NCBI RefSeq assembly: GCF_000725425.1
Contig: NZ_CP006019.1
Location: 124,001 to 188,000, forward strand
Direction of reading: 5' to 3'
From: Palaeococcus pacificus DY20341
Lineage (GTDB): Archaea > Methanobacteriota_B > Thermococci > Thermococcales > Thermococcaceae
Length of the DNA stretch: 64,000 nucleotides
The position numbers and the translations under genes are program-made. The first letter of the stretch is position 1. The number at the start of each line of letters is the position of its first letter. Below the pieces are notes generated by a model. The model ran no database searches, had not been told where the DNA came from, and was given only the letters and a program-made list of their open reading frames with translations. Shown in pieces: positions 1 to 64,000 of this stretch.

Positions 1-1251
1 GCGTATCGCACACAGATCTCCACACATTGAGCAGGCCTCGGTTGAGGTTGGCCTATCTTCTCTTATCTCATCAAAGCGCTCTTTGTCCATTGCGAGCTCA
101 AACTGCTTCCTCCAGTTGAGGCCTCCTCTTGCTAGGCTCATTCTGTAGTCTTTTTTGTAGTCTTCCTCGAAGCGCGTTAGGTTTACGGCATGGGCTGCCA
201 GCTTTGTAGCTATCACGCCGAGGCGAACGTGCTCCTTAGTCGGCAAACCTAAGTGCTCGGCTGGTGTAACATAACAAAGGAAGTCCGCTCCATTCAAAGC
301 GGCTATTGCTCCCCCAATAGCCCCAGCTATGTGGTCGTAGCCTGGGAAAATGTCCGTAACTAAGGGACCAAGTACGTAGAAGGGAGCGTTGTCCGTCGCG
401 ACCTTTGCTATTTTTATCTGCATTGGGATTTGGTCTATTGGCACATGCCCGGGCCCTTCAACCATCGTTTGAACTCCAAATTCTCTCGCCCTTCTTACCA
501 AGCGCCCTAATGTATAGAGCTCACTCATTTGGAGCTCGTCTCCAGCGTCTGGCAGACCGCCGGGTCTAAGACCATCGCCTAAGCTCAAAACCACGTCATA
601 TTCCTTGGCAAGCTCCAAAAGGTAGTCGTAGTCTTTGTAGAACGGGTTCTCTTTTTCCCAATGGAGTATCCAAGCCGCCAAGAATGTGCCTCCCCTCGAG
701 ACCATTCCCACGAGTCTCGTAGTGCGCTTCATCTTTTCGACAACCTCTTTAGTAACGCCGACGTGAATAGTTGCATAATCAATACCATCCTTAAAGTGTT
801 TCTCAACAGCGTTCCACATGTCATCTTCGCTCATCTCGATGATGGCCTTCCCGTTGACGAGCATTTCCTCAGCAGCTTGATATATGGGCACCGTTCCAAT
901 GGGCACATCAACAGCCCTCATGATTTTCTTCCTTATCTTGTCCAAATCACCGCCCGTTGACAAGTCCATTATCGTGTCGGCCCCGTACTTCATGGCTATC
1001 TTGGCCTTCTCAATCTCTTCTTCAACGTTCACTATGTCCCTTGAGGTTCCGATGTTTGCATTAATCTTTACCCTCACTCCTCTACCTACGGCGACTGGCT
1101 TTACCCAATCATGAACGAGGTTTCTAAAAATGACAGTATAACCTTTAGCAACGTTTTTTCTAAGCTCTTCTGCTTTTATCCCTTCTCTTTCAGCGATGAA
1201 CTTCATCTCTTCCGTTATTATTCCTTTTTTGGCGTCTTCCATTTGGGTCAT
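1..1251 (-). CDS. thiC: phosphomethylpyrimidine synthase ThiC (C-terminus cut by window edge)
   Basis: Radical-SAM enzyme that converts aminoimidazole ribotide to hydroxymethylpyrimidine phosphate for thiamine. Translating the minus strand gives a continuous ThiC protein: it begins MTQMEDAKKG, contains GVTKEVVEKM, VEGPGHVPIDQIPMQ and DIFPGYDHI, and ends at the window edge in the C-terminal iron-sulfur motif CSMCGDLCAIR (CX2CX4C). The gene therefore leaves the window only a few codons before its expected end. The ATG at 1251 is chosen because GGTGATAA lies just upstream. It is divergent from pdxS, so two cofactor pathways share this intergenic region. A dyad overlaps its core promoter (1280-1297). 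The protein family is certain. Confidence 0.96.
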   Translation of the reverse strand, partial: MTQMEDAKKGIITEEMKFIAEREGIKAEELRKNVAKGYTVIFRNLVHDWVKPVAVGRGVRVKINANIGTSRDIVNVEEEIEKAKIAMKYGADTIMDLSTGGDLDKIRKKIMRAVDVPIGTVPIYQAAEEMLVNGKAIIEMSEDDMWNAVEKHFKDGIDYATIHVGVTKEVVEKMKRTTRLVGMVSRGGTFLAAWILHWEKENPFYKDYDYLLELAKEYDVVLSLGDGLRPGGLPDAGDELQMSELYTLGRLVRRAREFGVQTMVEGPGHVPIDQIPMQIKIAKVATDNAPFYVLGPLVTDIFPGYDHIAGAIGGAIAALNGADFLCYVTPAEHLGLPTKEHVRLGVIATKLAAHAVNLTRFEEDYKKDYRMSLARGGLNWRKQFELAMDKERFDEIREDRPTSTEACSMCGDLCAIR

Positions 1252-1279
1252 TTTTATCACCAAGTTATTAATTTACAAA

Positions 1280-1297
1280 ACTATGTTTTAACATAGT
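1280..1297. promoter_or_regulatory. perfect 8-bp dyad over thiC core promoter
   Basis: ACTATGTT-TT-AACATAGT is a perfect inverted repeat with a 2-nt centre. On the minus strand it sits just downstream of a TATA-like CTTTTAACC (about 1300-1308), so it covers the zone between TATA box and transcript start of thiC. That is where an archaeal repressor would block initiation. A thiamine-responsive regulator is the natural guess, but it is only a guess. No TPP riboswitch is visible in this short leader. Confidence 0.5.
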
Positions 1298-1318
1298 GGT
1301 TAAAAGGGTTTTGGGAAA

Positions 1319-1328
1319 TATTTATATT
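1319..1328 (+). promoter_or_regulatory. TATA box of pdxS-pdxT
   Basis: TATTTATATT lies about 50 nt before the pdxS ATG. This predicts a leader of roughly 25 nt that holds the GAGGTG ribosome-binding site at about 1365-1370. The position also argues against the upstream TTG at 1350 as start codon. Confidence 0.55.
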
Positions 1329-1376
1329 CAAGTTTTAGCTTGAGATAAATTGAAAGTTATCCTTGAGGTGTTGGAA

Positions 1377-2381
1377 ATGAAGCTGAAGGTTATCGAACAA
1401 AAGGGAACTGAAAGACTGAAGAGAGGATTTGCCAAGATGGTTAAGGGCGGCGTTATAATGGACGTTACAAACGCTGAGCAGGCTCAAATAGCCGAAGAAG
1501 CTGGAGCTGTTGCAGTCATGGCTTTGGAAAAGGTGCCCGCCGATATAAGAAAAGCGGGCGGTGTTGCAAGAATGGCCGATCCCAAAAAGATTGAAGAGAT
1601 TATGGATGCCGTTACTATTCCCGTGATGGCAAAGATTAGGATAGGTCACTATGCCGAAGCTCTTGCTTTGGAGGCTTTGGGCGTTGATATGATAGACGAG
1701 AGCGAGGTTCTAACACCAGCCGATCCGTACTTCCATGTAGATAAGCGCAAATTCAAAGTGCCATTTGTTTGCGGCGCAAGAAACCTTGGAGAGGCAGTTA
1801 GGAGAATTTGGGAAGGCTCCGCAATGATTAGAACCAAGGGTGAAGCGGGAACTGGGAACATTATTGAAGCGGTTAGGCATGTTCGCCTCGTTGATGACAA
1901 TATAAAGCTCCTCAAGCGCTTAGGGGATGAGCAGATTTATGGAATAGCTAAGAAGTTTGCTGAGCCATACTTGAGGCTCGCCAAGGAGATTAGGGAAATA
2001 AGCGGTCTCGATCCAAGAATATTGGAGAACGAGCCAATTTACGAAGAATACACTTACCAGGATATAGTAAATGGCCTGTATAAGATTCTCCTCGAGATTA
2101 AGGACTTAGGAAGACTTCCGGTGGTCAATTTCGCCGCTGGAGGTGTTGCAACACCTGCTGATGCTGCTTTAATGATGCAAATGGGAATGGACGGAGTATT
2201 CGTTGGTAGTGGGATATTCAAGAGCTCAAACCCAGCAATGATGGCGAAGGCAATAGTTGAGGCTGTAAACCACTACGATGAGCCCGATGTAGTGGCGGAA
2301 ATAAGCAAGGACTTAGGTGAGCCAATGCATGGACTTGAGCTCGAGAAGCTCGAGGTTCGCTTAGAGGAGAGGGGAGTATGA
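1377..2381 (+). CDS. pdxS: pyridoxal 5'-phosphate synthase lyase subunit PdxS
   Basis: Synthase subunit of the DXP-independent PLP pathway. It joins ribose 5-phosphate, glyceraldehyde 3-phosphate and ammonia delivered by PdxT in a 12+12-subunit cytoplasmic complex. The 334-residue product begins [17 protein letters not shown] and carries the family hallmarks [34 protein letters not shown] (including the catalytic-Lys neighbourhood) and the phosphate-binding [15 protein letters not shown]. The frame is open back to a TTG at 1350, but the ATG at 1377 has a good GAGGTG upstream and matches the family N-terminus. It overlaps pdxT by 4 bp (ATGA), implying coupled translation and balanced amounts of the two subunits. 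Confidence 0.98.
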
Positions 2382-2965
2382 AGGTCGGCGTTATTGGGGT
2401 TCAAGGAGCTGTAAGTGAGCACATTGAAGCCGCTAAGAAAGCGATGGAAAAGCTCGGCGTTAGCGGGAAGGTCTTTTGGCTTAAAAAGCCAGAGCAGCTT
2501 GAGAGCATTGACGCAATAATAATTCCTGGTGGAGAGAGCACAACAATTTCAAGGCTCATGGTGAAGAACGGCCTCCTTGATAAAGTCAGGGAGCTTGGCG
2601 AAAGTGGGCTTCCAATAATAGGGACATGTGCAGGGTTGATAATGCTTGCCAAGGAAGTTGATGGGGCCATTGAGGAACAGAGATTCCTTGAGCTTTTGGA
2701 CATTAAGGTTAACAGGAACGCCTACGGTCGTCAGGTGGACTCCTTCGAGGCTCCACTAAGACTAACCTTCGATGAAGAGCCATTTTTGGGCGTTTTCATA
2801 AGGGCCCCGCGCATCGTTGAAGTCTTTGGAAAGGCAAAACCTTTGGCTTATTGCAGGAATGAGGTCGTTGGAGTCGAGCAGGACGGCTTAATTGGCTTAA
2901 CTTTTCACCCTGAGCTTACAGACGACACGAGGCTGCACGAATACTTCCTGAGAAAAGCCCTCTGA
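2378..2965 (+). CDS. pdxT: pyridoxal 5'-phosphate synthase glutaminase subunit PdxT
   Basis: Glutaminase that hydrolyses glutamine and channels ammonia to PdxS. The 195-residue protein shows the class I amidotransferase triad: [10 protein letters not shown] forms the oxyanion region, GTCAGLI has the nucleophile Cys, and FHPEL has the His-x-Glu pair near the C-terminus. The length is normal for PdxT. Its ATG overlaps the pdxS stop codon. T-runs directly after the stop (2966-2980) are probably the operon terminator. Confidence 0.97.
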
Positions 2966-2966
2966 T

Positions 2967-2988
2967 TTTTTACATTTTTTTGTAAAAA
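2967..2988. promoter_or_regulatory. TTTTTACA/TGTAAAAA dyad between pdxT and purP
   Basis: An inverted repeat with 8-bp arms (TTTTTACA and TGTAAAAA) separated by six T. It lies immediately before the TATA-like ACTTTTAAAT of purP (about 2993-3002). It could be an operator for purP, or simply the oligo-T terminator of pdxT read as a palindrome. The same half-sites recur at 5618-5640 after guaAA. Confidence 0.4.
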
Positions 2989-3014
2989 CAAAACTTTTAA
3001 ATTCTAATTTTTAA

Positions 3015-4034
<1,020 letters not shown>

Positions 4035-4049
4035 ACATGATAAATAGCC

Positions 4050-4057
4050 TTATAAAT
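4050..4057 (+). promoter_or_regulatory. TATA box of guaAB
   Basis: TTATAAAT is placed so that transcription would begin near 4080. That is downstream of the first in-frame ATG (4069) and upstream of the ATG at 4096, so it decides the start codon of guaAB. Confidence 0.6.
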
Positions 4058-4095
4058 GGTTAAATTTTATGCAGAAGAAAGTAAAGGTGATTGGC

Positions 4096-5019
4096 ATGTG
4101 GGAGAGCTTCATAGATGAAAAGGTAAATGAAGTTAGGGAAAAGGTTGGGGATGGAAAAGCTATTATAGCACTCTCAGGAGGAGTTGACAGCTCAACATGT
4201 GCAATTTTAGCGCACAAAGCTATCGGTGATAAGCTCTATGCCGTCTTCGTTAATACTGGCTTCTTGAGGAAGGGAGAGCCAGAGTTCGTCATAAAGACAT
4301 TTAGGGACGAGTTTGGCTTAAACCTCATCTACATCGACGCTCAGGAGCGCTTCTTTGAAGCGTTGAAGGGAGTGACAGATCCAGAGGAGAAACGCAAGAT
4401 AATCGGGAAAGTTTTCATAGACGTCTTTGAAGAGGTTGCCAATGAAATAAATGCTGACTTCTTAATTCAAGGCACCATAGCTCCGGATTGGATTGAAAGC
4501 CAAGGAAAGATAAAGAGCCACCACAATGTCGGTGGTTTGCCTGAGAGGCTCAACTTAGAGCTAATCGAGCCGCTGAGGGATTTATACAAAGATGAGGTTA
4601 GGGAAGTCGCTAAAGAGCTTGGTCTTCCAGAGAGGATATACAATAGAATGCCATTCCCTGGGCCGGGCTTAGCCGTCCGCGTGTTGGGTGAAGTCACGCC
4701 CGAGAAGGTTGCAATCGTTAGAGAGGCCAACGCAATAGTGGAGGAAGAAATTGAGAAGGCTAAGCTAAAGCCGTGGCAGGCCTTTGCCGTCCTCTTGGGA
4801 GTTAAGACCGTTGGCGTGCAGGGAGACATAAGGGCTTACAAAGAAACAATAGCCGTCCGTGTAGTGGAGAGCCTCGATGGAATGACAGCCAACGCTATGA
4901 ATGTGCCTTTTGATGTTCTCCAAAGGATAGCCTTTAGGATAACGAGCGAGGTTCCTCAAGTGGGGAGAGTGCTCTACGACATAACAAACAAGCCTCCAGC
5001 GACGATTGAGTTTGAGTGA
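4096..5019 (+). CDS. guaAB: GMP synthase ATP-pyrophosphatase subunit B
   Basis: Catalyses ATP-dependent amination of XMP to GMP. In archaea the amidotransferase is a separate protein, here encoded by the next gene. The 307-residue protein starts [16 protein letters not shown] and has the PP-loop [10 protein letters not shown], then [23 protein letters not shown] and a C-terminal [13 protein letters not shown] that binds XMP in this family. The ATG at 4096 is used because GGTGAT lies 6 nt before it and the TATA box at 4050 would place an earlier ATG outside the transcript. The reading frame of guaAA begins 10 nt after its stop. Confidence 0.97.
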
Positions 5020-5029
5020 GGGATCAAAA

Positions 5030-5599
5030 ATGATAATCATAATGGACAACCACGGGCAATATGTGCACAGGATTTGGCGCACTTTGAGGTATTTGGGAGT
5101 TGAGGCAAAGATAGTTCCAAACACTATCCCCTTAGAGGAAATTAAAGCCATGGAGCCAAAGGGCATAATCTTCTCAGGTGGGCCAGATATTGAGAGAACT
5201 GGAAACTGCGGCGCAATTTTAGAGCGCTATGATGAGTTCAACGTGCCTATTTTGGGCATCTGCCTCGGTCACCAGCTCATAGCTAAGCACTTTGGGGGCA
5301 AGGTTGGGCGTGGTGAGAAGGCGGAGTACAGCCTCGTTGAGGTGGAAATCTTAGACGAAGATGACATATTTAAGGGCCTTCCAAAGCGTCTCAAAGTCTG
5401 GGAGAGTCACATGGATGAGGTTAAAGCGCTCCCCGAGGACTTTGAGCTTTTAGCTAGGAGTGATTTCTGCCCCATTGAAGCTATGAAACATAAGGAATTG
5501 CCAATTTATGGGGTGCAATTCCATCCGGAAGTTGCACACACCGAAAGGGGAAGCGAGATCTATAAAAACTTTGCAAGGCTCTGCGGCGAGCTTGAGTAA
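5030..5599 (+). CDS. guaAA: GMP synthase glutamine amidotransferase subunit A
   Basis: Glutaminase that supplies ammonia to GuaAB. The 189-residue product starts [17 protein letters not shown] and shows GGPDIERTG, the nucleophile-elbow [10 protein letters not shown] (Cys) and the His-x-Glu pair in YGVQFHPEV. These are the standard triad positions of a class I amidotransferase of GuaA type. The frame is open further upstream into guaAB, but the ATG at 5030 fits the family start and has GTGAGGG in front. It is co-transcribed with guaAB. Confidence 0.96.
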
Positions 5600-5617
5600 T
5601 CTTTTTCTACTTCTCAT

Positions 5618-5640
5618 TTTTACAATCTCGAAGTGTAAAA
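5618..5640. promoter_or_regulatory. TTTTACA-N9-TGTAAAA dyad after guaAA
   Basis: Perfect 7-bp arms TTTTACA and TGTAAAA with a 9-nt spacer, between guaAA and the small gene at 5700. It has the same half-sites as the dyad before purP. It could be an operator for the downstream gene or part of the T-rich terminator of the gua operon. Confidence 0.4.
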
Positions 5641-5699
5641 TGGAAAACTTTTTAACGTTTTGTATATTACTAATCTTTAGAGTATAAAGGGGTGCGCTT

Positions 5700-5990
5700 A
5701 TGGGTTACACTATATACTACAGAGTAGTGTTCGTTGACGAGAAGAAAGCCTTAAGAGTGCTGGAAGAAGTGTGTACTGGACTTGGGCTTCAAATTGAAAA
5801 GAAAGGCAGTGCTATTGTAATAATCCCCAAGTGCACTTGTATCGAGCCGCTAATAATTAAAAGTGGGGAGTGGAGTTTTTCAAAAACATATAAAAAAGAG
5901 CCTTACACTTCTCTCTACAAGCTGATATTGCTCTCGCTCTCTTCTTTTGGCTCTGTGGAACTGTTCGATGATGAGGGTTTTGTTTTGTAG
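5700..5990 (+). CDS. small protein of unknown function (96 aa)
   Basis: I do not recognise the family. The 96-residue product starts MGYTIYYRVVF, has a CTCIEP motif at mid-length and a hydrophobic segment LYKLILLSLSS towards the C-terminus. The ATG follows AGGGGTGC and a TATA-like region (TATATTAC and GTATAAAG), so expression is plausible. Its last 76 bp lie opposite the 3' end of the DUF2101 gene, an unusually long convergent overlap for this genome. It could be a thermococcal orphan protein. Confidence 0.65.
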   Translation: MGYTIYYRVVFVDEKKALRVLEEVCTGLGLQIEKKGSAIVIIPKCTCIEPLIIKSGEWSFSKTYKKEPYTSLYKLILLSLSSFGSVELFDDEGFVL

Positions 5991-6679
5991 ACCTCCATTA
6001 TCTTTTTCGGCACAGCTCCTTTTAGAGTCCTCTCCTCGACCAATACCTTAACAACGCTTCCTACCTCTACTTCCTCACTTTTGTCAATCCAGTACTCCCC
6101 TGGCTTAATATTTGCCCTTATATCGTCATGGACGCTCACTTTAACGAGCTCTCCCCTTACTTCTTCGACAACTCCGTAAGTCCAATCTCTCTTGTACTTG
6201 GCCCTAAAGAGGTGCCTGAATGCTAGAACTAAAGCAAAGATTGCGATTAGGTATGCGTAGAGGTAGTAGATGTTCACCGCTATCTTCCTCAATATTAGGT
6301 AACCTAAAAAGGAAACAAATGCTATGGATGTTAGGCCGTAGTAGAATGTCCTGTAGGGTTCATACTCAATGAAAAAGCTTTGATTTCTTATTAGGAGAGC
6401 TCTTAAATACAGAGCAAAAATCACAGTTATACTCAATAAATAGACCTCACTTTGGGTGAATACCACTATCAGCAGAGCTAGGATGAGGTAGGCTATAAAA
6501 GAAAGCTGAAGCTTTAGGCTTAGCATCTCGTGTATGGTGACTTTTCTCCTGACGAGTTTCTTCAAAAATTTGAAAGTTGGGGGATTTTCTTGAGGCTGAG
6601 GATTGAGCGATTTCTTTAATGCTCTTCCAGCTGATTCTACTAACTCGCCCACTTTGTATAAAGCTTCCTCAACGTTCAT
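5915..6679 (-). CDS. DUF2101-type membrane protein
   Basis: A 254-residue membrane protein resembling DUF2101 proteins of Thermococcales. It has a soluble N-terminus (about 45 residues, starting MNVEEALYKVGELVESAG), about four or five transmembrane helices between roughly residues 50 and 155, then a soluble beta-rich C-terminal domain (VVEEVRGELVKVSVHDD, GEYWIDKSEEVEVGSVVKV) that looks like an OB/NfeD-like barrel, and a Ser/Glu-rich tail. The ATG follows GGGGTGA and lies 4 bp after the stop of the DUF2341 protein gene. It therefore appears to be the last gene of the pilin-like operon and may help anchor or assemble that structure. The function is unknown. Confidence 0.75.
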   Translation of the reverse strand: MNVEEALYKVGELVESAGRALKKSLNPQPQENPPTFKFLKKLVRRKVTIHEMLSLKLQLSFIAYLILALLIVVFTQSEVYLLSITVIFALYLRALLIRNQSFFIEYEPYRTFYYGLTSIAFVSFLGYLILRKIAVNIYYLYAYLIAIFALVLAFRHLFRAKYKRDWTYGVVEEVRGELVKVSVHDDIRANIKPGEYWIDKSEEVEVGSVVKVLVEERTLKGAVPKKIMEVYKTKPSSSNSSTEPKEESESNISL

Positions 6680-6683
6680 GATT

Positions 6684-9059
6684 TCACCCCGTGTTCAGTA
6701 AATCTTGGGCCCCTTGGGTACCAAAGAGTGCCACAGCCGTTTGATTATCAAGGAAGAAGGGAATGCTGCTTAAATCTCCGCTTGATGCGTTTCCATAAGA
6801 AATTCCCCATACCCTGTATCCCGAGGTTTTTGAACCTCCTTTAAAGTAGTAGTTTAAGAAGTAATAATCCACACTGGATTGTCCTTCCTCTGGTACTATT
6901 CCCAATGTATCGAAGAGGTTGGAGAGTTTTTCATCATAGGGTTTATGAGGCACCATGAAGCTTACCAGACCGATTGGATAATACTGGTTTCCAAATTTAA
7001 CTCCAAGCTCATCTTGCATTTGATGAGCCAGGTTCACGTATGCATCATGGTTCGTATTGCTCCCTTCGAGACGCTCGAAGAAGGACCATCCACTAGATAG
7101 CCCAAAGTACATGATATCCCCCTCTTGTTCATTGATACACTCTCGGAACGGTTGGATGTCGTAGACTCTCGCTGTTGTTGTTTGTATGGTTGGTGCTGGC
7201 TTTTGTTCTATTTGATTAGATATTGAGACTGTTGGAGAAGTCGATGCATATTTGCGGACGCGTATCCAATCCCATTCTTGATTTTTATCCCATGTCCCCA
7301 ATGCAATTGCTCCATTGTAATTTTGGTAGGCATTATATGTATTGTATATTATTGCTCCGGTATCCCATTCTAATCTTGAATTATACGTAAACCAATATAT
7401 TGTTCCTTTATGCCACCCTGCAGGAAGATTTGGATATTCATTATGATAATTCCCCCAAGCATAGTCATCTAAATAAGACCATTCTCCGGGCTGTACCTGA
7501 TTACTTCTTACCCACCATAAAGGACCCCAGGGATAGGAAGTTTGTCTAACGGCAATATAAAGTTCCGCCCAGCTGTTCTTAATATTCTGGTAGAACTCAA
7601 TTATAACTGGGGGAGTAAAAGTCTTTTTTGTGTATATGCCTGCGTAATCATTGGTAATTCTTAGTACTCCGTTAATAAGGGATACTTGGGCATTATACTG
7701 CTCCCACTTGGTACTATTCAATGTGATCTCATTAAAATCATCATAGAAGTCAAACACTTCATTTGGATTTCCTAATGTTTCTGTGCCACTTGAATCAAAT
7801 TGTATACTAAGTTTTATTTGAGAATTTGCTGGAATTGTAATATTTACCCAAATTAGAGCTTGTTTGTTAGTGGTATCCCAGCTTTCAACCCAAAAGTTGA
7901 CAGGATTACAATTTTCATCGTAGATTTCAATAACTGGTACATTGTCATCATCGTTGTCTGCAGTGTTGAAAAATGTTGTCAAGGTGGGATTTGGGAGAGT
8001 TGTGCTGTCAATAGTAATTGGAACTTGGAAATTCGTTAAATCCTGAGCCATATTGTTTTGTATTGTCATGTTTAATCTGTATTTTAAGAGGGAACACCAG
8101 CCACTACCACCATTTATATTATCAAACACCATAACACCCATGTCTCCTTCATTGAAAACATCTCTTGGGGAGGTTCTTACTCCACTTAAAGTCGTGTTGA
8201 CGATAATTGGAGCAGTGATATTTATTGAGCCGTTTAGCAGGACGTAACCTTTTGCTCCGTCTCCAGGATAGACATCTCCAAAGTGTATCTTATCAGTATC
8301 TACGCCCTTAGATAGTTTTTCAATGACGTGAGACTCACTGCTACTTCCATTACCTGCCAGAACTTTTATTGGCTTCTCAATAAGCTCTGGGAATGTGTAA
8401 TCACAGGCTTTTATTGAACGGTAGTACCTACCCCCGGTAATTGCCGAGAATATTGGGTCTTCTAAGTTGCGTATATCCACTATTGAGTAAGTGTAATTTC
8501 CGCTTTTTGGTATTGAGCCACTGTAAACTATTTTTCCGGACATGTCTGTAATCGTTATGTTTGGGATTCTAGCTTTTATAACGATTCTAAAAGAATCTAA
8601 AGGCGCTACAGTGAGTTCCATACTGTTTGCTATCACACTTACGTTTGGGGAAATCTCAAATCCTTGTTCTCTTAAGTCTTGGCTAATATTTGTGAGCCAC
8701 TTTTGGATTGTTTGTCCTTGCATTATTCTGTTAACATCATATCCACTTATAGCTGGAGAGCTACCTGTGAGGATTAGGTCTTTTATGGTCTCGTTTGCCA
8801 TTTTGGATGTTATGAAGTTGCCAGTAACAGAAACATAATCGACTACAGCCACTATAGCTCTTTTTCCAGAAATCTCTAACGCCTTTTGAAAGTCCAAGTC
8901 TAAGTATGAAATAGTCCTATAGCTTCTCTCAACTTGGGTTCTCTCGCTCTGCGCTTGGACTATTTGAGAAGACACGTCCTCATAAGTCGCTAAGAGCAGC
9001 AGCAGAGGGATTAAAAGTACGAGAACGAGTGAGTTTAATAGAAATCCTCTTCTCCTCAT
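6684..9059 (-). CDS. large class III-like signal protein with DUF2341 domain
   Basis: A 791-residue exported protein that starts MRRRGFLLNSLVLVLLIPLL, a charged n-region then a hydrophobic helix as in archaeal pilin-like proteins. From about residue 330 to 610 it carries a DUF2341-like module (LTNFQVPITIDS, WVNITIPANSQIKLSIQFD, NPNEVFDFYDDFNE), a beta-sandwich found in secreted archaeal and bacterial proteins. The flanking parts are unfamiliar. The ATG at 9059 is preferred over an in-frame GTG at 9074 because GGAGGGAAG precedes it and the N-terminus then matches its neighbours. It overlaps the previous gene's stop. It is probably a surface or filament-tip protein, which is inference. Confidence 0.85.
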   Translation of the reverse strand: MRRRGFLLNSLVLVLLIPLLLLLATYEDVSSQIVQAQSERTQVERSYRTISYLDLDFQKALEISGKRAIVAVVDYVSVTGNFITSKMANETIKDLILTGSSPAISGYDVNRIMQGQTIQKWLTNISQDLREQGFEISPNVSVIANSMELTVAPLDSFRIVIKARIPNITITDMSGKIVYSGSIPKSGNYTYSIVDIRNLEDPIFSAITGGRYYRSIKACDYTFPELIEKPIKVLAGNGSSSESHVIEKLSKGVDTDKIHFGDVYPGDGAKGYVLLNGSINITAPIIVNTTLSGVRTSPRDVFNEGDMGVMVFDNINGGSGWCSLLKYRLNMTIQNNMAQDLTNFQVPITIDSTTLPNPTLTTFFNTADNDDDNVPVIEIYDENCNPVNFWVESWDTTNKQALIWVNITIPANSQIKLSIQFDSSGTETLGNPNEVFDFYDDFNEITLNSTKWEQYNAQVSLINGVLRITNDYAGIYTKKTFTPPVIIEFYQNIKNSWAELYIAVRQTSYPWGPLWWVRSNQVQPGEWSYLDDYAWGNYHNEYPNLPAGWHKGTIYWFTYNSRLEWDTGAIIYNTYNAYQNYNGAIALGTWDKNQEWDWIRVRKYASTSPTVSISNQIEQKPAPTIQTTTARVYDIQPFRECINEQEGDIMYFGLSSGWSFFERLEGSNTNHDAYVNLAHQMQDELGVKFGNQYYPIGLVSFMVPHKPYDEKLSNLFDTLGIVPEEGQSSVDYYFLNYYFKGGSKTSGYRVWGISYGNASSGDLSSIPFFLDNQTAVALFGTQGAQDLLNTG

Positions 9060-11260
9060 CAGTCTTCCCTCCACACTCTGAGGGTTATTGTTATGGGCTC
9101 AAATAATCCGGGAATGTTGCCCATGTTTGCAAACACTATTTGAACTCCAGCTGGTAAATCCACATCAATTGGATTGGTTTGTGCTCCATCGTAGGGACTA
9201 TCTTCCCATTCTTCAGGATTAGCATCATTTTCATAGTTTAACTTATCAAAGAGCCTCAAAATTGCGTCATCAACGGCATAAGTGGTGGGATCTAGGTTGT
9301 CTATACTTATTGCCTTGTAGGGAGCATCTCCAACTAAAATCGAGCGCGTGTAGGTAGTTGAGCCATCATTGTAGTAGTATGTTAAGTTGTATCCCTTGTA
9401 TGTTGGATAGTCTTGGAGTAGTCTGGGAAACACATCTCCATAACCTGCGTAGCCTTGGATGAAGTATTTTATGATACCCCTCGTCTGTTGATATCTGTAT
9501 GATGTTCCTCCATTGCCTACACTTGTATCAAGCTGTGCCAGAAATGTATTTGCCTGACCTGGTACCATCATCCAGTTATAAAGCTTTGAATATGAAACCC
9601 TTATAGCATAAAGACCATTGGGGCCTGCATAGAACTGTCCTCCCCCATTATTCAAATTCTCATTCAGTCTTTGGGTAGTTGAAGAGCTAAAGCAGTAACC
9701 TACCCAGTAGTCAGCATACCACGGATCACTCTCCGGCGGCAGGTCATAGTTCACACTCATCTGTGAATAAGTGTCGACACCACATGCGTAAGTATAATCA
9801 CCGCTGTAGCTGATTTTTGGGTCTTGGTAGTCGATATATATCGAGAGCGGGATGCTGTATTGGGTTATTAGTGTTTTAGATATGTAGTTAATTCTTACCT
9901 CCGAATCAGGATAGCCATATAAAATTCTGTTGGCTACCCCACCACATTCAGAAACAGAACATCCATAACCATAACCTGCGCCACCATATGTGAAATATCC
10001 CGCGTCTCCTGTGTCCACAAATACTGCATCAAAGGCAACTACAAAATCAAAGACCATCTTGCTTAGGTTGTCATAGGATACCCCTATATTCTGCAATGCA
10101 GTTTTAATCTCATTGTCTGTAAACTCTACAGTCGTTACTCCCGATTCACTGGCATTTTTTGTAAGAAGAAGTGTTAAATCACCCCCAAGACCATAATAAA
10201 GGCGGACGTACTTTACATTTTTCACTTTAAATCTCATGTTAATCGAAGTGATGTTCCCTGGGACGAAGTTCTCAAGCAGGTAAAAGAATCCAGTATACTG
10301 AGAATTGATATTGTATATCTTTATTACTCCCGGATTTTTAGTGCTTAGGCTGCTGCTCCTGTACTTGATGTATACTGTGGTTCCGCTTCCTGCGCCTATT
10401 CCATCTTGTACGTACCTATATGAATAATACGCGTCGTGATACACTATTCTAAAAGTATTAGTGCCAGGCTGTAGGTATCCTGAAATATCGGGGGCGTTTG
10501 GCAAGGAGTTTTGTAGGGAGACATAATTTCCGTTTATATATACGTCTTGGGTTTCGCTGAGCCTCTTAATAAAATTACCATTTGCCTCTATGATACTCGC
10601 ATCGTTCGGTAAGGTTATATTTCGTGTTAAAATGAGGGTATTGCTGTAGCCATCACTTGAGAATGCTCCGGCCAAAACTCTCATCCATCCGTATAGATCT
10701 TCCCTTGTAACTTCCGCTTTGGTCAAATATGCCCTCGCCATATATCCTCTCGGCGTTTGATTGAATGCATAGCCGCTCAAAACTAATGTTGCTGGGGAAA
10801 CATCTTGAGCTTTTGAGTAGTTGGCGCCAAGTTTCCTCAAATATGGGCTTGTGTAGTTGTTTATAAGGAACTCATAATTGTAGTCTTTGAGTGTTCTGTT
10901 TAATATGTATCCTAAAATTATCTCCGCTTTATGTTTTAGGTTCTCTGAGGGGTAAAGAGGTTCGGTAGCCCAATAAGTTGCAGCTATTTCTAGGGGAGGC
11001 ATATTTTCATCTACTAAGTTCAAATTAAGCGTTCCATCGCTTTTCCACTGTTCGATTATGTTTTGGGGAACTAGCTCCTTCAATGCGACGGTTCTCAGGG
11101 TCGTGAGCGTGTCCTCGGCTTTGTATTTATTTTGGCCCCTCATGTAAGTTGAGTAAACCTGAGTGTTGCTCTCCATTACAATTATGCTTGTCACAAATAT
11201 CGTAACTAAGAGGAGTGAGAGCAAGGCATCGAGCGTGAAGACGAATCCTCTCCTCTTCAT
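9059..11260 (-). CDS. large pilin-like surface protein (733 aa)
   Basis: An exported protein starting MKRRGFVFTLDALLSLLLVT: basic residues, Gly, then a hydrophobic segment containing the Asp at the +5-like position of class III signal peptides. The rest is a long extracellular part rich in Tyr, Gly, Asn and Ser with several Cys (GCSVSECGG near residue 430, ACGVD and GYCFSS later) that could form disulfides. It ends ITITLRVWRED, echoing the LIKLWVWDDR end of the next-upstream gene's product. It overlaps that gene by 4 bp. It has no recognised catalytic motif. It is likely a minor pilin or adhesin subunit. Confidence 0.83.
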   Translation of the reverse strand: MKRRGFVFTLDALLSLLLVTIFVTSIIVMESNTQVYSTYMRGQNKYKAEDTLTTLRTVALKELVPQNIIEQWKSDGTLNLNLVDENMPPLEIAATYWATEPLYPSENLKHKAEIILGYILNRTLKDYNYEFLINNYTSPYLRKLGANYSKAQDVSPATLVLSGYAFNQTPRGYMARAYLTKAEVTREDLYGWMRVLAGAFSSDGYSNTLILTRNITLPNDASIIEANGNFIKRLSETQDVYINGNYVSLQNSLPNAPDISGYLQPGTNTFRIVYHDAYYSYRYVQDGIGAGSGTTVYIKYRSSSLSTKNPGVIKIYNINSQYTGFFYLLENFVPGNITSINMRFKVKNVKYVRLYYGLGGDLTLLLTKNASESGVTTVEFTDNEIKTALQNIGVSYDNLSKMVFDFVVAFDAVFVDTGDAGYFTYGGAGYGYGCSVSECGGVANRILYGYPDSEVRINYISKTLITQYSIPLSIYIDYQDPKISYSGDYTYACGVDTYSQMSVNYDLPPESDPWYADYWVGYCFSSSTTQRLNENLNNGGGQFYAGPNGLYAIRVSYSKLYNWMMVPGQANTFLAQLDTSVGNGGTSYRYQQTRGIIKYFIQGYAGYGDVFPRLLQDYPTYKGYNLTYYYNDGSTTYTRSILVGDAPYKAISIDNLDPTTYAVDDAILRLFDKLNYENDANPEEWEDSPYDGAQTNPIDVDLPAGVQIVFANMGNIPGLFEPITITLRVWRED

Positions 11261-12654
11261 CTGTCATCCCACACCCAAAGTTTTATTAAAACAGGTTCAA
11301 ACTTTGGCTCTAATAACATCCCCAGATTATCTAAGTCTCTCAAAACTACATCTCCGCTGAAGTTCTTTTCATAAAGCCAAAATTCTACGGGTTTTGCTCC
11401 GTTTTCTGATGTGAATTCTTCAAAAATCATACTCCAGGGTATCCTTACAGTAGTAGTGTTTCCCTCATAAAACTTTGGCTGCATTGTGTCGTTTTGCCAT
11501 GCCACAACGGCTTTAATATTTGAATCCGCAGCGTCTTTCTCAATAAAAATGCCTTTTAATAATGTTCCATCTAATATAGCAAATGTTAAGTTTCCAGCTT
11601 CGTTTTGGGGCACGCTAATCTCTAGATATGAATAGCCAGGAAGGTTCTGCTTGAGGTTGCCTACAATGATTGCCTCTTTTTGATTTTGAGTGAGGGTAAT
11701 AGTCCCGTTGTAGATTAGCTTTGCAACGACGAAATTTCTCGCTTGATACTCTATCCATGGCGAACGAACTTTCGACGCGTTGATTGTGGCACTATCTGTA
11801 GTTAAGCTACCGTTGATTATAGCAAAGCTATAAGTTGGGGTGGTGAGGTTGGTTGGGTAAACAGAAGTGGCCGTGATGCTTAGACTCCCTCTATCATAGC
11901 TTTCCACAGTAACCCTAACTTGGCCAATTCCGGTAATGTGAAGTGTGCACGGAGTTCCTGAACTAAAGGAGTATTTGAAGTTTGAGATAGCATTGATGGT
12001 TTCTACTATAACGTAGCTGTTTGAGGGGATACTTCCATAATATGTGTCCTGTCTGTACACGTCGATATCCTCCAAAGGAATGAATTCAAGGACATCTCCG
12101 GAGTCTAGTTGAATGTTATTTCCAAAAGGTGCAGGCGCTCCATTGAGCAGTACACTATCACATTCAACATCAAACGGGCTATTTCCCTTGTCAGAAATCC
12201 TAAAGTTTCCGCTATCTTGGGAAAGGTCCCATGTTATAAGTGGGCCCGGAAAATCTCCAGCGATACTGAGATTTTTGGTCGTTAGATAGAGTTCTATTTG
12301 AAAATCTTTCCATTTACTTAGGTTCAACAAGCTGTTCCTCGTAACTGTACTGATTATAGAAGAGTTTAAAGCTAAAATCTTGTCATAATCAAGAGCAAAG
12401 AAGTAGTCCTCACTTCTTATGCCTACAACTTTAACACTACTTGGATTGTTCTCCCATCCCTTTGGATAGCCTGGACTTTTAGTTAGAACGTCAAGCATGT
12501 TGTCAGCGATGTTTGCTCTATCATACCAATCAATTAAATTTGTAACTTCCGCTTTTATTATGTCATTGGTATTTACAACTACCCCTACTATCATTATGAT
12601 GATCACAAGTGAAAGCATGGCATCTAAAGATAAAATTTGACCTCGCCTCTTCAT
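11257..12654 (-). CDS. pilin-like surface protein (465 aa)
   Basis: Starts MKRRGQILSLDAMLSLVIII, a class III (type IV pilin-like) signal with RGQ before the processing site and a hydrophobic assembly helix. The extracellular part has no catalytic motif I can see, and predicted beta strands and many Asn/Thr/Ser suggest a glycosylated surface domain. The C-terminus EPVLIKLWVWDDR resembles that of the 733-residue neighbour, so the two may share a terminal assembly strand. 4-bp overlaps on both sides place it in a translationally coupled operon. Confidence 0.84.
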   Translation of the reverse strand: MKRRGQILSLDAMLSLVIIIMIVGVVVNTNDIIKAEVTNLIDWYDRANIADNMLDVLTKSPGYPKGWENNPSSVKVVGIRSEDYFFALDYDKILALNSSIISTVTRNSLLNLSKWKDFQIELYLTTKNLSIAGDFPGPLITWDLSQDSGNFRISDKGNSPFDVECDSVLLNGAPAPFGNNIQLDSGDVLEFIPLEDIDVYRQDTYYGSIPSNSYVIVETINAISNFKYSFSSGTPCTLHITGIGQVRVTVESYDRGSLSITATSVYPTNLTTPTYSFAIINGSLTTDSATINASKVRSPWIEYQARNFVVAKLIYNGTITLTQNQKEAIIVGNLKQNLPGYSYLEISVPQNEAGNLTFAILDGTLLKGIFIEKDAADSNIKAVVAWQNDTMQPKFYEGNTTTVRIPWSMIFEEFTSENGAKPVEFWLYEKNFSGDVVLRDLDNLGMLLEPKFEPVLIKLWVWDDR

Positions 12655-13121
12655 CCTTTCACCACTCTCACACTAATCTCTATTATTCTACCTGAATACA
12701 CTAAATTCGTACTATTCTTTGCTAAGTTCGTGTTTTTGGCTATGTCTTCAATGATAAATGACTTTATGCCGTTTGCAATAGTCGTATTGTCCACTTGGAA
12801 AGGAGTGTTTATTGTGACTAGAATCCTTGTTGTAGTGTTTGTATCGACCTGGGTTATGTTCATCACTCTAAAATGATAGTTCTCACCATTTAATGACTCC
12901 AGTGCAGGATTTAAGAGCGAATATGGGCTCTCGCTTATTTCAACGCCCATATTTAAGTAGTCGCATGCATGGGAGGCAGATGTTCTAACATAAGCTATTA
13001 CGGAAATGTTCCTATTTTCATTTAGATAGCTAGGCACTACAAAAGCTATTCCTGCCATTATGATAGCGACTATGAAGAGTGTTTCGAGAGCGGTCTGCCC
13101 TCTACGGCTCAACCTTAACAT
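12651..13121 (-). CDS. class III signal peptide (pilin-like) protein
   Basis: A 156-residue protein that begins MLRLSRRGQTALETLFIVAI. This is a clear class III signal: RRGQ, then T-A-L-E with the Glu expected at +5, then a hydrophobic helix. The remainder is a small extracellular domain (VMNITQVDTNTTTRILVTIN). It is of minor-pilin size. It overlaps both neighbours (4 bp downstream, 20 bp upstream), typical of tightly coupled pilin operons. The prepilin peptidase that would process it is not encoded in the window. Confidence 0.86.
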   Translation of the reverse strand: MLRLSRRGQTALETLFIVAIIMAGIAFVVPSYLNENRNISVIAYVRTSASHACDYLNMGVEISESPYSLLNPALESLNGENYHFRVMNITQVDTNTTTRILVTINTPFQVDNTTIANGIKSFIIEDIAKNTNLAKNSTNLVYSGRIIEISVRVVKG

Positions 13122-13539
13122 ATAGCATCTCCTCGGTAGAGTTATAATTCGCCACTATCCAAAACTCTCTTTTTGAGCTCGTCAAGGTCACGTTTGATGT
13201 TGTGAGTGGTACTGTTGAGTTTTGTGTAATTGTATAGCTCTTTCCTTCAATAGTGACGTTTATGATAATCAGATTTGAAGTCCCATCGAGCTGTATTCTT
13301 ACGCTGTCTCCAGTGTCGAGCTCAAATGGGAGAACTTCCTTCTTTTTAAATCCCTCTCCCACAGCATAAACTTTTGTTATATGGTCTCTGATGGTTATAG
13401 AGAGCGTTTTAACACTCGCTAGTGTATCAAAAGTCTCTGCATGTCCCACTTCACTGGTGGCTAAATACGTTAAGTTCACCACGGTTAGCGTGATAAGCAA
13501 AATTGCAAAAAGTATGTCCAAGCTCACCTGGCCCCTCAT
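13102..13539 (-). CDS. class III signal peptide (pilin-like) protein
   Basis: A 145-residue protein starting MRGQVSLDILFAILLITLTV, a textbook archaeal pilin signal (GQVSLD followed by a hydrophobic helix). The C-terminal domain is a short beta-rich segment ending EMLYVKVEP. The ATG at 13539 is chosen over the GTG at 13548 because GGTGGGTGAG stands immediately before it and the signal peptide is then of normal length. It is one of at least four small or medium pilin-like genes in the operon. Confidence 0.86.
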   Translation of the reverse strand: MRGQVSLDILFAILLITLTVVNLTYLATSEVGHAETFDTLASVKTLSITIRDHITKVYAVGEGFKKKEVLPFELDTGDSVRIQLDGTSNLIIINVTIEGKSYTITQNSTVPLTTSNVTLTSSKREFWIVANYNSTEEMLYVKVEP

Positions 13540-13540
13540 C

Positions 13541-14137
13541 TCACCCACCAGGATTGATATTTATTCTCAATTCACCTTTGCTCGCATCAAGTGTCCAGCT
13601 CTCTGTGCTATCTGGGTTCCACTCTACAATAATTTTAATGCTTGTAGGAAGGCTTCCGGCGTTTATAAGAATCCCGGGAAGTGATGTACCTGAAGCTGCA
13701 GGTGAATAAGATGTAACGCTTTTTGCATACATCGCTCGACTCCAAAATAGGTTTTTCTTTGCAGTGCTGGTCTCGTTGGCGGATATCGTCTTGTTTGCGC
13801 TGTCTAAAATGGCTATATACGTCCCATTTTGGTATCCTATTAGCAGCTGAGGGGTTCCACTCATGTTGAACGCTTTTGCTATAAAGTCAGCATCGTTTAG
13901 GTACTTTAGAGTAATATACGTGGTTGCTTTGGAGCCTGGGCCTTGGGCATAGACTTGAGACACTGTGTTTGAGATTGAATTAGAAAGGCTTTTAGCCTCT
14001 AAACTAATTTGAACCCTAAGGATATCAACGGATTGGGAATTTTGTGTAAATGTAATGTTGTTAACAGAATAAACTAGCAGGACAAGGAATATTGCAAAGA
14101 CAAACATGAACTCTAATGACACTTGGCCCTTTTTCAT
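13541..14137 (-). CDS. class III signal peptide (pilin-like) protein
   Basis: A 198-residue product starting MKKGQVSLEFMFVFAIFLVL, the canonical KGQVSLE type IV pilin-like motif with Glu at +5 and a hydrophobic helix. It is the first gene after a TATA element (14173-14181) and has GGAAGTGAG before its ATG, so it probably leads the pilin part of the operon. The extracellular part is Ser/Thr/Asn-rich with one PGG at the C-terminus. It is the best candidate for the major subunit. Confidence 0.87.
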   Translation of the reverse strand: MKKGQVSLEFMFVFAIFLVLLVYSVNNITFTQNSQSVDILRVQISLEAKSLSNSISNTVSQVYAQGPGSKATTYITLKYLNDADFIAKAFNMSGTPQLLIGYQNGTYIAILDSANKTISANETSTAKKNLFWSRAMYAKSVTSYSPAASGTSLPGILINAGSLPTSIKIIVEWNPDSTESWTLDASKGELRININPGG

Positions 14138-14172
14138 ACTCTCACTTCCATGTCTATACTATTACTACGAAA

Positions 14173-14181
14173 CTATTTAAC
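14173..14181 (-). promoter_or_regulatory. internal TATA box before the pilin-like genes
   Basis: On the minus strand GTTAAATAG lies about 36-44 nt before the ATG of the first pilin-like gene, and just after the stop of the membrane-protein gene. This suggests that the pilin genes can be transcribed separately from the CetZ part of the block. Confidence 0.45.
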
Positions 14182-14186
14182 AGTTG

Positions 14187-14804
14187 TTACTTATTTTCAG
14201 CCACATCTTCCTCTTTTACGGTGGCAATCGTGTTTATTCCCCTCTTTTTGATGTCTATACCAAAATAGTCATAGTTAAAGACCTTAAAACCATACTTCTC
14301 TTTGTCGAGTGGATGGTTAGCTATAAGCTCTTTTAACTCATCAATAAAAAACTGAGTCAGCTGGTAGTATCCAAAGTCAAGGAACTCCTTTTTGTACTCT
14401 CGTAGGAATATAAGGAGGGGCAACATGCTTAGTCCGACCAGTAACAGGGCTTCTCTGTAAATGATACTCAAAATCGCGGTTATTCCAGCAAAGCTTAAAA
14501 TAGCTATTGTGGTGATTTTTATCTTGTTTCTTATTTCTTTCATCCGATTTACTCTGCTTTCCCATATATCCAGCAGAGCCGGGTTGTAAAAATCAAAGGC
14601 CGTATGCCTCTTCCCTTTTTGGATTCTCTGCCTTATCAAGTCATCCCAGTCATCTTGATAGTATATAATCTCTCCTTTATTCTTTGCTCTCTCTGCATCG
14701 AGTGAAGAGATTATCCTAATTATGTCTTCCGCGCTCTCGTGGGCGATGTGGGAGTAAACCTCCTTCTCATTGAGCTCTAGAGCAACCTCGACTGAGTCTT
14801 TCAT
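14187..14804 (-). CDS. two-helix membrane protein next to CetZ
   Basis: A 205-residue protein I do not recognise. The N-terminal half is soluble and charged (MKDSVEVALELNEKEVYSHI, then RQRIQKGKRHTAFDFYNP). Two adjacent transmembrane helices follow at about residues 97-135 (ITTIAILSFAGITAILSII, ALLLVGLSMLPLLIFL), with a cytoplasmic C-terminal domain after them. Its ATG overlaps the cetZ stop by 4 bp, so the two are translated together. The topology, with both ends inside, would suit a membrane anchor for the tubulin-like GTPase. That role is inferred from position only. Confidence 0.8.
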   Translation of the reverse strand: MKDSVEVALELNEKEVYSHIAHESAEDIIRIISSLDAERAKNKGEIIYYQDDWDDLIRQRIQKGKRHTAFDFYNPALLDIWESRVNRMKEIRNKIKITTIAILSFAGITAILSIIYREALLLVGLSMLPLLIFLREYKKEFLDFGYYQLTQFFIDELKELIANHPLDKEKYGFKVFNYDYFGIDIKKRGINTIATVKEEDVAENK

Positions 14805-15892
14805 TCCACCTCACCTGGGTATATGTCGTCAAAGTCTGGCAGACCTTGTAAAAGCTCTTTTTTCTTTGTTTCTGCCTCTTCTTTGGCTTCCATAAATGAT
14901 TGAGCATAATTCCTGGCAGTAATTATTATGTCCTCTATGCTCTTGCTTTCATAGATACCGCTTAGCAGTGTCACCACTTCGACTTCTCTTTCCCTGGGAT
15001 CTGGATAAAAGCCCCTAAAGATTTGCTTTCCCTTTATCTTGTGGGTTAGATAGTTCAAAGCCTCAAAAATTTCGTTGGCCTTTAACACTTCTGGTGGGCC
15101 ATGAATGGCAATTAGCCCATACAAAGCGGATTCTATGTTTGCCTCTAAATACAGCCCTTCGCTTTCAAAGGACTTCAAAATTAAGCGGGATAGGTTTTTT
15201 AGCTTTGAGGCATCTTCTTTTGCATAGCCGATGGTTGCAAAGCTTCCAAAAGCTTTAAGCACAAACTTTAAGTCGCTTCCATCAAGAGTCTGCTCCCCTG
15301 GGATGTCAATTAACGCTAAAAGTGATGCGATGCGCTCGACAATTGTATAATTTATCTTTTCATAGGCCTTACTTATATCATCACCGCTTTCTCTGAGCTT
15401 ATTGTTGTCTATAGCCACTATTGAATCTGCAACTTTTGAGAGCTTATCTATAGTTATGGCAGCGTTTATTGTGGGCCTTATTCCTTCTTCTTTCAAGGGC
15501 AGAGCGCCTATTGCGACAACCAGTGAATCGGGATACTCATTTTTTAAAGCCTCTGCTAGTATGGGTGTTCCCCCTGCTCCCGTTCCCCCTCCAAAACCAA
15601 AAGTTAAAAAGAAGATGTCAATATCTTCTCTTCCCATTATTGAGTCTATCTTGCGCATTATCATTGACAAATCGCGCTTCATAGCCTCTCTGCCTAGTAT
15701 TGGATTTGCATTTACTCCTTTTCCTCCAACGATGCTGTCTCCTATGAGTATCCTCCTCTCATGGGGAACGTGCTTTAAGTACTCTAAATCTCCTTTGGAT
15801 GTGTTTATAGCCAAGGTCTCAAAGTCGACCAATGCGAATAGGTCAGCTATCTTAGTCCCGCACTGACCTATTCCAATGATTAGAGCTCTCAT
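14801..15892 (-). CDS. CetZ/FtsZ-superfamily tubulin-like GTPase
   Basis: A 363-residue cytoskeletal GTPase. Residues 7-12 (GIGQCG) resemble the tubulin GQCG loop. The glycine-rich nucleotide loop at 101-109 is GGGTGAGGT, as in CetZ, instead of GGGTGTGAA of FtsZ. The T7 loop region at 202-207 is TLDGSD, keeping the two Asp needed for GTP hydrolysis across the subunit interface but not the usual first Asn. CetZ proteins in haloarchaea control cell shape and motility rather than division. GAGGTGATT precedes the ATG. It lies between a secreted toroid protein and pilin-like genes, which points to positioning of a surface structure. Confidence 0.88.
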   Translation of the reverse strand: MRALIIGIGQCGTKIADLFALVDFETLAINTSKGDLEYLKHVPHERRILIGDSIVGGKGVNANPILGREAMKRDLSMIMRKIDSIMGREDIDIFFLTFGFGGGTGAGGTPILAEALKNEYPDSLVVAIGALPLKEEGIRPTINAAITIDKLSKVADSIVAIDNNKLRESGDDISKAYEKINYTIVERIASLLALIDIPGEQTLDGSDLKFVLKAFGSFATIGYAKEDASKLKNLSRLILKSFESEGLYLEANIESALYGLIAIHGPPEVLKANEIFEALNYLTHKIKGKQIFRGFYPDPREREVEVVTLLSGIYESKSIEDIIITARNYAQSFMEAKEEAETKKKELLQGLPDFDDIYPGEVE

Positions 15893-15900
15893 CTATTTAA

Positions 15901-18150
15901 TCACCTCACTATCTCTGCGCTTAGCTCATCAACGCTTGCCTTTCCGTCGTAGTTTGTATCATTAAATTGAACTATCAATACTTTTCCGTTCAAATATCTA
16001 ATCAATCCTGAGTCGAATAGTGTTTTAACGGCGTCACTCAAATCGTCTTTGTATAATACAAATAGGATAACTCCTTTTTCATACTTTCCAGGGATTAGGA
16101 CAATCGTTTTATCAAGCGGGTAACTCTTTCCTTCTATCGTGACTACCGTGCTTCCAACTTCAAAGCTCACATATGGGTTGTAGTCCGCAAGCTTAAATGT
16201 GCTGTAGTTTGCTAGGACTATATAGTTGCCATCACTAAACTCTTTGAACTTTTCCCTGCTTACATTTGCTCCGAATAGCTTATCTACGGCATCCTTAACT
16301 GTTGAGGCTGTTTCGTTCCTATCATCTATATAGCTAATTGTGAACTTCTCCTCTCCAAGGAGCCTTATGACATCGTATAAACCTGTTCTAGGTATAAACT
16401 TAAAGTTCGACAAATAGAGCGTTTTTAAGGATGTATCTACTACTGTCTCTGGCTCTTTATCCTCTACCCACTTTAATATCTCATCTCTTAAATTGTAGCC
16501 TAGCTTGTATAGCAGTTCTGTCGCTCTTATAGTGAGCTCTATGCTCGGTTTTCCTTGGTACATCAGCACGTTGGCTATGTAGCTGTCCTTCACAATAGGC
16601 CATGCTCCATCTTCAGTCCTCTGATCTAGGAGCCATTCTATATGTGGTTGAAGCTCCTCTCTGCTGGATATTGGGTAAAGAGCTTCTAAAACCTCTAAAG
16701 TCGTTGAGACGTCTTTTGAAAGCATATAAGAGTAGTATTTAGTTTTTGTGAATGTTCCCCATCCACTGCTGGAGATTGATAGCAACCATTCTTTTGCTTT
16801 TTGCACATCGGGGTCTTCTGAAGAGACGCCCAATGCGAGTAGTGCTTTAATTGCCAAAGCTGTATCGTAAGGTTGAGGTCCTAAGAAAGCTCCCCACTTT
16901 CCGTCGCTCCTCTTTAAGCTTTTGATGAGCGTTATCTGCTCCTGCTTTTGAGTCTCATTTAAGAGGTTAAACTCCAGTAGCGTCAGTAGAGCATAGATGT
17001 GCGCAGGATAAATCTGGCCTCTCTCCTTTGCAATTTGGGAGAGGGCTTCAAATCTGTTCTCTGTCCAATTTAGCCCCTTGTCTATGCTTACATCCCTAAA
17101 ATAACATAGTTTTAGGGCTTTTAATGCATAATATGTAGCTTTTTCATTTGATGAGAGCCCATAAATATAGCTCCAGCTCCCATCGTCATTTTGCAGAGCT
17201 TTCAAAGCTTTACATGACTCTTCAAAGGGGTTCTCCGGAGTTTCGCTTAGCTTGTCACTTACTAATGCAAAGCTCAGCGTTGCATAAGAAGAGGTTTCTA
17301 CGATTTCTGCGCTTTTCATTAAAAATGCAGGTTGGTTTGCCCAGTAAACGGGATCATCATTTTTGATATCTTCCAAAATAAGAAGAGCTTTCGCAACATC
17401 GAAGCTCACGCCCTCGTAAAGGGTCACTACATACGTTACCATTGCCCTTTCTCTTTGAGTGAGTGAGTCATTGAGGAGAGCCTCTCTCAACTTTTCTATC
17501 CTCTCGCTTAAGTCCTTTGGAGTGTATCCAATGTTGTAATATGCTATGAGCTTTAGTGCTTCAATTTCTTTCTCAGTAAGTCCAGGATAGCTCTCTATTT
17601 TTTCCAGATATTCCACTGCGTTTTTCAACATGTAGGAGCTTTCCCATGAGTATGATCTGCTCCCAAGAGCCCAAGTTGCAATTACACTTGGGTAAAAGTC
17701 GCTTTGAGTGTCTTCAACATATCCCCATGCCTCTCCATTAAAAGAATCTTTTATGAACGTGACACCTGAATCAGTAGCTCTCCTGACAGTGGTGAACCTT
17801 GAGGTTCCCATTTCATAATGGTTAAGAGCATTGGATAGTGCAATTACAGCATAGGCTGTGCTTAAAACGTCACTCTCATGTCCTTCCCTATAGCCCCATC
17901 CTCCATTTGGGTTTTGGGCATTTAGAAGTAAGTCCACATATTCGTCGATATAGGGGGATAAGTCTTCTCCAACTTTTCCTTCAGATTCCACTATTGCCAT
18001 GAGGGCCAGACTAATATCCCTCGTTTCGCTAGATATGTCTTTTGAAGTTTTGATAAAATCAGTGGCTTTGTCTAATATTGGATTGGCTGTTACGTTTGCG
18101 TATGGAATCAGGAGCATAACGATAAACATTAATGATAAAATACGCTTCAT
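15901..18150 (-). CDS. secreted alpha/alpha-toroid (terpene cyclase-like repeat) protein
   Basis: A 749-residue exported protein with an N-terminal signal peptide (MKRILSLMFIVMLLIPYANV, cut near ANA/NP). The body carries repeats of the prenyltransferase/squalene cyclase toroid type: QNPNGGWGYREG near residue 95, DDGSWSYIYG, SDGKWGAFLG, SSGWGTF and EDGAWPIV. I see no DxDD cyclase motif, so it is probably a binding scaffold and not an enzyme. It ends in one EF-hand/dockerin-like calcium loop, DTNYDGKASVDEL. It starts the block upstream of cetZ, 8 bp from it. A protein-binding surface role is inferred. Confidence 0.83.
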   Translation of the reverse strand: MKRILSLMFIVMLLIPYANVTANPILDKATDFIKTSKDISSETRDISLALMAIVESEGKVGEDLSPYIDEYVDLLLNAQNPNGGWGYREGHESDVLSTAYAVIALSNALNHYEMGTSRFTTVRRATDSGVTFIKDSFNGEAWGYVEDTQSDFYPSVIATWALGSRSYSWESSYMLKNAVEYLEKIESYPGLTEKEIEALKLIAYYNIGYTPKDLSERIEKLREALLNDSLTQRERAMVTYVVTLYEGVSFDVAKALLILEDIKNDDPVYWANQPAFLMKSAEIVETSSYATLSFALVSDKLSETPENPFEESCKALKALQNDDGSWSYIYGLSSNEKATYYALKALKLCYFRDVSIDKGLNWTENRFEALSQIAKERGQIYPAHIYALLTLLEFNLLNETQKQEQITLIKSLKRSDGKWGAFLGPQPYDTALAIKALLALGVSSEDPDVQKAKEWLLSISSSGWGTFTKTKYYSYMLSKDVSTTLEVLEALYPISSREELQPHIEWLLDQRTEDGAWPIVKDSYIANVLMYQGKPSIELTIRATELLYKLGYNLRDEILKWVEDKEPETVVDTSLKTLYLSNFKFIPRTGLYDVIRLLGEEKFTISYIDDRNETASTVKDAVDKLFGANVSREKFKEFSDGNYIVLANYSTFKLADYNPYVSFEVGSTVVTIEGKSYPLDKTIVLIPGKYEKGVILFVLYKDDLSDAVKTLFDSGLIRYLNGKVLIVQFNDTNYDGKASVDELSAEIVR

Positions 18151-18187
18151 TTTTCACCCTCCCTAATTTCTATAATAAGTATCTCCC

Positions 18188-18199
18188 AATAAATAAGTT
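18188..18199 (-). promoter_or_regulatory. TATA box of the toroid-cetZ operon
   Basis: The minus strand reads AACTTATTTATT about 40-50 nt before the ATG at 18150, and GGGAGGGTGA is the ribosome-binding site. This is the probable main promoter of the 18.15-5.9 kb block. Confidence 0.5.
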
Positions 18200-18258
18200 T
18201 TTCCTAAGCAGTGAAAACACTAGAAAAGCAAAAGAGGGTTAAAAAGGCCAAACCTCAG

Positions 18259-19239
18259 TCACAGCTTTATGAAACGCTCTTCTTTGCTGATATCATCCCT
18301 CATTATTAAAACTACCCTGCTTGGCTCATATTCATCCTCTATGTGATATCCTGGAAGGTGTTTGACTAGTTCTTCCGCAAAAGCTTTTATTTCTGCATGT
18401 TTGGGCATATTGTTTATAGTGAGTCTGTTCCTTGAATACCCCACAAACATGTATGCTTTTGCCTCGACGAACATTGGTCTTGCTTTCATAATCAGCTCTG
18501 CGTATCCTTCTGGGTTGTGCATGTTCTCGCCTTTAACGAGAGTAAGCCTAATGACGGTTCTTGTTGGCAAGCCATTCATTAATTCGAGGGTTTTGTTTAT
18601 CTTTTCCCATCCGTCGGGGATCATCGGAACATTCACTTTGTTGTATGTCTCCTCATCTGGGGCGGTGAGTGAGACATAGAACTGTGTTGGTAGCTTGTTT
18701 TCCTTGATCATCTCCTCTAAACGCTCTGGTTCAGTTCCATTTGTAACTATGAACGTAGTTATGCCCCTCTTGTGGAACTCCTCTACCAATTCGCCTATCT
18801 TTGGGTAGAGCATTGGCTCGCCGGACAGGCTGATGGCAGCATGTTTTGGTTCCATCGCTTCATCAAGCTTTCTGGCATTTATTTGATCTTTTATTCCACC
18901 ATATCCGCTTAAGAGCTTTCTCTGTGCTTTTATGCTCTCATCTATGAGGGCGGCCGGATCATCCCATGGCTCAGGGAGTTCAATACCCAAAAAGCCTTCC
19001 ATAGGGCGCCAGCAGAAAATGCAGTTGTGAGTACACCAGGCTAGCACGGGTGTCATTTGGAGGCAGCGGTGGGATTGAATCCCATAAAACTTCTGCTTGT
19101 AGCAAACACGGTTGTGCTTTATACTCTCCTTTAACCAATGGCAAAGCTTAACTCCACTGTGTCTTCCAACGAGAGCGTAATGCTGCTTTTTAAATAAATT
19201 AGCAATTTCCTCAGGCATATTATATCTCGCATCACTCAT
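18259..19239 (-). CDS. taw1: 4-demethylwyosine synthase Taw1/TYW1 (radical SAM)
   Basis: Converts N1-methylguanosine-37 of tRNA(Phe) plus pyruvate to 4-demethylwyosine in wyosine synthesis. The 326-residue protein has the radical-SAM motif CTHNCIFC (CX3CX2C) near residue 70, followed by WRPMEGF typical of TYW1. The second cluster ligands are supplied by upstream Cys (CHWLKES, VCYKQKFYG, RCLQM). AISLSGEPMLYP is the GGE-like SAM contact. The archaeal form lacks the flavodoxin domain of eukaryotic TYW1, and this length agrees. AGGTGAG precedes the ATG at 19239. Confidence 0.95.
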   Translation of the reverse strand: MSDARYNMPEEIANLFKKQHYALVGRHSGVKLCHWLKESIKHNRVCYKQKFYGIQSHRCLQMTPVLAWCTHNCIFCWRPMEGFLGIELPEPWDDPAALIDESIKAQRKLLSGYGGIKDQINARKLDEAMEPKHAAISLSGEPMLYPKIGELVEEFHKRGITTFIVTNGTEPERLEEMIKENKLPTQFYVSLTAPDEETYNKVNVPMIPDGWEKINKTLELMNGLPTRTVIRLTLVKGENMHNPEGYAELIMKARPMFVEAKAYMFVGYSRNRLTINNMPKHAEIKAFAEELVKHLPGYHIEDEYEPSRVVLIMRDDISKEERFIKL

Positions 19240-19475
19240 TTAGGCTCACCTAAACCTCGTTGAAGCTATGCTTTTAAAAGATTTTGCATCGGACTATTTG
19301 GTGATCATAAAATATCTATGCAAACGCTTTTCACATTTTTAATAATCCCCCTAAATTCTCCATATTGGTTGTAGTCTCCTAGATACCCTCAAATATTTCT
19401 GAGTCCCAATATGGCATTAGCTTATCCCATTATATGGGTGTTTTGCCTATTGTCGATATGTGGTTCAACAAAAAA

Positions 19476-19483
19476 CTTAAATA
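19476..19483 (+). promoter_or_regulatory. TATA box inside the long form of the small ORF
   Basis: CTTAAATA preceded by A-rich BRE-like sequence. Transcription would begin about 19505, at the ATG at 19506, which argues for a leaderless short form of the following gene. Confidence 0.4.
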
Positions 19484-19505
19484 CCAAGAGATTTTATTGG
19501 GCTTT

Positions 19506-19646
19506 ATGTTTAGCGAGTTAAAACCAACTTTAATTATTAAAACAAAGGCTAGAGAATTTGAAATTGATATATTTGAGGAAGATGAATTTGAGGAAAGACC
19601 AAAAGTTCGCTTCGTCCAGGAGATTAAGCGGGTTCACTTGGCATAA
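19506..19646 (+). CDS. small hypothetical protein (46 aa, or 62-70 aa from upstream ATGs)
   Basis: I do not recognise it. The reading frame is open from ATG codons at 19434, 19458 and 19506. The last is preferred because a TATA box sits 23-30 nt before it, implying a leaderless message. The product is a compact acidic/basic polypeptide (MFSELKPTLIIKTKAREFEI, EEDEFEERPKVRFVQEI), predicted as short strands. Its 3' end overlaps the convergent methyltransferase gene by 13 bp. Whether it is translated is uncertain. Confidence 0.45.
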   Translation: MFSELKPTLIIKTKAREFEIDIFEEDEFEERPKVRFVQEIKRVHLA

Positions 19647-20218
19647 CCGCTTATAACCACAATATCCTCAAAAAAATAATGTTCTCTGGCGGTTATTTCT
19701 ACATTGAAGCCTTTAGATTTGAGCTTTTCAAGCGTTTCTTCGATTCCAGTTATTGAGGACTGAACTATCTGAACTATGCCCTTTGGCTTTAAGTATTCCT
19801 TTACCTCTTCGATGAACCTATCCAAAACTTCTCTCCCGCTAGCTCCCCCGACTAAAGCCAAATCTATGGCTTCTTCTGGTTCTCCTGGTAAATAGGGGGC
19901 ATTAAATGTGATTATGTTAAATTTGCCTTCAACCTCCTCAAAGAGGTCACTCTGCCTAAACTCAACGTTTTTTATGTCATTAAGCTTAGCATTTTCCCTA
20001 GCGAGCTCAACGGCTATTGGATTAACATCAACACCTAAAACGAACTCTGCTTTTTTTGCCATGATGAGAGCTATTATCCCAGTGCCTGTGCCAACATCTA
20101 AAGCCAAATCCCCTTCTTTTACCTTCAAATTTCTCGCTAACAGAAAGCTGTCCTCTAAAGGCTCGTAAACTTGAGGGTGAAGCTTAATCTTAAGTCCTTC
20201 GTAGGTTATGTAGGGCAT
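19634..20218 (-). CDS. HemK/Mtq2-like class I methyltransferase
   Basis: SAM-dependent methyltransferase of the HemK2/Mtq2/PrmC group, which in archaea and eukaryotes methylates the Gln of the GGQ motif of release factor aRF1/eRF1 or other proteins. The 194-residue form starts MPYITYEGLKIKLHPQVYEP and has VYEPLEDSFLL, the SAM loop ALDVGTGTGIIAL, the acidic LGVDVNPIAV and the substrate motif FNAPYLP (NAPY instead of NPPY). The frame is open to 20305, but the ATG at 20218 fits the family start and lies about 25 nt after a TATA-like CATTTAAGC, so it may be leaderless. The target is inferred. Confidence 0.88.
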   Translation of the reverse strand: MPYITYEGLKIKLHPQVYEPLEDSFLLARNLKVKEGDLALDVGTGTGIIALIMAKKAEFVLGVDVNPIAVELARENAKLNDIKNVEFRQSDLFEEVEGKFNIITFNAPYLPGEPEEAIDLALVGGASGREVLDRFIEEVKEYLKPKGIVQIVQSSITGIEETLEKLKSKGFNVEITAREHYFFEDIVVISGYAK

Positions 20219-20249
20219 AAAGAAAGAAGGAGGCGAGGGCTTAAATGCT

Positions 20250-20792
<543 letters not shown>

Positions 20793-20808
20793 TCATTAAA
20801 AGGGTTGC

Positions 20809-20823
20809 GTGCAAACTTTGCAC
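20809..20823. promoter_or_regulatory. 15-nt palindrome upstream of the flavin reductase TATA box
   Basis: GTGCAAA-C-TTTGCAC, perfect 7-bp arms around one base. It lies 6 bp upstream of the TATA element, at the BRE/activator position. It is a second candidate regulator site for the same gene and different in sequence from the one at the start site. Confidence 0.45.
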
Positions 20824-20859
20824 AGCAAAATTTGATTTAAAAAATGTGCTTTGCTAAAT

Positions 20860-20958
20860 ATGGTTCAACAAATGAAACCAATCTGGATGGATAATCCTAA
20901 CTCAGAACAGTTGCTGAACAAGGAGGGTAAAGGGAGGCACGAAGGATGTCAGAAATAA
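20860..20958 (+). CDS. possible leaderless mini-ORF (32 aa)
   Basis: ATG at 20860 opens a 32-codon frame (starts MVQQMKPIWMDNPNSEQLL, ends HEGCQK). A TATA-like GATTTAAAAAAT at about 20834-20845 would place the transcript start near the ATG. The last third runs into a hairpin repeat (20932-20976), which makes a real protein doubtful. Nothing in it is recognisable. Confidence 0.2.
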   Translation: MVQQMKPIWMDNPNSEQLLNKEGKGRHEGCQK

Positions 20959-20976
20959 AACAGAAAAATGCCTCCT
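20932..20976 (-). repeat. hairpin repeat family, copy A
   Basis: A 45-nt element with GGGAGGCA and TGCCTCCT ends (7-8 bp stem) and an internal TTTCTGACATCCTTCG on the minus strand. Four relatives lie in 43596-43917. It sits 4 bp beyond the stop codon of rps27ae, so here it could serve as a 3' end or terminator structure. Confidence 0.6.
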
Positions 20977-20980
20977 TTAA

Positions 20981-21154
20981 TCACTTCCTCTTCCACTCTG
21001 TGTAGCCGCAGCGTCCGCAGCTCCAGCGATCCTTGTGTTCGGCCATAAATATTCCGGGGCCGCACCTTGGGCAGAACTTCTTCTTTCTCTCGACCTTGTC
21101 GCCCTTGACCTCATAGTACTTCCACTTTTGGGTAGCCTTCTTTTTACCAGCCAT
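20981..21154 (-). CDS. rps27ae: 30S ribosomal protein S27ae
   Basis: A 57-residue zinc-ribbon protein of the small ribosomal subunit. Minus-strand translation starts [20 protein letters not shown] and contains two Cys pairs, CPRCG and CGRCG, forming the zinc site, followed by YTEWKRK at the end. There is no ubiquitin fusion, as usual in archaea. The ATG at 21154 is 5 bp after the rps24e stop. It is the last gene of the rpoE'-spt4-kinase-rps24e-rps27ae transcription unit. Confidence 0.96.
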
Positions 21155-21159
21155 CTACA

Positions 21160-21456
21160 TCACTCCTCCTGCTCTTGTATTAGGCCGTCTCTCTTTAAGA
21201 TGTACTCAGGCTCGATGTACATCATCCTCTCCTTGCTCTCATAGGCCTTAGCGTAGCCCTTTGAAACTTTGCTACCGAAGTATGAGCGAATGTACTGTAT
21301 GACAGTTGTCTCTGGGTTTAAGTCGAGCATAGCAACGAGCTTACCCTTGACGTCTTTCCTTGAGGGTGTTGGTTCTCCTTCGTGAATGACCTCAAAGTAT
21401 ATCTCCTTTCTTCCTAAGAGTGGATTTTCCTTGGTTTCAATAATCCTAATCTCCAT
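21160..21456 (-). CDS. rps24e: 30S ribosomal protein S24e
   Basis: A 98-residue small-subunit protein. It starts [19 protein letters not shown] and has [20 protein letters not shown], a hallmark of S24e, then [13 protein letters not shown] and [12 protein letters not shown]. The end EQEE is acidic. Its start overlaps the preceding kinase gene by 11 bp, with GGAGGTGG as ribosome-binding site. The pairing with S27ae is standard in archaea. Confidence 0.97.
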
Positions 21457-21994
21457 CGTAAACCACCTCCATCCTTCTAAGCAGCTTTGCGAACCTAAGC
21501 TTTTTTTCGGGTGTGACCTTTATAAGCACTACCCCTTCATTGGGCTGTCCATAAATCACCAATGAACCGAGGGGAGCGTAAATTACAGCTGGAATTGTAG
21601 CCAAATCTTCTTCTCCACAAACTTTTATGTGTACTTCTCTCCCTCTTTTAATCAGCTCAACTGATTTTTTAATGGCATTTAATAAAGCTTTCGTTATTGT
21701 TGCTGGGGGATTGTGAACTGTCATTGCAATGGCCTTACCTTCAACTTTGGGCATATATGCTTCTCTTTCGGTTTTATAATCATAAATTGCCACGTTCGGT
21801 TCTAAACCGAGGTTTACAACGTTTTCCGTCACTACATCACCAACTGTGATTAAATAGGGAGCTGACTTAAACTTCTCAAGGGATTCCAAATATGGTTGAG
21901 GAATCTCACCTTTAATAAGCTCGCCAAGAGGCTCTTTAAGTTCTTCTCTCATCCAAATTGGGAGTTTAAGATAAAAATCTTTGCACTTGCCCAT
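21446..21994 (-). CDS. GTP-dependent dephospho-CoA kinase
   Basis: Archaeal enzyme (formerly DUF359) that completes coenzyme A synthesis by phosphorylating dephospho-CoA with GTP; the characterised example is from Thermococcus kodakarensis. The 182-residue protein starts [20 protein letters not shown] and contains [31 protein letters not shown] and the C-terminal [13 protein letters not shown]-like segment ([12 protein letters not shown]), all diagnostic. The ATG at 21994 is used because CAGGTGAAA stands before it; it is 2 bp after the spt4 stop. Co-transcription with ribosomal and RNA polymerase genes is common in Thermococcales. Confidence 0.95.
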
Positions 21995-21996
21995 TT

Positions 21997-22179
21997 TCAC
22001 CTGACCCTAATAGCGTATTTTCCTTCCACGCTCACTTTCAGGCTTTCAGCTATCCTAGACTTCTCCGGATCTAGGATTATCACTAAATCAAACCACTCAT
22101 TGCTCAAGTCCCTACTTCCACACACAGGACACTGGTCTTCTGTTGTTATGTGGTGGCAGTGTCTGCATGCTCTTATCAT
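21997..22179 (-). CDS. spt4: transcription elongation factor Spt4 (RpoE'')
   Basis: A 60-residue zinc protein, partner of Spt5 in the processivity clamp bound to RNA polymerase. It starts MIRACRHCHHITTEDQCPVC: the Cys-x2-Cys and CPVCG pairs bind zinc. DLVIILDPEKSRIAESL is the Spt5-binding strand region. The length is normal. It overlaps rpoE' by 4 bp. Confidence 0.96.
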   Translation of the reverse strand: MIRACRHCHHITTEDQCPVCGSRDLSNEWFDLVIILDPEKSRIAESLKVSVEGKYAIRVR

Positions 22180-22745
22180 TGAGCCTCACCCTCACTTTGC
22201 TTTCTCTTTTGCTTCGCTATCCACTCGAACTTTCCAAGGCCTGGCTGCCTCATGGTTAGGCCTATCTTGTTCTCTCTAACGACTTTGCTCTTTGCGCTTA
22301 TTGCGATTATCCTGGCTCTCGCTTTATCACCGAGCTTTAATATGTTCTTGCTCTCCTTTCCAACAAACTGTTTGTTCTTCTCATCATAAACCACGTAATC
22401 GTCCATTAACTGTGAGATGTGAACTAAACCGTCTAAAGGCCCAATCCTAATGAAAGCACCGTATTGGGTTATATCAACTACCTCTCCCTCAACGACCTCG
22501 TGGAGCTCGGGCTTCCACACCAGAACGTCAAAAATGGCCTCATGGTATGTGGCACCATCCCCAGGGACGATAATCCCTTCGCTAATCTCCTTTATATCCA
22601 ATACAGCCAAAACCACGCCTTCATCTTTATCGTAGATGCCCTCATATATGAGCTTGAGCTCTTCTCTCGCTGCTTCCTTTGGATCCATTGTGAACTTTGT
22701 TGGGGGAATTCTCACTACGTCTTTAACCGTCAACAGCTTGTACAT
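22176..22745 (-). CDS. rpoE: DNA-directed RNA polymerase subunit E' (Rpo7)
   Basis: Stalk subunit of archaeal RNA polymerase, homologous to eukaryotic Rpb7. The 189-residue protein starts MYKLLTVKDVVRIPPTKFTM (N-terminal RNP-like domain) and has an S1 RNA-binding domain from about residue 80 (VVDITQYGAFIRIGPLDGLV HIS region). The tail is basic then acidic (KQKRKQSEGEAQ). GGAGGTAAAG precedes the ATG. It is the first gene of its unit, downstream of ppa by 33 bp. Confidence 0.97.
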   Translation of the reverse strand: MYKLLTVKDVVRIPPTKFTMDPKEAAREELKLIYEGIYDKDEGVVLAVLDIKEISEGIIVPGDGATYHEAIFDVLVWKPELHEVVEGEVVDITQYGAFIRIGPLDGLVHISQLMDDYVVYDEKNKQFVGKESKNILKLGDKARARIIAISAKSKVVRENKIGLTMRQPGLGKFEWIAKQKRKQSEGEAQ

Positions 22746-22778
22746 GTCTTTACCTCCAAAAATTTTTGAAAAGGAAAA

Positions 22779-23309
22779 TCATTTCTTAAACTTCTCTTTG
22801 TAGAGCTCTATGGCCCTGAGAATCTCCTTCTTGGCGACGTCAGCGCCTTCCCATCCCTCAACGGTGACTTCCTTGCCCTGTAGTTCCTTATACCTCCTGA
22901 AGAAGTGGGCAATCTCGTCGAGGAATGCCTTTGGAACGTCGCTTATGTCCTTGACGTCGTCGAAGTATGGGTCCTCCACTGGGACAGCTAAAATCTTGTA
23001 GTCCCTGTCGCCGCTGTCAACCATCTTAAAGAGGCCTATTGGCCTTGCTTCAATGAGCACTCCGGGATATACTGGCTCCCTCATGATCACCATAATATCA
23101 AAGGGGTCATCATCGTCGTACCAGGTTTGTGGAATAATTCCATAGTCTACTGGATAGAAGAATGGGCTGTATAATACTCTATCGAGCTTTATCAAGCCGC
23201 TCTTTTTATCGAGCTCATACTTGTTTCTGCTTCCCTTTGGTATTTCAATCAATGCGTAAACAACCTCTGGGACTTCTGGTCCTGGCTCCAATTCGTGGAA
23301 CGGATTCAT
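22779..23309 (-). CDS. ppa: inorganic pyrophosphatase, family I
   Basis: Soluble Mg-dependent enzyme that hydrolyses pyrophosphate and pulls biosynthetic reactions forward. The 176-residue protein starts [20 protein letters not shown] and has the active-site segments [26 protein letters not shown], the signature [10 protein letters not shown] and [13 protein letters not shown]. Length and N-terminus fit the characterised Thermococcus enzymes. The ATG at 23309 follows GAGGTGATT; an in-frame GTG at 23318 is less likely. Confidence 0.97.
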
Positions 23310-23405
23310 CTCAATCACCTCATAGCCTTTTTAAAAAGGAAGGATATAAACTTAACTCTGCATCAAAATTTAGGCGTTTCTTTTTAAAGTTTTGCTCTCT
23401 TCAGC

Positions 23406-24317
23406 TCACATCTGGGTGTAGAGGAAGTATGCGTAAAGCGCTAGCAGCGTAATGCTCGTCTTTCTTCCAACGCGGTTGTTCAGGCGAAGGGAAATGGTTA
23501 AAACAAACATTACTAAGAGCGTTAATGGCATGGTGGTTTGGAATATGCCAGTATCAACTTTTATGGGTCTTATGAGGGATGCCACTCCAATAACCATAAG
23601 GATGTCCAGGATATTTGCGCCTATTATATTGCCGACGCTTATGTTGGGTATCTTTTTGAGGGTTGCCGTTAGGGCATTGGCGAACTCTGGGAGTGAGGTT
23701 CCTATTGAGACCAGTGTTAGTGCTATTACCACTTCGGAAACTCCAAATGTCCTTGCGAGGCTAACAGCGCTATCAACCACCAGCCTGGCTCCTAAAACAA
23801 CTATCAAGCCGCTCGCGAGCATTATAAGAATTTCTCTCTTTGGGTTCCCTCCTCCCTCAGGAGGCTCTTCGAGAATCATATGCTTTTTGTAGAGGTAGTA
23901 AAGGAAGCCGAAATATATCATGATTAAACTAGCCCCATCGAGCCTCGATATTACCCCATCCCTCATCAAGAGCCAGGCATAGGCGGTTACAAAAACCATG
24001 AAGGTTGAGTTTCTCCATGCGACTTTATCAACATTCAGAGGCATTATGAAGGAGCATATCCCCAGAATAAGCGCTATGTTGGCCAAAGCGCTTCCCACGG
24101 CATTTCCTAAGGCCATATCGCTCCTTCCTTCAAATGCGGCCAGAGCAGAAACGGTAACTTCGGGGAGCGTGGTGGCAATGCTTGCCAAAACAAGAGCTAT
24201 TAAAAACTCGCTGACTCCAAACCCTTTAGCCACTCTAGAAGCGGACTCAACGAACTTATCGCTCCCTTTGATTAGCAGTATCAGTCCCACTACGAACGCT
24301 GCAATCTGGATTATCAT
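23406..24317 (-). CDS. calcium/sodium antiporter (CaCA family, YrbG-like)
   Basis: Membrane exchanger of the cation/Ca2+ superfamily. The 303-residue protein has about ten transmembrane helices in two inverted halves. Each half holds an alpha repeat: ATTLPEVTVSAL with GNAVGSALANIALILG, and GTSLPEFANALT with GNIIGANILDILMVIG. The Glu in each LPE and the Asn-rich motifs are the ion-binding residues of this family. The length is normal for prokaryotic members. The ATG at 24317 (MIIQIAAFVV) is preferred because GGGATGA lies just before it. Whether it moves Ca, Na or other cations cannot be read from sequence. Confidence 0.92.
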   Translation of the reverse strand: MIIQIAAFVVGLILLIKGSDKFVESASRVAKGFGVSEFLIALVLASIATTLPEVTVSALAAFEGRSDMALGNAVGSALANIALILGICSFIMPLNVDKVAWRNSTFMVFVTAYAWLLMRDGVISRLDGASLIMIYFGFLYYLYKKHMILEEPPEGGGNPKREILIMLASGLIVVLGARLVVDSAVSLARTFGVSEVVIALTLVSIGTSLPEFANALTATLKKIPNISVGNIIGANILDILMVIGVASLIRPIKVDTGIFQTTMPLTLLVMFVLTISLRLNNRVGRKTSITLLALYAYFLYTQM

Positions 24318-24356
24318 GGTCATCCCTTGTAGCCTTGGGGACTTCTCTTTAAAAAT

Positions 24357-24896
24357 CTAATCCTCATATCCTTCTTGTTTTCCTTTTTTGCCTTCCATCT
24401 TTATGACATAGTCGGCGGCATTTTGGAGGGCAATGCTAAAACCGGGATCAACTCCAATGATTACCATTTCTTTTCCAACTCTCTTTGCCTCACTTATAAT
24501 TGGTAGAAAATCCGCATCTCTCGTTGCAAGAGCTATTACTTCCATATCTGAATTGTAAATCAGTTCCATAGCCTCTATGGCAACTCTAACATCTGTATCT
24601 CCAGCTACGATTATGGGCTCAAAGCCTTGGTTTACTATTGCCTCTATGAGGCCTTGGGGTGCGTATTGATTTAAAACGACCTTTGCAACCCTCAATTTTC
24701 CAATTTTTTCGAGAGCTGCTTTTATATCCTCTAAATGAAGTCCAAACTCTTTCCTAAGTATGTTCGGACCGTCTATAATCAAACCAATAGATTTTTTCTT
24801 CTCTACTTTCTCTTTTTTGCGTGTTTCTTCTTTTTCTACCTTCTTTTCTTCCTTTTCTATCTCCTTGCCAAATATCTTAAACAGCCGCCTTTTCAT
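24357..24896 (-). CDS. NYN/PIN-fold protein with complete acidic site (TIGR00288-like)
   Basis: A 179-residue protein with an NYN (LabA/DUF88-like) domain from about residue 36, preceded by a charged Lys/Glu-rich segment. The acidic residues expected for a metal-dependent RNase are present: D42 in IDGPNI, D100/D102 in GDTDV, and D127/D129 in TRDADF. The family is conserved in archaea and its substrate is unknown. It overlaps the start of its tandem paralog by 4 bp (24893-24896). The C-terminus is [10 protein letters not shown]. Confidence 0.85.
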
Positions 24897-25402
24897 ATGT
24901 TCTCACCTTCAGGAGTTAGGAGTATTACATAGTCAGCACCATGTTTTAATGCAGAGCTGAAGCCGGGTTCTGCACCTATAACTACGGTTTCTTTTCCTTT
25001 TTCCTTAGCCTTTAAGATTAATGGCAAAAACTCGGCATTTCTCGTTGCAAGAGCTATTATATCTATATTTGGGTTGTATATCTCCCTCATTGCTTCAACC
25101 ACTAATTTAACCCCTGTTTCGCCGGGCACGATTATAGGCTCAAAACCTTGATTTGCCACGGCTTCTATGAGGCCTTGAGGTGCGTATTGGTTCAAAATAA
25201 CCTTTGCTACTCTTATATTCCCTATTTTTTCCAGTGCTTCGACGATATCTTCAAGGTGTATGTTAAATTCTTTCCTAAGTATGTTCGGACCGTCTATGAG
25301 AAGGGCTATTTTTTTACCCCTCTGCATTCTGCTTTTTATGGTTGCTATACTCTTGACTCCTTCTTTTGTCATCGACATAATCTTCTCCCAATTACTGGGC
25401 AT
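24893..25402 (-). CDS. NYN/PIN-fold paralog with eroded acidic site
   Basis: A 169-residue tandem relative of the next gene, with long identical blocks ([30 protein letters not shown]). It keeps D37 in IDGPNI, but the other acidic positions differ: GETG replaces GDTD and TRNAEF replaces TRDADF. The metal site is therefore probably incomplete and the protein may be a regulatory or binding partner of the intact copy. The ATG at 25402 (MPSNWEKIM) is chosen over an upstream GTG, with GGTGGT as ribosome-binding site. The two genes form one unit. Confidence 0.85.
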
Positions 25403-25474
25403 GATAACCACCGCAGTTAATCATTGAAATGCCTAATTCAGTTTTTGACTTGAAAATATAAAAAGGTTCGCCAG

Positions 25475-27928
25475 TCAGCGTTTGCTGTTGAGGATGTGCT
25501 TGTAGTAGTACCAAAGGCCGCGTGTTATGTCCCTTACCTCTATCATCGTAAATGTTAAGGAACGCCCGATATATTCAGCGCTCTCTTCCCACGTGTGTGC
25601 TTGAAGAACGCGGTGTATCAACAGGTGTATCTGCCTCTCATCTAAATATGGTTTCATCCAGCCGTCGAGGAAGTAGAGCTTTACTATTGGTTTAACTGCA
25701 TCTAAAACGGTATCATATGTTAGCACTTTGCCAGTGAATAGTTCTAAGCGCTTCTTTTGTACTTTTGTCAGGTGTATTGGATAATCAACTGCCTCTTCAA
25801 ATGGGCTTTCAAGGAGCCACCTTGCAATTTCTGGCTCTAAATCTTTATGAGTATCTCCAAGCCACTCCAATAGACGAATCCTAAATTCTGCATTTGCCTC
25901 TTTTACAATTTTTTTCGCTTTTTCACTTATGGGCTTAATCACTATGGCGGTATACTCACCACTAACCGGGTTTCTTGAGGGGCTCAAGTGAACGGGAGCA
26001 AATCCATTTCTCACCCAGAACCTAATTAATTCCTCGCTTGCTCCAAAACCTGAACCAACCCAATCGTAGCCCTTTTCTTGAGCCTCTTTAATTAAAAGCT
26101 CAAGTGCTTTGCTTCCCAAACCGCGATCCATTGCATCTGGGTGCGTCGCTATTCTAACGACACGGTAACCTTTGAGCTTAGCAAACTCCTTGGCATAGTG
26201 GTGTTTGACCATCATGTCCGGGATTATATTACCACGCGGTTTGTATCCTTGGGCCATTTTATCAATTACCTTCTTTGGAATTCCGCCCTCTTTTGCTATT
26301 TGGACCGCTGTAACGATTTTGCCGTTGCTCAAGCGTAAAACTCTAGCTTCATGGTGGGGAGCGTCTGCTAAAAGTGCTACATCGCTCGGTCTGTTCTTGT
26401 AGTGTGCTAAAACATAAATTCCAACGAAGTTCCTTAGCTCGTCTTCGCCTTTTCCTTCGAACCACTCATCCAAATCCGGCTCTTCAAACTTAACTTCCTT
26501 GCGCTTTATGAGCTCATAGTCTTCTTTTGTTAGGTCAGTGGGCTCTGCATCGAGGAGGAGGATATCAAAGAGCCAGTTTTCTATAGGGTCTCCGCTGGCA
26601 TATCTAATCGGCGTTGAAAGGTGTATCTCCTTAAACTCCCTCTTCTCTTTAGCCTTCTTTAAGAACTTGACAGAAAATCCTCTTCCAGCTCCTTCATAAC
26701 CGTGGATAGTTGAGGAGTAAATTACTTTGGGCTTGTTCAAGTATTTGTGAAGAATCGGTACGTGAATTCCTGCTGCTTCATCCAAAACATAAACGTCCGC
26801 CTTCTTTTTGTAGCCTTCGGTTGGCGGATAATATCTCAAACCTATTCCCTTTGCATAGAGCTCTTTGATTAATCCCTTTTCTTCAACCACTTTCACTTTA
26901 TAACCGAGCTTTTCGAGGCTCTTCTTTGCGAAGCGGAAAAGGCTTTGAACGTTTTCCAGCTCTGGAGCAGTCACCACGACTCTAAACTTCTTCTTTCCAC
27001 TAACTTTTGCGAGCCCTATAACGCTTATTCCAACGCTCACACTCTTTCCTCTTCCTCTATCTGCTGTCAAAACGACCATCCCATCTTTATCTGCGAGCTC
27101 TTCAATGCTCTTCAAAACCTCAGCTTGACCCTTGGTTAAGCACAACTCATAGAGCTCCTTAGGGAACTTGACTTCCTCTGGCATTATCACTTTTTCCCTA
27201 TCCGGCAGCTTTGCTTGGTCTTTGCTGTTTTTTGGCTTCCTAAGCACTTTTTGATTCTCTGCTTTTATTATGTAAATGCCGTTATGCTCCTCAAACTTCC
27301 TAATAAGACGTCTATTAAAGCGCTTCTTCACGTCATCGATTGTGTATGGAGGGGTAACAAGGCTCTTGTGAAAGCCTGTCCACATCTTTTTCCACTTTTT
27401 GAATGGGTTTGTCAGGACAAAAATTAACCCTCCGCCTCTGATGGTCTCTATAATCCTTCCTAAATCGTTTGGAGAGAAGTCGTAGCTCAAATCCAGAATG
27501 AGCATATCAAAAGTCCTTCCAAGAATGTCTTTGGTGTATTTGAAGGGAACAGCTGTGACGTTAACATTTTCTCCCGCTAAAATATCGAAGTGCTTCCTAA
27601 ATTCCTCATACCTCTTTCTCCCAAAAGTTTCGGGCCCTAAAGCATCCGTGGCGTAGAGAACTTCGATTTTATCTTCACTCTCATCTCTAAGTTTTTTCTC
27701 TATAAGCTTGCTCACGATTGAGGAGAGAATGCTAGCAGAAGCACCCCCTAAAATTCCTGCTAACGCTGCTTTTTCCATTCCCTCTCCTTGGAGAACAATC
27801 ATCCTTCTGTGGAAGCTCTCTAATGCCTCGCTTAGGGCTCTCTCTGTGAGCTTTAAGAGATTATCCTTAACCCCCTCGCCCTTTGCGTACTCTCTCACAT
27901 CTTTGCTGAATCGCACTTTTACGGTCAT
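25475..27928 (-). CDS. tmcA: RNA cytidine acetyltransferase TmcA/Nat10-like
   Basis: Makes N4-acetylcytidine in tRNA and, in Thermococcales, widely in rRNA and other RNAs. The 817-residue protein has an N-terminal DUF1726-like region, an RNA-helicase-type ATPase module with Walker A ADRGRGKSVSVG at about residue 290 and Walker B VYVLDEAAGI, then a GNAT domain with the acetyl-CoA loop ATHPDAMDRGLGSKALELL near residue 600, and a C-terminal tRNA-binding region. The length is normal. GGGGTGGAGAG precedes the ATG. A TATA-like TTTTTAAATTC lies about 40 nt upstream. Confidence 0.95.
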   Translation of the reverse strand: MTVKVRFSKDVREYAKGEGVKDNLLKLTERALSEALESFHRRMIVLQGEGMEKAALAGILGGASASILSSIVSKLIEKKLRDESEDKIEVLYATDALGPETFGRKRYEEFRKHFDILAGENVNVTAVPFKYTKDILGRTFDMLILDLSYDFSPNDLGRIIETIRGGGLIFVLTNPFKKWKKMWTGFHKSLVTPPYTIDDVKKRFNRRLIRKFEEHNGIYIIKAENQKVLRKPKNSKDQAKLPDREKVIMPEEVKFPKELYELCLTKGQAEVLKSIEELADKDGMVVLTADRGRGKSVSVGISVIGLAKVSGKKKFRVVVTAPELENVQSLFRFAKKSLEKLGYKVKVVEEKGLIKELYAKGIGLRYYPPTEGYKKKADVYVLDEAAGIHVPILHKYLNKPKVIYSSTIHGYEGAGRGFSVKFLKKAKEKREFKEIHLSTPIRYASGDPIENWLFDILLLDAEPTDLTKEDYELIKRKEVKFEEPDLDEWFEGKGEDELRNFVGIYVLAHYKNRPSDVALLADAPHHEARVLRLSNGKIVTAVQIAKEGGIPKKVIDKMAQGYKPRGNIIPDMMVKHHYAKEFAKLKGYRVVRIATHPDAMDRGLGSKALELLIKEAQEKGYDWVGSGFGASEELIRFWVRNGFAPVHLSPSRNPVSGEYTAIVIKPISEKAKKIVKEANAEFRIRLLEWLGDTHKDLEPEIARWLLESPFEEAVDYPIHLTKVQKKRLELFTGKVLTYDTVLDAVKPIVKLYFLDGWMKPYLDERQIHLLIHRVLQAHTWEESAEYIGRSLTFTMIEVRDITRGLWYYYKHILNSKR

Positions 27929-28161
27929 CTCTCCACCCCCTGTAAGAGAAAATGTGGGGAGAATTTAAAAAGTCATCTCTTGTGAAAATCAAATTTCCTT
28001 TGGTGTCTTCGATTTATCACCAGTCAAAAACTAGGTGAATCTCATATCTAGTTCTATTGACCTTAAGCACCAAGTTGCTTAAACCTTTGTTGATGGCATT
28101 AAAACATTCATCTGAACGCTAAGCTTTTATATGAAAAAAGCCGAATTGGTTCGGTGATACC

Positions 28162-30075
28162 ATGAAGAAGCTCGACATTAAAGACCTCGGCAAGTTTAGA
28201 CTCCTTGGAGGGTTGGATGTTTACAAAAACAAGACGGCCTTTACAGTTGCGGAGATAAGTCTCGAGAAGGACGACTATTTTTCAAAGATCTACCTCTATG
28301 ATGGGCGAAAGGTTAAGCCCTTTACATCCGGCCCAAAGGACTCAAATCCAAAGTTCTCTCCCGACGGAAAGCTAATAGCTTTTACATCAAAGCGCGATAA
28401 GGAGAGCAAGGAAGCTGAGCTTTACCTAATTCCAACAACGGGTGGAGAAGCTAGGCTTTTAAGGAAGTTTAAGTTTGGCATTAGTGACTATGAATTTTCT
28501 CCTGATGGGAAGCAATTGGTGGTAATAGCCCCTGTAGAGATTGAAAGAAGGAAGAAGAAAGATGAAGACGTTCACTTAATCAAAGAGATTCCCTTCTGGT
28601 TCAATGGTATCGGCTGGATTTACGGAAAAAGGAGCCACATCTTTCTCGTAAACCTCGAGAGTGGTAGAAAGCGAAAATTAACGAAGGGCAAGCTTAATGT
28701 TCAAACACTCAAATGGAGCTCCAGTGGAGATAAAATCTACTTCATAGCTGAAGAGAACAAGGAAAAGGAGCCCATGATAAGCGACCTCTTCGTTTTGGAC
28801 TTAAAGAGTAGGAAAATTGAGAAGCTTACCGAATCCAAATGGCGCATCTCTGACTTTGTAGTCCTCGACGAAACAACATTTATTTTAAGAATGAGCACTC
28901 TTGAGAGGGGAATTCCAACGAACACTCACATCTACCTCTTTAACGCCGAGACGAAGGAAATTAAAAAGCTCACCGCAGAACTCGATAGGAGTGCTTACAA
29001 TTCTCTCAACTGCGACGTTAGAGGAAAATCGAGGAATCCGCTCATATACAAAGATGGCTGGGTATACTACATAGCCACCGACGGTCCGAGGGCGAACCTC
29101 TTTAGAGTAAACCTCGAAGGTAAGATTGAGCGCGTTATTGGTGGAGATAGGAGCGTTGAGACATTTGGCATTGGTAGTTATTTAGTCTTCATAGCTCAAG
29201 ATGCCACGACCCCAACGGAGCTCTACGTTTTCAGGGACGGGAAAGAGAGGAAAGTTAGCGACTTCAACGGTTGGATTAAAGAGTATAAGCTCTCAAAACC
29301 TGAGCACTTCAAGGTTAAAGCTTCCGATGGCGTGGAAATTGACGCTTGGATAATGAAACCCCTTGACTTCAAGGAAGGAAAGAAGTATCCCGCTATCCTT
29401 GAGATTCACGGAGGACCTAAGACCGCTTATGGCTACTCATTCATGCACGAATTCCATGTTTTAACGGCTAAGGGCTTTGTGGTAATATTCTCCAACCCGA
29501 GGGGAAGCGACGGCTATGGGGAGGAGTTCGCCGACATTAGGGAGCACTACGGCGAGAGGGACTATCAGGACCTGATGGAGGTCGTTGATGAAGCTTTGAA
29601 GAGGTTTGATTTCATTGATGAAGAAAGAATCGGCGTTACCGGAGGTTCTTACGGGGGCTTCATGACGAACTGGATTGTAGGGCATACTAAGAGGTTTAAA
29701 GCTGCAGTAACCCAGAGATCAATCTCCAATTGGGTAAGCTTCTTTGGAACGACGGATATAGGCTACTTCTTTGCGCCAGACCAAATTGGAAAAGACCCAT
29801 GGAGCAATCTCGATGGCTACTGGGAGAAGAGCCCCCTCAAATACGCGCCAAATGTTGAAACGCCTTTACTCATAATACACTCAATAGAAGACTACCGCTG
29901 CTGGCTCCCGGAGGCCCTGCAGTTCTACACAGCACTCAAATATTTAGGCAAAGAAGTTGAGCTCGCGTTGTTCCCGGGTGAAAACCATGATCTCTCGAGG
30001 AGCGGAAAGCCAAAGCACAGGGTTAAGAGGTTGGAGCTCATAGCAGGGTGGATGGAGAGGTGGTTGAAGGGATGA
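28162..30075 (+). CDS. S9 family peptidase (acylaminoacyl-peptidase-like)
   Basis: Serine peptidase of the prolyl oligopeptidase family that releases acylated or unblocked N-terminal residues from peptides in the cytoplasm. The 637-residue product has an N-terminal beta-propeller (repeats such as FSPDGKLIAFTSKR and FSPDGKQLVV) and a C-terminal alpha/beta hydrolase with GGSYGG (Ser496), Asp577 in HSIEDYR and His609 in GENHDLSR. No signal peptide is visible. The ATG follows GGTGAT and a TATA-like TTTTATATG. An inverted repeat TTAAGC-N8-GCTTAA is at 28063-28082 in its upstream region. The exact peptidase class is inferred. Confidence 0.93.
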   Translation: MKKLDIKDLGKFRLLGGLDVYKNKTAFTVAEISLEKDDYFSKIYLYDGRKVKPFTSGPKDSNPKFSPDGKLIAFTSKRDKESKEAELYLIPTTGGEARLLRKFKFGISDYEFSPDGKQLVVIAPVEIERRKKKDEDVHLIKEIPFWFNGIGWIYGKRSHIFLVNLESGRKRKLTKGKLNVQTLKWSSSGDKIYFIAEENKEKEPMISDLFVLDLKSRKIEKLTESKWRISDFVVLDETTFILRMSTLERGIPTNTHIYLFNAETKEIKKLTAELDRSAYNSLNCDVRGKSRNPLIYKDGWVYYIATDGPRANLFRVNLEGKIERVIGGDRSVETFGIGSYLVFIAQDATTPTELYVFRDGKERKVSDFNGWIKEYKLSKPEHFKVKASDGVEIDAWIMKPLDFKEGKKYPAILEIHGGPKTAYGYSFMHEFHVLTAKGFVVIFSNPRGSDGYGEEFADIREHYGERDYQDLMEVVDEALKRFDFIDEERIGVTGGSYGGFMTNWIVGHTKRFKAAVTQRSISNWVSFFGTTDIGYFFAPDQIGKDPWSNLDGYWEKSPLKYAPNVETPLLIIHSIEDYRCWLPEALQFYTALKYLGKEVELALFPGENHDLSRSGKPKHRVKRLELIAGWMERWLKG

Positions 30076-30203
30076 TTTAATGTAATAATGTAAGATGAAA
30101 AAAGATTATATACGATAACCACATGATGAAAAATATAGATTAAAGCAGTATTTTGTTGATCTAAGATGCAATTGCTGGTGTCTATTCCTTAGGGGGGACG
30201 TAT

Positions 30204-30683
30204 ATGAATGGGCTAAGAGGAGTAATTGCATATACTGTTAAAAAGCTGAGAGAGTCTGGTCTTTACAGAAGAACCTTTGTTCAGAAGATTTTATATTTTG
30301 CACTCCCCAATGAGATGAGAAATGAATTGTTTGTTCCGTATCTTTACGGTCCATATAGTGCTGGAATTCAAAGGGTAGTTCAATATCTTGAAGATAATCC
30401 TTCTTATATTCTTATATGGGAGAAAGAAATGGATGACGCTAAGATAAAAGAAGCAATTGATAAGTTAATCAGATTTATAAACGACGAAAAAATAACAACA
30501 ACGCACTTGTCACAGTTAGCTAAGGTGCACTTTCTATTAACGAATACAAAAGGTGATATAGAAAGAGTAAAAAGAAAAAGTATATCTCTTGGTTGGGACG
30601 AGCTCATTAGAAAAGATGGACTTATTGAATACCGACTTCAGGAACTAAGAACACTACAGAAAGAAATTAGGGATTTATCTTAA
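30204..30683 (+). CDS. YwgA-like protein paired with HD phosphohydrolase
   Basis: A 159-residue protein resembling YwgA of Bacillus and other proteins with the pattern QKILYF ... PYLYGPYS. Here these are VQKILYFALPNEMR and PYLYGPYSAGIQRVVQYLED. The fold is probably a winged-helix-like alpha domain, without catalytic residues. GGGGGGACG precedes the ATG. In Bacillus ywgA neighbours ywfO, which codes for a dNTP-hydrolysing HD protein, and the next gene here is the same type, so the pairing looks conserved. The gene is AT-richer than its surroundings. It could be a regulator or antitoxin-like partner; that is inference. Confidence 0.7.
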   Translation: MNGLRGVIAYTVKKLRESGLYRRTFVQKILYFALPNEMRNELFVPYLYGPYSAGIQRVVQYLEDNPSYILIWEKEMDDAKIKEAIDKLIRFINDEKITTTHLSQLAKVHFLLTNTKGDIERVKRKSISLGWDELIRKDGLIEYRLQELRTLQKEIRDLS

Positions 30684-30723
30684 TCAAAGCGTCTGTAGGG
30701 ACATGCAAATGGGGGCGTGCTGA

Positions 30724-32220
30724 GTGCACACAATCTCTAAATATTTTTCTTTATTAGACGGGTTAAAATTAGTTAGAGACCCAATATATGGCTTTATTGA
30801 AGTTCCTGTTGAATTCTTACCAGTAATAGACAATAAACTCTTTCAAAGATTGAGATGGGTAAGTCAGCTTCCACTAGAACAGCTTGTATATCCCTCAGCT
30901 CAGCATTCTAGGTTTGAACATTCCCTTGGTACAATGTATCTTTCAATGCTAACTGCAATAACGTTACTGCAGGATGGTATCTCCAAGAAGAGAATTTACT
31001 CTGCAATCAAAGACGATGCTAATACGACTCATATTCCATCTAAAAAATTGGGGAAGTTCTTTGTTACAGTAGCTGGATTAGTGGGATTATTACACGATGT
31101 TGGGCATGCACCATTTAGCCACACACTTGAGGATGCCACTAAATATACTCAAAAAGATATAGAGTACAATCACGAGATAGTTGGATTTAAGATATCTGAG
31201 CATATATTAAAGAATTATACAAAAGGAACCCGAGGAAAAGATGAAGGATTTCGAGAAGATGTCGCCAAAACCGTACTTGCTGTTTTGAACAAAAGTATAT
31301 CTTTAAGTGAGCTATCTCCCATCCAAAAGATATTAAGAACAATTATTGATAATGTCATAGATGTAGATAAAGGAGACTATGTGCTAAGAGATTCCTATCA
31401 CTGTGGAGTTACCTATGGAAATTATGGTCTAGAGAGACTGTGGAGACATGTTCGTATTACTAGTGATTATACCTTGGGAGTTTCTCCAAAGGGGGCTATT
31501 GAGGCATGGAGTCTAAGGTTTGCAAGATATAAAATGTACAAGAATGTGTATAAGCATCATGTGAGAAATATCACTGATGCATTGTTGATTAAGATTCTCG
31601 CAAACTCTTTTGATATATTAGATAAGGAAAATTTACGGTTGGTATTGCCATTTGGTGGTACAAATCTGCAAGATGAAGAGACATTATTACGTTTTGCATT
31701 CTGGACGGATAACCAGTTTCTCAAAATATTAACGGAAATAGAAGAAGGACATTTCACCAAAGATTTTAACTTAAATGTTAAGCCCCTGATAGAGAAGTTC
31801 CTTAAAAGAGAACTCCACAAGAGATACCATAAAATTCTCCTAGAGCAATTTGGGATTGTTAAAATTGATAAAAAAACAATTATCCGGATACGTAAGGTAT
31901 TGGAAGATATTGAACACAATAAAAATGTCGAGTTAAGTTTTATAATTACTAGAGATATATTGCCTCCAGTATTCACAAAAGATGTCCAAGCAAGCATTCG
32001 AGTAATAAATAGAAGGGGAAAAGAGATCCCCTTAGCTGAGTATCTAGGTTTTTCCATAGACCGACTACTCAAAGGATATGAAGATGTTGATGTAAATGAA
32101 GAGCTTGATAAATACAACGAACCTGGTTTCTATTTGGAAATATTTGCCCCAAAAAACACTAACGAAAACCTAAAAAAAGAAATTGAGGAACACTTAGATA
32201 GTGAGTTCTCTAGGCAATAA
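30724..32220 (+). CDS. HD-domain dNTP phosphohydrolase (SAMHD1/YwfO-like)
   Basis: A 498-residue HD hydrolase of the SAMHD1/EF1143 type, which removes triphosphate from dNTPs. The motifs are LVRDPIYGFIEVP, YPSAQHSRFEHSLG (H61), LLHDVGHAPFSH (H124-D125) and IDVDKGDYVLRDSYHCGV, in which D215, K216, Y219 and D223 match the SAMHD1 dNTP site. The start is a GTG at 30724 after GGGGGCGTG. It is 40 bp downstream of the YwgA-like gene and AT-rich like it (many ATA and AAA codons), suggesting recent transfer of both. A dNTP-depletion defence role is plausible but unproven. Confidence 0.88.
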   Translation: MHTISKYFSLLDGLKLVRDPIYGFIEVPVEFLPVIDNKLFQRLRWVSQLPLEQLVYPSAQHSRFEHSLGTMYLSMLTAITLLQDGISKKRIYSAIKDDANTTHIPSKKLGKFFVTVAGLVGLLHDVGHAPFSHTLEDATKYTQKDIEYNHEIVGFKISEHILKNYTKGTRGKDEGFREDVAKTVLAVLNKSISLSELSPIQKILRTIIDNVIDVDKGDYVLRDSYHCGVTYGNYGLERLWRHVRITSDYTLGVSPKGAIEAWSLRFARYKMYKNVYKHHVRNITDALLIKILANSFDILDKENLRLVLPFGGTNLQDEETLLRFAFWTDNQFLKILTEIEEGHFTKDFNLNVKPLIEKFLKRELHKRYHKILLEQFGIVKIDKKTIIRIRKVLEDIEHNKNVELSFIITRDILPPVFTKDVQASIRVINRRGKEIPLAEYLGFSIDRLLKGYEDVDVNEELDKYNEPGFYLEIFAPKNTNENLKKEIEEHLDSEFSRQ

Positions 32221-32263
32221 TGCTACTAAACTGTTCTTAGTGATAGCATTGTCAATACCAAAC

Positions 32264-32332
32264 TTACTTCGCTTCCTCGATGTGCTCCAGGTAGACATTC
32301 CTAATTTCTGGGTAGATGGACTCAGTGATAGG
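32264..32332 (-). pseudogene. possible C-terminal remnant of a lost gene (about 22 codons)
   Basis: Minus-strand frame reading PITESIYPEIRNVYLEHIEEAK then TAA. It looks like the end of a real protein (amphipathic, archaeal codon use) but has stops (TGA TAG) directly upstream, where ppcA ends. There is no start codon. It may be a leftover of a gene interrupted at the edge of the AT-rich insert. Weak evidence. Confidence 0.25.
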
Positions 32333-32335
32333 CTA

Positions 32336-33766
32336 TCAACCCAAAAACCCTCTCAAACCCGCTGCTTCGACGATTAAGCCCTCATCGAACTCTCCGCTTA
32401 GTATCCTCGTGGTTATCGCCTCGTGCTCTTCCATAGGTTCGACTCCAAGCTCCTTTTGAAGATCGGTGATAGGTTTTAAGAACTTGAACTTCTCTGCCGC
32501 TCTTGGGTTGAAATACATCAGGGCAGAGCTCAGGTCTCTGTAAAGACCTTTATAGTACTCGCTAACCTTCTCAAGCTCGCTTTCACTTAAAGCACTCAGC
32601 CCTAAGAGCTCTGGTGGAACGCCAATTGAATAGAGCGATGCGGTGAACTTTATAGCCCTAGGTAGAGCCATGCCGTTAACCTCTCTTGAGTATCCAAAAA
32701 GGCCGATGTGGAGCTTTCTTCTTCTCCTTGAAGGAACGTATTTTGCCACCTCCCTTATAAGCGGCGCTAAAGCTCTGAGCTCCGCTGAATACGCCCTCTC
32801 GTATTTTGGAAGGAGTTCAAACATCTCCTCACCTATTGCCTCAGCTTTTCCTCTCTTGGAGGATTTTATTTTTTCCACGGCTTTTATGACATCTTTTGGA
32901 GTGTTGTCGTACTTAAATGAGCTCTGGACGGTGAAAGTCTGGGCGCTTTTATACTCCTCCAAAACCCCTTTAACGTTCCCGGGTGTGAAGTGCCCCCTAA
33001 AAGGTGCTCCCCCAACTCCAATGATAGGATATATCTCAATCCCCATCTCTTCTTCAAGCTCTTGGAGCTTAAATAGAGCATATTTGTCATAAAGAACTGC
33101 ACTTATTAGGCCGTAGTTCATAGCCGGATCGCTCCTCGCTAGGAAAACGCGCTGGTATTCAATGTCCTTTCCCGTTATGTACTCCTCGAGGATTTCGTGA
33201 GCGTTTAAGATGGCCTCCTTCGTCTCGAAAAGAGGAATCACGCTTATCTCTTTGGGAAAAAACTCTCCTATCCACTCGTATATCTTCACGTCGTAGACTC
33301 TCTTGTACTGCTTTCCTGCGATGTAGCGCTTGTAGAGCTCATAAACCCGCTCAATCTCCTCGGAAGATGTGGTCATAGGCAGAATAACTTCAAATATCGG
33401 AATTACCTCTTCACCATAGAAGATCTTCGCATAATCCGCTGAACGTGGAATGCTCTCCAAAGTTTCAAGCAAAAGCTTTGCTTCGGTTTTTTCAACACTT
33501 GGATTTGGTACTCTCGGCGTTAGTCTAAAACTCTTTCCAAGTCTGCGTTCTTTGAAAAAGTAGCCGTGCTTCTCGAGGAGCTTTTTGACGACAAACTCGT
33601 CCACCTCTTTGCCCTCAAAGTCCCACATCTGCTCCTCTATCCCCAAGACGCTGAAGGCATAAAATGCCTCCGTTACTTCATCCTCTCCACCAAGGGTGGG
33701 TTCTTGAGCGAAGAAGGGAATAAACACGTTGTCAGGATGTTGAGTACTCATTGTTCTTGGTATCAT
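32336..33766 (-). CDS. ppcA: phosphoenolpyruvate carboxylase, archaeal type
   Basis: Carboxylates phosphoenolpyruvate to oxaloacetate, an anaplerotic step. The 476-residue protein belongs to the short archaeal family (PpcA), half the size of the bacterial enzyme. It starts MIPRTMSTQHPDNVFIPFFA, a conserved family start, and has VFLARSDPAMNYGLISA, PIIGVGGAPFRGHFTPGNV (glycine loop with catalytic Arg) and SFKYDN. The frame is open further to 33829, but the ATG at 33766 matches the family. It is divergent from the MobA-like gene. Confidence 0.96.
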   Translation of the reverse strand: MIPRTMSTQHPDNVFIPFFAQEPTLGGEDEVTEAFYAFSVLGIEEQMWDFEGKEVDEFVVKKLLEKHGYFFKERRLGKSFRLTPRVPNPSVEKTEAKLLLETLESIPRSADYAKIFYGEEVIPIFEVILPMTTSSEEIERVYELYKRYIAGKQYKRVYDVKIYEWIGEFFPKEISVIPLFETKEAILNAHEILEEYITGKDIEYQRVFLARSDPAMNYGLISAVLYDKYALFKLQELEEEMGIEIYPIIGVGGAPFRGHFTPGNVKGVLEEYKSAQTFTVQSSFKYDNTPKDVIKAVEKIKSSKRGKAEAIGEEMFELLPKYERAYSAELRALAPLIREVAKYVPSRRRRKLHIGLFGYSREVNGMALPRAIKFTASLYSIGVPPELLGLSALSESELEKVSEYYKGLYRDLSSALMYFNPRAAEKFKFLKPITDLQKELGVEPMEEHEAITTRILSGEFDEGLIVEAAGLRGFLG

Positions 33767-33882
33767 ATGTCCCAATCTAGAGTAAATTAAATGGCATAAT
33801 TTAAATTTTTTGGAAAAATTTTTGAACAAATGACAATATATTTTGAAAAGCTTTTTAAATTCTCCTTGTTATATGCTAGTTC

Positions 33883-34473
33883 ATGTTCGCGTTTATTTTA
33901 GCCTTTCCAGAGAAGAGATGGGAAAACTACCTCTTGCCGGTAGATGAAGAGCCGATGGTAAGGATAGTCGAGCGGAGGCTTTTGGAAGCAAAGCGTATAG
34001 ACGATGTTTTCACAATAATTAAGAAGGGCCAGCTGAAAAGATACTCACTTCACATATCGAACCCCGTTGAAGTTAAAGCAAAAAACAAGCTTGAGGCCCT
34101 CTACAAAGCTCTTCCAAGCTCTGGTGAGGTCTTTTTGGTGGAGGGCAACATGCCTTTAATAATGCCCTTCTTAGTGAATTACCTCTCGACCCTATTTTTA
34201 GAGAGTGATAGCGAAGCACTCATACCTTCGTGGCGCGACGGAACTCTTGAAGTAACACATGCCTTTTATGAAGTAAAGCCCTTAAAGAGAGCGCTGGAAA
34301 CCTGTTTGGCTGAGAACGAGAAAAAGCTTAGCTGCATAGCAAAGCACCTCGACTACGAAAAGGTGAGCATTGAAGCTCTCTCTTCCAAAAACCCAAAGGT
34401 AACGCTGAGCTTCTTTAAAGTTAGAAACTCCTTTGATTTGAGGTTTGCTGAAGAGTCATTGAGAAAAATTTGA
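33883..34473 (+). CDS. degenerate MobA-like nucleotidyltransferase fold protein
   Basis: A 196-residue protein with the outline of MobA-like NTP transferases: an N-terminal strand MFAFILAF, then VDEEPMVRIVERRLLEAKRI, and the acidic-loop equivalent VEGNMPLIMP, where MobA has GDMP. The glycine-rich nucleotide loop normally following the first strand is absent (LAFPEKRWENYLLPV) and the metal-binding Asp of GDMP is Asn. It may therefore be inactive or use another substrate. A TATA box TTTTTAAATT about 25 nt before the ATG suggests a leaderless message. The assignment is tentative. Confidence 0.6.
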   Translation: MFAFILAFPEKRWENYLLPVDEEPMVRIVERRLLEAKRIDDVFTIIKKGQLKRYSLHISNPVEVKAKNKLEALYKALPSSGEVFLVEGNMPLIMPFLVNYLSTLFLESDSEALIPSWRDGTLEVTHAFYEVKPLKRALETCLAENEKKLSCIAKHLDYEKVSIEALSSKNPKVTLSFFKVRNSFDLRFAEESLRKI

Positions 34474-34482
34474 AATAAAAGG

Positions 34483-34995
34483 TTAAATCCTTACCGCTCT
34501 CTTCACCCTATCTGCAACAACTACCGCTATTACTGCCTTTAGGAGGTCAATGACTATAAACGGTGCAACACCAACTTTAAAGGCCTTTCCAAAGTCGTGC
34601 ATAAACAGTCCCAGCCTGAACCAGCCTAAGAGGTAGATTGCTAAGATTCCAACGAGCGAAGCGATTGCATAGCCCGTTATGTTTTCTTTCTTTTCACTTA
34701 TTAGGCCCACCAAGAAGGCCGCTATTGGAAATGCTATTAAGTAGCCCCCTGTAGGCCCATAAAGGTAGACAAAGCCGCCTTTAAAGCCTGCAAACACTGG
34801 TAGTCCTATAGCACCCATCAGGAGGTAAATTATCTGGCTCAAAAATCCCAAACGAGAGCCTAAAATTAACCCACTAAGCAGAATGAAGAGCACCTGCAGT
34901 GTTATGGGGACTTCTCCAATTGGAATGCTTATTTGGGCACCAACTGCTGTTAAGGCGGCAAATAAAGCTGGGTAAGCTATATCTTTTGCTCTCAT
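34483..34995 (-). CDS. bioY: biotin transporter BioY (ECF S component)
   Basis: Substrate-binding membrane subunit of an energy-coupling factor biotin importer. The 170-residue protein has six helices and the BioY hallmarks: ALFAALTAVGAQISIPIGEV, PITLQVLFILLSGLILGSRLG and GFKGGFVYLYGPTGGYLIAF. The length is normal. GGAGGTG precedes the ATG. Its promoter lies inside a BirA-type operator (35035-35061). EcfA and EcfT that could energise it are encoded 2.2 kb downstream on the other strand. Confidence 0.96.
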   Translation of the reverse strand: MRAKDIAYPALFAALTAVGAQISIPIGEVPITLQVLFILLSGLILGSRLGFLSQIIYLLMGAIGLPVFAGFKGGFVYLYGPTGGYLIAFPIAAFLVGLISEKKENITGYAIASLVGILAIYLLGWFRLGLFMHDFGKAFKVGVAPFIVIDLLKAVIAVVVADRVKRAVRI

Positions 34996-35034
34996 TTCAG
35001 CACCTCCAGTTATTTGGACATCTGTTAGTGTTTG

Positions 35035-35061
35035 GTTAACTTTAAAATTTTTGTGGTTAAC
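35035..35061. promoter_or_regulatory. BirA-type operator between bioY and birA
   Basis: GTTAAC-N15-GTTAAC with flanking GG on both copies (TTGGTTAAC and TGGTTAAC). BirA boxes in bacteria and archaea are two such arms at 14-16 nt spacing. The site covers the minus-strand TATA-like TTTTAAAG of bioY (35041-35049) and lies just upstream of the birA TATA region (CTTTAACC, 35068-35075). Binding would shut off bioY and may tune birA. Confidence 0.75.
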
Positions 35062-35097
35062 GAAAAGCTTTAACCTCTAAAAGTCAGAGTCAGAAAC

Positions 35098-35835
35098 ATG
35101 TTGAAAGGTTCACTAAAAGACAGCAAAGTAAAGCGTGAAATCCTAAAAACCCTCCGCGAAAGAGAAGTAGTTTCAGGCGATGCAATAGCATCAAAGCTAA
35201 GCATTTCGAGGGTTGCTGTGTGGAAGCATGTGAAAGAGCTTATTGGGCTTGGTTATGAAATAGAATCAACACCAAAGGGCTATAAACTTTTAAAAGAACC
35301 AAACAAACCTTATCCATGGGAACTAAATGTTAAGGCTTACTATTTCTTGAAGGTTGACTCCACAATGAACGTTGCTAAAGAGCTTGCTGAAAAAGGGGAG
35401 GAAGAGTGGACTTTTATAATTGCGGAAGAGCAAACACATGGGAGAGGAAGGTTAAAGCGTTCCTGGGAGTCCCAAAAAGGAGGTCTATATTTTTCGGTGA
35501 TTTTAAGGCCTGAAATAAGCTTAAGTGAAGTGCGGGGACTTTTGGAGCCCGCTTCACAGGCAATAGCTGAGACGCTCAAAGAGTATGGCTTATCTGCGGA
35601 GGTACATCGTGGTGATGTATTTATAGGCAAAAATAAAATCGCGGGGATACTGGTTGAGGCGGAGGGTGAGCTGGATTTGGTTGATTTTGTCATTATGGGT
35701 ATCGGAGTTAATGTTAATAACGCGCCCCCTAAAGGAGTGGCTGCGACGTCCATTAAAAATGAACTGAACCAAGAAGTGAGCCTCCTTAAGTTTTCGAAAA
35801 CGCTGTTTGATGCACTGATGAGATGGCTGGGATGA
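35098..35835 (+). CDS. birA: BirA-like biotin regulator, atypical ligase domain
   Basis: A 245-residue protein with an N-terminal winged helix (residues 8-65: SKLSISRVAVWKHVKEL) fused to a biotin protein ligase core with VDSTMNVAKEL, the biotin loop HGRGRLKRSW (114-123) and KIAGILVE. Two things are odd. The conserved KWPND motif before KIAGI is replaced by VHRGD (169-173), losing the active-site Lys. The C-terminal SH3-like domain (about 50 residues) is missing, as the protein ends at DALMRWLG. It is probably a biotin-sensing repressor with little or no ligase activity. It is divergent from bioY, with the operator between them. Confidence 0.85.
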   Translation: MLKGSLKDSKVKREILKTLREREVVSGDAIASKLSISRVAVWKHVKELIGLGYEIESTPKGYKLLKEPNKPYPWELNVKAYYFLKVDSTMNVAKELAEKGEEEWTFIIAEEQTHGRGRLKRSWESQKGGLYFSVILRPEISLSEVRGLLEPASQAIAETLKEYGLSAEVHRGDVFIGKNKIAGILVEAEGELDLVDFVIMGIGVNVNNAPPKGVAATSIKNELNQEVSLLKFSKTLFDALMRWLG

Positions 35836-35963
35836 TATGAACGTCTATGAGGAGGGCCCGACAGGTTTAGCTGGGTTTATTGTTTCTGTTAGGTAAAAAA
35901 TCAAAGTAATTTCACATTACTCAAAGGTAAGCTAGAATTTCCTATATATCAGGACGCAGAGAG

Positions 35964-35982
35964 TACATCTATGACAGATGTA
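35964..35982. promoter_or_regulatory. dyad upstream of the secreted amidotransferase-fold gene
   Basis: TACATCT-ATGAC-AGATGTA, perfect 7-bp arms. A second pair, GTGCCC (from about 36000) and GGGCAC (near 36035), lies closer to the gene. Both are in the 223-bp space before 36059 and could be operator or leader structures; a TATA-like TTTATTATTTTA is between the second pair. Confidence 0.35.
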
Positions 35983-36058
35983 TATTCGCTGCCATGATGG
36001 TGCCCTTACTTGTAAGTTTATTATTTTAGGGCACTTTTCGAAAATTGGAGGTTAAAAA

Positions 36059-37078
36059 ATGAAGAAAATCTTAAGTCTCTTTATAACTTCCCTGTTCTTA
36101 TTTAGTATTATTGGAACAGGGAATTTTGGATTCGTCTCGGCTCAGAGTAGTTATGCCGACAAAAAGGTCCTTATCCTTAAAAATGTTGATGCATGGAGTT
36201 CAACGTCCAATGAGGAAGTGTTAAGCGAATTGGGTGTGCCCTATGAGGTCATGACCTCTTCTCAGTTCAGCTCTTTAAGCGCTTCAGACCTTATAAGTAC
36301 GTATGATATGATATTGATTGCAAGTGACCAAGATCAAACGTTCTATGACGAGCTGGAGCCACAGATGGCCAAGATAGAGGAGTTTATTAAAGCAGGAAAA
36401 GTCCTGCAGGTTCATGCAGCAAACTGGGGATGGCATGGGGGACGTTGGAAGACTGCTCTACCTGGAGGGGTGGAGATAGTTCGGAGTTATTCGGCCTATG
36501 ATTATATAGTGAAGAACGCCACATGGCTGTACAGCACCTATGCGAGCCACGGCTACCTCATAAATGTGCCTTCCGGAGCGGAGGTCATAACAGTCCAAGG
36601 CGATAGTGTTACTCCAGACTACAATAAGCCAAGCACAATCGCTTATGCCTTTGGAAAGGGCAGGGTTCTTGCGACGGGCCTCACCATAGAATACAGTGTC
36701 AAGAGAAGAGGGCCAGAATGGAAGGCATTTTTCATATCGCTGTTGGTAGAAAACTTAGAGTACACCACTCCAGAGCCCGCACCTGCAGTGGAGAAAAGAG
36801 GGGTTAACTTCATAGCGCTCAACTTCTTCTATTACAGGCAGTACAATAAGACGATGGAGAAATTTAACGCCATGTACGCGGATTCAGAAAACCTCGGGAT
36901 AAGCAACGAGACACTGGAAGATGCAATGCATCATAAGATGATTGCTGAGGAATACTATGAGCAGGCGGGGCAATATGGGCCAATAATAGCGAACCTTCAA
37001 AGAATAACTATCTTTATGGCTCTAAGAAAATCGGTTATGCACTTGAAACAGGCAGTTAAGATATTGGAGGGAACATGA
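36059..37078 (+). CDS. secreted protein with glutamine amidotransferase-like fold
   Basis: A 339-residue exported protein. The signal peptide is MKKILSLFITSLFLFSIIGT, ending near VSAQ. Residues 30-230 look like a class I amidotransferase-like/ThuA-like flavodoxin fold (KKVLILKNVDAW, YDMILIASDQDQTF, FIKAGKVLQVHAANWGWHG, GKGRVLATGLTIEYS). The nucleophile Cys is absent, so it is not a glutaminase. The C-terminal 100 residues are helical (YYRQYNKTMEKFNAM). GGAGG precedes the ATG. It is placed between biotin genes but has no obvious link to biotin. Confidence 0.75.
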   Translation: MKKILSLFITSLFLFSIIGTGNFGFVSAQSSYADKKVLILKNVDAWSSTSNEEVLSELGVPYEVMTSSQFSSLSASDLISTYDMILIASDQDQTFYDELEPQMAKIEEFIKAGKVLQVHAANWGWHGGRWKTALPGGVEIVRSYSAYDYIVKNATWLYSTYASHGYLINVPSGAEVITVQGDSVTPDYNKPSTIAYAFGKGRVLATGLTIEYSVKRRGPEWKAFFISLLVENLEYTTPEPAPAVEKRGVNFIALNFFYYRQYNKTMEKFNAMYADSENLGISNETLEDAMHHKMIAEEYYEQAGQYGPIIANLQRITIFMALRKSVMHLKQAVKILEGT

Positions 37079-37174
37079 GTAATAGCAAAAAACTATGAAG
37101 TGCGAATTGCTCCTTAGCATCTTTTCTTTTTTGTTCCATCACTTTTTTAAAGCTTAAACTTGAAGTTCAAAGCG

Positions 37175-37963
37175 ATGATAGAGGTCAGGAACCTTTGGCA
37201 TATCTACGAAGGAAGGAAAGTAGCCCTTAAGGGTGTAAACCTAACCCTGGGAAATGAAATAGTGGCGTTAGTTGGCCCTAATGGCTCTGGAAAAACAACA
37301 CTAGCTAAGCATTTAAACGGTCTCTTAAAGCCAACTAAGGGTGAAGTAATCGTTGATGGAAAAAATACAAAAGAGCATAGCGTCGCTGAACTTTCACGAT
37401 TAGTTGGTTACGTTTTTCAAAATCCTGAAAACATGTTCTTTGAGGAGAATGTTTTTAATGAAGTCGCTTTTGGGCCAAAAAATTTGGGCTTAAGTGAGGA
37501 AGAGGTTGAAAAGAGGGTTAGATGGGCTCTAAAACAAGTGAACTTAGAAGGTTATGATGAGAGGCATCCATACTCTCTCAGCGGCGGTGAGAAGCAACGT
37601 GTGGCTATTGCGTGCATGCTGGCAATGAAGCCCAAGTATTTAATTTTGGATGAGCCTACTACTGGATTGGACGAAAAGAGCGCGGAGAGCGTTAAACGAA
37701 TTATAAATAACCTTTACAAAAAGGGTCATGGGATTTTGCTCATTACCCATGAAATGGAGCTCGTTTTAGAGCTTGCCGACCGTGTAGTCCTCCTTTACAG
37801 CGGAGAGAAGGCTTTTGATGGAAGTGTTCAGGAGTTCTTCGAACTTCCTTTGAGGGAGTACTCTCTCGATACGCCATCTCTTCTTAAAATTTCAAAGCCA
37901 CTCGAGGTGGGCTTTGTGAGGAACGTGGAAGAATTTTTGAGGGTGGTTCTCGATGATGTATAA
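37175..37963 (+). CDS. ecfA: ECF transporter ATPase (EcfA/CbiO-like)
   Basis: ATP-binding subunit of an energy-coupling factor importer. The 262-residue protein starts MIEVRNLWHIYEGRKVALKG and has Walker A GPNGSGKTT, Q-loop YVFQNPENMFFE, signature LSGGEKQRVA, Walker B YLILDEPTTGLD and the His switch LLITHE. The ATG at 37175 is preferred to a TTG at 37160: a TATA-like TTTTTAAAG lies about 25 nt upstream, so the message is probably leaderless. It overlaps ecfT by 11 bp. With BioY nearby it likely forms the biotin importer and may serve other S components too. Confidence 0.94.
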   Translation: MIEVRNLWHIYEGRKVALKGVNLTLGNEIVALVGPNGSGKTTLAKHLNGLLKPTKGEVIVDGKNTKEHSVAELSRLVGYVFQNPENMFFEENVFNEVAFGPKNLGLSEEEVEKRVRWALKQVNLEGYDERHPYSLSGGEKQRVAIACMLAMKPKYLILDEPTTGLDEKSAESVKRIINNLYKKGHGILLITHEMELVLELADRVVLLYSGEKAFDGSVQEFFELPLREYSLDTPSLLKISKPLEVGFVRNVEEFLRVVLDDV

Positions 37964-38711
37964 CCTGTACATTGAGCGCGATTCTCTAATGCACAGACTC
38001 GATCCGAGGGTTAAAATATTCTCCTCCCTCTTGGGGATAGTAGCAGTGGTCTTGTTTAACAGCCCATCTGCGTTGCTTGTAATATTCCTTTCCTTGGTTA
38101 TTTCTCTTCGATTCTTGGCCAAAATAACCCTAAATGAGCAGTGGAAGGTCTTAAAGCCCCTCACACCCCTCATGGTTATAACGATGGTAATATGGCCCTT
38201 CATTTTAAAGCCTCCTCTCTTTGGCCTTTTTGTGGGCTTGGGCTATGCACTGAGGCTCGGCTCGCTTGCACTGATAACTTTCTCCCTCTTGCTCACAACA
38301 AAGCAGAGGGATTTAATTTTGGGATTCATAAAGCTTAAAATGCCCTATGAGATTGGTCTGACTTTAACGATAGCTCTAAGGTATATCCCGACACTTTACG
38401 CGCTCACGCTGACAATAATGGATGCCCAAAAGTCGAGGGGTTTGGAACTAGAGAAGGGCAGCTTCCTAAAGCGTGCTAAAAACACAGTCCCGGTTCTTGT
38501 TCCGCTTATAATATCTTCTATAAAAACTGCCCATGAGCTCAGCATAGCGCTTGAAAGCCGGGCTTTTGGGGCTGGAAAAAAGAGAACTTTTCTCTACGAG
38601 ATTCGCATGGGAAAGAAGGACTATATCGCACTGCTCTTAGTGCTCCTACTCTTCGCGGTGGCTGTAATTTTTAGGTATAAGTTTGGTATAGGCTACATTA
38701 AAATTTATTAG
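37953..38711 (+). CDS. ecfT: ECF transporter transmembrane subunit EcfT
   Basis: Membrane-embedded coupling subunit. The 252-residue protein starts MMYNLYIERDSLMHRLDPRV, a family signature, has five or six helices, and two coupling motifs near the C-terminal half: AQKSRGLELEKG and ALESRAFGAGKKR (the Ala-Arg-Gly type motifs that contact the ATPases). It overlaps ecfA at the 5' end and the convergent gene's stop at the 3' end by 4 bp. A single ATPase gene is present, so the ATPase is probably a homodimer. Confidence 0.94.
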   Translation: MMYNLYIERDSLMHRLDPRVKIFSSLLGIVAVVLFNSPSALLVIFLSLVISLRFLAKITLNEQWKVLKPLTPLMVITMVIWPFILKPPLFGLFVGLGYALRLGSLALITFSLLLTTKQRDLILGFIKLKMPYEIGLTLTIALRYIPTLYALTLTIMDAQKSRGLELEKGSFLKRAKNTVPVLVPLIISSIKTAHELSIALESRAFGAGKKRTFLYEIRMGKKDYIALLLVLLLFAVAVIFRYKFGIGYIKIY

Positions 38712-39355
38712 AGGATGAGCTTCGCCTTCTTATCTATCGGTATGCTGTGCTCTCCGAGGTTCTTTATGAAGAGAGGAGGAGCTTTTAGAACACTCACGTT
38801 TAGGCGGTGGTGTCCACGGTAGGATGAAGTTCTCAGGACAAGCAAATACTCAAAAATTTCTGGAACCAAAAATAAGTGCTTAAACTCGGCATTTAAGTTG
38901 AGTTCGTTTATCTCCAAAGTGCTGTGCGATATTACCGCGTAGAGCCCTTTCCTATCCACAAGCTTTCTCAGGTCAATAAGCTTTTCCTTTTCTAAGCCTT
39001 CCAAAACTCCAAAATTTGACACAAAGACAAAGGATTCATCTTCAACGACTTCAAACGCATCCAAGAGCTCATCTAATGTGTAGATTTTACCCAAAAGAAC
39101 GTCTCCTTTTCCCCCAAATTTATTCAAAAGCTCGAGGGAAAATCCATTCGTCGGCTCCAAATAATAAGCAGGCTTTTCTAGAGAAAGGGCGTTTGAGATG
39201 GATGAATATTGAATTATGGCTTGAGAAAATAGGTCTGTCGTTATTACAGCGGCTAAACTCCCGCTTTCTAGCTCACCGACTAAGGGGGAGAGCTCATCTA
39301 CCAATCCGATTTTAACTTCCTCTTTGGGGACTGGTTTAAAGAACATACGCATCAT
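38708..39355 (-). CDS. hypothetical protein, possibly a RecA-like fold without Walker A
   Basis: A 215-residue cytoplasmic protein I cannot name. The order of elements (AAVITTDLFSQAIIQYS, KPAYYLEPTNGFSLELLNKF, YTLDELLDAFEVV, SFVFVSNFGVLEGLEKEKL) recalls RadB/KaiC-like RecA folds, with a strand ending in SNFG at the Walker B place, but no GxxxxGKT is present. ATG codons at 39355, 39352 and 39346 are all possible; a TATA-like TTATAAATA about 25 nt before the first favours a leaderless start there. The function is unknown. Confidence 0.6.
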   Translation of the reverse strand: MMRMFFKPVPKEEVKIGLVDELSPLVGELESGSLAAVITTDLFSQAIIQYSSISNALSLEKPAYYLEPTNGFSLELLNKFGGKGDVLLGKIYTLDELLDAFEVVEDESFVFVSNFGVLEGLEKEKLIDLRKLVDRKGLYAVISHSTLEINELNLNAEFKHLFLVPEIFEYLLVLRTSSYRGHHRLNVSVLKAPPLFIKNLGEHSIPIDKKAKLIL

Positions 39356-39402
39356 CTAAACTTAACCATTTTGATATTTATAATTTACGAAAAAAGAAAA
39401 GT

Positions 39403-39774
39403 TCAAGGGGCAGCCATTACGGAGATTCCCACGATAATCCCAATGATCACCATCAGGACTATTGCTATCACTATTGCGAAGAGCCATGCTATCACTGCTT
39501 TTCCCCAATCCGTGTTGAACACCGTTTTGACGATCCATAGGTATGCTGCTAAGCCAAGTATTCCGCCTATGATGGGAATTATGCTTCCCAATATGGCGGA
39601 TATAATTAAGCCTCCTAACGTTGCGATGAAAGCCTTCCCAAAGGTCGCGTCTTCAATTTTTGCGAACCTTGCGCCGAGCCAAAGAAACACTGCATCTACT
39701 GCTATCATCACTAAAAACATCACAATTGCCATGGCCCCAAATGCGGCAAACATGCCAAAGGGCTCAGGTGGCAT
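39403..39774 (-). CDS. small membrane protein of unknown function
   Basis: A 123-residue hydrophobic protein with four predicted helices (MFAAFGAMAIVMFLVMIAV, FIATLGGLIISAILGSI, IIGGILGLAAYLWIV, VIAWLFAIVIAIVLMVI). Glycine-rich turns occur and there are no Cys or charged intramembrane clusters. GGGGTGATGC precedes the ATG. A long open frame on the opposite strand is a by-product of its composition. The function is not evident. Confidence 0.75.
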   Translation of the reverse strand: MPPEPFGMFAAFGAMAIVMFLVMIAVDAVFLWLGARFAKIEDATFGKAFIATLGGLIISAILGSIIPIIGGILGLAAYLWIVKTVFNTDWGKAVIAWLFAIVIAIVLMVIIGIIVGISVMAAP

Positions 39775-39919
39775 AGCATCACCCCTATTCTTTTTTACTT
39801 AGAAACTACTTATATTTTTTGATGTTGTCCTTCTTTGGGTCAGCTCTGTCCAGTAAACTTTTAAAAGCCAGCGTAGAACTTAATTTTGGAACTTTAAAAA
39901 TTAGTTATGAGGTGAGAGC

Positions 39920-40996
39920 ATGAAAAAGTTACCATTATTGTTGGCTTTAATGCTCCTTGTAGTTCCTGCTTTGGGCTGCATATCTCAAAAGGAGCAAACT
40001 CCAACACAAACATCAACTTTGGCTGAAGAAAACGAGCTTGTCGTTTATTCCTACGACAGCTTTGAGTACCTGGCAAAAGAAGTCATACCCAAGTTCGAAG
40101 AGAAGTACGGCGTTAAAGTCGAGCTCGTTTTGATAGGCGATGCCGGAGAAGTTTTAAACCGTTTAATCTTGGAGAAGGACAACCCACAGGCTGATGTGGT
40201 TGTTGGTATTGACAACAGCCTTTTAGCCAAAGCAATAGACGCTGACATCTTAGAGCCATACAAACCGAGCAACATCGATTTAGTTCCAAAGGAGCTTTTA
40301 TTTGACCCAACATATCACCTGATTCCCTATGATTACGGCTACATAGCCATAAACTACCGCAAGGACATGGTTCAAAACCCACCGCAGAGCCTTGAGGACT
40401 TAACAAAGCCCGAGTGGAAAGGGAAGCTCGTTATAGAGGACCCAAGAACTTCTTCTCCAGGAGCGGCGTTCCTTCTTTGGACAATTGCCGTTTACGGTGA
40501 CGATGGGTATCTCTACTATTGGGAGAAGCTTAAGCAAAACGATGTGCAGATTGTTAAGGGATGGACAGAGGCATGGAATGCCTTTACAGCTGGAGAATTC
40601 CCACTCGTGTTGAGCTATGCAACAAGCCCAGCGGCGGCAGTTTACTATGAGAACAAGACCATGTTTGGAGCTTTAGCTTTCTCAGAAGGCAACTACATGC
40701 AGATTGAGGGTGCGGGAATAATTAAGGGTGCAAAGCACAAAGAGCTCGCGAAGAAGTTCATCGAATTTATGCTTACGGAGGAGTTCCAAAGCGCAATTCC
40801 AACCAACCAGTGGATGTATCCCGCTAATCCAAACGTTAAGCTTCCTGAGGTCTTTGAGTATGCCACAAAGCCTGAGAAGAGTGCCAACCCCGATCCAAAG
40901 TACATAGCGGAGAACTTTGACAGGTGGATAAAAGAGTGGACCGCTTTGATGGTGGAAGGCAAGAGCGCCGAGGAGATAATTAATAGCAGGGGTTAG
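39920..40996 (+). CDS. thiB: thiamine-binding lipoprotein (ABC importer, TbpA/ThiB-like)
   Basis: Periplasmic-type substrate-binding protein. The 358-residue product has a lipoprotein signal (lipobox ALGC at about residue 20), a Thr/Gln-rich linker and a class II binding fold: ELVVYSYDSFEYLAKEVIPK, VELVLIGDAGEVLNRL, DVVVGIDNSL, PYDYGYIAINYR, WTEAWNAF and YATSPAAA, characteristic of thiamine-binding proteins. A permease and ATPase gene do not follow; the next gene is convergent. It must therefore work with a membrane complex encoded elsewhere. GAGGTGAG precedes the ATG. Confidence 0.88.
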   Translation: MKKLPLLLALMLLVVPALGCISQKEQTPTQTSTLAEENELVVYSYDSFEYLAKEVIPKFEEKYGVKVELVLIGDAGEVLNRLILEKDNPQADVVVGIDNSLLAKAIDADILEPYKPSNIDLVPKELLFDPTYHLIPYDYGYIAINYRKDMVQNPPQSLEDLTKPEWKGKLVIEDPRTSSPGAAFLLWTIAVYGDDGYLYYWEKLKQNDVQIVKGWTEAWNAFTAGEFPLVLSYATSPAAAVYYENKTMFGALAFSEGNYMQIEGAGIIKGAKHKELAKKFIEFMLTEEFQSAIPTNQWMYPANPNVKLPEVFEYATKPEKSANPDPKYIAENFDRWIKEWTALMVEGKSAEEIINSRG

Positions 40997-41496
40997 CGTC
41001 TTCTCCTATATCTTCTTTCTTCTTTCATTGGAACTCTTTTGACCATTACACCGCTATCTTTGATTTGATCCAGGACTATGGAAACTCTATAGCGCCGCAT
41101 GTTAGCCCTAAAAACGTTGTAGGCCAGCATGTTGATGAAGTTCTTGAGCTCTTTCATGCTCTTGAAGTTGGCTCTTATGAGGATTTGGTATTCTCCCGTC
41201 TTCCTGTAGACGCTTAAAACGTTGTCTTTCATGCTTAACGAAACCAATGCCTTGTCCAAATTGGCTTCGCTCGTTACTTCAACCTCTATAATCGCTTGAA
41301 CAAACTCATCCAAAAACGTCGGATCAACTATTGCAGTGTAGCCTTTTATAGCTCCAAGCTTCTTCAGTTTTTCCATCCTATTTTTGATGCTTGCGGGGGT
41401 TAGCCCTAGCTTTTGCCCTAGCTCGGTTAAAGTAGCTCTACCGTTTTTTCTTAGCTCCTTCAAAATTGCCTCGTCGATTTCGTCTATCCCCGGCAT
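40993..41496 (-). CDS. Lrp/AsnC family transcriptional regulator
   Basis: A 167-residue regulator starting MPGIDEIDEAILKELRKNGR. The helix-turn-helix is TLTELGQKLGLTPASIKNRMEKLKKLG (about residues 24-50), followed by a RAM ligand-binding domain (VQAIIEVEV to YRVSIVLDQIK). The C-terminus is strongly basic (EERRYRRRR). The frame extends to a TTG at 41505, but the ATG at 41496 has the family start. Its stop overlaps the thiB stop by 4 bp (convergent). Target genes and effector are unknown. Confidence 0.92.
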   Translation of the reverse strand: MPGIDEIDEAILKELRKNGRATLTELGQKLGLTPASIKNRMEKLKKLGAIKGYTAIVDPTFLDEFVQAIIEVEVTSEANLDKALVSLSMKDNVLSVYRKTGEYQILIRANFKSMKELKNFINMLAYNVFRANMRRYRVSIVLDQIKDSGVMVKRVPMKEERRYRRRR

Positions 41497-41558
41497 ATCC
41501 TTCAAAAAAGATGAGCTTTAAACTCTAATAAATCCTTCGCTATAAAAAATAAAAAGAA

Positions 41559-42257
41559 TCACTCAAGAGTGTGCATCTGTGGGAGCGTTGAAACCTTTAT
41601 TGGTGCTCCAAAAGCCCTGTCTCCGGCATCCCCGAGCCCTGGAAGGATGTATCCCTTTTCATTGAGCTCTCTATCGATTTTTGTAACGAATATCTCCACT
41701 TCGGGATGAGCTTCCTTAATCCTTGAGATACCTTCTGGAGCAGCCAGGACTCCAAGCACTATGAGCCTCTTTGGACTTCCGTACTTCTTGACCTCTTCAA
41801 TGACTTTGATCAACGTTGAGCCTGTGGCTATCATTGGATCCGTGATTATAACGGTGTCTTCTGGCTTTACTTGTGGGACTTTAACGTAGTTCATCTCGAT
41901 CTCGAACTTCGGAGCTTTTCCTCTTGAGGCAGAGATTATTCCTACGCGCGCATGCTCGAGCACTTTTATGAGACCTTCCATTAAAGGAATAGCTGCCCTC
42001 AAAACCGTTATTATTACCACGTTTCTCCTGTCTTTAACTACGACACCCTCAGTTTCTTCTAGTGGAGTCTCGACCTTAATCTTTTCAACTTCCATAGTTT
42101 TCGTGAGCTCATAACCCATGTATCTTCCAAGCTTCACTAGGCCTTTCCTAAATGATATGCTGTCCGTCTCTTTATCCCTGAGCTCTGTCAAGACTTCCAT
42201 AATAAATGGCGAATCCTCAAAGGAGTAAACACCTTTCCACCTCTTATCTTCCATCAT
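41559..42257 (-). CDS. upp: uracil phosphoribosyltransferase
   Basis: Salvages uracil to UMP with PRPP. The 232-residue protein starts [19 protein letters not shown], longer at the N-terminus than bacterial Upp as in other archaea. It has [14 protein letters not shown], the PRPP loop [20 protein letters not shown] and the uracil-binding [15 protein letters not shown]. The ATG at 42257 follows GAGGTGAGGG; the 3' end of the permease gene is 5 bp away. It forms an operon with uraA, so uptake and salvage are linked. Confidence 0.96.
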
Positions 42258-42262
42258 CTCCC

Positions 42263-43546
42263 TCACCTCAAAACTTGATCCAGGATTATAGCCGTTAATG
42301 CCCCAACCGCCATTCCAGATTCCAAAATGCTTCCCACTATTTTGGGGAATTGCGCCAAAAACTCTGGCGGCAGCTGAGGTGCTCCCAGACCGAGGATTAG
42401 AGCGCTTGCGATTATTAAAGTGTTTCTGTCGTTTAGTTCTACCTTATCCTTTATTAGCCTAAGCCCTGTGAGGCTTATCATACCATATAAGGCTATCGTG
42501 AGCCCACCTAAAACCGGTGCGGGTATGGATGCTAACACCCCTGAAAACTTTGGAATTAATGAAAAGAGCACCAAAACTATCCCGCCTATTTGAACCACCT
42601 GCCTGCTGGCTACTTTTGTGAGTGCTACCAGTCCAATGTTCTCGGAGTAGCTCGTTGTGCCGCATGCCCCTAAAAGGCCGGCTATCGAACATGAAAGCCC
42701 CTCGCTAAAGATTCCCCTGTTGATATTTTGGTTTGTTATTGGGGCTTCGCTTATCGCTGAAATCGCGTGATAATCACCAACGCTCTCAATAATGCTCACT
42801 ATAAATGCGAAGAGGAGTGTCACCACGGCAGTTGCGTCGAAGACAGGTCTTCCCCATGGCAATGGCTTGGGTAAGTTGAAAAGAGGTAACTCCTTAACCA
42901 AGCTTAGATCTGCCATTCCAAGTGCCAAGCTTACTACATAACCCACAAACGCTCCGACCACGACAGGCATTGCCCTTAAAGTCCCTTTTCCTTTTAAAGC
43001 CACGTATATTGTTGTTGCAAAGGTTATCAGTGCTATTAGCGTTGCTTTTGGAATGCTGGCCCCGCTTGGGTCGGCGAAGAAGTTGAACGTGTATTTCACA
43101 GCCACATGTGCTAGGCTGAATCCGATGAGCATTATTGTAACCCCAGTAACTAGCGGCGAAAAGAGCTTTTTAACCTTCCCAATTATCCCAAGCCCGCCGA
43201 TTAGTGCCTCAATAATTCCGCCAACTATTAGCGCCCCTTCTACCGCTGCTAACCCCAAGCTTGAGCCTATGCTTATCAGACCGGGAATGAATGCAAAGCT
43301 CGAACCTTGGACTATAGGATAGCGGGAGCCTATTGTAGTCTGCAGGAGCGTCGCAATGCCCATCGCTAAAAGCACCACTTGTATTAAAAGCGCTATCTCG
43401 TGCATTTGAAGTCCTATCGCAGTTCCAACAACGAGAGGCACTGTTACTGTTGCTCCAAACATTGCTAAAACGTGTTGAAGTCCTAAAAGAACAGCTTTTT
43501 TAATTTCAACCTTCTCTTCGATTCCAACTCTCATTCCATTGCTCAT
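42263..43546 (-). CDS. uraA: uracil/xanthine permease (NCS2 family)
   Basis: Nucleobase importer. The 427-residue membrane protein has about fourteen helices and NCS2 motifs: [47 protein letters not shown] and [21 protein letters not shown]. The partner upp makes uracil the likely substrate. The frame is open to 43603, but the TATA-like GTTTTTAAACC (about 43582-43592, minus strand) would put the transcript start downstream, so the ATG at 43546 ([12 protein letters not shown]) is used. A hairpin repeat lies directly upstream of this promoter. Confidence 0.92.
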
Positions 43547-43595
43547 TAAAGCCCGCTCAAGCTGTGTCAACTTTGGTTTAAAAACCTTTCCATCT

Positions 43596-43638
43596 GGGGG
43601 CACGGTTCTGTTATTTTTCTGACATCTCTCGTGCCCCC
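43596..43638 (+). repeat. hairpin repeat family, copy D (upstream of uraA promoter)
   Basis: GGGGGCAC and GTGCCCCC form a perfect 8-bp stem around TTCTGTTATTTTTCTGACAT. It is followed by AAGTTACCTCC, also shared in part with copies A and E. It stands 4 bp from the TATA element of the uraA-upp operon. The whole 410-bp space 43547-43955 holds no gene, only these repeats and the promoter. Confidence 0.7.
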
Positions 43639-43738
43639 TAAGTTACCTCCATATTCAGCGTTCTTTCAGGGTACTCTGAATACATATTTCCAGTTATTTC
43701 CTATTGTTCTGAGAGAGTGTGAGGTGAGAGGGGAACTT

Positions 43739-43783
43739 GGAGAGCTCTGAATGATGACAGAAAGAAAACAGAACAATGCTCCC
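43739..43783 (-). repeat. hairpin repeat family, copy C
   Basis: Minus strand: GGGAGC ... GCTCTCC ends with TTCTGTTTTCTTTCTGTCAT inside. The arms are less perfect than in copies D and E. It contains, on the plus strand, CTGA directly followed by ATGATGA, which imitates C/D box elements but lacks the other boxes. Confidence 0.55.
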
Positions 43784-43789
43784 AGTGGA

Positions 43790-43830
43790 GGGGCATTTTT
43801 CTGTTAGTTTTCAGCGTTCCTTCGTGCCCC
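43790..43830 (+). repeat. hairpin repeat family, copy E
   Basis: GGGGCA ... TGCCCC stem with TTTTTCTGTTAGTTTTCAGC inside, then TTACGTTAACCTC. It begins 6 bp after copy C ends, so D-C and E-B look like two tandem units of facing copies. Confidence 0.65.
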
Positions 43831-43874
43831 TTACGTTAACCTCTATTCTGACATCTTGCAGTAAAAGGGTAAAA

Positions 43875-43917
43875 GGGAGGCCGAAAGATGCTAGGAAGAA
43901 AGCAGAATAACGCTCCC
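43875..43917 (-). repeat. hairpin repeat family, copy B
   Basis: Minus strand: GGGAGCGTTATTCTGCTTTC, then CATCTTTCGGCCTCCC. It is close to copy A over about 52 nt, including the AGGGTAAA flank. It lies 38 bp beyond the stop of the cupin gene. Confidence 0.6.
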
Positions 43918-43955
43918 AGCAGAAGTATGAAACGAAATTAAAAAGAAGCAAAGCA

Positions 43956-44354
43956 TCAGCAGGTGTGCCCTTCGTCTGAGGCTCCTCTCTCCTCTTCGGG
44001 TATGTTGTATTTTTTGTTTGGGATTAAGCACAGGAATTCGAAAGTCTCTGCGTCTTCGTTAACGAATTGGTGGAGCTCATTTGGTTTAACATATGCAAAG
44101 CTTCCCTGTACGAGCTTGATCTTTCTCTTTCCGTCCGTTAAGTAGCCTTCGCCCTTAACAACGAATATCTCGTGCTCGTAGTTGTGAGTGTGTAGTGGAG
44201 TGTGACCGCCTTTTTTAACCACAAAATAGCGCATAGCGAAGTTTTCTGCCCCAAATTTTGGTGTTACAAGCCATCTTATTGTGACGTCCTTAGCACCTTC
44301 CATTATAACTTCCTTTTCTTCAACATCCAAGTAGTGGTTTACGTACACTTTCAT
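43956..44354 (-). CDS. cupin-domain protein
   Basis: A 132-residue single-domain cupin starting MKVYVNHYLDVEEKEVIMEG. Motif 1 is GGHTPLHTHNYEHEIFVVKG (three His and one Glu as metal ligands). Motif 2 is NELHQFVNE with the fourth His. The C-terminus DEGHTC adds a His and Cys. It probably binds Mn, Fe or Ni; whether enzyme or sensor is not evident. The start at 44354 follows ACGGTG. The region upstream of its gene is divergent with the metallophosphoesterase gene. Confidence 0.85.
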   Translation of the reverse strand: MKVYVNHYLDVEEKEVIMEGAKDVTIRWLVTPKFGAENFAMRYFVVKKGGHTPLHTHNYEHEIFVVKGEGYLTDGKRKIKLVQGSFAYVKPNELHQFVNEDAETFEFLCLIPNKKYNIPEEERGASDEGHTC

Positions 44355-44459
44355 CACCGTACCATTTAGGTTGAAGAAATTTTTAAATGTATCTTCAATT
44401 GCTTTCTATTCCAAAAGCTCTTTAAGAATGTTGGACAATACTACTTTTAGGTGAACCAA

Positions 44460-46178
44460 ATGAGGAAGATTCTTGCGCTCCTTTTAATTGGGTTGATTCT
44501 CCTTTCAGCGGGATGTGTGAGCCAAACCCAAGAGACAACTCCTACCTCAACAGAGGAATCTACGACCCCAACTTCCCAAACATCAACCAGCACAACCGAA
44601 ATTACTACTTCGACCACTTCAACGCCAACTACAACAATTACAACCATGACAACAACACCAACTAAAACCTACGCCCCTATCGACTTCAAAAAGGCCAAGA
44701 GGGGAGAGATAGTAGGGAATTGGGATGAGCTTTTTGACACAGGTACAATTTATGTCAGCGCTGATTTGGTCGATTTAGCTAAACACTACTTCCCAAACGC
44801 CGAGATAAGGCCTTCTCATGAGTTCAGCGGAGGTGTAGCCATTTTGAGCCCCGGAGAGGCCAGGGCGCTCTTGAGGGGTAAGCCCATGCTTATCACCATC
44901 AACAGTTACTTTGGCTACATCGCATACAAAGTTGGCTACAAGTTCATTGGAGAAGACATAGGAATGATTATAGCTTACAAAGAAGACGGGAATGATAGGC
45001 TTATCTTTACAGGGAATGGAAAAGCTGGAATTGGAGCGGCTTTGAAATACGCTATGGATATCAAGGAAGGAAAGAAAAAGGTAAATCCAAGCTTTGTTAC
45101 AAAGAAAACTGATTTTGAGGGAGTTATCGTCAAAGAAATAGGGGACAACGATTGGGATGGAATCCCAGATGAGGATGAATACTGGATTGTGAAGGACTTT
45201 GCCTTTGATGAGCCTTTCATATTCAACTGGCGCATTGTAAAGGGTGAGAACGTTACTGTGAGTGGCGGATTCATAAGGAGCGTAAACGGCTCCACTGTTT
45301 ACATAAGGGCACTGAGCTTTGATGTTAAAGTGAATATAGAGACTCCAAAAGGTGAAACGCTCACATACGTCATAGAAAACATCAACCCCAAGATAATGGA
45401 GCTCCCTGAGGGGGCAGAAGCTGGAGACACATGGGTCAAATTCACTACCAATGAAGAGCATTTTGAAATTAGAGCAAAAGATTTAGAGAACTACACGTTC
45501 CTAGTCTTTGGTGACCACAGGCCGGGAAGTGGAACTAAGCAGCCCCAAGTTTTCTTCAAGATAAAAGACATGATGAACAATGACGAAGGTGTGTTCTTCA
45601 TAGACACGGGAGATTTAGTCTTCTCAGGAAAAGTTGAGGAGTGGGGAGAACTCATGAAAATTTGGGATTTCAACAGGCCCGTTTTCATTGCCGTGGGGAA
45701 CCATGAGTACCAAGGACAAGGTAAAAATGTTTATAAAAAGCTCTTCGGTCCAACAGACTATTCCTTTGCCCTTGGAAACTACTACTTCATATTTATGAAC
45801 AACGTTGAGAGAGGCTACTCACTCTCGAGCTCCCAGTGGAGCTGGCTTGAGGGCGAGCTCCAGAAGGCAAACGAAACAGGTAAAATGCCTATAATCATTA
45901 TGCACGCACCCCCCGTTGACCCGAGGCCCGGCGAGAGCCACGCAATGAAAAGCACGGATGGAGAAAAGCTCATGGAGCTCATGAGAAAGTATAATGCCTT
46001 TGGGTTCTTTGGTCACATACACATGTACTGGTATGGTGAAAAGGACGGTGTGGAGTTCGTTGTGGCAGGAGGTGGAGGCGCACCCATATATGCAAAACCT
46101 GACGAAGGCGGCTTCTACCACTATGTTAGAGTAAACGTAACCAGTGGGATAATCATTGAGCCTGTGAAAGTGGAGTAA
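44460..46178 (+). CDS. surface metallophosphoesterase lipoprotein
   Basis: A 572-residue exported protein. The signal is MRKILALLLIGLILLSAGC with the lipobox Cys near residue 19, then a long Thr/Ser-rich linker (likely glycosylated). A middle region contains DNDWDGIPDEDEY, a thrombospondin type 3-like calcium loop. The C-terminal calcineurin-like phosphoesterase has FGDHRPG, DTGDLVFSG, VGNHEYQG, MHAPPVD and FFGHIHMYW, the five metal-binding blocks. It sits on the cell surface and may hydrolyse phosphate esters or nucleotides there. The ATG at 44460 follows AGGTGA. Confidence 0.88.
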   Translation: MRKILALLLIGLILLSAGCVSQTQETTPTSTEESTTPTSQTSTSTTEITTSTTSTPTTTITTMTTTPTKTYAPIDFKKAKRGEIVGNWDELFDTGTIYVSADLVDLAKHYFPNAEIRPSHEFSGGVAILSPGEARALLRGKPMLITINSYFGYIAYKVGYKFIGEDIGMIIAYKEDGNDRLIFTGNGKAGIGAALKYAMDIKEGKKKVNPSFVTKKTDFEGVIVKEIGDNDWDGIPDEDEYWIVKDFAFDEPFIFNWRIVKGENVTVSGGFIRSVNGSTVYIRALSFDVKVNIETPKGETLTYVIENINPKIMELPEGAEAGDTWVKFTTNEEHFEIRAKDLENYTFLVFGDHRPGSGTKQPQVFFKIKDMMNNDEGVFFIDTGDLVFSGKVEEWGELMKIWDFNRPVFIAVGNHEYQGQGKNVYKKLFGPTDYSFALGNYYFIFMNNVERGYSLSSSQWSWLEGELQKANETGKMPIIIMHAPPVDPRPGESHAMKSTDGEKLMELMRKYNAFGFFGHIHMYWYGEKDGVEFVVAGGGGAPIYAKPDEGGFYHYVRVNVTSGIIIEPVKVE

Positions 46179-46270
46179 CTACTCTCTTTTATCCTTTTTA
46201 AGTTTGTCTGAGGGTTTTTGCTATGTGGAAAATAAGGAAAGTTTAAAAGTGGGTCAGCTTAAATGAGTTT

Positions 46271-46334
46271 GACCGGTGATGACTTTGCAGGGTAGCTACT
46301 GAAATTGATGAAGAAGTCGCTCCAGTCTGAGGTC
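46271..46334 (+). ncRNA. C/D box sRNA (methylation guide)
   Basis: All four boxes are present in order: C GTGATGA (46276-46282), D' CTGA (46299-46302), C' TGATGA (46306-46311) and D CTGA (46327-46330). The guide intervals are 16 nt (CTTTGCAGGGTAGCTA) and 15 nt (AGAAGTCGCTCCAGT). GACC and GGTC at the ends form the closing stem. Such RNAs direct 2'-O-methylation of rRNA or tRNA at the base pairing with the fifth nucleotide before D or D'. It lies between convergent genes and touches the usp stop codon. Targets were not determined. Confidence 0.88.
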
Positions 46335-47175
46335 ATTCGCATGGCACCAACAAAACGGGCGTCTTTGAATCTCTAACAACCCTTTCTGCTGTACTTCCTA
46401 AGAGCAAGTCCTTTAGGATACTCCTTCCTTTTTTGCCTATGACTATTATTGAAGCTTCTTTGGTTAGACTTAATCCAATTATGCTCTGTGAAGCTACACC
46501 AAAGCTCACTTCTTTTTCAACAGGGAACTTCACGATTCTTGCATATTTTTCGAGTCTTTCCTTTGCTCTCTGAGCATTTTCCTCTAGTTCCTCCATTTTT
46601 CCATAATCAACCGTGTGAAGCAAAATGCCCTCCTCTACCAGCTCCTCGAACTTTTTGATGGCTTCCATTATCTTTATAGAGCACTTTGAGAAGTCAAGGG
46701 CTATGAGAGGTCTTTTGAATATTTTTGAACAGTCACAGGTGCACGTAATCTCTTTTTTCTCCTCATCCCACTCGTATTTTATCAGAAGGACTGGTTTTTT
46801 TGTGGTTCTAACGAGGTTAGAAGCCGTGCTTCCGAGGAGCATCTGCCTCAATATATTTTCTCCCTTTGATGGAGTCACAACTAAATCAACATCTTTTTCT
46901 TTTGCTATTTCTGCTATTTCAAGGGATGGTATGCCAAGCTTTACAACATTTTCGACATCTATTCCTTTTTCCTTCAATTCATTAGCCAGTTTTTTGAGAT
47001 GCTCTTCGTCAATCTTCATAAGCTCTAGGGCTTCAATATCAGTAGCGGTTATATCAACCACGTGGATTAAATAAAGCTTCTTTGCTCCTATTTTGAAGAG
47101 CAAGGGGATACAGCTCCTCAAAGCATGGAGAGAAACCTCAGAAAAATCCGTTGGGAATAAAATCTTCTCAAACAC
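46333..47175 (-). CDS. tandem universal stress protein (two Usp domains)
   Basis: A 280-residue cytoplasmic protein with two UspA domains. Domain 1 begins MFEKILFPTDFSEVSLHALR and ends with the ATP motif GENILRQMLLGSTASNLV. Domain 2 begins RPLIALDFSKCSIKIMEAI and ends with GKKGRSILKDLLLGSTAERV. Both keep the G-x2-G-x9-G-S/T ATP-binding pattern. A CTCDCSK cluster between the domains offers three Cys for a metal or disulfide, an uncommon feature. The role in stress response is by family only. Confidence 0.9.
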   Translation of the reverse strand: MFEKILFPTDFSEVSLHALRSCIPLLFKIGAKKLYLIHVVDITATDIEALELMKIDEEHLKKLANELKEKGIDVENVVKLGIPSLEIAEIAKEKDVDLVVTPSKGENILRQMLLGSTASNLVRTTKKPVLLIKYEWDEEKKEITCTCDCSKIFKRPLIALDFSKCSIKIMEAIKKFEELVEEGILLHTVDYGKMEELEENAQRAKERLEKYARIVKFPVEKEVSFGVASQSIIGLSLTKEASIIVIGKKGRSILKDLLLGSTAERVVRDSKTPVLLVPCE

Positions 47176-47257
47176 TTTCCCACCTCAATACAAGATAAGC
47201 TTTTTTCCTATTTAACTTTTTCAGAAAACATTTAAGAAATGAGAAAGAACATTAATT

Positions 47258-47968
47258 ATGATGGAGCGGAAAGTTGTTCTAGAAACTCAAAACTTAGTCA
47301 AAAACTACTATATTGGAAGGAAGATAGTCGTGCCTGCTCTTAGAGGGATAGACCTGAAAATATATGAGGGGGAGTTTGTAGCAATAATAGGCCCCAGCGG
47401 AAGCGGTAAGACAACGCTCCTAAATATGCTTGGCCTGTTAGATAGGCCTACTGGAGGAAAGATATTCATAGATGGCTTAGATGTAAGCAATTTGAGGGAT
47501 AACCAGCTTTCTGAGATACGGCTTAGAAAAATCGGCTTCATCTTTCAATATTATAATTTAATGCCAATCTTAACTGCTTTGGAAAACGTTGAGCTTCCTA
47601 TGGTATTAGCGGGGGTTTCAAGGAAGAAGAGGATTAAACGGGCTAAAGATCTCTTAAAGGCCGTTGGGCTTGAGAAATTTGCTCATCACAAGCCAACAGA
47701 GATGAGCGGTGGTCAGCAGCAACGTGTGGCAATAGCGAGAGCCTTAGCTAATAACCCCAGCATAGTTTTGGCTGATGAACCAACGGGGAACTTGGACACA
47801 AAGACTTCTGAAGAAATTATTCAGCTGTTGAGAAAGATAAATAAGGAGAAAGGAACAACATTTGTTGTAGTAACGCATGATCCGGAAGTGGCAGACAACG
47901 CAGATAGAATTTTTCAAATAAGAGATGGTCTCCTTAAAGAAGTGGAGACGTTTGAGGTGGGAACATGA
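47258..47968 (+). CDS. ABC exporter ATPase (MacB/LolD-like)
   Basis: A 236-residue ATPase with Walker A GPSGSGKTT, Q-loop FIFQYYNLMP, signature MSGGQQQRVA, Walker B VLADEPTGNLD and VVVTHDPEVAD, typical of the MacB/LolD/FtsE class. Two ATG codons (47258, 47261) are possible; a TATA-like ACATTTAAG about 25 nt before suggests a leaderless message. It overlaps the next gene by 4 bp. With the two following genes it forms a mechanotransmission-type transporter that acts on the outer face of the membrane. Confidence 0.93.
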   Translation: MMERKVVLETQNLVKNYYIGRKIVVPALRGIDLKIYEGEFVAIIGPSGSGKTTLLNMLGLLDRPTGGKIFIDGLDVSNLRDNQLSEIRLRKIGFIFQYYNLMPILTALENVELPMVLAGVSRKKRIKRAKDLLKAVGLEKFAHHKPTEMSGGQQQRVAIARALANNPSIVLADEPTGNLDTKTSEEIIQLLRKINKEKGTTFVVVTHDPEVADNADRIFQIRDGLLKEVETFEVGT

Positions 47969-49785
47969 GAAAGCTTGCCTTTATTTTAATTGTGCTCTTA
48001 GTGATTCCCTCATTTTCCCTGGGGAATGAAGAGTATATGACATCTTTTCAGGGCTATCTGGGGATAGGGGATAATTTAACCTTTGGAAACTACACTTTGA
48101 CCTTTATTGATGTTTTAAATCCAAATGCCGTAAATGAGAGAGTTCTCTTTAAAATTAGGGATAATTCAGTCTTTGAGGAAAAAGAATTCTCTTTGAGAGA
48201 TGGGGAGAGCTTTGAATACAAAGATGTGAAGGTGGAACTGATATACACAACTTTGGAAGACAACCCGAGGGCTGTCATTAGGATATATTCTAAACCCGTG
48301 GATATATATTATGGGAAGGCTTATGAGAGGAACATTTTTAGATACGGCCCTATTTCATTCAGCATTGTTGAAATAGAGAATGAAACTCTTCTAGCGAGAT
48401 ATTTAAAGGGAGATGAAATTGACTATCGCTATCTTAACGTTGGGAATTACTATTGGCATGAGCTGCAGATAAGCATAGACGAAATAGCGAACAAGAGTGC
48501 AACTATACGCCTAAAGGCTCCTAAATATGTGAGATTTTCTATAGTTAAAGGAGCTGAGATAAGTATCGAAGAGGTCAGCTTTGATGAAGTTGAGATTGGC
48601 TCTCCGTTTACCTTAAACTTAACCTTAAAAAATGTGGGAGATAAGGAGGCCCGATTTATAAGTGTCTACCTGTACTCAACAGAAAATGTAAATGTTGAGG
48701 CTCAAAGACAGCAAACGCTTTTACCCACGGTTGTTCTACCGGAAGTCACATCTTCTCTCCCCTTTGCAGCGTACAAGGGAAGTCCAATAAAATATGTTGA
48801 AGTCCTAGTCCCCGGAAAAACAGCTAGTCTTAGCTTTAGCCTAATCTCCTCGAAGAACCTTAGGGAGGATGTATATCCCCTCTATATACGCTTGGAGTAT
48901 AAGGATGAGGAAGGGGCCGAGAAGAGCACAGAGATTCAAGTAGGAATCCCGGTAGTTGATAGAATTAGGCCAAAGATAGTTTTGGATGAGTTTAAAGTAA
49001 TTCCAAGTGTAGTTTATCCCGACTCGAACTTTACAGTTCAAATGAAGCTTAAAAATATTGGAAATGCGCCTGCAAAGCATGTTAAGATTGATGTCTTGGT
49101 GGAGAAGCCCGGTGAAGAGCAGCCATCAACTTTTGGTTCCTATGGCCAACCAATGCCATCCGAGGCACCAAAAATCTATCCCGTAGAAAAGCAGAGCACT
49201 CTCTACTTCAATGAGATAAGCAACACATCAGAAGGAGTGGTTTATTTTAAGATTGAGGACGTTTCAAGAGGAATTTATCCCCTCTATGTTGTGATAAGTT
49301 ATGAAGACGAAAACGGCATAGCATATAAGGAAGAAATGACTTTTGGGGTTGAAGTGGGAGCTTATCCCCTCTTAACGACGTACATAGGCAACGTATGGGA
49401 GAGCGGTGGGAAGTACAACTTTGAGGTTTATGTCGTCAATGAAGGAAAAGATATTGCGAGGAGTGTTGTTTTAGAGGTTAGCTCTAACGATTTAGAGCTC
49501 TTCCCAGTTGGACAGCGCTATGTGGGCAGCATAAGCGGAAGGGACTACGACAGTGTGACTTATCAAATTTTGAACTCAACTCTTCCTAGGGGAGAATACA
49601 GGATTCATGCAAAGGTCTACTATAAAGACGAAAAGGGACAAGAGAAGAGCTTTGAGGAGGACTTAACCTTAAGAATTCCCGAAAACTTGATAGAGCAGAA
49701 AACAAGGCCTCTTTGGGAGTATGTGCTTGGAGGGGCGCTGATGTTATTTGTAATAATCCTCTTATGGAGGAGAGGAAGTGATTGA
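47965..49785 (+). CDS. exported CARDB/NEW3-like surface protein of the ABC exporter operon
   Basis: A 606-residue membrane-anchored protein (COG1361/S-layer-like group). It has an N-terminal signal (MRKLAFILIVLLVIPSFSLG), a small leading domain, then at least three immunoglobulin-like repeats of CARDB/NEW3 type (FTLNLTLKNVGDKEARFISV, FTVQMKLKNIGNAPAKHVKI, YNFEVYVVNEGKDIARSVVL) and a C-terminal helix (YVLGGALMLFVIILLWRR) holding it in the membrane. It lies between the ATPase and permease genes with overlaps on both sides. It is probably the extracellular partner that captures or guides the substrate. Confidence 0.85.
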   Translation: MRKLAFILIVLLVIPSFSLGNEEYMTSFQGYLGIGDNLTFGNYTLTFIDVLNPNAVNERVLFKIRDNSVFEEKEFSLRDGESFEYKDVKVELIYTTLEDNPRAVIRIYSKPVDIYYGKAYERNIFRYGPISFSIVEIENETLLARYLKGDEIDYRYLNVGNYYWHELQISIDEIANKSATIRLKAPKYVRFSIVKGAEISIEEVSFDEVEIGSPFTLNLTLKNVGDKEARFISVYLYSTENVNVEAQRQQTLLPTVVLPEVTSSLPFAAYKGSPIKYVEVLVPGKTASLSFSLISSKNLREDVYPLYIRLEYKDEEGAEKSTEIQVGIPVVDRIRPKIVLDEFKVIPSVVYPDSNFTVQMKLKNIGNAPAKHVKIDVLVEKPGEEQPSTFGSYGQPMPSEAPKIYPVEKQSTLYFNEISNTSEGVVYFKIEDVSRGIYPLYVVISYEDENGIAYKEEMTFGVEVGAYPLLTTYIGNVWESGGKYNFEVYVVNEGKDIARSVVLEVSSNDLELFPVGQRYVGSISGRDYDSVTYQILNSTLPRGEYRIHAKVYYKDEKGQEKSFEEDLTLRIPENLIEQKTRPLWEYVLGGALMLFVIILLWRRGSD

Positions 49786-51001
49786 TGAACTCCTTAAAAT
49801 CGCTGTCAGGAACTTAACGAGGCGCAAAGTGAGGACTTTCTTCACCATGTTAGGCATTATTATTGCTGTTGGCTCGATAACGGCTCTAGTATCTATAACC
49901 GAAGGTTCGAAAGAGGCTGTTCAGGGAGAGCTCGAGAGGACGAGCAACGTTTTAATGGTAATTCCCGGCGCGGGTCTTTCGATAATAAAAGTGGCAACGA
50001 GCTCAATGGACGAGAGTATAGTCCATAAGATTGAGAAAATAAATCATGTTAAAGCTGTAAATCCTATCCTCTATAAGATATCGAGCTTCCACTATGAGGA
50101 TTACATAGCAGAGACCTCAATAATGGGGGTTGACCCAAAGAGGGCTGCGAAGTATTATGAGTTAGTAGGCTTCCAAATGGAGAGGGGAGTTTTTCTTAAG
50201 AAGGAAGACCACTACAAAGCGGTTTTAGGATATTTAATTGCTCATGGAAAGTTCATTGGTGCGAATGGAAAAGTTGTAAACTGGGACATAAGGCCCGGCG
50301 AAAAGATATATCTCTATGATGATGAGGGGAATGTGTGGGAGTTCAAGGTGGTCGGCAACTTTAAAGAGAGCGGACAGTCCTTTTTAGCGGGATTTGTGGA
50401 CATGATGGTTGCTATTCCCCTCGATACAGCCCAAGAAATCTTTGGTGACGAAGGGAAGGTGAGCATGGTTGAAGTCTACGTTGATGACATATACTTTGTT
50501 GATGAGGTTAGGAAGGAAATTGAGAAGGAGATAGGAGGAGTAACCGTAATCTCGGCAAAGCAGAGCGTTGAAATGGTTCTTTACATTCAAAAAATAATGC
50601 ACAACCTTTTGATTGGCATTGGAAGTATAGCTCTCTTTGTTGGGGCTTTGGGAGTTATGAACACCCTTTTAACCTCTGTCATGGAAAGAACGAGGGAAAT
50701 TGGTACTTACAGGGCAATAGGTGCTAGGAAGAGCTTTATCCTGAAGATGATACTCATTGAAGGCCTCATCCTGACCACGGTGGGAGGAATTTTGGGGTTT
50801 GCCTTTGGAATTGGCGCAGCAAATTTAGTGGTTTGGGTGTTTGAGCAGAGGGGCCAGCTTCTCCCTTCTCCTATAATAGACTTAAACGTGATTTTGTTTG
50901 CCATGGCAGTGACCTTTGGAATTGGGCTTCTCTCAAGCGTCTATCCCGCTAAGAAAGCGGCAGATTTAAGCCCAGTGGAAGCTTTGAGGTATATAGAGTA
51001 G
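49778..51001 (+). CDS. ABC exporter permease (MacB-like, FtsX fold)
   Basis: A 407-residue permease with four transmembrane helices: one at the N-terminus (FFTMLGIIIAVGSITALVSI) and three at the C-terminus around LLTSVMERTREIGTYRAIGA, the FtsX/MacB core. Between them is a periplasmic-core domain of about 220 residues. The ending is AKKAADLSPVEALRYIE, a standard MacB tail. The start is GTG at 49778, which overlaps the preceding stop by 8 bp. The substrate is unknown. Confidence 0.93.
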   Translation: MIDELLKIAVRNLTRRKVRTFFTMLGIIIAVGSITALVSITEGSKEAVQGELERTSNVLMVIPGAGLSIIKVATSSMDESIVHKIEKINHVKAVNPILYKISSFHYEDYIAETSIMGVDPKRAAKYYELVGFQMERGVFLKKEDHYKAVLGYLIAHGKFIGANGKVVNWDIRPGEKIYLYDDEGNVWEFKVVGNFKESGQSFLAGFVDMMVAIPLDTAQEIFGDEGKVSMVEVYVDDIYFVDEVRKEIEKEIGGVTVISAKQSVEMVLYIQKIMHNLLIGIGSIALFVGALGVMNTLLTSVMERTREIGTYRAIGARKSFILKMILIEGLILTTVGGILGFAFGIGAANLVVWVFEQRGQLLPSPIIDLNVILFAMAVTFGIGLLSSVYPAKKAADLSPVEALRYIE

Positions 51002-51047
51002 GGCTAAAAGAGTTTAAAAGTCGGAAAACAAAAATTGGGAAGAGAAA

Positions 51048-54000
51048 TCAAACCTTCTCAACGCCTATCTTTGCCTTAACATCGTCCCAATCGACAATGT
51101 AGCCTTTAACATCGCTCGTAAACTCGAGCTCTACTGCTCTAGTTTCTCTCTTAATGTAATCGAGCATCTCCTCCAAGAGCTCCTTGTTCTCATCTGTGGT
51201 GTCTATGTAAACCTTTATGCGGTCGTTGACATCCAAGTCCATCTGCTTCCTCATCTCTTGTATTCTCCTTACGAATTCCCTAGCCAAACCTTCGGCCATT
51301 AGTTCTCTTGTTAGTGTCTTGTCAACGAAGACCTTGCCGTGGTCGAACTCCTCTGCAACGAGGAAGTCTGGGAGTTCCTCTTCTATTGTTATGTGCTCCC
51401 TCTCTATGGTGAACTCTTTTCCTTCGATTTCGACTTTGAGCTTCTCCTTCATGAGCTTCTCATAGAGCTCTCCTGCATCTTGGCTCATTATCCACTTTGC
51501 GACGAGCTTTGCATCTCCTTTGAAGTGCGGGCCGAGCTTAGCGTAGTTCGGCTTGACTATTATTGCCCTCTCCACTTTAGCAACTTTGACCTCTTTTGCG
51601 TTTAATTGATCTCTCAAAAGCCTGTTGAGCCTCTCAACTGCTTTCTTACTCATCTCGTCTTCGGTCTCTATTATTATTTGCCTAACTGGATATCTAAGCT
51701 TTATCCTTGCTTTTTGCCTTGCTGAAGCTCCTGCTTCGACTATCTTCCTTATTATGCTCATCTCCTTCTCAAGATCCTCGTCGACCCATTTCTCGTCCTT
51801 AGCTGGCCAGTCTTCGAGGTGAACGCTCTCTTTTCCGCTGAACGGCCTTATGAGGTTTTGATATATCTCCTCAGCTATGTATGGTGTAAACGGCGCCATT
51901 AATCTAAGCAGTACATCGAAGACCTTCCAGAGAGTCCAATACGCGGCCAGTTTATCTGGGTCGTCCTTCTCCACCCAGAGTCTCTTCCTTATGAGCCTTA
52001 CATACCACCTGCTGAGGTCCTCTACCACGAACTCATATATTCCTCTGGTAGCCTTTATGAGGTAGAAGTTCTCTATGCCCTCGCTAACCGTGTCTATTAA
52101 GCTGTTTACCTTTGAGAGTATCCACTTGTCTTCCTCCCTGAATGGAAGCTCTTCTACGTTGAGCTTAGTTGGGTCAAAGCCGTCGAGGCTCATATAAGTT
52201 GAGCTCAGTATGTAGACGTTCCAAAGTATGTTGAGCATTCTCTTAACCTGGCCCAAGCCGGTCCAGCTGAACCTCAAGTCCTCCCAAGGAACGTTTGCCC
52301 ACAGCATGTAGAACCTAAATGGATCTCTTCCTTCCTTTTGGACGACTTCTTCTGGCTTTATGATGTTGCCCAAGCTCTTGCTCATCTTATCTCCTTTCTC
52401 ATCAAGGACGTAGCCGTGCATTGCGACTTTCTTGTACGGCACAGTGTCGAAAGCTATTACACTTGCTGCTTGTTGGGAGTAGAACCACTTTGTAACTTGG
52501 TCTTGACCCTCAACTATAAACTCTGCTGGCCAGAGCTTTTCAAACAGCTCTTTGTTCCTTGGGTAGCCTAAGGAGGCCCATGAGGCAATTCCAGAGTCGA
52601 ACCACACATCGAGAACGTCCTTGACACGTTTCATGTCTCCTCCACATTTTGGACACTTCAAAACAACTGTGTCGACCCAAGGCTTGTGCAGGTCAACTTC
52701 TTCAAAGCTCTTCTCTATTGGCTCTTTGCTCATCTCTTTAAGCTCCTCAAACGAGCCAACGACGTGTGTGTGTCCGCACTCCTCGCACACCCAGAACGGC
52801 AGGGGTATTCCCCAGTACCTCTGTCTTGATATACACCAATCTCCTGAGTTCATTACACCGTTATCGTAGCGCACTTTAACCCAATCCGGATACCAAGTGA
52901 CCTTTTCGTCGTTTTCCTTTAATATCTGCTCTTTGACCTTGCTGACCTTAAGGAACCACTGATCTGTGGCTCTAAATATTAGTGGAGTCTTACAGCGCCA
53001 GCAGTGTGGATATTTGTGCTCTATAGTGCCGGCTTTAACGAGAATGCCCTTCTCTTTGAGGTACTCTATTATCTCTGGGTCTGCGTCTTTTACGAAGACT
53101 CCCTTCCACTTGCCTTCTACGTATCTTCCTTCGTCGTCTAATGGTGAGTAAGCTGGCAATCCGTATTCCCTTCCTATTTCAAAGTCCTCCTCACCATGAC
53201 CTGGAGCTGTATGAACAAGCCCTGTACCGTCGCCTAAAGTAACGTGCTCGCCCAGTATGACGCGGTGGGTCCATTCATATTTCTCTCTAAACTCCTTCTG
53301 TCTTGGGTATTCATCTAAGAATGGGTGAACGTATCTAAGGCCTTCGAGTTCTTCTCCCTTGAACTCCTCGACTACTTCGCCTTTAACACCGGTCTCATTT
53401 AAAACACGTTCAACTAAGGCTTTGGCTATTATCCAATATTCTTCTTTACCTTCAAGCTCGACCTTAACCTTAGCGTAGTCATACTCCGCATGGACCGCTA
53501 CCGCCAAATTAGCCGGCAAAGTCCAAGGCGTCGTAGTCCAAACGAGGAGGTATTCATTTTCTTTATCCTCGAGCCTGAACTTGACGTATACGCTCGGATC
53601 TTCTCTTATCTTGTATTCTCCCCTAACTTCGTGCTCGGCCAGAGCTGTTTCACACCTTGGACACCAGTGGAGAACCCTTTGGTCCTTTTCCAAAAGCTCC
53701 TTTTCCCACGCTCTCTTAAGCGTCCACCAAGCTGCTTCTATATATTCGTTCTTTATCGTCATGTAAGGATTATCCCAGTCCATCCATACGCCGAGCAGTT
53801 TGAACTGCTCTGTCATGACCTTGAGGTTCTTGAGAGCAAACTCTTTACACTTCTTTATGAACTCATCAACGCCTATCTTCTCCTCTATGTCCTTCTTTAT
53901 CTTCAAGCCCAAAGCCTGCTCGACTTTAACCTCTATTGGAAGACCGTGCATGTCGAAGCCGGGCTGTCTCCTCACGTTGTAGCCCTGCATGGTCCTAAAC

Positions 54001-54212
54001 CTTATCACCATATCCTTTATTATCTTGTTCCAAGCTGTTCCAAGATGTATGGCACCGCTAACATAAGGTGGTCCGTCTAAAAAGTAGTAGCTTGGAGCGT
54101 TCTCTCTAGACTTTTTAACCTTGTTATAGGTGTCGTTCTCTTTCCAAAACTTCTCTATTTTGTCCTCTAGCACTTGAGGATTATACTCCCTCATCTCTGG
54201 CTCTTTTATCAT
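51048..54212 (-). CDS. ileS: isoleucyl-tRNA synthetase
   Basis: A 1054-residue class I synthetase that charges tRNA(Ile). It has the HIGH-like motif GAIHLGTAWNK near residue 55, the CP1 editing domain with VWTTTPWTLPANLAVAV and TAPGHGEEDFEIG, KMSKSLGN near residue 610 and a C-terminal anticodon-binding domain. Zinc-binding pairs WCPRCE, CWRCK, VCEECG and KCPKCGG are present. The full length is normal for the archaeal/eukaryotic-like form. AGGAGG lies before the ATG. A GC-rich leader of about 107 nt precedes it. Confidence 0.97.
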   Translation of the reverse strand: MIKEPEMREYNPQVLEDKIEKFWKENDTYNKVKKSRENAPSYYFLDGPPYVSGAIHLGTAWNKIIKDMVIRFRTMQGYNVRRQPGFDMHGLPIEVKVEQALGLKIKKDIEEKIGVDEFIKKCKEFALKNLKVMTEQFKLLGVWMDWDNPYMTIKNEYIEAAWWTLKRAWEKELLEKDQRVLHWCPRCETALAEHEVRGEYKIREDPSVYVKFRLEDKENEYLLVWTTTPWTLPANLAVAVHAEYDYAKVKVELEGKEEYWIIAKALVERVLNETGVKGEVVEEFKGEELEGLRYVHPFLDEYPRQKEFREKYEWTHRVILGEHVTLGDGTGLVHTAPGHGEEDFEIGREYGLPAYSPLDDEGRYVEGKWKGVFVKDADPEIIEYLKEKGILVKAGTIEHKYPHCWRCKTPLIFRATDQWFLKVSKVKEQILKENDEKVTWYPDWVKVRYDNGVMNSGDWCISRQRYWGIPLPFWVCEECGHTHVVGSFEELKEMSKEPIEKSFEEVDLHKPWVDTVVLKCPKCGGDMKRVKDVLDVWFDSGIASWASLGYPRNKELFEKLWPAEFIVEGQDQVTKWFYSQQAASVIAFDTVPYKKVAMHGYVLDEKGDKMSKSLGNIIKPEEVVQKEGRDPFRFYMLWANVPWEDLRFSWTGLGQVKRMLNILWNVYILSSTYMSLDGFDPTKLNVEELPFREEDKWILSKVNSLIDTVSEGIENFYLIKATRGIYEFVVEDLSRWYVRLIRKRLWVEKDDPDKLAAYWTLWKVFDVLLRLMAPFTPYIAEEIYQNLIRPFSGKESVHLEDWPAKDEKWVDEDLEKEMSIIRKIVEAGASARQKARIKLRYPVRQIIIETEDEMSKKAVERLNRLLRDQLNAKEVKVAKVERAIIVKPNYAKLGPHFKGDAKLVAKWIMSQDAGELYEKLMKEKLKVEIEGKEFTIEREHITIEEELPDFLVAEEFDHGKVFVDKTLTRELMAEGLAREFVRRIQEMRKQMDLDVNDRIKVYIDTTDENKELLEEMLDYIKRETRAVELEFTSDVKGYIVDWDDVKAKIGVEKV

Positions 54213-54261
54213 GCCAAAAACCTCCTAGAGTTTATAGAATAGACTAAGTCATTAGAAGGGC

Positions 54262-54320
54262 CCGAGGAATCATGGGCAAAATGCAAAGCGTAGGATAAAA
54301 CGATCCCCCCTCATGGGCAT
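54262..54320 (-). ncRNA. GC-rich structured leader or small RNA upstream of ileS
   Basis: In an AT-rich intergenic space (54213-54485) the minus strand has a TATA box GCTTATAAAC (54342-54351) and about 25 nt later a GC-rich block. It reads CGATGCCCATGAGGGG then GGATCG, able to fold as CGAT/ATCG plus CCC-ATGA-GGG, and later a second GCCCATGA that can pair through GGGC. TCATGGGCA occurs twice on the plus strand, 41 bp apart (54270 and 54311). It is either the ileS 5' leader or a separate RNA. I found no C/D boxes or T-box features. Confidence 0.4.
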
Positions 54321-54485
54321 CGGTCAAAATTGTAGAACTTTGTTTATAAGCTTTTTGGCAAACTTCACGAAGACAAAGAATAGTTGATGCAGTGATTAGA
54401 AACTTGGGGATAACAAGAGCTTTAGTTTGTTCTATCACATTTAGCCAAACAAGGAAAGAGAAAGCAGAAACCCTCAACCTCTCAA

Positions 54486-54830
54486 TTACTCGCCCTTCTT
54501 CTTGCTCCCGTTTCTTATGGCTTGCATAACATAATCTATGAACTTTCTAACTTCTTCGAGCTCATCTTCAGGAAGATCTGCAATTTTGAAGTTGTTCTTC
54601 TTATAGGAGAGCCTCTTTAGGAGCAAAAGCCTTCCGATAGCGGTCTTTGTGGTTATTTTTCCATCTTTCCAATCACGCCAAATAGCGTTTGCAATTCCAT
54701 AAAACTCTGGAATGCTATCCAAACCCGGGTCGTCCACATCTATAACTTCCTTTCCAAGATACTTGTAGCGCCTCTCTTTCTCCTCCTCCGTAAAATTCAT
54801 CCCCCTCTCGTGAGGGTACTCCAGCACCAT
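54486..54830 (-). CDS. conserved hypothetical protein (114 aa)
   Basis: I do not recognise this family. The 114-residue cytoplasmic protein starts MVLEYPHERGMNFTEEEKER and is mainly helical with alternating charges (LLLLKRLSYKKNNFKI, DELEEVRKFIDYVMQAI). It has no Cys and a basic KKKGE end. The ATG at 54830 follows GGTGAGG. It shares its upstream region with the divergent DUF401 gene, where two back-to-back TATA boxes (CTTATAAG and CTTATAAAG) are visible. It may be in the transcript running towards ileS. Confidence 0.75.
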   Translation of the reverse strand: MVLEYPHERGMNFTEEEKERRYKYLGKEVIDVDDPGLDSIPEFYGIANAIWRDWKDGKITTKTAIGRLLLLKRLSYKKNNFKIADLPEDELEEVRKFIDYVMQAIRNGSKKKGE

Positions 54831-54938
54831 TTTCCTCACCAAAAGTTATTTTTATCTTCAGCGCTTATAAGCCTTAGGGTTAAACTTATAAAGCCCCGTT
54901 AAGACCATCGTCTAAACATTAATACTTTGGTGAAAGGT

Positions 54939-56126
54939 ATGAATGCCCTCCTCTACCTCCTAATTTCATTTGCAGCTGTTATAGTTTTAATACGGCTTAA
55001 GGTCAATGTAGGTGTTTCTATTTTTATGGGCTCAATTATTTTGGGCTTTCTCTTTGGATTGGATCCTAGGGATATGGTAAATGCCTTATACGCCTCTGCA
55101 ACTGCTTGGGAGACAATTAGGCTAATACTGATAATATCCTTCATAATGGCCCTCACATCAATCTTTGCTCAAATTGGCTACCTCAAGGACATGGAAAAGG
55201 CAGTTAAAGAGCTCTTTCCAAGCCCTAAGTACTCCTTGGCTATGCTCCCGGCTTTGATAGGGCTAATGCCAATGCCTGCTGGTGCATTAGTCTCGGCCCC
55301 AATGATAGAGGAGGTCGCCAACAAGCTTAGCCTAAAGCCCGAGGAAAAAACGCTCGTAAACTACTGGTTTAGGCACGTTTGGGAGCACTCTTGGCCAATG
55401 TATCAGGCTATAATTATAGCATCGGCTATCACAGGTGTTGCCGTGAGAGAGTTCAGCCTAAAGATGTTTCCCCTAACGCTCATTATGATAGCAGTTGGCT
55501 ACGCTCTAATACTCCGTCCAATAAATGCTGAAAAAGCTATTGCAAGGGATAGAAAAGAAGGAGCAAAGCTCTTCCTAAAGGCAACGTACCCAATCTTTGT
55601 GATAATCTTCGTCTCCATAGTTTTGGGATACGATATGGTTTATGGCGCTTTTACGGGGCTTCTTTCTGCATTAATACCCTATTTCAAGCGGCTTAATAAG
55701 TGGGAAATAGCTAAGCACGCTCTCCAGCCCAAGATAGTTTTTCTGCTCTTTGCGGTAATGTATTTCAAATATCTCATCGAGCTTACTGGTGCTGTTGAGG
55801 CCCTTCCAAAGCTTATCTTAGAGCTGAATCTTCCAGTGGTGCTTGTAATAACTATAACGCCATTTTTGGTGGGATTAATGACTGGTATAAGCTTCGCCTA
55901 CGTCGGAATGACGTTCCCTCTCTTAGTGCCGTTCTTTACAGGCTTTGATAAAATCGCCTTGGCTTACTTAAGCGGTTATATGGGAATGCTCTTCAGCCCG
56001 GTGCATCTCTGCTTAGTCTTTTCCTCTGAGTACTACAAAGCGGAGCTTGAAATGGCTTATAAGAGACTACTAATTCCCGCGTTGGCTCTATTTCTCATTG
56101 GTCTTAGCTACATCTTCCTTCTTTAG
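54939..56126 (+). CDS. DUF401 family membrane protein
   Basis: A 395-residue polytopic membrane protein of the DUF401 family, distantly related to GntP/CitMHS-like ion transporters. It has about ten helices. The conserved stretch LPALIGLMPMPAGALVSAPM is a family hallmark, along with NYWFRHVWEHSWPMY. The mirrored segment LVGLMTGISFAYVGMTFPLL is in the second half. The ATG at 54939 follows GGTGAAAGG. The substrate is unknown. Its last 39 bp overlap the convergent HhH gene. Confidence 0.9.
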   Translation: MNALLYLLISFAAVIVLIRLKVNVGVSIFMGSIILGFLFGLDPRDMVNALYASATAWETIRLILIISFIMALTSIFAQIGYLKDMEKAVKELFPSPKYSLAMLPALIGLMPMPAGALVSAPMIEEVANKLSLKPEEKTLVNYWFRHVWEHSWPMYQAIIIASAITGVAVREFSLKMFPLTLIMIAVGYALILRPINAEKAIARDRKEGAKLFLKATYPIFVIIFVSIVLGYDMVYGAFTGLLSALIPYFKRLNKWEIAKHALQPKIVFLLFAVMYFKYLIELTGAVEALPKLILELNLPVVLVITITPFLVGLMTGISFAYVGMTFPLLVPFFTGFDKIALAYLSGYMGMLFSPVHLCLVFSSEYYKAELEMAYKRLLIPALALFLIGLSYIFLL

Positions 56127-56633
56127 TGTATCTCCCATGCAAAAGAGCTTCCTTTTTAAGACTTCAAACCTCTTTTTTCCAATCCCCGGGACTTTTAAAA
56201 GCTCCTCCATACTCTCATACGGCCTGCTTATCATTATACGCCATGCCAATATTCTTCCGATTCCATGGAGGCTCCTTAAGTCATCTTCGCTCACTATATT
56301 TATCTCCCTCTTAAGCCGTTCCCATATTGGGTCTCCACTAAAAAGCTCTATTTCATCTTTTAGGGCCTTTTTGTGAGCTTCTTCAACACTCAGTCCTTCT
56401 GCACGGTGCTTTATCTCCTGAAGCTCATGAAAGAGGATATACCTCTCGTACTCTCTAAAGCGCTCAGATATCCAGATTTCGTTTAGTGGTATTCCAAGCT
56501 TATCTGCAGCAGGGGGATAAATGAGTTTTCCATCATAAATCACGCGGTAACAGGCGTTGTAGTCTTTAATAACCTCGTGGGGCACATAAACTATCTTATA
56601 ACCAAGTCTCTCGGCTTCCGCTCTCGGATTCAT
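56088..56633 (-). CDS. metallopeptidase-like domain plus helix-hairpin-helix protein
   Basis: A 181-residue protein with two parts. The first 100 residues contain YILFHELQEIKHRAEG, similar to zinc-peptidase helices but with HExxExxH spacing unlike classical HExxH. The second part (LRSLHGIGRILAWRIMISRP, LLKVPGIGKKRFEVLKRKLF) holds two helix-hairpin-helix motifs, which bind DNA or RNA non-specifically. The combination could be a nucleic-acid-associated protease or nuclease. I do not know a characterised homolog. Confidence 0.7.
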   Translation of the reverse strand: MNPRAEAERLGYKIVYVPHEVIKDYNACYRVIYDGKLIYPPAADKLGIPLNEIWISERFREYERYILFHELQEIKHRAEGLSVEEAHKKALKDEIELFSGDPIWERLKREINIVSEDDLRSLHGIGRILAWRIMISRPYESMEELLKVPGIGKKRFEVLKRKLFCMGDTLKKEDVAKTNEK

Positions 56634-56702
56634 AGATGACCCCCTTACTTATTTCGTGGTGAAAGTTTTAAACCCTGTGTCTGAGCTTTAAATGGTGGTG
56701 AA

Positions 56703-57242
56703 ATGAGGATAGCTGTGGGCTCAACTAATCCAACGAAGGTTAAAGCTGTGGAGGAAGTAATGAGGGAGTTTTACGATGATGTGGAAGTCATTCCCTTAGA
56801 AGTGGACAGTGGAGTTGGAGATCAGCCAATTGGGATAGAAAAGACTGTAAAAGGTGCTATAAACAGGGCTAAAGAAGCTTTGAAGAAAGCTGATGCCGAT
56901 TTGGGAGTGGGTATTGAAGCAGGCCTCTATGAGGTTCCCCATACGATTACGGGCTATATGGATGTGCAGTTCTGCGCTATTATAGATAAGAGAGGTAAGA
57001 TAACCATTGGACACGGTCCAGGTTTTGAATATCCTCCATACGTTGTGGAGAAGGTTTTGAGGGATAACGTTGAAGTAGCAATCCCCATGGCAGAGCTCAG
57101 CGGCGATAAGAACATTAAGAAGACTACCGGCGCCATAGGTTTTTTAACTAGAGGAAGGTTATTAAGAAAGGAGCTCAACAAATTGGCTGTACTTATGGCT
57201 ATGATACCTAGAATAAATAAGGGGCTGTACGGTGATGATTGA
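56703..57242 (+). CDS. inosine/xanthosine triphosphatase (YjjX/DUF84 family)
   Basis: House-cleaning NTPase that hydrolyses ITP and XTP. The 179-residue protein begins [20 protein letters not shown] and has [20 protein letters not shown], the acidic site [22 protein letters not shown] and [20 protein letters not shown], all typical of the family. The length is normal. GGTGGTGAA precedes the ATG. Its final codons and stop are shared with the C box and start of a C/D box sRNA (57230-57288). Confidence 0.93.
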
Positions 57243-57288
57243 ACTCCGGAAAAGCTGACTTGTGATGAAGCTCAGCCCGGATGAACCG
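57230..57288 (+). ncRNA. C/D box sRNA overlapping the stop codon of the XTPase gene
   Basis: C box GTGATGA (57232-57238), D' CTGA (57255-57258), C' GTGATGA (57262-57268) and a variant D box ATGA (57281-57284), with CGGT/ACCG ends closing the stem. The guides are TTGAACTCCGGAAAAG (before D') and AGCTCAGCCCGG (before D). The C box encodes the last codons of the protein (Gly-Asp-Asp) before its TGA. The D box deviates from CTGA, so this call is less firm than the one at 46271. It could be processed from the mRNA 3' end. Confidence 0.72.
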
Positions 57289-57324
57289 AAGTTGTTATAA
57301 ATTTTAGGTATAAACTATTATAGT

Positions 57325-58410
57325 ATGGCAAGTGGTTTGAATCCGTTGATATTAAATGTGGGTAGAGGCTTGAGCCTTTCAATAAAACTCATAGCTTCTA
57401 TACTCCTCTTTCATGTTTACCGTAGACACCAAAGGAGGTCTGCTTTATATTTGTCTATAGCTTGGGTTAGTGCTGCAGTATCCATATTTTTTGATATTCT
57501 CCAACTAGACGAGCTAAATGCTTTTTTTGAGGCCTTTTTTGCCACCCTGCTCTTTTATGGTGTTCTAAAAGCTCTTGAAGAGGAAGGAATTATCGCTATC
57601 TTTGAGGAGCTTTTGGTTGTGTCGGGCACTCCTCTCATCTTAACAGCATATCTTCTTGTTTTGAATATATTCGTAGGTTTTGATGGATGGATGTTCGCTG
57701 TGGGTCTTCCTTATGCTATCTCCGGACTTTTCATATTCTTCTCGGGTGTTAACGTTATCCGTCTAGTGCCCTTTTATGCAAGAAGAGCGAAGTTCTTTGC
57801 AGTTTCCCTGATTCTTTACGGCCTTCACGAGATGGACTATCCTATTTTAAGGCCTGTCGAGTGGTTTGCTCCAATAGGATTTTCCCTTGGTGCTCTTTTC
57901 ACAATTTTAAGTGCTTTTGCAGTTCTCAGTTTAATCTTTACCGAAGAATTCCGTAGCCTAAAAAGGACAAGAGGCAAAGTCGAAGTTGAGTTGAAACGGG
58001 GAGTTATGGTAATTACTCCAAAGGAGTACAATGAACTGAAAGAAAAGCTAAAAGAGGCTCCTGTTCTTGCTTTCATTAGAGATATTAAGAATGTTCCTAA
58101 GGAGTGGGACGTCTACTTTGTAACAACTGCTAAGGGGGATTTGAAAACGGTGTCTCCTACAAGCTTGGCAAAAATCGTTGAACTGGTTCATGGCTATCTA
58201 AGAGAGGCCTCAAAGAGAGGAATAGGTAGCGTGGTGCTCTTGGATTGCCTTGAGTATTTGCTAACCTACAACGATTTCAATGCACTTGCGAAGTTCCTAA
58301 GCGGATTAAAAGATTTCTCTATGTTGTATGGAGGCACAATTATATTGGTCACCGATCCAAGCGCATGGGATGAAAGAGAGTGGATGATGCTAAAGAGGCT
58401 CTTGGGATAA
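57325..58410 (+). CDS. DUF835-domain membrane protein
   Basis: A 361-residue protein. About seven transmembrane helices occupy residues 10-215 (for example LSIKLIASILLFHVYRR, ILTAYLLVLNIFVGF, YAISGLFIFFSGV). A DUF835 domain follows from about 230 (GVMVITPKEYNELKEKLKEA, VVLLDCLEYLLTYNDFNALA, GTIILVTDPSAWDEREWMML). DUF835 resembles a degenerate KaiC/RecA-like or MEDS-like fold without P-loop. A TATA-like TTATAAATTTT about 25 nt before the ATG suggests a leaderless message. A sensor-type role is guessed from topology. Confidence 0.87.
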   Translation: MASGLNPLILNVGRGLSLSIKLIASILLFHVYRRHQRRSALYLSIAWVSAAVSIFFDILQLDELNAFFEAFFATLLFYGVLKALEEEGIIAIFEELLVVSGTPLILTAYLLVLNIFVGFDGWMFAVGLPYAISGLFIFFSGVNVIRLVPFYARRAKFFAVSLILYGLHEMDYPILRPVEWFAPIGFSLGALFTILSAFAVLSLIFTEEFRSLKRTRGKVEVELKRGVMVITPKEYNELKEKLKEAPVLAFIRDIKNVPKEWDVYFVTTAKGDLKTVSPTSLAKIVELVHGYLREASKRGIGSVVLLDCLEYLLTYNDFNALAKFLSGLKDFSMLYGGTIILVTDPSAWDEREWMMLKRLLG

Positions 58411-58477
58411 ATTCCTTTGATATTAAATCGAATGCTAAAATTTATATTTGATTGGAAGTTATGAGTTCTGATGCGTT

Positions 58478-59092
58478 ATGAGCCTAGATAACATCATAGC
58501 AAAACTGGCCTCAATTGGAGCAGATTTGAGTACTAGGAACGCTGTAAGGATGGCACTGTCATTAGTGAGCGAGGATGAGGATCTTACAGATCAAATTTAC
58601 GTTGCCATTAAAAATAAGGCATATAAGGAGGACTTCTCGAGAGTTCCCGTTGAAAAAAGGGCTGTTTTCATACCCCAATGTCTCAGGAATGTGAAGGAAT
58701 GTCCAGCGGAGTTTGGAAAATATGGCTGGGAGTGCACTAAGTGTGGGAAGTGTGCCATTGGAGATATAATTGAGTATGGCGAAAAGTTAGGCTACAAGCA
58801 GTTCTACATCACACCCGGAGGGAGCTTGGTTAAGAAAGTGCTCAAGGAGAAGGTGCCTAGGGGGGAAATAAAAGCCGCTTTGGGTATAGCTTGCTGGCCA
58901 GAACTTGCGGAGGCTAACGAGAAGCTTTCTATTTTAAAGATTCCACTTCAAGCAGTTCCGCTCTTGAGAGCAGGATGCATAAACACTATAGTTGACTTGG
59001 AGCAGGTCAAGGAGGCTATGAGACTGGGGTTGGGAGAAGAAGCTTCAAATGTTGGAGTAAGTGCAAACATGAGTCCTACTCCGACTCCTTAG
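58478..59092 (+). CDS. DUF116 family protein
   Basis: A 204-residue cytoplasmic protein of the DUF116 family. It has a conserved cysteine set: IPQCLRNVKECPAEF, WECTKCGKCAIGD, GIACWPEL and RAGCINT, eight Cys in all, suggesting one or two iron-sulfur clusters or a redox role. It ends in a Pro/Thr tail (MSPTPTP). Its stop overlaps the convergent transporter's stop by 4 bp. A TATA-like AATTTATATTT lies about 40 nt upstream of the ATG. The function is unknown. Confidence 0.88.
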   Translation: MSLDNIIAKLASIGADLSTRNAVRMALSLVSEDEDLTDQIYVAIKNKAYKEDFSRVPVEKRAVFIPQCLRNVKECPAEFGKYGWECTKCGKCAIGDIIEYGEKLGYKQFYITPGGSLVKKVLKEKVPRGEIKAALGIACWPELAEANEKLSILKIPLQAVPLLRAGCINTIVDLEQVKEAMRLGLGEEASNVGVSANMSPTPTP

Positions 59093-59922
59093 TCTCTGTC
59101 ATTTCTTATCTCGTTCCAAATGGCACTCAGAATGAGTAGGGCACCCAAATAGCCCTTTGCACTTAAGATTTCTTTTATTGTTATGAACGCAGAGATGTGT
59201 CCAAATATTGGTTCGGAGGAATAAATCAGCGCCGCCTTATGGGCTTTAGTTTCTCTTTGATACTTCACTTGGAGTGTAAACGCTATTACAGTTGCGAAAA
59301 TTCCTGTGTAGAGTATCCCTAACCAGGGCTCCCAGGTTTTTGGGAAAGCTATGCCTTCGAGAATGCTTGCATAGGAGAGGGAGAATAGAAAGTTCCAGAA
59401 TATCTGCCAAAAGGCTAGGCTTAGATAATCCTTCTCCCCGAACTTTTGCACTAGAACGATTTGGAAAGCAAATGATATGGCACATAAAACAGTTAGCAAA
59501 TCTCCCCTGTTGAAATTTAAGCTGGCTCCCGAGATTAGGTATAACCCAAGCACAGCTGTTCCAAGAGAGAGGAAATCCCTCAGCTTGAGCTTGTCATGGA
59601 GTAGGAAGTAGGCTATGAAAGGTGTAAATACAACATAAAGAGAGGTTATGAAAGCTGAGTTGGAGGCGCTAGTGTATTTGAGACCCACTATCTGGAAGCC
59701 GTGGCCGAAAAACAGCGTAACTCCTAAAACCAGGCCTTCGTAGAATGTCTCCTTTTTGAGAACCTTGCTCCTAAAGAGTATGAGCATCAGGAGGGAGGCG
59801 ATACCGAATCTATATGCTAAAAAGAGTATCGGCGAGATGTAGTTTAAGCTAACTTTCATAGCCGGAAATGTAAAGCCCCAAATCGCTGTTATGCCGAGGA
59901 GTATAAGCTCAGCTTTTTTCAT
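59089..59922 (-). CDS. DMT-family transporter (EamA type)
   Basis: A 277-residue membrane protein with ten helices in two EamA repeats. Repeat 1 has LLGITAIWGFTFPAMKVSLN and LKYTSASNSAFITSLYVVFTP. Repeat 2 has LLTVLCAISFAFQIVLVQKF and ALIYSSEPIFGHISAF. The motif with Glu-Pro (SSEPIFG) is the usual second-repeat signature. Members export amino acids or other metabolites; the substrate is unknown here. GAGGGA precedes the ATG. Confidence 0.92.
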   Translation of the reverse strand: MKKAELILLGITAIWGFTFPAMKVSLNYISPILFLAYRFGIASLLMLILFRSKVLKKETFYEGLVLGVTLFFGHGFQIVGLKYTSASNSAFITSLYVVFTPFIAYFLLHDKLKLRDFLSLGTAVLGLYLISGASLNFNRGDLLTVLCAISFAFQIVLVQKFGEKDYLSLAFWQIFWNFLFSLSYASILEGIAFPKTWEPWLGILYTGIFATVIAFTLQVKYQRETKAHKAALIYSSEPIFGHISAFITIKEILSAKGYLGALLILSAIWNEIRNDRD

Positions 59923-60024
59923 GATATTCCCTCTATTTGTAGCTGTCTTAAAATCTCAATCTAAGCGTTTCATTTTTCATAAATGTTATATAAACCATTC
60001 GCCAAGATACCTCCGGTGCTTGTC

Positions 60025-60543
60025 ATGGGAGAGGGAGTTGAAAGAGTGTGGATACTAATAAGCCCTGATAAGTGCAGCGGTTGCAGGCTGTGCGAAATAG
60101 CATGCTCCTTAGAGCACGAGGGGGTAATATGGCCTGAGGCATCACGCATAAGGATTTTTGAGCTCTTACCGGGTATAAACGTTCCTCACACCTGCGTCCA
60201 GTGTCCAGACTATCCGTGTGTTGAATCTTGCCCAACTAACGCTTTAAGTGTCGACGAAAGCACTGGAGCTGTTTTGGTAAATGAGGAGAAATGCATAGAG
60301 TGCGGTGCTTGTGTAAACGCCTGCCCTGGCAGTATTCCAAGGATTCCCCTAGGAAAAGGCAGTGTTGTAATATGCGACCTCTGCGGAGGAAGTCCAAAGT
60401 GCGTTGAAGTTTGTCATGAGGCAGGGCATGATGCTCTAAAGCTCGTTAAGGGCAACTATCGCTCAATTTACAGAACTTTTGCAAAAGACCCTCTTGAGAA
60501 GTCTGAAGACTTAACGAAGAAAGTTTTTGGTGGAGAGTTTTAG
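60025..60543 (+). CDS. four-cluster polyferredoxin for the tungsten oxidoreductase
   Basis: A 172-residue iron-sulfur protein starting MGEGVERVWILISPDKCSGC. Four Cys sets are visible: CSGCRLCEIAC, CVQCPDYPCVESC, CIECGACVNAC and CDLCGGSPKCVEVC, enough for four [4Fe-4S] clusters, as in DMSO-reductase/AOR electron-transfer subunits. The ATG at 60025 is preferred over 59983 because the TATA-like TTATATAAAC spans the earlier one. It is 9 bp before the oxidoreductase ATG and is its probable electron acceptor. Confidence 0.92.
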   Translation: MGEGVERVWILISPDKCSGCRLCEIACSLEHEGVIWPEASRIRIFELLPGINVPHTCVQCPDYPCVESCPTNALSVDESTGAVLVNEEKCIECGACVNACPGSIPRIPLGKGSVVICDLCGGSPKCVEVCHEAGHDALKLVKGNYRSIYRTFAKDPLEKSEDLTKKVFGGEF

Positions 60544-60552
60544 GTGATTAAA

Positions 60553-62427
60553 ATGTTCGGATACACGGGGAAGCTCATAGATGTTGATTTGAGTAAAGAG
60601 AAAGTAAATGTTGTTGAGATTGAGGAGGAAGCTCTTAAGAAGTTCTATGGTGGCCGGGGACTAGGGGTCTACCTGCTCTGGAAGGAGCTTGGCAAAAATT
60701 GGGAGGATATTGACCCACTCGGCGAAGAGAATATCCTATTAATTCTCACAGGCCCACTGACGGGTTATTATCCGGGCATAAAGACAGCTGTCCTCTCAAA
60801 GTCTCCTGAGAGCAATGGTGTGGTAGGGAGTGTTTTAAGCAGCGAAGTAGGCCTTGAGTTAAAGACTTCAGGCTACGATGGGATAATAATTCGTGGAAAA
60901 GCAAAATCTCCTGTATATCTGTTGGTAAACGACGACAGCATTGAGATAAGGGATGCAAGTAAATACTGGGGAATGGGGGGAGTTGAGCTCCATAAAACCC
61001 TCCTAAAGGAAGTTCACGATGAGCTTAGAAGAAAGGAGAAACTTAGGGGAGTCCCAAAAGAGCCTGCAATGATGTATATTGGAAAAGGAGGCGAGAATAA
61101 AGTCAGGTTTGCTTCGATAATGGCTAAACTAATGCATGCTGCGGGCTATGGGGGCTACGGCGCGGTTATGGGAAGCAAGAACTTGAAGGCGATTCTCGTT
61201 AAGGGAAGCAAAGCTTTGCCCGAGGTTTACGACAAGGAGAAAGTTAAGGCCATGATTAGGGAGTTTTGGAATGATCTTTTCACGTTGACGACTTTTAGGG
61301 AGTGGGGCACTGGTGCTGGTGGCTATAGCGTTGGTAAAGACCGCTCAAGTGAGCCTATAAAGAACTGGCAAGAGGAGTATCACAATAATGACGAGATAAG
61401 TGTTGTTAACTTTGAGAACAGAGCATGGGTAAAGAAGTATTGGGCGGACTATGGGTGTCCTGTTAACTGCATGAAGATTTCTTACCTTAGGTATGGTCCC
61501 TATAAGGGCTCAATCACAGATGCTCCCGACTACGAGCTCATGGCATACATGGGAACGAATTTAGGAATTTTCGAGCCTGAAAAGATCGTCTATCTCTCAT
61601 ATCTAGTGGATGAACTGGGCTTAGATGGGATAAATGCTGGAAACATCTTGGGATTTGCAGCTGAGCTCTACCAAAGGGGCATTCTCACAAAGGAAGACCT
61701 TGGCTTTGAGCTGAAATGGGGAGATGAGAAAGCCTTTGCGAGGCTCCTTGACCTCATTGTGGAAAGGAAGGGCATTGGAGAGGTTCTAGCGGAAGGAACA
61801 TACAGAGCAGCTTTAAAGATAAGCGAAATGAAGGGTGTTGATGTCCTTAAATATGCTGTTCACGTCAAAGGCATTGGCGTTGGAGCTCACGGGGTTAGGA
61901 GCGACCTCGACTATACCAAGGATATAAGCTATGCCGTTTCAGTGCAAGGAGGAGACCACACGGCAACGGCAGGACTTCCAGCGAGGAGCTATGAGGGCGA
62001 GCTCGTTAACACTTTCTATGACTCCGCTGTAATATGTATGTTCACAACAAAGCCAGGATTCGAGCGCATCTTGGAGTTTGGAAATGCAGTTACAGGCTTT
62101 AGCTTAACGGCCGAAAAGTGGCTTAACGAGGTCGGCCTTAGAATAATCCACCTCCAGAGGATACTCCTTCTCCTTGGAGGGCCAGATGCGTATTGGGATC
62201 CAAGAAAGGATGATGACAATCCGCCGAGGTTCTACGAACCACTTCCAAGCGGCATTGCAAAAGGCAAAGCCCCACGGAGAGAGGAGATTAAGCAGAAAGC
62301 TGAACAATACTATGAAGAAGTTGGTTACGATGAGAACGGCATTCCAAAGGAGGAGGTTCTGGAAGAGCTTGGTTTAGGAGATGCGAAAAGAGCGGTTGAG
62401 AAAATAAAGAAGCGTTTAGGCGTTTAA
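60553..62427 (+). CDS. tungsten-containing oxidoreductase, WOR4-like (AOR family)
   Basis: A 624-residue enzyme of the aldehyde ferredoxin oxidoreductase family, which uses tungstobispterin. It begins MFGYTGKLIDVDLSKEKVNV, with FYGGRGLGVYLLWKEL, LTGPLTGY and HAAGYGGYGAVMGSKNLKAI for pterin contacts. The iron-sulfur ligand set is D299-x2-C302-x3-C306 plus C495, so the first Cys of AOR is Asp. The size (P. furiosus WOR4 is about 623) and the neighbouring ferredoxin suggest WOR4. The ATG at 60553 follows AGGTGATT. The physiological substrate is unknown. Confidence 0.88.
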   Translation: MFGYTGKLIDVDLSKEKVNVVEIEEEALKKFYGGRGLGVYLLWKELGKNWEDIDPLGEENILLILTGPLTGYYPGIKTAVLSKSPESNGVVGSVLSSEVGLELKTSGYDGIIIRGKAKSPVYLLVNDDSIEIRDASKYWGMGGVELHKTLLKEVHDELRRKEKLRGVPKEPAMMYIGKGGENKVRFASIMAKLMHAAGYGGYGAVMGSKNLKAILVKGSKALPEVYDKEKVKAMIREFWNDLFTLTTFREWGTGAGGYSVGKDRSSEPIKNWQEEYHNNDEISVVNFENRAWVKKYWADYGCPVNCMKISYLRYGPYKGSITDAPDYELMAYMGTNLGIFEPEKIVYLSYLVDELGLDGINAGNILGFAAELYQRGILTKEDLGFELKWGDEKAFARLLDLIVERKGIGEVLAEGTYRAALKISEMKGVDVLKYAVHVKGIGVGAHGVRSDLDYTKDISYAVSVQGGDHTATAGLPARSYEGELVNTFYDSAVICMFTTKPGFERILEFGNAVTGFSLTAEKWLNEVGLRIIHLQRILLLLGGPDAYWDPRKDDDNPPRFYEPLPSGIAKGKAPRREEIKQKAEQYYEEVGYDENGIPKEEVLEELGLGDAKRAVEKIKKRLGV

Positions 62428-62494
62428 CTTTCTTTTAACTTTTGGTTTTGGAAATCTTTAAAATCTCTTTGCTGAGCTTCTTTTGGTGAGCAAA

Positions 62495-62815
62495 ATGTGG
62501 CGTGAAAAATTAAGGCAAGGAATTCTTGAAAATGATGAGATACTAATTGAGCTTACTATTGGCGGTGAATGTGGCGAGTGGCTTCCGAGCTTAGCTCTCT
62601 ACGACAAGGAAAACGATGTTTGGTACTACTTTGACAACGATATTATGCCTGGGATGACGGAAGAGGAGGCTATGAGAAACGCGGTGGAGTTCTTTGAGAA
62701 GATGGTAGTCGGATTAGAGAAGCCCATATTAAAAGTCTCGCCTCTGAAGGAAGCACCAAAAGAAGTTTACGATAAGTTTGAGCACTTTTTGAAGGGGTTG
62801 AAGGATGAGGGTTAA
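62495..62815 (+). CDS. hypothetical protein of the tungsten enzyme neighbourhood (106 aa)
   Basis: I do not recognise it. The 106-residue protein starts MWREKLRQGILENDEILIEL and has a single Cys in IGGECGEWLP. The centre is a beta-rich part (SLALYDKENDVWYYFDNDIM) and the end is helical and charged. The ATG at 62495 follows TTGGTGAG; a TATA-like TTTAAAATC is upstream. It overlaps the sulfur carrier gene by 11 bp, so the two are translated together and probably act in the same cofactor route. Confidence 0.78.
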   Translation: MWREKLRQGILENDEILIELTIGGECGEWLPSLALYDKENDVWYYFDNDIMPGMTEEEAMRNAVEFFEKMVVGLEKPILKVSPLKEAPKEVYDKFEHFLKGLKDEG

Positions 62816-63026
62816 AATTAAGCTTTATGGAGACTTAGCACTGAATCACTCCCCTGAGTTTGAGCTTGAGGTTAGAGAGGGTTCTGATGTCAAAGAACTC
62901 CTAAGGGAGCTTAAAATTAGTGTGGAAGAGCATCACATCCTTGTAAATGAGAGAAAAGTTGATGAGAGTTATAAACTCAAAGATGGCGACGTTTTAAAGC
63001 TTCTCCCTGTTGTTTACGGTGGTTAA
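62805..63026 (+). CDS. MoaD/ThiS-like sulfur carrier protein
   Basis: A 73-residue ubiquitin-like protein starting MRVKIKLYGDLALNHSPEFE and ending VVYGG. The C-terminal Gly-Gly is the thiocarboxylation site. It could supply sulfur for pterin dithiolene synthesis or tRNA thiolation; archaeal carriers are often shared (SAMP-like). It overlaps the preceding gene. The activating E1 is probably the enzyme starting at 63635. Confidence 0.88.
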   Translation: MRVKIKLYGDLALNHSPEFELEVREGSDVKELLRELKISVEEHHILVNERKVDESYKLKDGDVLKLLPVVYGG

Positions 63027-63301
63027 AGGCCAACGTCCTCCCCAAACGTCAGCGTTAAGTATAGCTCAACAGTGCCGTTCTTGATATTTTGGATTATCTC
63101 TTCCTTGAATTTTTCAAGTTCTTCTCTGCTCAGCTCTCTCTTTTCACTGAGATTCTTTATCTTTCCATCGCGCTTGTCAAAAATTATAGTTTCTTCCTTT
63201 CTAACGATTAGAGGGACATAGTTTATCTTGATGCCGTAAAGCTCTTCAGCGTAGGCTATCTTTGAGAGGAGCAAATTTGTATAGCTTTTTAACTCGTCCA
63301 T
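63023..63301 (-). CDS. hypothetical protein (92 aa)
   Basis: A 92-residue soluble protein on the strand opposite its neighbours, not recognised. It starts MDELKSYTNLLLSKIAYAEE and has VPLIVRKEETIIFDKRDGKI and a C-terminal VELYLTLTFGEDVGL. It is charged and helical, with no Cys. The stop overlaps the sulfur carrier gene's stop by 4 bp. Its promoter would lie in the 63302-63369 space shared with the divergent MoaD gene. Confidence 0.7.
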   Translation of the reverse strand: MDELKSYTNLLLSKIAYAEELYGIKINYVPLIVRKEETIIFDKRDGKIKNLSEKRELSREELEKFKEEIIQNIKNGTVELYLTLTFGEDVGL

Positions 63302-63369
63302 GGCTCATCGTCCTAAGTTCGCCAAATGCCTTTTATACTTGACGGAGCAAAAGTGAGTGGGGGATGAAA

Positions 63370-63633
63370 ATGAAGGTGAAGGTTAGGTATTTTGCGCGCT
63401 TTAGAACTCTTGCGGGAACTTCTGAAGAGGAACTTGAGCTTAAAGAAGGGGCGACTATAAAAGACCTTGTTGAGCTCATAAAGGAGAAGCACTCTGCATT
63501 TAGTGAGGAAGTGTTTGAGCAGAACGAAGAAGCAGACGTCAATGTTTCAAGAAACGGGCGTTATGCTAAGTTTGATGAGGTTCTTCAGGAGGGGGACATA
63601 GTAGCTCTATTTCCTCCCACGAGCGGTGGTTGA
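63370..63633 (+). CDS. moaD: MoaD-type molybdopterin synthase sulfur carrier
   Basis: An 87-residue ubiquitin-like protein starting MKVKVRYFARFRTLAGTSEE. The motif RYFARFRTLAG and the C-terminal ALFPPTSGG are typical of archaeal MoaD. The terminal Gly is thiocarboxylated and donates sulfur to precursor Z for molybdo- or tungstopterin. The start at 63370 is chosen as GGGGGATGA lies before it (ATG also at 63364). It is 1 bp before the MoeB/ThiF-like gene's ATG, so they are coupled. Confidence 0.92.
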   Translation: MKVKVRYFARFRTLAGTSEEELELKEGATIKDLVELIKEKHSAFSEEVFEQNEEADVNVSRNGRYAKFDEVLQEGDIVALFPPTSGG

Positions 63634-63634
63634 A

Positions 63635-64000
63635 ATGCTGAGCGATAGAGAGCTCGAGCGCTATGATCGACAGATTAAAATCTTTGGCATCGAAGGGCAG
63701 GAGAAGCTTAAAAACGCAAGGGTGGCAATTGTTGGTGTTGGTGGCCTTGGAAGTCCTGTAGCTTACTATTTAGCGGCCGCTGGTGTTAACCTTTTGCTGA
63801 TAGATGAGCAAAAGCCTGAATTGAGCAATCTCAACCGCCAAATTCTCCACTGGGAAGAGGACTTTGGGAAGCCCAAGCCGCTTTCCGCTAAATGGAAGCT
63901 TGAAAAGCTGAATCCAGACATAGAGATCGAGACTTTTGTTGGGCGCTTGAGCGAAGATAATATTGAGGATGTTTTAGGCAATGTGGATGTCATAGTGGAC
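63635..64000 (+). CDS. MoeB/ThiF-like E1 adenylyltransferase (C-terminus beyond window)
   Basis: The first 122 residues of an E1-like enzyme, MLSDRELERYDRQIKIFGIE. The nucleotide loop is VAIVGVGGLGSPVAYYLAAA (GxGGLG) and the adenylation Arg is in LSNLNRQILHW, which is standard for MoeB/ThiF/UbaA. It activates the C-terminal Gly of MoaD/ThiS proteins with ATP. The translation is my own, as the frame is cut by the window end. The genes at 62805 and 63370 are its likely partners. Confidence 0.93.
   Translation, partial: MLSDRELERYDRQIKIFGIEGQEKLKNARVAIVGVGGLGSPVAYYLAAAGVNLLLIDEQKPELSNLNRQILHWEEDFGKPKPLSAKWKLEKLNPDIEIETFVGRLSEDNIEDVLGNVDVIVD

Follow-up and report, generated by a model that had tools for sequence, protein, structure and literature searches.

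Positions 5915-18150 of the window (the whole 64,000-nucleotide stretch of the Palaeococcus pacificus DY20341 genome that we analyzed) hold ten co-directional genes on the minus strand. They encode a secreted toroid protein, the tubulin-superfamily GTPase CetZ, a membrane protein (M2), six class III signal proteins (S1-S3 and L1-L3), and a DUF2101 protein. An earlier note on this DNA had counted nine genes. Judging by the translations and by Pfam, the features that it named do lie where it had placed them on the minus strand, and each of the motifs that it quoted (GGGTGAGGT, GQVSLE, GQVSLD, and GQTALE) can be read in the translations. The coordinates also agree with the tight spacing that it described: there are gaps of 8 bp between the toroid and CetZ genes, 49 bp between M2 and S1, and 4 bp between L3 and DUF2101, and the remaining neighbors overlap by 4-20 bp.

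Gene order and strand are the same in all 40 of the Thermococcales genomes that we examined, which represent six genera, and the overlaps are similar, so this cluster is not due to chance. The earlier note had reasoned that a functional link would be unlikely if cetZ and the pilin genes were separate in most relatives; they are adjacent in 40/40.

Three of the class III signal proteins look like minor pilins with an acidic residue at +5: S1 (13541..14137, minus strand, as for all features of the cluster), S2 (13102..13548), and S3 (12651..13121). With the putative cleavage site shown as a slash, their signals read KG/QVSLE, RG/QVSLD, and RG/QTALE. S1 matches PF04021 (Class_IIIsignal) above the cut-off, and its +5 glutamate is kept in 40/40 relatives. 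The large proteins L1 (11257..12654, RG/QILSLD) and L2 (9059..11260, RG/FVFTLD) have the acid at +6. In the AlphaFold model of L2 (pLDDT 82), an N-terminal pilin helix (residues 10-57) is followed by beta-rich domains. In a structure search with this model, the matches were to jelly-roll proteins, all of them local and of low TM (TMq about 0.1), and sequence searches of the PDB with L2 and L3 found no match. L3 (6684..9074) is a third large class III protein. It contains DUF2341 (PF10102, 71.7 bits) and has no acid at +5 or +6; in the relatives that could be read, position +4 is N and the acid is missing as well. The true start of L3 is likely to be an internal ATG at 9059, which would give a TGATG overlap with L2. 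The absence of the N-terminal acid is what one would expect of a subunit at the tip, and from this and DUF2341 we infer that L3 is a pilus-tip adhesin. The last gene of the cluster (5915..6679) encodes a predicted membrane protein of the DUF2101 family (PF09874, 236 bits). In a survey of 115 genomes and 14 controls, this family occurred only in Thermococcales.

The toroid protein (15901..18150) is an alpha/alpha-toroid of 749 amino acids with matches to Pfam's SQHop_cyclase_N/C and Prenyltrans families. It has a Sec signal but no C-terminal anchor, and it ends in an EF-hand-like loop, DTNYDGKASVDE. Its best solved relatives are squalene-cyclase-fold proteins, and its repeats carry QW motifs, as in squalene and terpene cyclases. 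We found no invariant copy of the catalytic DXDD motif among 31 homologs. The residues that are invariant in these homologs belong to QW-type motifs, and the sole invariant acid, D323, lies inside one of them. We rejected an active terpene cyclase because the conserved catalytic acids are lacking. One of the 40 genomes (G019) has cleanly lost the toroid gene, with 151 bp between the upstream gene and cetZ, and keeps the rest of the cluster, so the toroid does not appear to be an essential core component.

The window has no match to PF00437 (ATPase) or PF00482 (platform), as expected from the earlier note, which had remarked that no pilus ATPase or platform gene is present. The machinery is encoded elsewhere in the genome. 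An EpdL-like PilB ATPase (G000:C1:77638-79464), followed by two T2SSF (PilC) platform proteins, lies 59 kb from the cluster, and a DUF515 protein is also part of the pilus machine set. An EppA-type prepilin peptidase (PF06819 and PF01478) is found at about 808 kb (L015:280-1407). Small major-type pilins include a 64-amino-acid protein and an adjacent QGSLEYL-type protein at 631.6-631.9 kb and a 57-amino-acid frame at 808.6 kb. In the complete genomes that we compared, the ATPase never adjoins cetZ. The genome thus encodes an ATPase and two TadC-type proteins, at least five minor pilins and DUF2341, EppA, and small pilins, which corresponds to a clade 1 pilus, a clade assignment that comes from Makarova 2016 (PMC4858521) and not from a tree of our own. 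Because the ATPase and platform genes lie at a separate locus, the cluster probably belongs to a complete type IV pilus, and we infer that its products are pilus components. The earlier note had suggested a cytoskeleton-directed filament or adhesin system. The CetZ-plus-pilin unit at the heart of that suggestion is conserved across the order, but a set of adhesins without a machine does not fit a genome with the ATPase and platform at another locus.

Alternatively, the class III proteins might form a short pseudopilus, a secretion device, or a bindosome-like complex, with the toroid protein as its substrate or partner and with CetZ positioning the complex. This would suit the very large size of three of the six class III proteins, the combination of a pilin helix and large beta domains in L2, and a toroid protein that is secreted, unanchored at its C-terminus, and predicted to be expressed from the promoter P1 (see below). 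But it seems improbable given the full set of genes for pilus ATPase, platform, peptidase, and major pilins, the genome that lost the toroid and kept the remainder, and the visible pili formed by the related system of Methanococcus maripaludis (PMC3875500).

CetZ (14801..15892, 363 amino acids) matches both Tubulin (PF00091, 106 bits) and CetZ_C (PF21011, 57.7 bits, with a cut-off of 21.6). The T4 motif of the GTPases, GGGTG(A/S)G, is present as GGGTGAGGT, and the T7 region has two invariant acidic residues, D204 and D207. In a search of the PDB, the three best matches were 4b46, 4b45, and 3zid, which we take to be CetZ structures, and these ranked above every FtsZ. In other words, this protein has a CetZ-type C-terminal domain and is closer to CetZ than to FtsZ. 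Mean pairwise identity within the order is 86%. The C-terminus carries the motif GLPDFDDIY (residues 350-358; 14819..14845). In an alignment of 41 CetZ sequences, all 41 have GLPDF(D/E)D..Y, which terminates a tail that otherwise varies.

Next to CetZ is M2 (14187..14804, 205 amino acids). From the alignment and an AlphaFold model (pLDDT 80), M2 is predicted to have a cytosolic N-domain, a two-helix membrane hairpin, and a cytosolic C-terminal part. Mean column conservation is 0.88 (88%) in the N-domain versus 0.47 in the hairpin, and the conservation of the N-domain approaches that of CetZ. CetZ is found in 89 of 94 genomes of the order, and M2 is found in the same 89. We identified no relatives of its fold in the PDB at E ≤ 0.001, and outside Thermococcales there were only weak matches to its C-terminal part (E = 3e-4 to 7.5e-3). 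Two of these were inspected: they have amino-acid permease genes nearby and no pilin or tubulin neighbors. M2 is a fitting candidate for the membrane partner of CetZ, and a physical connection from CetZ through M2 to the pilus is plausible.

Outside of haloarchaea, PF21011 by itself detects CetZ poorly (among our controls, it matched Haloferax only), so we rechecked the sister families of the class with a Thermococcales profile. This search for CetZ gave FtsZ-level scores at best. Pilus-type ATPases are present in these families without CetZ, and the papers that we cite on the clade 1 pilus of M. maripaludis are silent on it. CetZ therefore does not belong to the core of the pilus.

Two promoter-like elements are conserved in the cluster. 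P1, a BRE/TATA-like sequence (GGAAAAACTTATTTATT, 18188..18204), precedes the toroid gene by about 45 nt. Its pattern, GGAAAA with a box of the TTTATTTAT type between about -40 and -54, is conserved in most of 39 loci, and the box sits farther upstream in one genus (g4). P2, the TATA-like TTAAATA (14174..14180), lies 43 nt upstream of S1. In 39/40 relatives, it is found between -38 and -52 (shuffling would give about 3%), and its phase relative to the stop codon of M2 differs between relatives. (A sigma-70 promoter scan carries no meaning for archaea.) We also considered control of P2 by EarA, but by eye, the TACATA-type motif that is reported for archaellum promoters is not evident near P2. 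The two promoters are predicted to split the cluster into toroid-CetZ-M2, with CetZ and M2 in one transcription unit, and pilins-DUF2101. Since P2 lies between M2 and the first pilin gene, expression of the pilins may be independent of that of CetZ and M2. What had been described as a single operon does hold as a conserved co-directional cluster, but this second element weakens the one-operon view.

Separate expression is also what we would expect if CetZ acts in cell shape or general polarity. M2 would then anchor CetZ to the membrane in the control of shape, the neighboring pilin genes would be co-expressed genes for surface adaptation, and there would be no physical link to the pilus. Haloferax CetZ1 does control shape (PMC11621097); the pilus-type ATPases of sister families that lack CetZ point the same way. 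However, adjacency in 40/40 genomes from six genera is more than we would expect from shared expression of unrelated functions, and a second association, of cetZ2 with pilB2 and pilC2, is reported for haloarchaea (Brown and Duggin 2023, PMC9856176). We consider this explanation to be possible but on the unlikely side.

CetZ could instead serve the archaellum and the polar cap, as haloarchaeal CetZ1 does in motility, with the pilin neighbors being incidental. CetZ1 alters the placement of the archaellum in Haloferax (PMC11621097), and Pyrococcus furiosus has a polar cap (PMC5517150). But ten genomes that are at least 95% complete, from three genera and including five single-contig assemblies, lack the archaellum platform gene (ArlJ) and yet keep CetZ, M2, and PilB, with CetZ and M2 at the usual level of sequence similarity. 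This retention suggests that CetZ goes with the pilus and not with the archaellum, and a role in the archaellum or polar cap is very unlikely. One further genome has just a broken fragment of ArlJ.

The explanation that we favor, to which we give an even chance, is that this operon supplies the minor pilins and the tip of the clade 1 type IV pilus of Thermococcales and carries an attached cytoskeletal module that scaffolds the pilus machines. S1-S3, L1, and L2 would form the initiating or minor pilin complex, and L3, which has DUF2341 but not the N-terminal acid that would be needed to hold it under a further subunit, would be the adhesin that caps the pilus. The shaft would be built by the EpdL-like ATPase, the two platform proteins, EppA, and the small major-type pilins. 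A cytoplasmic CetZ polymer would dock on M2 through its tail (GLPDFDD..Y), and the scaffold, bound to the membrane in this way, would place or support the pilus machines; in Haloferax, CetZ1 influences where surface machinery is placed (PMC11621097). The secreted toroid would be an accessory surface protein. The system is likely to serve in adhesion, and the analogy with Methanococcus suggests DNA uptake as a further likely use. More tentatively, M2 might be a dedicated receptor for CetZ: the tail GLPDF(D/E)D..Y would bind its cytosolic domain, and patches of CetZ and M2 would dock the pilus ATPase and platform, independently of the archaellum. We think that this is somewhat doubtful.

The cited papers do not address how CetZ attaches to the membrane, and the Thermococcales cluster bears on the role of CetZ outside of haloarchaea. 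It combines a single CetZ and a single candidate anchor with a defined cargo, and its hosts are genetically tractable and naturally competent. Its retention without the archaellum platform gene suggests that the constant partner of CetZ is the pilus and not swimming. If the link between CetZ and M2 is real, then this would be a rare prokaryotic tubulin-family polymer that places a surface filament. The conserved tail, the membrane partner, the two promoters, and survival without ArlJ make the idea of a skeleton-guided pilus testable.

Among the minor pseudopilins of type II secretion (GspH-I-J-K), the large tip member, GspK, has no +5 glutamate. L3 shares the missing acid, but it has DUF2341, and L1 and L2 have an acid at +6. 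Clade 1 archaeal pili have an ATPase and two TadC proteins, several minor pilins, and DUF2341 proteins that are assigned to the tip (PMC4858521). There, the argument for the tip was based on DUF2341, to which we add the missing N-terminal acid; CetZ, M2, and DUF2101 are not general parts of these pili. The same paper noted an FtsZ-family GTPase and a squalene cyclase in thermococcal loci, crediting Szabo 2007. In M. maripaludis, a screen for loss of natural transformation identified both a minor-pilin operon that includes a DUF2341 gene and the epdLKJ locus, which lies apart from it (PMC10133366). As in our cluster, the Epd pilus has DUF2341 in a minor-pilin operon, an unlinked ATPase and platform, and a dedicated EppA, but the cited papers do not mention CetZ, M2, or a toroid with that pilus (PMC3875500, PMC10133366).

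The link between CetZ and pilins is already published (Makarova 2016, PMC4858521; Brown and Duggin 2023, PMC9856176). In the latter, the cetZ-pilin neighborhood was present in all 15 Thermococcales analyzed, and a possible role of CetZ as a scaffold for type IV pili was suggested; the promoter split, the CetZ tail motif, M2 as a partner, retention without ArlJ, and the pattern of acids (+5, +6, or none) go unmentioned in the passages that we rely on. The two promoters, the CetZ tail, the N-domain of M2, retention with the pilus rather than the archaellum, and an L3 without the acid are not stated in the papers that we cite and are what our analysis adds. The haloarchaeal regulon of cetZ2 and pilB2/pilC2 (PMC9856176) also has a CetZ gene adjoining type IV pilus genes, but it involves another CetZ subfamily and another pilus regulon, its ATPase and platform genes are adjacent, and its distribution is patchy and resembles that of mobile elements.

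In the complete 1.86-Mb genome of Palaeococcus pacificus DY20341, a member of the Thermococcales, a minus-strand cluster (18150 to 5915 of the window, which covers G000:C1:124001-188000) encodes a secreted toroid protein, the tubulin-superfamily GTPase CetZ, a two-helix membrane protein (M2), three small and three large class III signal proteins (S1-S3 and L1-L3), and a DUF2101 protein. The earlier note had described all of these components, but it counted nine genes, and there are ten. Pfam matches support CetZ (Tubulin and CetZ_C), the toroid (squalene-cyclase-type repeats), S1 (class III signal), L3 (DUF2341), and the DUF2101 protein; M2, L1, L2, S2, and S3 had no Pfam match above the cut-off. 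A plus-strand gene of 96 amino acids (5700-5990) converges on the DUF2101 gene, with 76 bp of overlap at the latter's 3' end, and has the same convergent position in all 40 genomes compared.

The earlier note proposed a synteny search, which we ran on 40 genomes drawn from all six genera of Thermococcales. cetZ and the pilin genes lie side by side in every genome, so the refuting condition set in the earlier note did not hold. The order and strand of the entire cluster (toroid-CetZ-M2-S1-S2-S3-L1-L2-L3-DUF2101) were also kept, except for single genes that were undetected or moved. S3 was undetected in three genomes, DUF2101 is displaced by 35 kb in G007, and the toroid gene is absent from G019, where the gap to cetZ is just 151 bp. 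(The deletion in G019 is clean, at 5758-5910 of stretch L052; the gene for its archaellum platform protein, ArlJ, likewise survives only as a fragment, which contains an in-frame TGA.) The junctions are conserved as well, with typical overlaps of about 8 bp for CetZ/M2, about 20 bp for S2/S3, and 4 bp for S3/L1 and L1/L2. CetZ evolves slowly: its mean pairwise identity is 86%, equal to that of the flanking housekeeping genes (86%). M2 averages 60%, and the pilins and toroid 32-50%.

The C-terminus of CetZ has a charged, variable stretch and then GLPDF(D/E)D..Y, in 41 of 41 sequences; past this motif, the ends vary in length and sequence. FtsZ binds its membrane anchors via a conserved short peptide that ends a variable tail, and CetZ might dock on M2. 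CetZ from M. thermophila (3zid) aligns through the tail region and reads INDLEEIY there, which is no more than suggestive. Within M2, for the topology that we infer, mean column conservation is 0.88 in the predicted cytosolic N-domain, 0.47 in the membrane hairpin, and 0.63 in the C-terminal part. The predicted model (pLDDT 80) consists of helices and a small hairpin at the C-terminus, and a fold search found no resemblance to any solved structure. Of 94 genomes, the same 89 have both M2 and true CetZ, partly because the genes are neighbours; the five genomes without both are incomplete assemblies (73-91% complete). Sister families in the class have weak relatives of M2's C-terminal half (L091 6135-6836 and L093 9679-10581), near amino-acid permease genes, not pilins.

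A BRE/TATA-like element upstream of the toroid gene is conserved in most relatives. The longest gap within the cluster in this window is between M2 and S1, and TTAAATA lies 38-52 nt upstream of S1 in 39 of 40 relatives, whereas shuffling predicts about 3% (a figure that, given the non-independence of the relatives, does not amount to a formal test). The position of this element varies: it lies before, across, or after the stop codon of M2, and its codon phase differs, so M2's protein sequence does not account for it. The two promoter-like elements suggest that toroid-CetZ-M2 and pilins-DUF2101 may be separately driven, with read-through possible.

ArlJ is absent from 18 of 94 genomes, 10 of which reach a completeness of at least 95% (G016, G026, G031, G038, G040, G049, G060, G073, G076, and G087; three genera, five single-contig). 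All 10 keep CetZ, M2, and the pilus ATPase PilB, and the whole cluster is kept in six, which are the six loci that were read. G019, with its broken ArlJ, keeps the cluster minus the toroid and S3. Outside the order, related ATPases (34-41% identity) are found in 15 of 21 sister-class genomes, whose tubulin matches were FtsZ-level only, mostly two per genome. Since sister ATPases occur without CetZ and ArlJ-less genomes keep it, CetZ is an order-specific addition to the putative pilus within this class, and is retained when the archaellum is lost. (In the sister-class genomes G095, G099-G105, and G113, alignments of the ATPase homologs frequently run through a single in-frame TGA, which could reflect a genuine stop codon close to the end, recoding, or a misassembly.)

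Counted from the predicted cleavage site, an acidic residue stands at +5 in S1 (E), S2 (D), and S3 (E), and at +6 in L1 and L2 (both D). L3 has no acid, and has Asn at +4 in readable relatives. Among the pseudopilins of type II secretion, it is the tip subunit GspK that lacks Glu5. By this analogy, and given its DUF2341 domain, L3 is the best candidate for the pilus tip. The model of L2 has a long N-terminal helix and then beta-rich domains, with only local, low-scoring structure matches. The toroid retains QW-type motifs, and comparison with homologs revealed no conserved catalytic acids, so its probable role is at the surface or in binding, not as a cyclase.

Such loci were assigned to clade 1 type IV pili by Makarova et al. 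(2016, PMC4858521), who already remarked on the FtsZ-family GTPase and squalene cyclase and proposed that DUF2341 proteins are tip adhesins. Brown and Duggin (2023, PMC9856176) report pilin-family genes adjoining cetZ in all Thermococcales analysed and propose that CetZ scaffolds type IV systems. The core of the finding is thus already known. Relative to these sources, the new and testable points are the tail motif of CetZ, M2 as its candidate partner, the putative division between two promoters, and the independence of the archaellum. A CetZ-directed filament system linked by M2, as the earlier note proposed, is plausible but unproven; the cluster would produce a pilus that CetZ scaffolds.

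The window has no pilus ATPase or platform gene, as had been noted. Both are 59 kb from cetZ, at 75.2-81.5 kb of the chromosome (L011 3171-9457), where genes for a DUF515 protein and for a secreted protein come before those for the ATPase and two platform proteins. In none of the complete genomes does the ATPase gene adjoin cetZ (the nearest are about 30 kb apart, in G011). The match to the ATPase (G000:C1:77638-79464) is split at residue 447 in about half of relatives, with frames of 816-1234 amino acids, a pattern that fits an intein, or a comparable in-frame insertion, lacking from the P. pacificus protein. Beside this locus, a possible envelope-linked operon (L011 10083-14920) has, by eye, a MoxR-type AAA ATPase along with small membrane proteins and one that is DUF58-like. 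At about 808 kb are an EppA-type peptidase and a 57-amino-acid pilin frame, and two tandem small pilins (QGAIEYL and QGSLEYL) are at 631.6-631.9 kb. Natural competence is reported for T. kodakarensis and P. furiosus, and in M. maripaludis, transposon insertions in the minor-pilin or epdLKJ locus block natural transformation (PMC10133366). M. maripaludis has the same split, with a DUF2341-bearing minor-pilin operon and a separate epdLKJ (PMC10133366).
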